Shown here one piece after another: positions 1-23,457 of a stretch of 23,457 nucleotides of DNA. Numbering within the stretch: the first letter of the stretch is position 1; each line of letters starts with the position of its first letter. This DNA comes from a virus, in the IMG/VR virus record IMGVR_UViG_3300017743_000132, positions 1-23,457 of that record; one strand, given 5' to 3'. Below the pieces are notes generated by a model. That model ran no database searches. It was not told where the DNA came from and worked only from the letters and a program-made list of their open reading frames with translations. The position numbers and the translations under genes are program-made.

Positions 1-1088
1 GTGCATATGACAGTGACAGGGGATATGTAAATGAATCCTATACACTTTATATGATACCTCAAGGTTCAACTGCATATGAAGCTCAATTCATTACACCCTT
101 TACTACAATATTGGGTAACATGATTGCATCTGAAAACTCTCAACTCACCCCCTATCAAGGATGTAGTTCTGAAGGTGAAAGTGTCAGAACAAACATAAGG
201 AGAAATGTAAGTGTCTTTGAGACTGAATTGTACACAGGTACAGGATTATCCTTAGAAGACTTTTACGTTGACTACATTGCAACAGGAGAGACGGATAAAC
301 AACAGATTGCAGAAAGATTGACTGATGTACTCATAGATATATACAAAGTCAAAGATGCATACGTGGGTACTGATTATACTAAATTCCAGTTTATAATTGA
401 AACTAATAGTATAACTACTCTACTATCAACCAACCCTATAACAGACATAGGAGTACAAATAGAAATGTCTTCCGAACCAGTAAGTAATGGTGAATGGGAA
501 TCTAGATATCAGAAAGTATGGAATGTTACAATAAACTATGTAAACGATACAATAGATTCTGCACCTATAACACTAACAGAACTTGACAACTTATCTGTAA
601 CCAATGAAGAAAATTATTCATACTCAGTTATACAAAATACTGATGTCAATCTTATAAATAGTAATACATGGACTTTTAATCTAAAAGACTATGATGGTGA
701 CTATGGTACTTGTTCAGATTGGATGAGGAATGAAAAGATGCACGATGATATGGTACGTCTTGAATTACAGGATTGCACAGGTGAAAATATTACAACCTAT
801 TTTAAATCCCCATACAACACAGTCAACTCATACGTTAAAGAGGATGTAGTCAGTGTACATGAGGAATTATCCTTATTGAATAGAGGAATGAATAACTTTG
901 AAAGTTTAATACTTCCATCCCTAGGTACAGGTGATAGTGTTAACATTACAAAAGTAGTAGGTAATACCATATACTCTTACAACTTTACATATAGTTATGA
1001 AATGTGTGATGTTTGGGTGGATGGTGAGAACACAGAATCAACTTTTGGGTATGATGGATATTTAAACTGTTTGAACTACATGCAGTGA
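1..1088 (+). CDS. Unknown protein, 5'-truncated at the window edge
   Basis: I do not recognise this protein. The frame has an ATG at base 51, but it stays open without a stop back to base 3, and those upstream codons look like ordinary coding sequence, so the true start most likely lies outside the window; 361 residues are visible. The protein is rich in Asn, Thr, Ser and Tyr, low in Lys, and has an alternating polar/hydrophobic pattern suggesting beta-sheet. I see no signal peptide, membrane segment or catalytic motif. Near the C terminus there is a Tyr/Asn-rich stretch ending in a paired Cys region. Composition and position just before a late-type block would fit a virion or fibre-like protein, but that is inference. 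A TATAAATA inside it (653-660) is probably a chance match. Confidence 0.75.
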   Translation, partial: AYDSDRGYVNESYTLYMIPQGSTAYEAQFITPFTTILGNMIASENSQLTPYQGCSSEGESVRTNIRRNVSVFETELYTGTGLSLEDFYVDYIATGETDKQQIAERLTDVLIDIYKVKDAYVGTDYTKFQFIIETNSITTLLSTNPITDIGVQIEMSSEPVSNGEWESRYQKVWNVTINYVNDTIDSAPITLTELDNLSVTNEENYSYSVIQNTDVNLINSNTWTFNLKDYDGDYGTCSDWMRNEKMHDDMVRLELQDCTGENITTYFKSPYNTVNSYVKEDVVSVHEELSLLNRGMNNFESLILPSLGTGDSVNITKVVGNTIYSYNFTYSYEMCDVWVDGENTESTFGYDGYLNCLNYMQ

Positions 1089-1089
1089 T

Positions 1090-1266
1090 ATGAACAAGAA
1101 AAAACACATTAACAACGTTATAACGACAATCAACAAAAAGATTATCTTAAAACGAAAACTGAAAGAAGCTAAGACACAAAAGGATGATGCAATGGTTTCT
1201 TTTTATCAAAAACAAATTCAAGAAATAAACGAGAAACTTGCATCTCGACCACTTATAAAAACATAA
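1090..1266 (+). CDS. Small basic coiled-coil-like protein (58 aa), unknown
   Basis: A short open frame fills the space between its neighbours. The ATG lies one base after the upstream TGA, and the stop falls inside the late-promoter-like element that precedes the next gene. The 58-residue product begins MNKKKHINNV and is Lys/Gln-rich, with a central stretch (about residues 20-50) of charged and Gln residues on a heptad-like pattern that could form one long helix. No motif or family is recognised and there is no clear ribosome-binding site. It is kept as a gene because it exactly fills the gap and its codon use matches the neighbours (GCA for Ala, AAA/AAG for Lys). It is too short for most gene-calling cutoffs. 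Confidence 0.5.
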   Translation: MNKKKHINNVITTINKKIILKRKLKEAKTQKDDAMVSFYQKQIQEINEKLASRPLIKT

Positions 1267-1269
1267 ATA
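1262..1269 (+). promoter_or_regulatory. Late-promoter-like element CATAAATA
   Basis: CATAAATA matches the T4 late-promoter element (TATAAATA) in seven of eight bases. By T4 geometry the transcript would start about 6 bases downstream, near 1275, leaving a leader of roughly 22 bases before the ATG at 1297. It overlaps the stop of the 58-aa gene. Similar octamers also occur inside genes at 653 and 17517, so the match alone is weak; the position supports it. Confidence 0.5.
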
Positions 1270-1296
1270 GTAGACAAACAGGTAAAGTTTACTATT

Positions 1297-2502
1297 ATGG
1301 CAGTTAAGAATCTACATTTAGAACATCTCGAAGACGAAATCATTAATAATGGAATTGATGGTGGAAGAGCAGCTATCAACTTCCTTCGTGGTCTTCGTGA
1401 CATGATGAAGGGAAACTCCAAGAAAGGAGTCAACATGACTGTAAAGTGGGATGGAGCTCCTGCTATATTCTGTGGTCTACATCCCGAAACAAATCAATTC
1501 TTTGTTGCAAAGAAATCACTCTTCAACAAGGAACCTAAATACTACACTTCCGAACAACAAATCAAAGATGCAGATGAACTAAGTGGAGACTTAGAAACAA
1601 AGTTCATTGAATCATACAAACACTTATCTAAACTAACATGGACTAATGTCATGCAAGGTGACTTGATGTTTACAGAGTCAGATAAGAAAGAAAAGAACAT
1701 CGATGGTACACAATGTATCACATTCCAACCCAACACTATCTTATATGCAGTAGACAAAACTTCTCAGTTGGGTCTAACTATTGATGATGCAAAATATGGT
1801 ATTGTGTTTCACACTACTTACAGTGGTGACACTATAGAAGACCTATCTGCATCATTCGGTGCATCCACTAGTTCATTAGGTTCAAACAGAGATGTGTGGA
1901 TAGATGATGCATCATATAAAGATGAGAGTGGTAAGTCATCAATGACTGCAAAAGAAACACTTGAACTTTCCAAACACCTTACACTATCGGGTAGAAACTT
2001 TCATCAGATAAAAAGAAAAGACTTGACTAAGTTCAATAAAGTCCAACAAGAATTTGCAAACAAAGGTATGGTAGGTGCATCATATAAGACATACTGTAAT
2101 TCAATGATTCGTACTGGTAAGTACAATCCTACTACATTAGGATATCTAAAACACGTAGAAGATAAGTGGAATGCAAAAATTAAAACATACAAACAAGAAA
2201 AAACCAAACAAGCAAAAACTGAAATCAGAGACCAATTACTGAGAGAACTAAAATCAATCAAGAGAATGATTGATGGACTCACTGCATTCCAAAAAGGTTT
2301 GATGGATGCAAAACAATCAATCATCGTTGCACTCAACAGAGTTAAGGGTATTGGTACTTTTGTAAAAACTGATACAGGATACAAGGTAGTAAACCCCGAA
2401 GGATACGTTGCAATTGATAGAGATGGTAAAGCTGTCAAGTTAGTAGACCGTATGGAATTCTCACTAAATAACTTTACAGTTGCAAAGAACTGGGACAAAT
2501 AA
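1297..2502 (+). CDS. Ligase-superfamily nucleotidyltransferase-like protein (KWDG motif)
   Basis: A 401-aa protein that I believe belongs to a marine-phage family catalogued as DUF6267 (number from memory). It has what look like the collinear motifs of covalent nucleotidyltransferases (DNA/RNA ligases, capping enzymes): motif I K50-W-D-G53, with Lys50 the candidate AMP-accepting residue; a motif III-like GDLMF at 121-125; a motif IIIa-like GIVFH around 168-172; motif IV E368-G-Y-V; and motif V VKLVDR at 380-385. The distance from motif III to IV is unusually long, filled by a Lys-rich helical insert at about 215-350. If functional it would bind ATP and modify a nucleic-acid end. It overlaps by one base the nucleotidyltransferase/kinase fusion, an arrangement suggestive of a repair or salvage pair. 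The fold assignment is by motif only and the substrate is unknown. Confidence 0.6.
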   Translation: MAVKNLHLEHLEDEIINNGIDGGRAAINFLRGLRDMMKGNSKKGVNMTVKWDGAPAIFCGLHPETNQFFVAKKSLFNKEPKYYTSEQQIKDADELSGDLETKFIESYKHLSKLTWTNVMQGDLMFTESDKKEKNIDGTQCITFQPNTILYAVDKTSQLGLTIDDAKYGIVFHTTYSGDTIEDLSASFGASTSSLGSNRDVWIDDASYKDESGKSSMTAKETLELSKHLTLSGRNFHQIKRKDLTKFNKVQQEFANKGMVGASYKTYCNSMIRTGKYNPTTLGYLKHVEDKWNAKIKTYKQEKTKQAKTEIRDQLLRELKSIKRMIDGLTAFQKGLMDAKQSIIVALNRVKGIGTFVKTDTGYKVVNPEGYVAIDRDGKAVKLVDRMEFSLNNFTVAKNWDK

Positions 2503-3812
2503 TGAAAGAGTTTAAATCATTTATATCAGAAGCAAAAAGTAAACCAGCAGTGTTTACTTTTGGTCGTTTCAATCCACCTACAAACGGACATGAAAAACTT
2601 GTAGACCAAATGGTCAAAGTGTCTAAACAAGTAGGAGGGGAACCCATCCTGTTCTCATCACACTCTAGTGACAAAGTAAAGAATCCACTTACACATAAAG
2701 ACAAAGTCAAATTTTTAAAATCATTCTTTGGTAGAAAAGTAAACGTAGTAAACGAAGACGTAAAACAGATATTTCAAATACTAGTGTTCTTATATGACAA
2801 AGGATACAGAAACATAGTTATGATTGTAGGTTCAGATAGGATTGCAGAATTCAAAAACATAATAACAAAATATAACAGTGTAAAAGGTAGACATGGTTTC
2901 TATAAGTTTGATGACATTTCAGTTGTATCAGCAGGAGAGAGAGACCCCGATGCAGATGATGTAAGTGGGATGTCTGCATCTAAGATGAGAATGTTTGCAG
3001 AGAAAGGTGACCTTGAGTCATTCACAGAAGGTGTTCCATCTTCAGGTAAGAGACTTGCAAAGAAATTATACAATGCAGTAAGAAAGGGAATGGGTATCAA
3101 AGAGGTTACACAATTTCCAAAGTATATGATTGATGACATGTTGAATGAAGGACTGTTAACTGAAGGAGTGTACGACCAAGGTATCTTCAAGGCAGTGTTC
3201 CTCATGGGTGGGCCAGGTTCAGGTAAGTCAACTGTGGTTGATAAACTTGCACTACCATCACTAGGTTTAAAACTAGTAAACACTGATAGAGCATTTGAGA
3301 ATGGTTTGAAGAAAGCAGGTATGTCATTAGATTTAAGAAAAGCATCTGATGATGACTATGCACCTATCAGAGCAAAGGCAAAGAAGATTACAGGTAAACA
3401 AATGGGTGCATATATCAATGCAAGATTAGGAATGATATTTGACACTACAGCTGCAAAGAAATCTAAGATTCAAGATTACAAAGATTTACTAGACCAAGCA
3501 GGATATGAATATAAAATGGTCTATGTAAAAACATCACTTAAGAATGCACTCAAAAGAAATCAGATGAGACCAAGAAAACTCAGAGACGACATAGTCATAA
3601 ACGATTGGAATAATGCAGAGAAGAATGCAAAACAATTTAAACAGATGTTTGGAAGAGACTTCATTGAAGTAGTCAATGACGATGACCTTGCATCATTAGA
3701 TACAAAGGTAAACAAACTGTTTGGTAAAGTCATGACATGGGCATCTAAGTTCCCTACAAATGATAAAGCACAAGATTGGAAACAATCAGAACTCACCAAG
3801 AAAAAACGATAA
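2502..3812 (+). CDS. Nucleotidyltransferase / P-loop kinase fusion with capsid-targeting-like N terminus
   Basis: A 436-aa two-domain protein. Residues 1-11 (MKEFKSFISEA) resemble the capsid-targeting peptide of T4 internal proteins (MKTYQEFIAEA). Residues 15-170 are a cytidylyltransferase-like (Rossmann) nucleotidyltransferase: FGRFNPPTNGH gives the TxGH motif at T27-H30, and MSASKMR at 157-163 corresponds to the ISSTxxR motif. Residues 230-420 are a P-loop kinase-like domain with Walker A G236-GPGSGKST (Lys242). The domain order is that of NadR (NMN adenylyltransferase plus ribosylnicotinamide kinase), so NAD salvage is possible, but residues that fix substrate specificity cannot be judged here. 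Between the domains lie LNE216/G and LTE221/G, both fitting the T4 prohead-protease consensus. The start codon overlaps the previous stop by one base. Confidence 0.75.
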   Translation: MKEFKSFISEAKSKPAVFTFGRFNPPTNGHEKLVDQMVKVSKQVGGEPILFSSHSSDKVKNPLTHKDKVKFLKSFFGRKVNVVNEDVKQIFQILVFLYDKGYRNIVMIVGSDRIAEFKNIITKYNSVKGRHGFYKFDDISVVSAGERDPDADDVSGMSASKMRMFAEKGDLESFTEGVPSSGKRLAKKLYNAVRKGMGIKEVTQFPKYMIDDMLNEGLLTEGVYDQGIFKAVFLMGGPGSGKSTVVDKLALPSLGLKLVNTDRAFENGLKKAGMSLDLRKASDDDYAPIRAKAKKITGKQMGAYINARLGMIFDTTAAKKSKIQDYKDLLDQAGYEYKMVYVKTSLKNALKRNQMRPRKLRDDIVINDWNNAEKNAKQFKQMFGRDFIEVVNDDDLASLDTKVNKLFGKVMTWASKFPTNDKAQDWKQSELTKKKR

Positions 3813-3815
3813 ATA
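3808..3815 (+). promoter_or_regulatory. Late-promoter-like element GATAAATA
   Basis: GATAAATA differs from the T4 late element only in the first base and overlaps the stop codon of the fusion gene. Five bases separate it from the ATG at 3821, so T4 spacing would put the transcript start on the A of the start codon. No Shine-Dalgarno sequence is present between them. Confidence 0.5.
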
Positions 3816-3820
3816 GTATT

Positions 3821-4462
3821 ATGTTAGATTTAATTAGAGAAAAGATAAAGACTGCACAAGACAAAGATGTCGAGGACAAGAAAGGTACCCAACCTAAAAG
3901 ATACTACGCTGCAGATGCAGATGGTGATAAGATGTCTAAGAAGACAAAAGATAAACGTGCAGCTCATTTTGCAAAGAATTCTAAAAAGGACGATGATGAC
4001 TCAAGTGCATATAAGAAAGCACCAGGCGATGCAAAGGCAGACACTAAACCATCACAGTACACTAAACAATACAAGAAGATGTTCGGTGAAGAACAATACA
4101 CAGACTTAGACGAAGGAAAACTCGTAGGTAATACAGGTTTCATTATAGACACTCTTGCAAAAATGGTAAAGAGAGAAGTCGGTAAAGAGATGAGCTCAAG
4201 TAGAGAAAAGGGTGTAGTGTTAATGAACAAGATTGCACGTATGGTAGGTGCAAGTGTATCAATGTCACATAAAAGACCAACTACAGACTTATTCATTAAA
4301 TCAAGTTATGCATTCATAAATGACGGTGAAAACGTTGACGAAGAATGTTGGGACACACACATGCAAAAAGGTATGAAAAAGAAGGGAAACAAGATGGTTC
4401 CTAATTGTGTACCCAAAGAAGATAAGGATGCAGATAAAAAAATTAAGAAGGAGAAAAAATGA
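3821..4462 (+). CDS. Lysine-rich marine-phage protein with C-terminal CW...VPNCVP module
   Basis: A 213-aa, very Lys- and Asp-rich protein beginning MLDLIREKI. An in-frame ATG exists at 3776, but it would overlap the previous gene and precede the promoter-like element at 3808, so 3821 is preferred. Residues 1-90 are low-complexity and charged. Around residues 95-165 there is a better-folded segment following the sequence DLDEGKL. The C terminus has CWDTHMQKGMKKKG followed by VPNCVP, a module I know as common in cyanophage and pelagiphage small proteins; its function is unknown. IREK near the N terminus and LDEG near residue 100 fit (I/L)-x-E prohead-protease sites. There is no membrane segment. 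The gene is joined to the next by an ATGA overlap. An internal head or DNA-associated protein is a reasonable guess. Confidence 0.7.
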   Translation: MLDLIREKIKTAQDKDVEDKKGTQPKRYYAADADGDKMSKKTKDKRAAHFAKNSKKDDDDSSAYKKAPGDAKADTKPSQYTKQYKKMFGEEQYTDLDEGKLVGNTGFIIDTLAKMVKREVGKEMSSSREKGVVLMNKIARMVGASVSMSHKRPTTDLFIKSSYAFINDGENVDEECWDTHMQKGMKKKGNKMVPNCVPKEDKDADKKIKKEKK

Positions 4463-5379
4463 GTGGTAATAAACACGACAATGGTGTACATGAGATAGGT
4501 ACATCAGAAATGAAAAATGCATATATGGAAGATACTCCAGGCCAAATGGTTGAGAGATACATCAAAGAAGCAAAAAAGAAAAATGATGATGTAAAACAAA
4601 AGTTACACTTTAGTCAGAAGTTTGATAATCCTTTGAAAGGTTTCCCATATAACGAATCAGTAGAGGTTGATGAAGGTGCATTCTATGGTAGAGATGATTT
4701 GGTAAAACAATTTGCACCCACTAAAGCACAGAAAAAACTCAATGTCAGATTAGTTAAAAATGACAAAAAGGGATACTCACGTGCAACTTTAAACATCAAG
4801 AAAGACAAGAAGAAGATTGCACAACTTAAGAAGGATGGGTATAAAGTAGACCCAACATACTACACTGAAGAATACATAGAAGAAGATGTTATGAGTTTTC
4901 TTTCAGTTGCACTACCAGCTTATATAGCAGTAAATACAGTCGCACTTGTAGGTCTTATAGCATCCGAAATGGCAGGAATTGATATTATTGGTAAAACTGA
5001 AAAAGCAATAGAAAACATAAAAAGTAAATTCAAAAGAAATAAAAATTATAAACCTTCAAATAGTGAACTAGAAACTCTTAAAAAAGTTGGTCAGGAAATT
5101 AAAAAGAAAGACCCCAGTGCATATAAAAAGGCACAACAAAAAGTAAACAGCATGAAAGAATCTTTTGAACCTCTAGAAGAAGATTCATTCGATGACAAGT
5201 CAAAGAAAAGTGGTATCAGTGTTGGTGTACTTAAGAAAGTATATAAACGTGGAGTCGCTGCATGGAAGACAGAACATAGGCCTGGTACAACACCTGAACA
5301 GTGGGGTCATGCAAGAGTGAATGCATTTATTGTCAAGAAGAAAAAAGGTAATTTAAACCACGACAAGGACTTAGCATGA
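4459..5379 (+). CDS. Marine-phage protein with central hydrophobic segment and C-terminal DUF5824-like domain
   Basis: A 306-aa protein started by a good AAGGAG site and an ATGA overlap. Residues 1-140 are charged and contain YIKEA at about 34-38 and VDEGAF further on. Residues 145-180 (beginning MSFLSVALPAY) form one or two hydrophobic helices, probably membrane-inserted or buried. A basic linker follows, then a C-terminal domain at about 250-300 with KKVYKRGVAAW, the segment HRPGTTPEQWGHARVN, and a basic tail. I recognise this last domain as the widespread marine-phage domain I recall as DUF5824 (number to be checked), function unknown. Several (I/L)-x-E sites, such as IKE/A, IEE/D and LEE/D, separate the segments, so the product may be cut during head maturation. 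This is inferred from pattern only. Confidence 0.7.
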   Translation: MSGNKHDNGVHEIGTSEMKNAYMEDTPGQMVERYIKEAKKKNDDVKQKLHFSQKFDNPLKGFPYNESVEVDEGAFYGRDDLVKQFAPTKAQKKLNVRLVKNDKKGYSRATLNIKKDKKKIAQLKKDGYKVDPTYYTEEYIEEDVMSFLSVALPAYIAVNTVALVGLIASEMAGIDIIGKTEKAIENIKSKFKRNKNYKPSNSELETLKKVGQEIKKKDPSAYKKAQQKVNSMKESFEPLEEDSFDDKSKKSGISVGVLKKVYKRGVAAWKTEHRPGTTPEQWGHARVNAFIVKKKKGNLNHDKDLA

Positions 5380-5975
5380 AGACGTTGAGAGAACAAGGTG
5401 TTGATTTAGTTATTGAATCACTACAAGAAAACAACACCAACTTTTTAGACAATCCATATAGATTGGGGTCTACAATGTATTTTGAAGTAATTAAAGAAGT
5501 AAAACGATTAGTTGCAGAAGATAGATACAGATTAACAGAAGTTGACAAGATGACTATTGAAACAGACATAGGTCAATTTGAAATTTTTGAAGGTGAATTA
5601 GTACCATTGGATTGTCCTATGGAAGAGACTGAACCTTCAATTTTCGAAAAGTTAAATCTAAAAGGTTTAACATTCGAAGAAAAGGATGAGAAGGAAAAGG
5701 AACTAAACAAACCTAAAAGGGGTGGAGCTAAGAAGTTCTATGTTTATGTCAAAGACCCTTCTTCAGGTAATGTAAAGAAAGTTAGTTTCGGTGCAAAAGA
5801 CGGAGGGAGTAATCTATCAGTTAAGTTAGATGACCCCGAAGCAAGAAAGTCATTTGCAGCTAGACATAACTGTTCATCCCAAACGGATAAAACATCAGCT
5901 GCCTATTGGAGTTGCAGACTACCACGTTATGCAAAACAATTAGGACTATCAGGTGGTGGTTCATTCTTTTGGTAA
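5376..5975 (+). CDS. Marine-phage protein with C-terminal RHNC...YWSCR domain
   Basis: A 199-aa protein beginning MKTLREQGVDLVIESLQEN, overlapping the upstream stop as ATGA. The N-terminal 90 residues are acidic and probably mixed alpha/beta. A basic linker near 110 (KPKRGGAKK) leads to a compact C-terminal domain at about 118-199: a beta-rich start (KFYVYVKDPSSG), then ARHNCSS and AYWSCRLPR, ending in Gly-rich GLSGGGSFFW. I recall this domain, with its two conserved Cys and the YWSC motif, from many marine myoviruses, where it is catalogued as a DUF (possibly DUF5872). The two Cys plus His could bind a metal, but four ligands are not evident. Its function is unknown. LQE/N at residues 16-19 fits a prohead-protease site. 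Confidence 0.7.
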   Translation: MKTLREQGVDLVIESLQENNTNFLDNPYRLGSTMYFEVIKEVKRLVAEDRYRLTEVDKMTIETDIGQFEIFEGELVPLDCPMEETEPSIFEKLNLKGLTFEEKDEKEKELNKPKRGGAKKFYVYVKDPSSGNVKKVSFGAKDGGSNLSVKLDDPEARKSFAARHNCSSQTDKTSAAYWSCRLPRYAKQLGLSGGGSFFW

Positions 5976-5989
5976 GATAGGAGTATATT

Positions 5990-6214
5990 ATGAGTGGGGT
6001 GAGAACACTATATCACAATTACACATATGATAATAGACGTGCAAACGTTTATTCGACAGAACAAGGTTTCGAAGTAGACCTATATATATCAGACAAACAA
6101 ATTGCAACACGACAGGTTCACAACCATAGTGAATCTTATGCAGAAGACGTTGCAGATAATTGGTGTCAGAATTTTATTAAACAAATTGATTTGAAAAAAG
6201 AGGAATTAGTATAA
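5990..6214 (+). CDS. Small conserved protein, paralogue of the next gene
   Basis: A 74-aa protein with a clear AGGAG site 7 bases before the ATG. It aligns with the C-terminal two thirds of the next gene: both have NRRA or NRRHA, then a hydrophobic strand, then FEVDL or YEIDL, then IAT, and end in an acidic helix with ADNW or ADRW. The alternating strands followed by a helix suggest a small alpha/beta fold of the kind used for protein or DNA contacts, but no catalytic residues are visible. The last base of its TAA is the first base of the next ATG. Function unknown. Together the two genes look like a tandem duplication that has diverged. Confidence 0.7.
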   Translation: MSGVRTLYHNYTYDNRRANVYSTEQGFEVDLYISDKQIATRQVHNHSESYAEDVADNWCQNFIKQIDLKKEELV

Positions 6215-6576
6215 TGGCTATATCATTGAAAAAAAAGAAAGTGGTTGAAGAAACAAAACCACAACAACACTCGACTGTGGAGTACGACCCCGATACATTG
6301 GAAGTTGAAGACCACTCGTTTGAGTTTGAGGCTCATCTAAGAGATGACACTAACGACAGATTATTACATATCTACAGTAGTAACACTAATCGTAGACATG
6401 CATGTATCTATGTAGTCGAAGGTAATCCACTAAACGGTTATGAAATCGATTTAGTAGAAAACGGTGATTTAATTGCAACAAACCCGATGCCTGATGAGAC
6501 AGAATTTTACTGTCAATCATGGGCAGACAGATGGTCTGAAAAGAAAATCGAAGAGGGTGATAGAATAGAACTGTAA
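6214..6576 (+). CDS. Conserved protein, longer paralogue of the preceding gene
   Basis: A 120-aa protein. Residues 1-45 are a basic N terminus (KKKKVV) followed by an acidic linker that the paralogue lacks. Residues 50-115 carry the shared domain: NRRHACIYV, then a strand-turn-strand with GYEIDL and LIAT, then a helix with SWADRW. The N-terminal extension may be a tether or partner-binding segment. Translation is probably coupled to the preceding gene through the TAATG junction, and the same junction leads into the following gene, so the three are made together. No enzyme motif, signal peptide or membrane helix is seen. Function unknown. Confidence 0.7.
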   Translation: MAISLKKKKVVEETKPQQHSTVEYDPDTLEVEDHSFEFEAHLRDDTNDRLLHIYSSNTNRRHACIYVVEGNPLNGYEIDLVENGDLIATNPMPDETEFYCQSWADRWSEKKIEEGDRIEL

Positions 6577-6935
6577 TGGATTTTCCTTTCGAAGACATTG
6601 ATAGAAGGAAGTACGGAACAGAACAAATCTACAAGATACGTAGATTTAAAGGTGAAGTAAATCCCGATGATTTGATATGGCATAGAGACAAAGAAACAAG
6701 ACTTGTCACAGTGTTAAAATCAGTAGGATGGAAGTTTCAGTTTGACGAAAAACTACCATTCGAACTTGAGGTTGGAGAAAAGTTTGAAATTACTAGAGAA
6801 GTTTATCACAGAATAATAAAAGGAACAGGAGATTTGATACTAAGGATAGAAAACTTAGATAGATTTCCACCAACAAAGTATAATAAAGACGGTTCTCCAA
6901 AGGACGGGTCGATTATACCACGAGGTAAGTTTTAA
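6576..6935 (+). CDS. Small cupin-like protein, function unknown
   Basis: A 119-aa protein of a type I recall in marine T4-like phages. The middle part, IWHRDKETRLV, WKFQFDEKLPFELEVGEKF and VYHRIIKGTGDLILRIE, has the strand rhythm and Gly placement of a small cupin barrel, with His residues (near 36 and 79) that could sit in the barrel. The usual two cupin metal motifs are not complete, so it may be a non-enzymatic barrel. The C-terminal 25 residues (PTKYNKDGSPKDG...) are probably disordered. It is translationally coupled upstream (TAATG) and followed by a promoter-like element, so it ends a transcription unit. The cupin call is a fold guess only. Confidence 0.65.
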   Translation: MDFPFEDIDRRKYGTEQIYKIRRFKGEVNPDDLIWHRDKETRLVTVLKSVGWKFQFDEKLPFELEVGEKFEITREVYHRIIKGTGDLILRIENLDRFPPTKYNKDGSPKDGSIIPRGKF

Positions 6936-6940
6936 AAAAA

Positions 6941-6948
6941 CATAAATA
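6941..6948 (+). promoter_or_regulatory. Late-promoter-like element CATAAATA
   Basis: CATAAATA lies in the 21-base gap between two genes, after an A-rich run. T4 spacing would place the start site near 6954, three bases before the ATG at 6957. The gap holds no Shine-Dalgarno sequence. It matches the octamer before the gene at 1297. Confidence 0.5.
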
Positions 6949-6956
6949 ATAGTACT

Positions 6957-7526
6957 ATGAGTTATAAATCAGAAAACTGGAAAGAAAAACTAGAACAAGT
7001 CCGTGGACACATAACTTTCAAAGAAGGTAGTGTAGAGAAGACAGCTGACGACATCTTAAACGAAGAGATAGAAAACGAACTAACCACTGGATTTGAAGAA
7101 GATTCACTTCCTGAATTAGATGACGTAGAAGTAATTCTAGAGGCATCTGCTGGTGGAATGATTGATAAGTTATTCAATCTCAAGGGTGATAAAGATTCAC
7201 AATACGGTGTTGCAAAGATGTTATCTATGACTGGTGTCAAAGTAGTCCAGTCAATGCAGAAACAAAATCCACAAGGATTTGCAAAGTTAGTTGCACAATT
7301 AGGTAAAGAGAAAAAGATTACATTACCTACCAACAACAAACTAATGAAAATGTTCAAAGATGCTGGTGTAAAACCTCTTCCTGAGGAAACCGAAACACCC
7401 GAAAAAACTATAGAAAAACTAACAGAAAGAAACATGTTAGGTAGACTTGCAAAACAATTACATTTAACAAAGGAAGGAAAGAGGAAAATGTTCAAGTACT
7501 TCGAAGAGGGGAGAGAAAATGATTGA
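6957..7526 (+). CDS. Unknown acidic/helical protein of the late block
   Basis: A 189-aa protein beginning MSYKSENWKEK. The N-terminal third is strongly acidic (ILNEEIENEL, EEDSLPELDDVEVILEASAGG). From about residue 65 it becomes amphipathic and helical, with repeated Lys/Leu/Gln segments (VQSMQKQNPQGF, KLVAQLGKEKK, GRLAKQLHLTKEGKRKM). ILE/A at about 60-63 fits the (I/L)-x-E cleavage pattern and would separate the acidic N-terminal part from the basic helical part, as expected for a head protein with a removable acidic piece. No enzyme motif is recognised. It is the first gene after the promoter-like element at 6941 and overlaps the next gene by 8 bases. Confidence 0.65.
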   Translation: MSYKSENWKEKLEQVRGHITFKEGSVEKTADDILNEEIENELTTGFEEDSLPELDDVEVILEASAGGMIDKLFNLKGDKDSQYGVAKMLSMTGVKVVQSMQKQNPQGFAKLVAQLGKEKKITLPTNNKLMKMFKDAGVKPLPEETETPEKTIEKLTERNMLGRLAKQLHLTKEGKRKMFKYFEEGREND

Positions 7527-7842
7527 TGAACTAACCAAATCATTAATTTTAACATCACGTGATATCTTAGAGGGTAAGAAACTTGACCCTGTAGGAAAAG
7601 AAGACGGTGATGTCGATAATGACGGAGACAAGGACGATTCAGATAACTATCTTGCAAAGAGAAGAGAAGCTATTGGTAAGGCAATGAATGACGAAGGTAA
7701 TGAATTCACTAAAGCACTTTCAGATGCAAGAAAAAACGGAGATAAAGACTTCGTAGTATCAGGTAAAAAGTACACATGTTCAGAAGTAGAAGACTACGAA
7801 GCTGACATGAAGAAGAAAGAGAAACTCAAAGAGAACGACTAA
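7519..7842 (+). CDS. Small protein with EF-hand/dockerin-like calcium loop
   Basis: A 107-aa acidic protein. Residues 25-42 contain DPVGKEDGDVDNDGDKDDSD, whose D-x-D-x-D-G core spacing and later acidic residues match EF-hand or dockerin calcium-binding loops; only one loop is present. I recall the phrase DPVGKEDGDVDNDGD followed by YLxKRRxAIGKA from many marine phage proteins. The N terminus is a short helix with ILE/G at about 17-20, a possible prohead-protease site. The C-terminal half has a short beta segment (FVVSGKKYTCSEV) and a charged helix. It overlaps the upstream gene and shares TAATG with the next. Calcium binding is inferred from the loop; its role is unknown. Confidence 0.7.
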   Translation: MIDELTKSLILTSRDILEGKKLDPVGKEDGDVDNDGDKDDSDNYLAKRREAIGKAMNDEGNEFTKALSDARKNGDKDFVVSGKKYTCSEVEDYEADMKKKEKLKEND

Positions 7843-8597
7843 TGAACCTATTTCACGAAGCAAAAAAAGTTTTAGATACAGACGGAAAGGTAAACCCCTT
7901 AGGCCCGTATGGAAGACAGAAGTTAACAGGTAGAGAAATATCTACTTATTTCCGTAGGAATCCTGTTAAAGATGCAAACTTAAAGAAAGCAGTGCAAGTT
8001 GCACTTGATTTAGGTGGTGCAGATTCTATTGCTCGAAAAGAAATCAAAAGTTTTTACGGTGATAAAATTCTCAAAGCAAAAGAAGTACAAAATGCATTAC
8101 AATATGCAAACGAATCAGTAAATCTAGGTGAGAACTACAGGACTGCAGCTAGACATGGTATGGGTACTGAAGGTAAGAAAGAGGCAAGAGTCGGTTTAGA
8201 ATTAGACTATTACGATAAAACTGGTACAAAGTACATGGGTAAAATCGTAAAGAAAGATTCAAAAGGTTACACAGTCAAAGATGACAAAAGTGGTAAGATG
8301 CATACGTTTGTCTATCACGACAGAATCAAGGCAAGAAAATTCTTACAGAAAGTTGGTGAAGAAGGTGATGCAGAAGCCAAAGCAAAATTAAACCTTAAAC
8401 ATGTGCAAGACATGGAGAAGTTAAAGGGTAAACAGACAAGAGAAAAAGAAAATATGTCTGAACACAAAAATATTTTAGATGCTTACAAACAAATGTGGGA
8501 AGATGGTGTGAAATATGCACCTATAGATGAGAACATGGAACGGAAAATCATGTCTAAGATGAGAAAAGGAAAAGCACCTAAAGGAATGCCGAGGTAA
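7842..8597 (+). CDS. Multi-segment marine-phage protein with SH3/KOW-like middle and LDAYKQM motif
   Basis: A 251-aa basic protein beginning MNLFHEAKK. Residues 1-95 are helical (TGREISTYFRRN, LKKAVQVALDLGG). Around 115-168 there is a beta-rich section (ARVGLELDYYDKTG, KYMGKIVKKDSKGYTVKD, MHTFVYHDRIKA) that resembles a small SH3 or KOW barrel, a fold often binding RNA or protein. A charged helix follows, then NILDAYKQMWED at about 209-220, a motif repeated in the next two genes. The C terminus is short and basic (MRKGKAPKGMPR). No active site is visible. It is coupled to the upstream gene by TAATG and ends 3 bases before the next start. Function unknown; a packaged head protein is one possibility. 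Confidence 0.65.
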   Translation: MNLFHEAKKVLDTDGKVNPLGPYGRQKLTGREISTYFRRNPVKDANLKKAVQVALDLGGADSIARKEIKSFYGDKILKAKEVQNALQYANESVNLGENYRTAARHGMGTEGKKEARVGLELDYYDKTGTKYMGKIVKKDSKGYTVKDDKSGKMHTFVYHDRIKARKFLQKVGEEGDAEAKAKLNLKHVQDMEKLKGKQTREKENMSEHKNILDAYKQMWEDGVKYAPIDENMERKIMSKMRKGKAPKGMPR

Positions 8598-8600
8598 CTT

Positions 8601-9293
8601 ATGGCAAAGATGTCTAAAGAAATGCCACTAAAGGTTTTCTCTAAGAAAGTTGGTATCGATAAACAAGAGCAAGAGTGGATTGAAAAGAACGATAAAGACA
8701 CTCACTACTACAACAATAGTGCATTAAAAAACGAATGGTTATCACTAAGTTATCCTATTTACGATGGTGATTACTATTTTGCATTTGTTAACGATAAGGT
8801 AAGAGTCAACGCACAGGCAAATGCAAAAGCAAATAGAAAACTTAGAGAACTTACGACATCATTTTTAGATGCAGAAGCTATATACAAAGAAATGTACCAG
8901 TTTTTCCAAATGCAATTCAAACAACACGGTAGTAGTGATACTATGACTAGAGAAGAACTTTGGAGAGCAGTTTTAGATATCAGAAAGAAAAATCCTGCAC
9001 CTAAAAGAGAAGTAAAAGAATCAGTGATGGATGCATACAAAACAATGCATGAAACAACTCTTAAAGAAGAGATGATTACTTACAGAGTAAAGGGAATGCA
9101 GAAACCCGAAGAACAAAAATTCATTCGTTCTGCAAAAATGATGGGTCTAAAGATTACTATGGACAAAGGTAAGAAAGATACAGTAATCGTTATGAGTGGA
9201 ACTAAGAAGAAACTCAGAGACTTTGATGCAATTGCAAGAGGTAAATCATCATATGGTGACCCTTCAACAATAACACACTTTGACGAGAAGTAA
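8601..9293 (+). CDS. Marine-phage protein with MDAYKTMHE motif and C-terminal RVKGMQKPEE module
   Basis: A 230-aa protein. Residues 1-120 form a mixed alpha/beta region (WLSLSYPIYDGDYYFAFVND) followed by long helices. The motif MDAYKTMHE appears near 142-151 and is followed by LKEEMITYRVKGMQKPEEQ and a compact C-terminal module of about 70 residues with KMMGLKITMDKGKK, VIVMSGTKKKLRDFD and a conserved tail (GKSSYGDPSTITHFD). I recall this C-terminal module from other marine T4-like phages, attached to different N-terminal parts. It looks like a small two-layer alpha/beta domain with no obvious catalytic residues. The upstream ribosome-binding site is weak (GAGG). Function unknown. Confidence 0.65.
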   Translation: MAKMSKEMPLKVFSKKVGIDKQEQEWIEKNDKDTHYYNNSALKNEWLSLSYPIYDGDYYFAFVNDKVRVNAQANAKANRKLRELTTSFLDAEAIYKEMYQFFQMQFKQHGSSDTMTREELWRAVLDIRKKNPAPKREVKESVMDAYKTMHETTLKEEMITYRVKGMQKPEEQKFIRSAKMMGLKITMDKGKKDTVIVMSGTKKKLRDFDAIARGKSSYGDPSTITHFDEK

Positions 9294-9294
9294 T

Positions 9295-9762
9295 ATGAGA
9301 GATTTACTAGAAACATACAAACAAATGCATTTAGATGAGATTCAACAAAAAGAAGTTGACTCACTAAAAAGACTATCTAAAGATATGCAAGCAGTTCTAA
9401 AAGGTTATCAGAAGATTGCACGTATGGGTGACAAAGAACTTACGAACATGAAATACAATAAAGATTATGAAGCTGTTCTTAAGGCAAGAGACGTTATCTT
9501 GACACTCATTGGTAAAGTAAACACTCAAAAGATTCTCAACAAAGAAGAGACAGTAAAGGACTTAGACGAAGCACCAAAGATGAAGAAAATTTCTATCTAT
9601 GGTTCAGAAATATCAGGACTAAAACGTTCCAATGGAAGTAAACTAGGAACGTATACTGCTAAACCTGTAATTCTTAAAGGTAAGTTAGCATTCAGAGTCC
9701 AAGATGACAGTGGTTCATTTGAAACACTTGACCTTAAATCTTTTGCAAAAATGTACGGATAG
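9295..9762 (+). CDS. Marine-phage protein beginning with YKQMH motif
   Basis: A 155-aa protein. A TTG exists in frame at 9280, but it lies inside the upstream gene; the ATG at 9295, one base after that gene's TAA, gives MRDLLETYKQMHLDE, placing the shared motif at the N terminus, and is preferred. Residues 15-75 are helical and Lys-rich. DLDEAP near 98-103 fits an (I/L)-x-E site, after which comes a small beta domain (KKISIYGSEISGLKRS, LGTYTAKPVILKGKLAFRVQDDSGSFETLDLKSF) that looks like a compact barrel. No enzyme motif is visible. It belongs to the same run of co-oriented small proteins. Function unknown. Confidence 0.65.
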   Translation: MRDLLETYKQMHLDEIQQKEVDSLKRLSKDMQAVLKGYQKIARMGDKELTNMKYNKDYEAVLKARDVILTLIGKVNTQKILNKEETVKDLDEAPKMKKISIYGSEISGLKRSNGSKLGTYTAKPVILKGKLAFRVQDDSGSFETLDLKSFAKMYG

Positions 9763-9764
9763 AC

Positions 9765-10358
9765 ATGAAAAAAGAAAAGAAAACAATGACTGTACAAGAA
9801 GTAGAAAAACTTATGACTACTGATGCACGATTTAAAGTTTTCAAAGAGAAGTTAAAAAAACTTGGTTATGTTAAGAAGAACATGGCAGAAGTTAGACAGA
9901 TTATGGAAATAATCTCAGACTTCGGTATGATGTCAGATGCTGGTAACAAAAAGATTGCACGTGCAGTATCACAGTCAAAAAACGAAAAAGATTTAAGAGC
10001 TAAAATCCTTAAGATATCTACAATGGCAAAGGGTAAGTATGCTGAGGCAGATGAGGATGAAGTTATTAATAGAGCTTTAGATGCTTTACAATCAAAAGCA
10101 AAAGGAGTTCAGAACAGACCCGATGCATCAATGTTGATGCAACTTAGAAAGTTTAAAGACGGTACTAAGGACGGAGAAGTAAGAACAGATGACATGAAAA
10201 AGACTAAAGTCAGTAATGCAGATGCAGTCAAAGTTCATGACACTTTAATGAAGGTTAGAGCACCTGTTCGTACTAAATACTTACAACTATTACAAAAGGA
10301 TACAAAGTCATTCAATAAAGCATTTAACGCTATATTGAGAGTATCCAAATCAAATTAG
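9765..10358 (+). CDS. Lysine-rich helical protein, unknown
   Basis: A 197-aa basic, almost wholly helical protein beginning MKKEKKTMTVQEVEKLMTTD, starting 2 bases after the upstream stop. Visible pieces are an N-terminal helical segment, a Met-rich stretch (MEIISDFGMMSDAGNKK), an acidic patch (EADEDEV) near 90, a charged middle and a C-terminal helix-rich part (RAPVRTKYLQLLQKDTKSF). The basic character and lack of cysteine would suit a DNA-associated or internal head protein. Unlike several neighbours it carries no clear N-terminal (I/L)-x-E site. No family is recognised and no membrane or catalytic motifs are seen. Confidence 0.65.
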   Translation: MKKEKKTMTVQEVEKLMTTDARFKVFKEKLKKLGYVKKNMAEVRQIMEIISDFGMMSDAGNKKIARAVSQSKNEKDLRAKILKISTMAKGKYAEADEDEVINRALDALQSKAKGVQNRPDASMLMQLRKFKDGTKDGEVRTDDMKKTKVSNADAVKVHDTLMKVRAPVRTKYLQLLQKDTKSFNKAFNAILRVSKSN

Positions 10359-10367
10359 GAGAATAAA

Positions 10368-10919
10368 ATGGCACTATGGGGAGTATCAGACGCAGACGAA
10401 AGTAAACCAAAATATCTTTCAGATGCAGACAAGAAAAACTGTATAGCTAAACCTGAGGGTTGGGTTCTTAAGAAAGCAGTTGGTTCAAGAAATCTAGAAG
10501 AGATTCTTGTTGCAACTGGAGCAGACCTTGCCGTTGGAATTGGCCAAGCAGATATTACAAACATCGAATTTGTATCAACAGCATTCGATAAATCAGAAGG
10601 TGGAACACTATCTGTTAAAGTTATATTCAATGAGAATGTAACTGTCAGTGGAACACCAACATTAACAGTTGTTAATGACCAAAGAACAAACCACACATTA
10701 TCATATGCAAGTGGTTCAACATCTAACGAACTCGTATTCAACCTTGCAATCGGAGCTGCAAATGCAGCGACAAACGCAGGTGACGAATTAAGTATTGGTG
10801 CAAACACAATGAACTTAAGTGGTGGAACAGTTGTTGACACAGCAGGTGGTGGTAACGCAACAATCACAAACAGTGGTGCAATAGGAACAGCTGCTGGAAC
10901 TATAACAGTAGTTGCATAA
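10368..10919 (+). CDS. Probable virion surface protein with Ig-like domain
   Basis: A 183-aa protein with a strong AGGAG site. Residues 1-50 (MALWGVSDADESKPKYLSDADK...) are a conserved-looking N-terminal region of a type I associate with marine-phage structural proteins. From about residue 58 the composition changes: few Lys, many Thr, Ser, Asn, Gly, Ala and Val in alternating strands (GGTLSVKVIFNENVTVSG, TLTVVNDQ, LSYASGSTSNELVFNL, and a Gly/Asn-rich end). This is the pattern of bacterial Ig-like or cadherin-like repeats found in adhesins and phage decoration proteins. The sharp contrast with the Lys-rich neighbours suggests the Ig part was acquired as a module. A head or tail surface decoration role is inferred; one domain only is present. 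Confidence 0.65.
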   Translation: MALWGVSDADESKPKYLSDADKKNCIAKPEGWVLKKAVGSRNLEEILVATGADLAVGIGQADITNIEFVSTAFDKSEGGTLSVKVIFNENVTVSGTPTLTVVNDQRTNHTLSYASGSTSNELVFNLAIGAANAATNAGDELSIGANTMNLSGGTVVDTAGGGNATITNSGAIGTAAGTITVVA

Positions 10920-10921
10920 TT

Positions 10922-11359
10922 ATGAAAAATTTTAAAGAATACATTTCTGAAAACATGGTAGGATATCAAGGTGCGGGGTTATCTTCGCACAAGGTTCCTC
11001 ATGACTTAGAAGACTCAGATGTAAAAAACACCATCAATGCAATTCTAGGACACACTGCAGTGTCAGAATTCTTGAATCCAAAAGCTGCAATTGCACAAAT
11101 CGAAGCAAAACTTGCACTGTTAGGATTAAACAGAGAAGAAGTTGTATCTGATGACCCACGAGTAGATGGGACTGAAGGTGACGAACTAACTGAAAACGGT
11201 GAGTTTGAGATTCCTTTTTCACGATATGGAAACATCATCGGTAAAACTGTAGACACACCTATCGATGAACTAGAAACAGAGTCAGTCATCTACAACGTTA
11301 AAGTAAAGTACGAGCAATTAGAGAACGGTACATACAAAGTTTACGGTAGTTTAGTATAA
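10922..11359 (+). CDS. Protein with capsid-targeting-like N terminus, unknown
   Basis: A 145-aa acidic protein beginning MKNFKEYISENMVG. The first ten residues match the layout of T4 internal-protein targeting peptides: Met-Lys, aromatic, then (F/Y)-I-x-E, with cleavage expected after Glu10. The remainder has a helical section (VKNTINAILGHTAVSEFLNPKAAIAQIEAKLALLGL) followed by an acidic linker and a beta-rich end (EFEIPFSRYG, VIYNVKVKYEQLENGTYKVYG). No enzymatic motif is evident. It starts 2 bases after the Ig-like gene and is the last gene before a 12-bp hairpin that overlaps its stop codon, so it probably ends the late unit. Packaging in the head is inferred from the N terminus. Confidence 0.65.
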   Translation: MKNFKEYISENMVGYQGAGLSSHKVPHDLEDSDVKNTINAILGHTAVSEFLNPKAAIAQIEAKLALLGLNREEVVSDDPRVDGTEGDELTENGEFEIPFSRYGNIIGKTVDTPIDELETESVIYNVKVKYEQLENGTYKVYGSLV

Positions 11360-11380
11360 TTCTCTGTTGAGGATTGTACT
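11353..11380 (+). other. 12-bp RNA hairpin at the end of the late block
   Basis: AGTATAATTCTC and GAGGATTGTACT pair along 12 positions (including two G-T pairs) around the loop TGTT. The stem includes the TAA of the upstream gene. No U-run follows (the next bases are AAATATAATT), so it is not a standard intrinsic terminator; it may slow polymerase, protect the 3' end of the upstream mRNA, or mark a processing point before the next promoter. Confidence 0.5.
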
Positions 11381-11383
11381 AAA

Positions 11384-11389
11384 TATAAT
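11384..11389 (+). promoter_or_regulatory. TATAAT -10 element just before a start codon
   Basis: A perfect TATAAT ends 6 bases before the ATG at 11396, so a usual 6-base -10-to-start distance puts +1 on the start codon. No -35 box is seen at 16-18 bases. The overlapping ACTAAATA (11378-11385) could instead be a weak late element. There is no Shine-Dalgarno sequence. Confidence 0.4.
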
Positions 11390-11395
11390 TACATT

Positions 11396-11767
11396 ATGAG
11401 TCTTTTTGATAAATTAACAGTGAAGAATTTCAGTGCTTTCGCAATGAAGCACTACGATGACCCTCAGTGTGAGAGTCTAGATGATTTTCAGGATGATTTA
11501 AGAAGATTCAGATATCTTAAACGATTACTATATCGTTATCACGAGTTTGGTGAGTCTAGAGAAAGACTCATGTTAAATCACATCATTTGTCTCTTCAATG
11601 TATTCGGATATGATGCTTGTATGAGAATGTTAGAATTCAAAATCAACGAAGATTCATACTGGTCAACTATAAAAACATTACTTCTTTATATGGAATACGT
11701 TAGAGAAGACTGGAGACCCGAAATACCAATAGACGGTATACTGGTAAATAAACTTAGAGAACTATAA
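11396..11767 (+). CDS. Conserved marine T4-like phage protein, unknown function
   Basis: A 123-aa helical protein beginning MSLFDKLTVKNFSAFAMKHYDDPQC. I recall the same order of features, an N-terminal MSLFDKL, then KHYxxPQC, then RFKYLKRLLxRYHE, LNHxIxLFNVFG and MLEFKI, in many marine myoviruses, where it is a conserved gene of unknown function. The segments LMLNHIICLFNVFGYDACMRM and WSTIKTLLLYMEYV are hydrophobic but contain charges, suggesting a buried helical core rather than membrane. It lacks any catalytic pattern. It is the first gene after the hairpin and TATAAT element and its stop overlaps the next start (TAATG), so the pair is co-translated. Confidence 0.75.
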   Translation: MSLFDKLTVKNFSAFAMKHYDDPQCESLDDFQDDLRRFRYLKRLLYRYHEFGESRERLMLNHIICLFNVFGYDACMRMLEFKINEDSYWSTIKTLLLYMEYVREDWRPEIPIDGILVNKLREL

Positions 11768-12384
11768 TGCCAAATAGAATGATAGACTCACTAATAGTTT
11801 TCAGAATACTGAAGATGTTAGTAACACCCTTTAAGAAGACACAGGCATATAGGTTTGGATTTATTGATGAGAAAGGAAATAGAATAAAGACACTACCCGA
11901 CCCCACAAATCCACAAATAAAAATCGAGAACAACCCGAAGACGGGTGAAGAAAAGAATTCATTAACACCACTACATAGATTGGTGTTCAACCTAAAGAAA
12001 CTGATAGAGAAAGTTCCTTTTGGTAAATCACAATTAGCTTCCTATGCAGTTGCACTTGCACTGTTAAAGGAACACTTTGAATTAGACGACATACAGGCAG
12101 ATATCCTGTGTGAAGATTTTTATAGACACCTCAAAGATACAGAGGCATTAACCCCCGAGACAATCGCAGAAGGGGTCGAGGTTGGTAAACTAAACCTAGG
12201 TTCTTACAAGTTAAGAAGACAGTTGAAACAGAACGAAGATGTAGATTCATATAGTTTTATAGTCTATCCTGAGAAGACAGACATAGAAGTAGTTGCAGAA
12301 CACTCTATAGTGTATGGACTAAGTGTATATGTCGGTTTCATCGGAGAAGAAAGAGTATTGGTAACAGAAGATGATGTTTACTGA
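11767..12384 (+). CDS. Conserved marine-phage protein, unknown function
   Basis: A 205-aa protein beginning MPNRMIDSLIVFRILKMLVTPF. Marine T4-like phages commonly carry a homologue directly after the previous gene, as I recall, so the pair is probably a functional unit. It shows an N-terminal hydrophobic helix, a variable Pro/Asn-rich loop (residues 45-65), a helical core (PLHRLVFNLKKLIEKVPFGKSQLASYAVALALLKEHF), and a C-terminal beta-rich part ending IGEERVLVTEDDVY. No nucleotide-binding or metal site is seen. The stop lies inside the next gene (14-base overlap). A structural or assembly role is possible but unsupported by motif. Confidence 0.7.
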   Translation: MPNRMIDSLIVFRILKMLVTPFKKTQAYRFGFIDEKGNRIKTLPDPTNPQIKIENNPKTGEEKNSLTPLHRLVFNLKKLIEKVPFGKSQLASYAVALALLKEHFELDDIQADILCEDFYRHLKDTEALTPETIAEGVEVGKLNLGSYKLRRQLKQNEDVDSYSFIVYPEKTDIEVVAEHSIVYGLSVYVGFIGEERVLVTEDDVY

Positions 12385-13264
12385 GAGTAAAGATTGGGAC
12401 AATATATCTTACGATAAGAAAGAGAATCTCAAACAACCTAAGTATGAAAATATAGAGTTGTTTGATGATAACTGGAAAGACATAAAGTTACCCGAACCCC
12501 CAAAGAACAGTTCACCTGAGTGTCTACAAGACTTCAAAAGAACTAAACGTACATCTCTAAATGTTACAGAAGAACAAAAAGAACAGTATAAATTGTGTGA
12601 CGAAGATTCATCACACTTCATCAAGAAATATCTTGATGACAATAATCTTGAATACGAAGACGATAGAATAGAATACATTGAACAACAATGTGTACCCATC
12701 GTCAGACACTTCAAGATGCACTACAATAGAATTCGTCCATATCAATTTGCAAAGTTGATAAACGATGAGTATGAAAGATTTGTGACAGACACTGCAAAGA
12801 CACCATCATACCCATCAGGACACACAGTACAACCCTATGTTGTTGCACTATACTATGGAGGTCAGTATCCCGACCATAAGGAAGGGTTACTAAAGGGAGC
12901 AGATATATGTGCATATGGTAGGGTTCTCGCAGGGTTACATTATGTAACCGACTACAAAGCTGGCATAACACTCGCAGAAGGGTTATACGACCATATGGTA
13001 CCCGAGGTGTTTGATGAAGATGCACCTATCAACTCTACAGGGGCAGCTGTTTCGACAGACAAACCTGTAGTGAGACGTAAGAAACATTCTGTAGACAACA
13101 GAATATTTAAATTAATGACAAGAAACCCCTTGCAAAAAGTGGTTGCAGAAGGTATAATAGATGATACACTTTTGAAATTGGATTTGGATAGAGGACGAGA
13201 GGTTGTCCTTGAAAACAGTCTCACAAAAGAAATAGAAATTATATCGTATGCAAGGAAGTCTTAA
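12371..13264 (+). CDS. PAP2-superfamily (acid phosphatase / haloperoxidase-like) phosphatase
   Basis: A 297-aa protein with all three PAP2 signature motifs in correct order: K115-x6-R122-P123, P148-S-G-H151, and R184-x5-H190-x3-D194 (the usual Ser before Arg184 is Gly). His190 would be the phospho-accepting nucleophile and His151 the general acid. There is no signal peptide and no run of membrane helices, so it is a soluble, cytoplasmic or virion form rather than a lipid phosphatase. Residues 1-100 are an acidic, Lys-rich extension, and about 75 residues follow the domain (basic RRKKHS linker, then a short beta tail), neither recognised. Two adjacent ATGs (12371, 12374) could start it. The substrate is unknown; phosphate scavenging or nucleotide turnover are possibilities. 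Confidence 0.8.
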   Translation: MMFTESKDWDNISYDKKENLKQPKYENIELFDDNWKDIKLPEPPKNSSPECLQDFKRTKRTSLNVTEEQKEQYKLCDEDSSHFIKKYLDDNNLEYEDDRIEYIEQQCVPIVRHFKMHYNRIRPYQFAKLINDEYERFVTDTAKTPSYPSGHTVQPYVVALYYGGQYPDHKEGLLKGADICAYGRVLAGLHYVTDYKAGITLAEGLYDHMVPEVFDEDAPINSTGAAVSTDKPVVRRKKHSVDNRIFKLMTRNPLQKVVAEGIIDDTLLKLDLDRGREVVLENSLTKEIEIISYARKS

Positions 13265-14075
13265 ACATCTTAACTGGTTAGCACTAGGTACTGCAATAGG
13301 TATCGCAGGGATAGCTGCATGGTTCTCAGTATTGGGACTTGCAACTATGTTCAGTGGTGCATGGTTGTCCGTGGTAATCATGGCAGGGTCTTTAGAATTT
13401 GGTAAGTTAGTAACTGCAGCTTATCTACACTTGCAGTGGGATAGATTAAATTACATGAAATACTATTTGACTACTGCAGTCGTAGTGTTAATGTTGATTA
13501 CGTCATTGGGTATATTTGGGTTCCTTTCAAAAGCAAACATTGAGACAACACTTACGGGTGATTCGTATACACTTGAAATGTCTATCATAGACAAGAGAAT
13601 AGAAAGTAAAGAATCACAACTTGCAAGACTAGAACAGAGAGTTACAACACTTGACCAAGTGATAGAAACTGCAAGACCTCAAGATAGAAATTACATCGAT
13701 GGAAGACAAAGAGAAGAAAGACAACAGATTGCATCTGATGTTGACCTCATAATCGATGACATAGTAAAACTCAATGAAGATAAACTACCCCTTCAAAGAC
13801 TAGAATTAGAACAGGAAGGTGAGATTGGCCCTATCAAGTATGTTGCAGAAGTAATATACGGACAAGAGAATGCCAAAGACTATCTAGACAATGCAGTAAG
13901 GTGGGTCATATATGCAATTATATTTGTGTTTGACCCTCTTGCAGTATTATTACTCATAACTGCAACAGGATTACTTGCAAATCCAGCAGGTTCACACCCA
14001 AGACCCGTAATCAAGAAAAAAACCTCATTATTAGTACCAAAAGAAAGAATAAGTGACTTTACAAAAAACAGTTAA
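13248..14075 (+). CDS. Four-helix membrane protein with central coiled coil
   Basis: A 275-aa integral membrane protein. Hydrophobic segments are at about 8-33, 37-60, 72-95 and 217-244. Between the third and fourth is a 120-residue charged coiled-coil region (IIDKRIESKESQLARLEQRVTTLDQVIETA...) that also holds Arg/Gln-rich segments. The last 30 residues are basic (PRPVIKKKTSLLVPKERI). I recall similar proteins in marine T4-like phages but not a function. The layout, a helical stalk between membrane hairpins, would suit a membrane anchor or sensor, for example an inner-membrane effector for superinfection exclusion or replication-site tethering; this is speculation. The start overlaps the phosphatase by 17 bases and there is no strong ribosome-binding site. 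Confidence 0.75.
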   Translation: MQGSLKHLNWLALGTAIGIAGIAAWFSVLGLATMFSGAWLSVVIMAGSLEFGKLVTAAYLHLQWDRLNYMKYYLTTAVVVLMLITSLGIFGFLSKANIETTLTGDSYTLEMSIIDKRIESKESQLARLEQRVTTLDQVIETARPQDRNYIDGRQREERQQIASDVDLIIDDIVKLNEDKLPLQRLELEQEGEIGPIKYVAEVIYGQENAKDYLDNAVRWVIYAIIFVFDPLAVLLLITATGLLANPAGSHPRPVIKKKTSLLVPKERISDFTKNS

Positions 14076-14087
14076 TCTGTTATACTT
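14059..14087 (+). promoter_or_regulatory. Sigma70-like promoter of the primase-RNR operon
   Basis: TTTACA (14059-14064), a 17-base spacer and TATACT (14082-14087), with the extended -10 TGT immediately before it. The predicted start is near 14094, two bases before the ATG at 14096. A short inverted repeat AACAG-TTAAT-CTGTT lies in the spacer and reaches the -10 element. It overlaps the end of the membrane-protein gene. Confidence 0.7.
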
Positions 14088-14095
14088 AATATATT

Positions 14096-15106
14096 ATGAC
14101 ATTGTGGTTAGAGAGAAAATACTTGAATATGGTTCTCGCTTATCTACCCAATAGTAAATGGAAGAATGATACATTACTAAACCATTCTTGTCCTTACTGT
14201 GGTGATTCCGAGACAAATTCCTACAAAGCACGTGGTTATCACTTCGTGGTTGAACAATCGTATATCTACAAATGTCACAATTGTGGTGTATCTAAGTCAA
14301 GTATAAACTTCATAAAAGAGAACTTTGCAGAGACACACAAAGAGTATCTCAAAGAGTGGTTGAAGGAAACAGGACGTGGTAAAAAAAGACCACAAAAAAT
14401 GTTACCAAGTCACAAATTTAGGTTCACTCCACAAACTAATCTTCTAAATACTACTGTCCACAAAATATGTGAAGACGCATGGAAGGTCGATGTATCTTCA
14501 AAGTATCTATCTGATAGGATGATACCCGAGACAAGTGAAATATACTATATCGATAGTAGTCAAAAACTTGCAGAGGTACACCCCAAATACAAAGATAGGG
14601 TACTAGGTTCAGACCCTAGAGTAGTGTTACCATTCTATAAAGATGGTAAACTCATAGGACTCACTGGACGTGCAACAAATGACAGTAAACTCAGATACCT
14701 CACCATGAGGTTTGATGAGGAGACCCCGTTAATATACAACATTGACAAAGTGGACACAAAGAAGACAGTCTTCGTAACAGAAGGCCCGATAGATAGTCTT
14801 TTCCTACCAAACAGTATTGCTGTAGGTGGTAGTGATTTTACTAAACTAGATAATAAATTGAAGAATAATGCAATCCTAATATATGACAACGAACCACGCA
14901 ATACACAAATCCTAAAGAAGATAAACTCAGTCATTGATGATGGGTGGAGTGTGTGCATTTGGAATACTAAACAAGTCAAGGGATTAAAGGACATCAATGA
15001 TATGGTGAGAGGTGGATTGAGTGTTGACCAAATTGTAGAAACAATAAAGAACAACACACATTCGGGATTACAGGCAAAATTGAAACTGAAGGAGTATAAA
15101 TGTTAG
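14096..15106 (+). CDS. 61: DNA primase, T4 gp61-like
   Basis: A 336-aa primase, close to T4 gp61 (342 aa), that makes RNA primers for lagging-strand synthesis with the replicative helicase. An N-terminal zinc-binding domain has C32-P-Y-C35 and C60-H-N-C63, with ARGYHF between them as in gp61 (CPVCGDSK...KARG). The Toprim catalytic core starts at FVTEGPID (Glu229, general base) and continues with ILIYDNEPRN (metal-binding Asp). The N terminus MTLWLERKYLNMVLAYLP aligns with the gp61 start, so this ATG is preferred over the Met at residue 12. It is the first gene of the operon leading to nrdA and nrdB, with a sigma70-like promoter directly upstream and no Shine-Dalgarno site, and overlaps the next gene by 7 bases. 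Confidence 0.93.
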   Translation: MTLWLERKYLNMVLAYLPNSKWKNDTLLNHSCPYCGDSETNSYKARGYHFVVEQSYIYKCHNCGVSKSSINFIKENFAETHKEYLKEWLKETGRGKKRPQKMLPSHKFRFTPQTNLLNTTVHKICEDAWKVDVSSKYLSDRMIPETSEIYYIDSSQKLAEVHPKYKDRVLGSDPRVVLPFYKDGKLIGLTGRATNDSKLRYLTMRFDEETPLIYNIDKVDTKKTVFVTEGPIDSLFLPNSIAVGGSDFTKLDNKLKNNAILIYDNEPRNTQILKKINSVIDDGWSVCIWNTKQVKGLKDINDMVRGGLSVDQIVETIKNNTHSGLQAKLKLKEYKC

Positions 15107-15357
15107 AGGGGTTGGTATTTGGAATTATTGATAATGGAGTGTTAGCTGCATGTGCAATATTAGGAATAGATATAGATAAAAAATTAAGTGGTAATGGAGT
15201 AAACGGTGCATTATTTGGTGCAATGTTAGGAAATGCATTATCTGATGGACTAGGTGGGATTGTAGACTTCCCACTATGGATGACATTAAATATAGTAGTA
15301 GGATGTTTAATAGTAATACCCGTGGTTTGGTGTTACCTTAAGTGGAGTGGGAAATGA
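15100..15357 (+). CDS. Small two-helix membrane protein, unknown
   Basis: An 85-aa protein with a strong AAGGAG site. It is Gly- and Ala-rich, with hydrophobic segments at about 3-22 (LVFGIIDNGVLAACAILGI) and 58-80 (WMTLNIVVGCLIVIPVVWCYL) and a less hydrophobic Gly-rich stretch (NGVNGALFGAMLGNALSDGLGG) between. The Gly-x3-Gly spacing is typical of packed membrane helices. I recall similar small proteins in marine phages, but not their function. It overlaps the primase stop and joins nrdA by ATGA, so it is translated as part of the replication/RNR operon. A holin is conceivable from size and topology, but its position away from the spanins argues against that. Confidence 0.65.
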   Translation: MLEGLVFGIIDNGVLAACAILGIDIDKKLSGNGVNGALFGAMLGNALSDGLGGIVDFPLWMTLNIVVGCLIVIPVVWCYLKWSGK

Positions 15358-17678
15358 ATGACCAGTTAAAAGTAATAAAAAGAAGTGGTAAGACCACACC
15401 AATTGAACTAGATAAAATACACAAAATGGTTGAAGCTGCAACCAAGAACATTACAGGTGTATCAGAGTCATTGATTGAAATGAACAGTGGACTACAATTC
15501 TTTGATGGCATCACAACAAATGACATTCAAAACATTCTAATCAAGTCTGCATCCGATTTGATATCATTAGACTCACCAAACTATCAACAAGTTGCATCAA
15601 GACTGTTACTGTTCTCTATTCAGAAAAGAGTTTTCGGTACTAAGTGGTCACATGACGACATCTATCCTACACTATCAGAGATGATAGACAAGAATATAGA
15701 GAGAGGTGTATACGATAAAAACATATTGAATTTCTACACTGTAGAAGAACTAGAGAAACTCAACGGTATGATTAGACACTCTAGAGACTTGAACTTCACA
15801 TACGCAGGTCTAAGACAAGTAGTAGACAAATACCTATTACAAGATAGAAGTTCAGATGAAATGTATGAGACACCACAATTCATGTACATGTTGATTGCAA
15901 TGACTCTATTCAAGGATTACGGAGGAGAACTAGGTGATAGGTTAGATACTGTACGTAGATATTATAATGCAATATCTAAATTTAAGATTAGTATTCCAAC
16001 ACCAATCATGGCAGGTGTAAGAACACCTTTGAAACAGTTTGCATCTTGTGTTCTAGTAGATACAGATGACACACTTGATTCTATTTTTAGTTCTGATATG
16101 GCAATCGGTAGATACGTTGCACAGAGAGCTGGTATTGGAATCAACGCAGGTCGAATCAGAGGTATTGGTACTAAGATTAGAGGAGGTGAGGTACAACACA
16201 CAGGTGTAATACCTTTCCTAAAGAAATTTGAATCTACAGTAAGATGTTGTACACAGAATGGTGTACGTGGTGGTAGTGCAACAGTACACTTTCCTATATG
16301 GCACCAAGAAATAGAAGACATCTTAGTGTTGAAGAACAACAAAGGTACTGAAGACAACAGAGTCAGAAAATTAGACTATAGTATTCAGTTAAGTAAATTA
16401 TTTTATGAGAGGTTTTTAAAGAATGAGAACATCAGTTTGTTTAGTCCTCATGATGTCCCTGGCTTGTACGAGTCATTTGGTACAGATGGGTTTGATGAGT
16501 TATACGAGAAGTACGAAAGAGCGTATTCTATCCCTAAGACAACAGTAAGTGCAAGAGACTTGTTTGGTAGTATGTTGAAAGAACGTGCAGAGACAGGTAG
16601 AATATACATCATGAACATTGACCATAGTAATACACACTCATCATTTACTGATAAAGTAAACATGAGTAATCTATGTCAAGAGATTACACTACCAACAGAC
16701 CCTATCCAACATATCGATGGTAAGGGTGAGATTGCATTGTGTATTTTAAGTGCAATCAACGTAGGTATTGTCAAAGAAGAAGAGATGGAAGAGTTGTGTG
16801 ACCTTGCAGTCAGAGGACTAGAAGAGTTGATTGACTATCAAGAGTATCCTGTACCAGCTGCAGAGAGGTCAACACTTGCACGTAGGTCATTGGGTATAGG
16901 TTACATTGGTCTTGCACACTTCCTTGCAAAGAACAAGGTAAAGTATGAAGACCCCGAAGCATGGAGACTTGTACATGATTTGACAGAGTCATTCCAGTAC
17001 AATCTATTGAAGTCATCTAATAACCTTGCAAAAGTCAAGGGTGCATGTGATTACTATGATAGAACAAAATACAGTCAAGGACTACTACCTATCGACACAT
17101 ACAAGAAAGAGGTAGACGAATTGGTCAAACCAGTATATAAACAAGACTGGGACAAACTAAGAAAGGATATCAAAGAACATGGTCTAAGACACAGTACACT
17201 CACTGCACAGATGCCTTCTGAGAGTTCCTCAGTAGTGTCTAATGCAACCAATGGGGTAGAACCACCTAGAGACCACTTAAGTGTTAAGAAGAGTAAGAAA
17301 GGCCCTCTTAAACAGATTGTACCTCAGTATGCAGTGTTAAAGAACTTTTACACACTCTTATGGGACATGAAAGATAACAACGGATATATCAATATTGTTG
17401 CAGTAATGCAGAAGTTCTTTGACCAAGGAATCAGTGGTAACTGGTCGTATAATCCCGAGAACTATGAAAATAATGAAGTTCCTGTGTCTGTTATGGCAAG
17501 AGACTTACTTAATACATATAAATATGGGTGGAAGACTTCATACTATCAGAACACCATGGATGGTAAAACTGATGAGGTTGAGATTGTAGATGAGAACTCT
17601 GCAATGAATGAATATATACCCCCGATGATAGATACGGCAGGTGGTGATGAGGAGGACTGTGACGCATGCGCGATATAA
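15354..17678 (+). CDS. nrdA: Class Ia ribonucleotide reductase, alpha (catalytic) subunit
   Basis: A 774-aa subunit that reduces ribonucleoside diphosphates to deoxy forms with NrdB. An N-terminal ATP-cone (VIKRSGKTTPIELDKIHKM) suggests allosteric control. Active-site residues fall almost at E. coli numbers: Cys232 (FASCVL) and Cys463 (ALCILS) form the redox pair, Cys441 in NLCQEI is the thiyl radical site with Asn439 and Glu443, and Tyr730-Tyr731 (SYYQNT) form the radical path. The C-terminal tail has Cys769-x2-Cys772 for re-reduction by thioredoxin or glutaredoxin. A GTG lies in frame at 15342, but the ATG forms an ATGA overlap behind a GGAG site and is preferred. The 3' end overlaps the oxygenase gene by 13 bases. 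Confidence 0.97.
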   Translation: MNDQLKVIKRSGKTTPIELDKIHKMVEAATKNITGVSESLIEMNSGLQFFDGITTNDIQNILIKSASDLISLDSPNYQQVASRLLLFSIQKRVFGTKWSHDDIYPTLSEMIDKNIERGVYDKNILNFYTVEELEKLNGMIRHSRDLNFTYAGLRQVVDKYLLQDRSSDEMYETPQFMYMLIAMTLFKDYGGELGDRLDTVRRYYNAISKFKISIPTPIMAGVRTPLKQFASCVLVDTDDTLDSIFSSDMAIGRYVAQRAGIGINAGRIRGIGTKIRGGEVQHTGVIPFLKKFESTVRCCTQNGVRGGSATVHFPIWHQEIEDILVLKNNKGTEDNRVRKLDYSIQLSKLFYERFLKNENISLFSPHDVPGLYESFGTDGFDELYEKYERAYSIPKTTVSARDLFGSMLKERAETGRIYIMNIDHSNTHSSFTDKVNMSNLCQEITLPTDPIQHIDGKGEIALCILSAINVGIVKEEEMEELCDLAVRGLEELIDYQEYPVPAAERSTLARRSLGIGYIGLAHFLAKNKVKYEDPEAWRLVHDLTESFQYNLLKSSNNLAKVKGACDYYDRTKYSQGLLPIDTYKKEVDELVKPVYKQDWDKLRKDIKEHGLRHSTLTAQMPSESSSVVSNATNGVEPPRDHLSVKKSKKGPLKQIVPQYAVLKNFYTLLWDMKDNNGYINIVAVMQKFFDQGISGNWSYNPENYENNEVPVSVMARDLLNTYKYGWKTSYYQNTMDGKTDEVEIVDENSAMNEYIPPMIDTAGGDEEDCDACAI

Positions 17679-18688
17679 GTAAAGCAGACTTTACAATAGA
17701 TTCAAAGTATTCTAACGGTAAACCGTCTCCAACACAATATGTAACTAAAGATGGATTACAATTCATGAGTAATGGGTATGTTGTTCTTAAGAACTTTATA
17801 CCAAAAGACGTTATTCAAATGGTGAAGTCTACATGGACTAGATGGGAGAACAGTCACCAAATCAACACAAGTATCCCTAAACATGTAGAATATGATACAG
17901 GGTCTAATTCACCCCGTGATACACATAACACTTCAGAGTCACCTTTGGACAATGCACCATGGGCAACTGCACTTCAAGACTGGGCAACACCCAAATTAGA
18001 AGAGGTGTTAGGTATCGACTTAGTCAGAACTTATGCATATTCACGTAAGTATCATCGTAATGGATATATGAAAGTACACTCTGATAGACCAGCATGTGAG
18101 ATTAGTTTCACTGCACCCATGGATTTTAAAACTGATTTTGGTAAACCATGGAATATATGGGTAGATGGTAGAGTAAATGCATTGAACGATGACCAACTCA
18201 GAGAACAATATTCAACAGAAGGTATGACAGAGTCAGGTTTAGGATTAAGACATGAGGATGTAGTGTGGAAAAACACTCAAGGTCTATCAATAAACAAAAG
18301 AAAACAGATAAAAGGTTTGGTACCCATATCACTAGAAGTGGGAGATGTGATGGTGTATCAAGGGCCAAATGTATTTCATTGGAGAGACAGATTAGTAGGA
18401 GATTACTCGTATCATATATTTTGTCATTGGGTAAATGAAAACGGTAAAGTATATCAGATGGCACCCCAAGTCAAGTATGATGGTAGGGACAGTTTCTATG
18501 AAGACTACAGTAGACAGTCAGAAGATAGGAAAATATATGTGTCTAAGTTAGAAGTGCAACCCGAGTTTGCACACATACCAAACGACTATCCGATTAGTTT
18601 TCCAAACACTACACTAAAAAGTAAATGTAACCCCCCACACGACACACACGCAGAGGTAAAAGAAATTGACAATATTCAACAGAAATAA
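17666..18688 (+). CDS. Putative 2OG-Fe(II) oxygenase encoded between nrdA and nrdB
   Basis: A 340-aa protein with the layout of a 2-oxoglutarate/Fe(II) dioxygenase of the phytanoyl/prolyl-hydroxylase type. The strand with H138-S-D140 (MKVHSDRPACEISF) supplies the HxD iron ligands, and the late strand GPNVFHWRDRL supplies His238. The Arg that usually binds 2-oxoglutarate about ten residues later is not obvious; Arg240 or Arg242 may serve, so the assignment is less certain than for the second oxygenase downstream. The N terminus (NGYVVLKNFIP) is typical of such folds. The C-terminal 70 residues are variable. It overlaps nrdA by 13 bases and nrdB by 23, so it is locked into the RNR operon. The substrate is unknown; peptide, nucleotide or DNA base are possible. 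Confidence 0.7.
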   Translation: MRDISKADFTIDSKYSNGKPSPTQYVTKDGLQFMSNGYVVLKNFIPKDVIQMVKSTWTRWENSHQINTSIPKHVEYDTGSNSPRDTHNTSESPLDNAPWATALQDWATPKLEEVLGIDLVRTYAYSRKYHRNGYMKVHSDRPACEISFTAPMDFKTDFGKPWNIWVDGRVNALNDDQLREQYSTEGMTESGLGLRHEDVVWKNTQGLSINKRKQIKGLVPISLEVGDVMVYQGPNVFHWRDRLVGDYSYHIFCHWVNENGKVYQMAPQVKYDGRDSFYEDYSRQSEDRKIYVSKLEVQPEFAHIPNDYPISFPNTTLKSKCNPPHDTHAEVKEIDNIQQK

Positions 18689-19763
18689 GGTAGACTTCAC
18701 AAAGGAGAAGATGTTCTTTGGTGAACCATTGAACACACAAAGATTTGACGAGTTCAAATATCCAGTATTTGATAAACTAACACAAACACAGTTAGGATAC
18801 TTTTGGAGACCCGAAGAGGTGTCTCTACAGAAAGATAGAAATGACTTTCAATCACTAAATGAAGCACAGAAACATATCTTTACATCAAACTTAAGATATC
18901 AAACATTACTAGATTCAGTACAGGGTAGAGGCCCTGCTATTGCATTCTTACCATTTGTTACACTTCCCGAGTTGGAGGGTGCAATGGTGACATGGGACTT
19001 TATGGAAACTATCCATTCACGTTCTTACACTCACATGGTAAAGAATCTATATGCAAATCCAAGTGAAGTGTTTGACACTATCGTAGATGAACCTGCTATC
19101 CTAAAACGTGCAGAGGCAGTTACAGAAAGATATGACAAGTTTATCGAGATTGGTAGACGTAAATTACTAGGTCTTAAAGTAGATGAGTATGAGTTATACA
19201 AAGCATTGTACCTTGCAATGATGTCAGTGAACATCTTAGAGGGTATCAGATTCTATGTGTCGTTTGCATGTACATTTGGATTCGGTGAACTCAAACTAAT
19301 GGAAGGGAGTGCAAAGATTATATCATTCATTGCAAGGGATGAAGCACAACATCTTGCAGTGTCTACACACATCATCAAGAACTGGCAGAAACATGAGAAC
19401 GACAAGATTATGACTAAGGTCATAAAAGACACTGAAGAAGAAGTGTATAAAATGTTCAGAGATGCAGTCGACCAAGAGAAAGAGTGGGCAGAGTTCTTAT
19501 TCGAGAAGGGAAGTATGATTGGTCTATCTGCACCATTGTTAGGTAAATACGTAGAGTGGATTGCAAATAGAAGACTTAAGGGAATAGGTTTAAAACCTAT
19601 ATATGATATACCAGCAACAACTAATCCACTACCATGGACAGAACACTGGTTGAGAAGTAAATCATTACAGAATGCACCACAAGAGACAGAGATTGAGTCT
19701 TATGTAATTGGTGGAATAAAACAAGATGTTAGTGATGACACATTTAAGGACTTTACACTATGA
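18666..19763 (+). CDS. nrdB: Class Ia ribonucleotide reductase, beta (radical) subunit
   Basis: A 365-aa subunit holding the di-iron centre and tyrosyl radical. All ligands are present: Asp83, Glu114, His117, Glu192, Glu226 and His229, with radical Tyr121 (SRSYTHM), within one residue of E. coli numbering for the first four positions. The start is a TTG: the next ATG (18711) has a good AAGGAG site, but the TTG start gives an N terminus TIFNRNKVDFTKEKMFFG that aligns with T4 NrdB (STVFNTNPVDVLNEPMFFG) and has GAGG 8-9 bases upstream. The ATG at 18711 would remove this conserved segment. The C-terminal tail (VSDDTFKDFTL) should dock on NrdA. It overlaps the oxygenase gene and, by ATGA, the cytochrome gene. 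Confidence 0.96.
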   Translation: MTIFNRNKVDFTKEKMFFGEPLNTQRFDEFKYPVFDKLTQTQLGYFWRPEEVSLQKDRNDFQSLNEAQKHIFTSNLRYQTLLDSVQGRGPAIAFLPFVTLPELEGAMVTWDFMETIHSRSYTHMVKNLYANPSEVFDTIVDEPAILKRAEAVTERYDKFIEIGRRKLLGLKVDEYELYKALYLAMMSVNILEGIRFYVSFACTFGFGELKLMEGSAKIISFIARDEAQHLAVSTHIIKNWQKHENDKIMTKVIKDTEEEVYKMFRDAVDQEKEWAEFLFEKGSMIGLSAPLLGKYVEWIANRRLKGIGLKPIYDIPATTNPLPWTEHWLRSKSLQNAPQETEIESYVIGGIKQDVSDDTFKDFTL

Positions 19764-20197
19764 AAGGATATATATTTAGTATTTGTTTAATGATGGTTGG
19801 GACTATTGCATTAGCATACAACAACCTAGAATACAGTGGTTACCCACGAAACACTTCATGTACAGGAGAATGTTATGAAGAGTATGTTTCTATATACGGT
19901 ACACCATCAGAGATAGAACGTGCAAAACAAGAACTTGCATCTGCAGATGAATTTAGTTCTATCAGAAGTTTATGGGCAGGTTGTGCAGCTTGTCATGGAA
20001 TGGAGGGACAAGGTATGGCAGTCTTTCCAAAACTTGCAGGTCGGTCATCTGATTACATAGTAGATAGATTGACGACTTATAAGAACAGGGGTACCGTAGG
20101 TGCAATGAGTTCCACAATGTGGGCCCAGGCAGCTATGTTATCAGAAGAAGAAATTGACACTATTGGTAGGTTCATAGGAGAAACCTTGAACGACTGA
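19760..20197 (+). CDS. Exported monohaem cytochrome c
   Basis: A 145-aa protein with an N-terminal signal-like segment (residues 1-19, KGYIFSICLMMVGTIALA) and one haem-attachment motif, C75-A-A-C78-H79, in the typical context LWAGCAACHGMEGQG. A class I cytochrome c fold follows (FPKLAGRSSDYIVDRLTTYKNRG); Met120 in STMWAQAAMLSEEEI is the likely sixth ligand, with Met116 an alternative. Such proteins carry electrons in the periplasm and need the host Ccm haem-ligation machinery. Residues 20-65 form an N-terminal extension with a Cys pair (C34, C38) that may form a disulphide. It overlaps nrdB by ATGA, so it is made with the RNR. It is an unusual phage cargo gene; it could feed host respiration during infection. 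Confidence 0.88.
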   Translation: MKGYIFSICLMMVGTIALAYNNLEYSGYPRNTSCTGECYEEYVSIYGTPSEIERAKQELASADEFSSIRSLWAGCAACHGMEGQGMAVFPKLAGRSSDYIVDRLTTYKNRGTVGAMSSTMWAQAAMLSEEEIDTIGRFIGETLND

Positions 20198-20210
20198 TAA
20201 GGAGAATAGT

Positions 20211-20420
20211 ATGACATGGTATGACATTTTTTGGGGTAAAGAAGAAGACATAGTAAAGAAACACATCGAAGAGAATCCCGATGCAGACCCCGAAGAACTC
20301 ACGATAGATAATGCATATAGGACAAGATGGGTGTGGTATCACACTATCTTAGGATTGTTATTACTATTTACAAACTTATTTTTATTTGGTATTTTTTTAC
20401 TACTAGCTTTTAAATTCTAA
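20211..20420 (+). CDS. Small single-pass membrane protein
   Basis: A 69-aa protein with an AAGGAG site 8 bases upstream. The N-terminal 40 residues are acidic and soluble (EEDIVKKHIEENPDADPEELTID), and the C-terminal residues 42-68 form one strongly hydrophobic helix (WYHTILGLLLLFTNLFLFG...). The tail-anchored layout would leave the acidic part in the cytoplasm. It directly follows the cytochrome c gene, and a membrane anchor or partner for that electron carrier is conceivable, but no redox motif is present. The last base of its TAA is the first base of the next ATG. Confidence 0.65.
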   Translation: MTWYDIFWGKEEDIVKKHIEENPDADPEELTIDNAYRTRWVWYHTILGLLLLFTNLFLFGIFLLLAFKF

Positions 20421-20668
20421 TGCAAGTATTACTTTACGTAGATGATAGTGCAATGTCCATGAGGTCAGAACACTTGACAAAGACACTAGACATATCGGAA
20501 CATGAAGTCCGAGTGTATCGTTTAGGTGAAGACTTTAGACTTGCACAGGATGTGTTAAAGAAATATAACAGAAAAGAACTACCCGTCATGTTAATTGACG
20601 GTAAACCCAAATCATGGGACAATTTTGTATCCATGGTATTGCCAGATATGGAGATAGATAATGGCTGA
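20420..20668 (+). CDS. Thioredoxin-fold candidate lacking CxxC
   Basis: An 82-aa protein that looks like a small glutaredoxin-type fold: a first strand VLLYVDD, helix SMRSEHLTKTL, strand EVRVYRL, helix AQDVLKKYN, then ELPVMLIDGK, matching the cis-Pro strand and turn of glutaredoxins, and a final helix. The position of the redox CxxC is S10-A-M-S13, so it has no redox cysteines. It could be a degenerate glutaredoxin that keeps a binding function, or another thioredoxin-fold protein without CxxC such as a KaiB-like one. A NrdA tail reductant is expected in such operons, but this protein cannot do that chemistry. It overlaps the zinc-ribbon gene by 8 bases. Confidence 0.55.
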   Translation: MQVLLYVDDSAMSMRSEHLTKTLDISEHEVRVYRLGEDFRLAQDVLKKYNRKELPVMLIDGKPKSWDNFVSMVLPDMEIDNG

Positions 20669-20810
20669 TAATCAAAATCTAGATATAGTATGTTCAGAGT
20701 GTGAAGGACAATTTCAAGTTAAACATAACATGGAAGGATTAGAATATGAACCAATGTTTTGCATCTTCTGTGGTTACACACTACATGACGATGACATAGA
20801 AGAAAAATGA
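20661..20810 (+). CDS. 49-aa zinc-ribbon protein
   Basis: A very short gene bridging its neighbours, overlapping upstream by 8 bases and downstream by ATGA. The product has two CxxC knuckles, C11-S-E-C14 and C34-I-F-C37, 19 residues apart, the spacing of a zinc ribbon, with an acidic tail (HDDDIEEK). The middle (GQFQVKHNMEG) would form the ribbon strands. Zinc ribbons of this size usually bind nucleic acid or act as an adaptor; binding of a Fe-S cluster instead is possible given the adjacent A-type carrier. No ribosome-binding site stands out apart from translational coupling. Confidence 0.75.
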   Translation: MADNQNLDIVCSECEGQFQVKHNMEGLEYEPMFCIFCGYTLHDDDIEEK

Positions 20811-21115
20811 TAGAAGTCACCGACACTGCAATTCAGAAACTAGTAGAACGTAATGTTCCTAGAATCAGACTTGGTGTGACAGGTGGTGGTTGTGCTGGAT
20901 ATGAATATATCTTTGCAGAAGACATCTTAAGAGAAGGGGATGAAGTAATTGATTACGGTAAGTTCTCCTTTGTCATAGACGAAAACAGTCGACCATTCTT
21001 AAATGGTATGACTTTAGATTACGTCAAAGAAGGGTTAAACGAGTTTTTTAAATTCCTAAACCCAAATGAACAGTCTGCATGTGGTTGTGGTGTCAGTGTA
21101 CAATTTAAGTCATGA
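20807..21115 (+). CDS. A-type Fe-S cluster carrier (IscA/ErpA/HesB family)
   Basis: A 102-aa protein of typical family length. The three cluster-binding cysteines are Cys29 (GVTGGGCAGYEY), Cys92 and Cys94 (SACGCGVSVQF), with the same spacing pattern as E. coli IscA (C35, C99, C101). Such proteins receive a 2Fe-2S or 4Fe-4S cluster, or iron, and pass it to apo-enzymes in the cytoplasm. The family is known in some marine phage genomes and viromes, where its target is unclear. Here it sits among iron proteins: upstream nrdB and a haem c protein, downstream a 2OG-Fe(II) oxygenase. It is joined by ATGA overlaps on both sides. Which member (IscA, ErpA, SufA) cannot be decided, so no symbol is given. 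Confidence 0.9.
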   Translation: MIEVTDTAIQKLVERNVPRIRLGVTGGGCAGYEYIFAEDILREGDEVIDYGKFSFVIDENSRPFLNGMTLDYVKEGLNEFFKFLNPNEQSACGCGVSVQFKS

Positions 21116-21723
21116 AAGAAGAAAGATTTGAATATGGTATCCGTTTAACTAATTTTTTTCCACAAGATATTCTAGAAGGTTTACTTGAGATTATCCAAAA
21201 CCCACCCAAACCCGACCAACTAAAGACAGTTCCCTTAACTAAGATTATTGATGGTCAAAACAGACCATGTAGTGACCAGTTAGGTGTATACCATAAGGAA
21301 CGTTACCCTATCATACAGTCTGCACATGATTTCGCTACAGACTATTTTCAAAACCATGAAGAAAGTATCATGGTCAAACATGATAGGGGTGAGTCACACT
21401 ACACAATTAATGGTGAGTTACAAACAACACCACCTCATTGCAGATATGGAGTGCATCAAGACACTCCAAGAAAACTACATACACTTATTATATACTTACA
21501 TCCTACTGATGGTGACGGAACACTATTTTTTGATGAGATGAACCCACAAAAGACTAGAGGTATAGGAGGTCAACAAGACCCATGGTCAGTCAATTGTGGT
21601 TATTGGATGGGTATAGACGGGGAAAGACCCTTTCATTCTTATCGTAATGATACGGATGAAACAAGGTGGATATTCATGTGTAATCTAAGTAAAATAACCA
21701 AGATTCCACTTGACAATGGGTAG
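21112..21723 (+). CDS. 2OG-Fe(II) oxygenase
   Basis: A 203-aa protein with the full facial triad of 2-oxoglutarate/Fe(II) dioxygenases: His115-Q-Asp117 (RYGVHQDTP), His175 (PFHSYRND) and Arg185 ten residues later (ETRWIFM) for the 2-oxoglutarate carboxylate. Between them is the double-stranded beta-helix, with LHTLIIYLHPTDGDGTLFFDE matching the usual strand and Gly turn. The N terminus (IRLTNFFPQDIL) resembles the entry helix of prolyl-hydroxylase-like members. The substrate is unknown; phage proteins of this type may hydroxylate protein, nucleobase or lipid groups. It is the last gene before the sigma70-like promoter at 21710, whose -35 lies inside its 3' end, and overlaps the Fe-S carrier by ATGA. 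Confidence 0.85.
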   Translation: MKEERFEYGIRLTNFFPQDILEGLLEIIQNPPKPDQLKTVPLTKIIDGQNRPCSDQLGVYHKERYPIIQSAHDFATDYFQNHEESIMVKHDRGESHYTINGELQTTPPHCRYGVHQDTPRKLHTLIIYLHPTDGDGTLFFDEMNPQKTRGIGGQQDPWSVNCGYWMGIDGERPFHSYRNDTDETRWIFMCNLSKITKIPLDNG

Positions 21724-21739
21724 TGTTTTCTGTTATTAT
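21710..21739 (+). promoter_or_regulatory. Sigma70-like promoter with perfect inverted repeat over the -10
   Basis: TTGACA (21710-21715), an 18-base spacer and TATTAT (21734-21739), preceded by TGT (extended -10). The predicted +1 is 21746, the A of the start codon. The sequence CTGTTA-TTA-TAACAG (21730-21744) is a perfect inverted repeat covering the -10 and the start region, a plausible repressor site. The TCTGTTAT core is shared with the promoter at 14059. Confidence 0.7.
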
Positions 21740-21745
21740 AACAGT

Positions 21746-22261
21746 ATGGAAAAAGAAATGAAAAACGTGAAAAGAATCTTTCTAGATATGGATGGAGTAC
21801 TTGCAGACTTCCTCAGTGGAGTTGCAAAACCCGAGATGATTGGTCATGCATTGACTAATGATGCATATGGTCACAATGAGTACGACCTAAGAAAGGAAGA
21901 ACTAACAAACAAAAGACTGTTTGCAAAACTAGAACCTATGAGTGACATGTATGACTTGATTGCATATGTCAAACACTGTGAATTACCGTGGGAGATACTA
22001 ACTGCAGCTGGTAAGGTCAACAGAGAACTAGTTGTCTATGACAAGAACGAGTGGATTAGAAAACATGTTGACCCTTGTGTGGTAGTTACTTGCACTATGG
22101 GTGGTAAACAGAAAGCTGCATTTGCAAACAAGGGTTATGTACTTGTTGATGATAGACTAGAGAACATCGAGGCATGGGAGAAAGCAGGAGGAATCGGTAT
22201 CCTTCACACCACTGCAGAAAGAACAATCGACAAACTAAAAGACCTAAGAAAAGAAGTATAA
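21746..22261 (+). CDS. HAD-family 5'(3')-nucleotidase-like phosphatase
   Basis: A 171-aa HAD-superfamily protein. Motif I is FLDMDGVLADF, with nucleophile Asp14 and Asp16; LTAAG is motif II (Thr in place of Ser is allowed), Lys in GGKQKAAFA is motif III, and LVDDRLENI is motif IV. DMDGVLADF and this length are typical of 5'(3')-deoxyribonucleotidases. It probably removes phosphate from (deoxy)nucleoside monophosphates, fitting nucleotide turnover next to RNR; another small phosphorylated substrate is possible. In-frame upstream codons start only with TTG inside the preceding gene, so the ATG at 21746 is preferred; Met5 (21758) is an alternative. There is no Shine-Dalgarno site; the promoter lies immediately upstream. 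Confidence 0.82.
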   Translation: MEKEMKNVKRIFLDMDGVLADFLSGVAKPEMIGHALTNDAYGHNEYDLRKEELTNKRLFAKLEPMSDMYDLIAYVKHCELPWEILTAAGKVNRELVVYDKNEWIRKHVDPCVVVTCTMGGKQKAAFANKGYVLVDDRLENIEAWEKAGGIGILHTTAERTIDKLKDLRKEV

Positions 22262-22264
22262 ATA
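22257..22264 (+). promoter_or_regulatory. Consensus T4-type late promoter element TATAAATA
   Basis: A perfect TATAAATA overlapping the stop of the nucleotidase gene, ending 5 bases before the ATG at 22270. T4 geometry puts the start site on that ATG. It would drive the following gene and the spanin pair late in infection, which suits lysis functions. Confidence 0.6.
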
Positions 22265-22269
22265 CTCAT

Positions 22270-22488
22270 ATGGATAAATTATGGATATGGGTGAAGAGTC
22301 TTTTTGCAACCCGATATAAGATAACAGTATCGTTTAATTCCGAGTATGGAGATAACGATGATAGAACTTATATAACAAAAAAGGTTCTCATTCAAAAGGA
22401 GAAACATCTCAAGTTTAGAGATGAGAATAACAAAGTGATAGAATATAGGTCATCATCGGGTTTGAACTATATCATAGAGGACGTATAA
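22270..22488 (+). CDS. Small basic protein upstream of spanins, unknown
   Basis: A 72-aa protein MDKLWIWVKSLFATRYKITVSF... The frame is open further upstream, but those codons read through the end of the nucleotidase gene in another frame, and the late-promoter element lies just before the ATG at 22270, so that start is preferred. An N-terminal amphipathic helix (LWIWVKSLFATRY) is followed by strands (KITVSFNSEYG, RTYITKKVLIQKEK) and a final SGLNYIIEDV. There is no clear membrane segment and no recognised motif. It ends directly before the Rz-like gene, so it may take part in the lysis unit, but no such function can be shown. Confidence 0.65.
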   Translation: MDKLWIWVKSLFATRYKITVSFNSEYGDNDDRTYITKKVLIQKEKHLKFRDENNKVIEYRSSSGLNYIIEDV

Positions 22489-22863
22489 ATGAATCAATTT
22501 TTCATTGCAATTATACTAGTACTAGGATTAGGTTCATGGTACTTATATAATGAGAATCAAACACTCACTGCAAACAACTATAAATTAGAAACTGCAGTCG
22601 AAGAACAGAAACAGACCATGGTTGCCCTACAAGAATCATATGAGAGACAGGGTAAAGCATTAGGTAACTTACAAAAACGAAATAACGAAATCGAGGCAGA
22701 CAAAGCTAGGTATCTAGAGATATTCTCTAAACACAACTTTGATAAACTTGCATTAGTGAAGCCAGGGTTGATGGAAACCCGATTTAATAATGGAACTGCA
22801 GAAGTATTTAAGGAGATAGAGAATGACACTAAAGAACTTAGGAATTCTGATACTAACGACTAG
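22489..22863 (+). CDS. Inner-membrane spanin (Rz-like)
   Basis: A 124-aa protein with an N-terminal membrane anchor (residues 2-20, NQFFIAIILVLGLGSWYLY) and a periplasmic coiled coil at about 25-75 (Gln/Glu/Lys/Leu heptads, ETAVEEQKQTMVALQESYERQ). The tail KPGLMETRFNNGTAEVFKEIEND matches the C-terminal region common in Rz-type spanins of marine phages. It would span the periplasm with the lipoprotein encoded in an overlapping frame to fuse inner and outer membrane at lysis. The last 41 bases overlap the next gene, the classic Rz/Rz1 arrangement. AGAGG lies 8 bases before the ATG. Confidence 0.82.
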   Translation: MNQFFIAIILVLGLGSWYLYNENQTLTANNYKLETAVEEQKQTMVALQESYERQGKALGNLQKRNNEIEADKARYLEIFSKHNFDKLALVKPGLMETRFNNGTAEVFKEIENDTKELRNSDTND

Positions 22864-23305
22864 TATCTTTACAGGGTGTTCTCTACTACCAACCAAACAA
22901 GTAGAGATTGTATCTAAACCATTAGAGATAGATATCATTCAACCCGAACTACCAAGACCTTTACAACTCACACCACCTAAATGGTTTGTGGTGTCTGAGG
23001 CACGTATAGTAAACCCTTGTATCAAGAGACTACAAGATGATGGTTCTATGAAGAGACCAAAGGAATGTATACAAGAAGACAGAGAGAATCCCGATTGGCC
23101 TCAAGGTTACACTTACCTTGATAGGTTCCTAGATACTATGAAGGAACAGAACAAAGGAGACATTGTATTTGTTGCAACGTCTGTAGGTGATTATAAAGTC
23201 ATGTCAACAAACATGCAAGAACTAAGACGATACATCAGAGAACTGGGTGAAGTCGTTGTATACTATGAAGATGTAACTAAGAAAATTGAGGAAGAAACCA
23301 AATAA
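22823..23305 (+). CDS. Outer-membrane spanin lipoprotein (Rz1-like)
   Basis: A 160-aa lipoprotein. The signal peptide ends in IFTGC19, a serviceable lipobox, with Ser20 favouring the outer membrane. A Pro-rich segment follows (IIQPELPRPLQLTPPKW), as in Rz1 proteins, then FVVSEARIV and, near the C terminus, IVFVATSVGDYKVMSTNMQELRRYI, a block I know from many phage o-spanins (DYExLxLNxAxLxRYI). It is longer than usual because of a Cys-containing insert (CIKRLQDDGSMKRPKEC) of about 50 residues between these parts. AAGGAG lies upstream, within the preceding gene. It pairs with the Rz-like protein for the last lysis step. Confidence 0.82.
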   Translation: MTLKNLGILILTTSIFTGCSLLPTKQVEIVSKPLEIDIIQPELPRPLQLTPPKWFVVSEARIVNPCIKRLQDDGSMKRPKECIQEDRENPDWPQGYTYLDRFLDTMKEQNKGDIVFVATSVGDYKVMSTNMQELRRYIRELGEVVVYYEDVTKKIEEETK

Positions 23306-23457
23306 TGTTACCTAGAAAACTAAAAGGAAATGACAGAGAACGTGTATTTGACAAAGATGTAAATCGTGAAAATGTCGACCGTTCTGTAACATTCATGGAT
23401 GTTGAAAATCCACCTCTAGTAGAGGAGGGTGACAGAGAATATCTAAACAAGAGACAA
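23305..23457 (+). CDS. Partial gene running off the right edge, unknown
   Basis: The ATG shares one base with the TAA of the o-spanin gene (TAATG), and the frame stays open to the window end, giving 51 residues: MLPRKLKGNDRERVFDKDVNRE, then an acidic stretch with VENPPLVEEGD. It is charged, Asp/Arg/Glu-rich and lacks a signal peptide. The visible part holds no recognisable domain. The TAATG coupling suggests it is transcribed and translated with the spanins. Confidence 0.7.
   Translation, partial: MLPRKLKGNDRERVFDKDVNRENVDRSVTFMDVENPPLVEEGDREYLNKRQ

What the first reader, a model, noticed from the sequence alone, without database searches (positions are those of the whole stretch)
2502..2534. 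Capsid-targeting-like peptide on a nucleotidyltransferase/kinase fusion
The first eleven residues, MKEFKSFISEA, match the T4 internal-protein targeting peptide MKTYQEFIAEA in 6 identical positions (M, K, F, I, E, A) plus an aromatic substitution, with Glu10/Ala11 at the known prohead-protease cut. In T4 this peptide sends IPI, IPII and IPIII into the head and they are injected with the DNA. Here it sits on a two-domain enzyme, so the phage may deliver a nucleotide-modifying enzyme at time zero of infection. T4 facts are established; packaging here is inference.
Basis: partly seen in the sequence, partly recalled or inferred. Interest (0 to 1): 0.72.

Follow-up and report, generated by a model that had tools for sequence, protein, structure and literature searches.

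The report
Capsid-targeting tag on a phage enzyme
A marine relative of phage T4 encodes a two-domain enzyme that starts with a T4-type "pack me into the head" peptide; the same peptide starts the related enzymes that others have already found inside purified virus particles, so the enzyme is very probably carried in the particle rather than made only after infection.

Summary
ORF 2502-3812 begins MKEFKSFISEA, 6/11 identical to T4 IPII/IPIII (MKTYQEFIAEA), and it fits all four positions that T4 genetics found to matter: 4 and 7 for targeting, 8 and 10 for cutting. Chance expectation is 0.007 such matches in 36 genes.

The peptide is conserved in orthologues from three groups of marine T4-like phages. 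Glu(P1) is fixed, Leu/Ile is usual at P3, and P2 is the freest position. Unrelated neighbours carry it too, and in DUF6267 it is present or absent as a removable prefix.

Published mass spectrometry found this enzyme in purified virions of four cyanophages. All four homologues begin with such a peptide. In S-CREM2 the motif occurs on 4 of 219 genes, and all four products are virion proteins. Two of those papers left "packaged or contaminant" open; I found no signal named.

New here: a second conserved site, [LI]xE|G, separates the adenylyltransferase from the kinase domain and is kept in all 46 distinct orthologues. Both sites lie in disordered segments. Stand-alone kinase relatives carry such a peptide there. 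The enzyme may be cut in two inside the head.

Not shown: packaging in this uncultured virus, the cuts, injection, and the substrate.

The parts
2502..2534 (+). N-terminal T4-type capsid-targeting-like peptide MKEFKSFISE|A; predicted prohead-protease cut after Glu10 (codon 2529-2531)
   Evidence: 6/11 identity to T4 ipII/ipIII; Glu10 invariant in 24 aligned orthologues; residues 1-12 pLDDT < 50
2535..3098 (+). Adenylyl/cytidylyltransferase domain (residues 12-199), FGRFNPPTNGH and SGMSASKMR motifs
   Evidence: Pfam PF01467 above cut-off; PPAT Z up to 14.7, NadD Z about 13.6
3099..3167 (+). Flexible interdomain linker with a conserved cut-like site: LNE216|G and LTE221|G (Glu221 codon 3162-3164)
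   Evidence: Residues 200-222 pLDDT < 50; E-G invariant in 46 distinct orthologues, P3 L/I (V once), P2 variable
3168..3812 (+). P-loop kinase domain (about residues 223-436), GGPGSGKS
   Evidence: AAA_33 2.6e-13, Zeta_toxin 1.2e-8; Clostridium polynucleotide kinase Z 16.5
10922..11359 (+). Second tagged gene, 145 aa, MKNFKEYISEN...; family of unknown function, 27 of 31 members carry the motif
   Evidence: no Pfam or PHROG match
1297..2502 (+). Conserved neighbour DUF6267 (KWDG...EGYVA...VKLVD); untagged here (MAVKNLHLEH), tagged in Melnitz-like phages (MIDFSNFLTE|DKGGKNLHLEH)
   Evidence: PF19782 8.6e-99
7519..7842 (+). Small protein sharing a DxDxDG-type module with S-SCSM1 gp92, an MS-detected virion protein
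   Evidence: 68% identity over 41 aa, 1.3e-11; gp92 marked virion protein

Best explanation
ORF436 is an internal head (ejection) protein of a marine T4-like phage. During assembly its N-terminal peptide, working like the T4 IPII/IPIII capsid-targeting sequence, brings the enzyme into the prohead core. The gp21-type prohead protease then removes the peptide after Glu10. The same protease probably also cuts after Glu221 (or Glu216), freeing an adenylyltransferase-fold domain and a polynucleotide-kinase-fold domain inside the head. The enzymes would enter the cell with the DNA and act before phage gene expression. Shown: the peptide, its conservation pattern, its reuse on unrelated proteins, the protease gene in relatives, and published virion MS of tagged homologues. 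Inferred: packaging in this virus, both cuts, ejection. The substrate is unknown. The confidence given is for packaging by the tag; the interdomain cut alone is about even.
For: (1) Fits T4 CTS genetics: positions 4/7 targeting, 8/10 processing; gp21 cuts after L/I-x-E (PMC9026906). (2) Cyanophage orthologues 80/80 keep MKxF(S/N)AFLxEA: in the 15 distinct forms positions 4, 7, 8, 10 and 11 are invariant and 9 varies; Melnitz-like 62/66 match. (3) Virion MS: S-SM1 (MKKFSAFLNEA), S-SCSM1 (MKSFLQFLKEA), S-CREM2 (MKNFSSFLTEA), S-SZBM1 (MRFRQFIIEA). (4) S-CREM2: a motif fixed beforehand hits 4 of 219 genes, all MS-detected; Fisher p = 0.0029, or 0.00027 without named structural proteins. (5) 13 families in fetched loci carry the motif against 1.5 in shuffles; 3 of 9,027 internal Met. 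(6) gp21 (PF03420) in 5 of 7 longer relatives; their gp22/gp23 carry [LI]xE|A sites. (7) Both ORF436 sites lie in pLDDT < 50 segments, and [LIV]xE[AGS] occurs nowhere else in the protein.
Against: No proteomics exists for this uncultured virus. S-SCSM1 gives 1 of 2 tagged genes detected (not significant), and many virion proteins lack the motif. A looser motif, written after the sequences were seen, is weak in S-CREM2 overall (p = 0.08). The MS reports allow carry-over contamination. No N-terminal processing data were available. Some orthologues have Phe at P3 (MKTFRSFNEA), and HTVC008M gp130 lacks the Glu. The invariant GVYD after Glu221 could be conserved for kinase structure rather than cutting.
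Confidence: 0.8

Rival explanations
1. The enzyme is an ordinary cytoplasmic early or middle enzyme that sticks to virions during purification. The N-terminal peptide is a conserved amphipathic helix with a structural or regulatory role.
For: The S-CREM2 and S-SCSM1 authors name carry-over as a possibility. Peptide counts are low in S-CREM2 (3) and S-SZBM1 (2). Genes sit beside replication genes (DNA polymerase, primase-helicase, NrdAB).
Against: Detected independently in four phages, while replication enzymes (polymerase, NrdA, primase) are not marked as virion proteins in S-CREM2 or S-SCSM1. The peptide is predicted disordered, is shared by unrelated families, is a detachable prefix in DUF6267, and varies most at the P2 position of the protease site.
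Confidence: 0.12
2. The peptide is a capsid-targeting sequence, but the two domains stay joined. E221-G222 is conserved for kinase folding and not as a cut site.
For: G-V-Y-D after Glu221 is invariant and similar residues recur in stand-alone kinases and in an Atu_ph07 fusion, as expected for a domain boundary.
Against: P3 is Leu/Ile (Val once) and P2 the most variable position, as at the N-terminal site. In Melnitz the stand-alone kinase starts MKTFAELQE|GVYD, a tag ending exactly there. The segment is disordered.
Confidence: 0.4
3. Function once delivered: a NAD(H)/CoA-type adenylyltransferase plus kinase that restores nucleotide cofactors, for example against NAD-depleting defence.
For: NTase domain resembles PPAT and NadD. 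A cyanophage homologue is annotated NMNAT. Phages are known to rebuild NAD+ against NADase defences (titles and abstracts).
Against: NadR model only 26.6 bits against a cut-off of 341, and other NMNAT models are below cut-off. PADLOC empty. The kinase is nearest to polynucleotide kinase.
Confidence: 0.3
4. Function once delivered: nucleic-acid end repair. The kinase heals 5' ends and the neighbouring DUF6267 (ligase-like KWDG/EGYVA/VKLVD) seals them.
For: Kinase best matches Clostridium polynucleotide kinase, Z 16.5. DUF6267 has invariant ligase-like motifs and weak fold matches to T4 Rnl2 and other ligases, Z 4.3-4.9.
Against: The ligase fold matches are weak and Foldseek gives none at E <= 0.001. 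DUF6267 is untagged in this clade, and the kinase was not found in the cyanophages that keep the NTase next to DUF6267.
Confidence: 0.25

Closest known systems
T4 internal proteins IPII/IPIII with the capsid-targeting sequence MKTYQEFIAE|A
   Same: Peptide length, spacing and the positions required in T4; L/I-x-E|A cut site; reuse on unrelated cargo; gp21-type protease in the lineage.
   Different: Cargo is a large two-domain enzyme rather than a small basic protein; a second cut-like site lies between domains; processing not demonstrated.
T4 Alt (packaged ADP-ribosyltransferase, processed by gp21 at both ends; PMC9026906)
   Same: An enzyme carried in the head and cut by gp21.
   Different: Different chemistry; here the predicted cuts are N-terminal and interdomain, not at both termini.
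Cyanophage 'cytitidyltransferase'/NMNAT (T4-GC190) of S-SM1, S-SCSM1, S-CREM2, S-SZBM1
   Same: Homologous NTase domain, about 35-41% identity, same type of N-terminal peptide, detected in virions by MS.
   Different: No kinase domain; some have an insert between the peptide and the NTase domain, and a different C-terminal part.
HTVC008M gp129/gp130 and Melnitz gp118/gp18
   Same: Same two enzymes; the kinase starts with its own [LI]xE|G peptide (MIPFILKEG, MKTFAELQEG).
   Different: Encoded as separate genes; HTVC008M gp130 has a degenerate tag without the Glu.

Membership tests
T4-type capsid-targeting-sequence (CTS) internal proteins | N-terminal peptide of about 10 residues with the T4-critical positions 4, 7, 8 and 10 | tested here: met
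   MKEFKSFISE: F4, F7, I8, E10; conserved in orthologues
T4-type capsid-targeting-sequence (CTS) internal proteins | gp21 site L/I-x-E followed by Ala/Gly | tested here: met
   ISE|A at 10 and LTE|G at 221; same kind of site in gp22/gp23 of relatives
T4-type capsid-targeting-sequence (CTS) internal proteins | Virus encodes a gp21-type prohead protease | tested here: inconclusive
   Not in the 23 kb fragment; PF03420 in 5 of 7 longer contigs of relatives
T4-type capsid-targeting-sequence (CTS) internal proteins | Same peptide on unrelated proteins of the same virus | tested here: met
   Window 2502 and 10922; 13 families in related loci
T4-type capsid-targeting-sequence (CTS) internal proteins | Present in the mature virion | not testable with these tools
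   Uncultured virus; four tagged homologues were found by MS in other phages
T4-type capsid-targeting-sequence (CTS) internal proteins | Propeptide removed and protein ejected into the host | not testable with these tools
   Needs N-terminal or semi-tryptic MS and infection assays
NMNAT/PPAT-type nucleotidyltransferases | HxGH-type Rossmann adenylyltransferase fold | tested here: met
   PF01467 above cut-off; PPAT Z up to 14.7; motif is TNGH rather than HxGH
NadR (NMNAT plus ribosylnicotinamide kinase) | NCBIfam TIGR01526 equivalog cut-off | tested here: not met
   26.6 bits against 341; similar domain order only
Polynucleotide 5'-kinase-like P-loop kinases | Fold and Walker A | tested here: met
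   GGPGSGKS; Z 16.5 to Clostridium PNK; substrate untested

The most novel reading that the evidence does not exclude
Marine T4-like phages use a T4-type targeting peptide and the prohead protease as a general cargo system for enzymes. They pack a fused NTase-kinase as a polyprotein that the head protease splits into two free enzymes inside the capsid, so that anti-defence or metabolic enzymes arrive with the genome.
Probability: 0.45. Interest if true: 0.8.

Novelty: new variant of a known kind. Interest (0 to 1): 0.66.

Why it matters
Several proteomic studies found this enzyme in cyanophage particles, and some said they could not tell cargo from contaminant. A shared T4-type address label gives a mechanism, predicts from sequence alone which phage enzymes travel inside the head (including a SAM lyase and a kinase-like protein in S-CREM2), and makes the question testable by deleting ten codons or by looking for one new N terminus. 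I found no paper in the held library that applies the targeting sequence to cyanophages or pelagiphages. That search covers open-licence papers only.

Tried and rejected
NadR membership was rejected on score. PADLOC gave no defence-system match. A sequence search of PDB chains gave only weak matches (best E 0.02), mostly adenylate and shikimate kinases, and a profile search gave none. S-SCSM1 did not give a significant motif-MS association. A looser motif diluted the S-CREM2 result to p = 0.084 over all genes. T4-GC15, the other cyanophage core protein in the S-SM1 virion list, is a tail protein, not part of this cluster. Ligase membership of DUF6267 stays open: fold matches are weak. The 'Cas9' label of S-CREM2 gp12 found no Pfam support.

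Full report
Observation. The ORF at 2502-3812 (+) encodes 436 aa and begins MKEFKSFISEA. Its start overlaps the upstream stop (TAATG). T4 ipII and ipIII read MKTYQEFIAEA in the T4 record, giving 6 of 11 identities plus Tyr/Phe at position 4. With the window's own N-terminal composition, six or more identities are expected in 0.007 of 36 genes, and a motif written from the T4 rules 0.015 times; it is seen twice, here and at 10922.

What is known in T4. A review of the T4 work (PMC9026906) states that ten residues of IPIII suffice for packaging. It places targeting mainly at residues 4 and 7 and processing at 8 and 10, and gives the cut as after L/I-x-E. The window peptide has F4, F7, I8, E10 and A11.

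Conservation. In 24 aligned orthologues of the window clade (56-92% identity to it) Glu10 is invariant. Over the distinct orthologues with a readable tag, P1 Glu is fixed, P3 is L/I/F/V and P2 is the most variable position. In 80 of 80 cyanophage orthologues the peptide is MKxF(S/N)AFLxEA, with positions 4, 7, 8, 10 and 11 invariant and 9 variable. In Melnitz-like phages it is MKxF(S/K)(E/D)(I/L)xEA in 62 of 66 by the fixed motif. A variable P2 inside an otherwise fixed motif is what a protease site predicts; a folded helix gives no reason for it. Exceptions: a window sub-clade has Phe at P3 (MKTFRSFNEA), and HTVC008M gp130 (MKTLKELLRKK) lacks the Glu.

Reuse on unrelated proteins. In the window-clade, HTVC008M, Melnitz, C48C1 and S-SM1 loci a fixed motif occurs at the N terminus of 75 of 1,753 genes against 0.9 in shuffles, and after 3 of 9,027 internal methionines. 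With a one-residue-shorter variant it is 120 genes in 13 families against 1.5 genes (maximum 5). These loci were collected through the enzyme, so its own family (62 genes) is over-represented; about ten other families remain. C48C1 and Melnitz carry it on several consecutive genes, and the GenBank start of the C48C1 enzyme misses the tag. In DUF6267 it is a removable prefix: Melnitz-like proteins start MIDFSNFLTEDKGGKNLHLEH and the window clade MAVKNLHLEH.

Virion proteomics. PMC3037559 reports the 'citidylyltransferase' T4-GC190 in purified S-SM1 virions; that protein starts MKKFSAFLNEA. S-SCSM1 ORF91 is a virion protein (PMC9602691) and starts MKSFLQFLKEA. S-CREM2 ORF154 is a virion protein (PMC10665884) and starts MKNFSSFLTEA. 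S-SZBM1_140 is the one enzyme in that virion list (PMC9146016) and starts MRFRQFIIEA. In S-CREM2 the motif fixed hits four of 219 genes (SAM lyase gp6, kinase-like gp14, gp136, NTase gp154), and all four are in the MS list: Fisher p = 0.0029, or 0.00027 after removing named structural proteins. I had seen some of these N-termini before running the test, but the motif was not changed. The virion proteins gp13 (MKDLHSFLTEQ) and gp15 (MNFSEFNESL) look like variants. In S-SCSM1 only two genes have the motif and one is detected, which is not significant; but most of the syntenic block 89-97 between MazG and the primase is marked virion protein. The S-CREM2 and S-SCSM1 authors left open whether the enzyme is cargo or contaminant.

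Protease context. The window is a 23 kb fragment without head genes. Longer contigs of relatives carry the gp21-type protease (PF03420) in 5 of 7 cases. Their gp23 precursors carry LSE|A, LDE|A or LGE|A near residue 50, and gp22 N-termini carry IAE|A, IQE|A or LLE|A (the cut positions are my reading by analogy with T4).

Second site. Between the domains lies LNEG-LLTE|GVYDQGIFKA. In 46 distinct orthologues E-G is invariant, P3 is L (25), I (20) or V (1), and P2 takes eight or more residues. ORF436 has only three [LIV]xE[AGS] sites, at 10, 216 and 221, all inside the two segments that AlphaFold2 leaves below pLDDT 50, 1-12 and 200-222. Stand-alone kinase relatives begin with a short peptide ending at the same place: MKTFAELQE|GVYD in Melnitz and MIPFILKE|GLYD in HTVC008M. 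In Agrobacterium phage Atu_ph07 the kinase follows another domain after VTE|G, in a protein that itself starts MKWNDLNEA. The simplest reading is that a tagged kinase gene was fused behind the NTase and kept its cut site. The invariant GVYD means a purely structural reason cannot be excluded.

Enzyme identity. The NTase domain has the PPAT/NadD fold (Z up to 14.7) and the kinase domain is nearest to Clostridium polynucleotide kinase (Z 16.5, rmsd 2.8, 165 residues). NadR is not met on score. The adjacent DUF6267 has invariant KWDG, EG-VA and VKLV motifs and weak fold matches to RNA and DNA ligases (Z 4.3-4.9). Cofactor rescue and nucleic-acid end repair are both open.

Verdict. The peptide is very probably a working capsid-targeting sequence (0.8). 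In-head splitting of the two domains is about even. What is known: T4 CTS biology and the presence of this enzyme in cyanophage virions. What appears new: the link between the two, its spread over cyanophage, pelagiphage and methylophage T4-likes, and the interdomain site. No held paper connects them, with the limit that only open-licence papers were searched.

Noticed in passing
window 10922-11359: A second gene with the tag (MKNFKEYISEN), 145 aa, family of unknown function; 27 of 31 members carry the motif, no Pfam or PHROG match.
   Followed up: partly
window 1297-2502: DUF6267 carries invariant ligase-like motifs (KWDG, EGYVA, VKLVD) and weak fold matches to T4 Rnl2 and other ligases; possible uncharacterised polynucleotide ligase conserved beside the NTase.
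   Followed up: partly
window 7519-7842: Module DPVGKEDGDVDNDGDKDDSDNYLAKRREAIGKAM (calcium-loop-like DxDxDG) is shared with S-SCSM1 gp92, an MS-detected virion protein, and recurs by eye in HTVC008M, Melnitz, C48C1 and S-SM1.
   Followed up: partly
window 3821-4462: Module CWDTHMQKGMKKKGNKMVPNCV recurs in Melnitz, C48C1 and, more weakly, in the MS-detected virion proteins S-CREM2 gp160 (by eye) and S-SCSM1 gp29.
   Followed up: partly
window 7842-9762: Three consecutive genes share a short internal or N-terminal motif like (L/M)(D/E)xYKxMxE (NILDAYKQMWED, SVMDAYKTMHET, LLETYKQMHLDE); perhaps another core-binding signal.
   Followed up: no
L093:3837-5081 (S-CREM2 gp6): S-adenosylmethionine lyase (PF23780, 2.3e-19) with tag MKDFDSFLEE, found in virions by MS: a candidate injected anti-restriction enzyme.
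   Followed up: partly
L093:7704-10313 (S-CREM2 gp12): Virion protein annotated as Cas9 has no Pfam match; a tag-like FASFMAEA sits at about residues 19-26, so the true start or gene name may be wrong.
   Followed up: partly
L104:252-4084 (Agrobacterium phage Atu_ph07): Two adjacent proteins start MKWNDLNEA and MRWEQLNEN; the first fuses an ADP-ribosyltransferase-looking domain (by eye) to the same kinase after VTE|G. Suggests the tag system may extend to jumbo phages.
   Followed up: partly
L006:11998-13407 (phage C48C1): The annotated start of the cytidyltransferase (12064) lies after the tag; the upstream in-frame start gives (V/M)IKNFSQYLLEEE.
   Followed up: yes
window 19760-20197: Small secreted-looking protein with a CAACH haem-binding motif (cytochrome c-like), just downstream of nrdB.
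   Followed up: no
window 20807-21115 and 12371-13264: An IscA/HesB-like iron-sulfur carrier (CGCG end) and a PAP2-like acid phosphatase (KTPSYPSGH...GRVLAGLHYVTD), by eye only.
   Followed up: no
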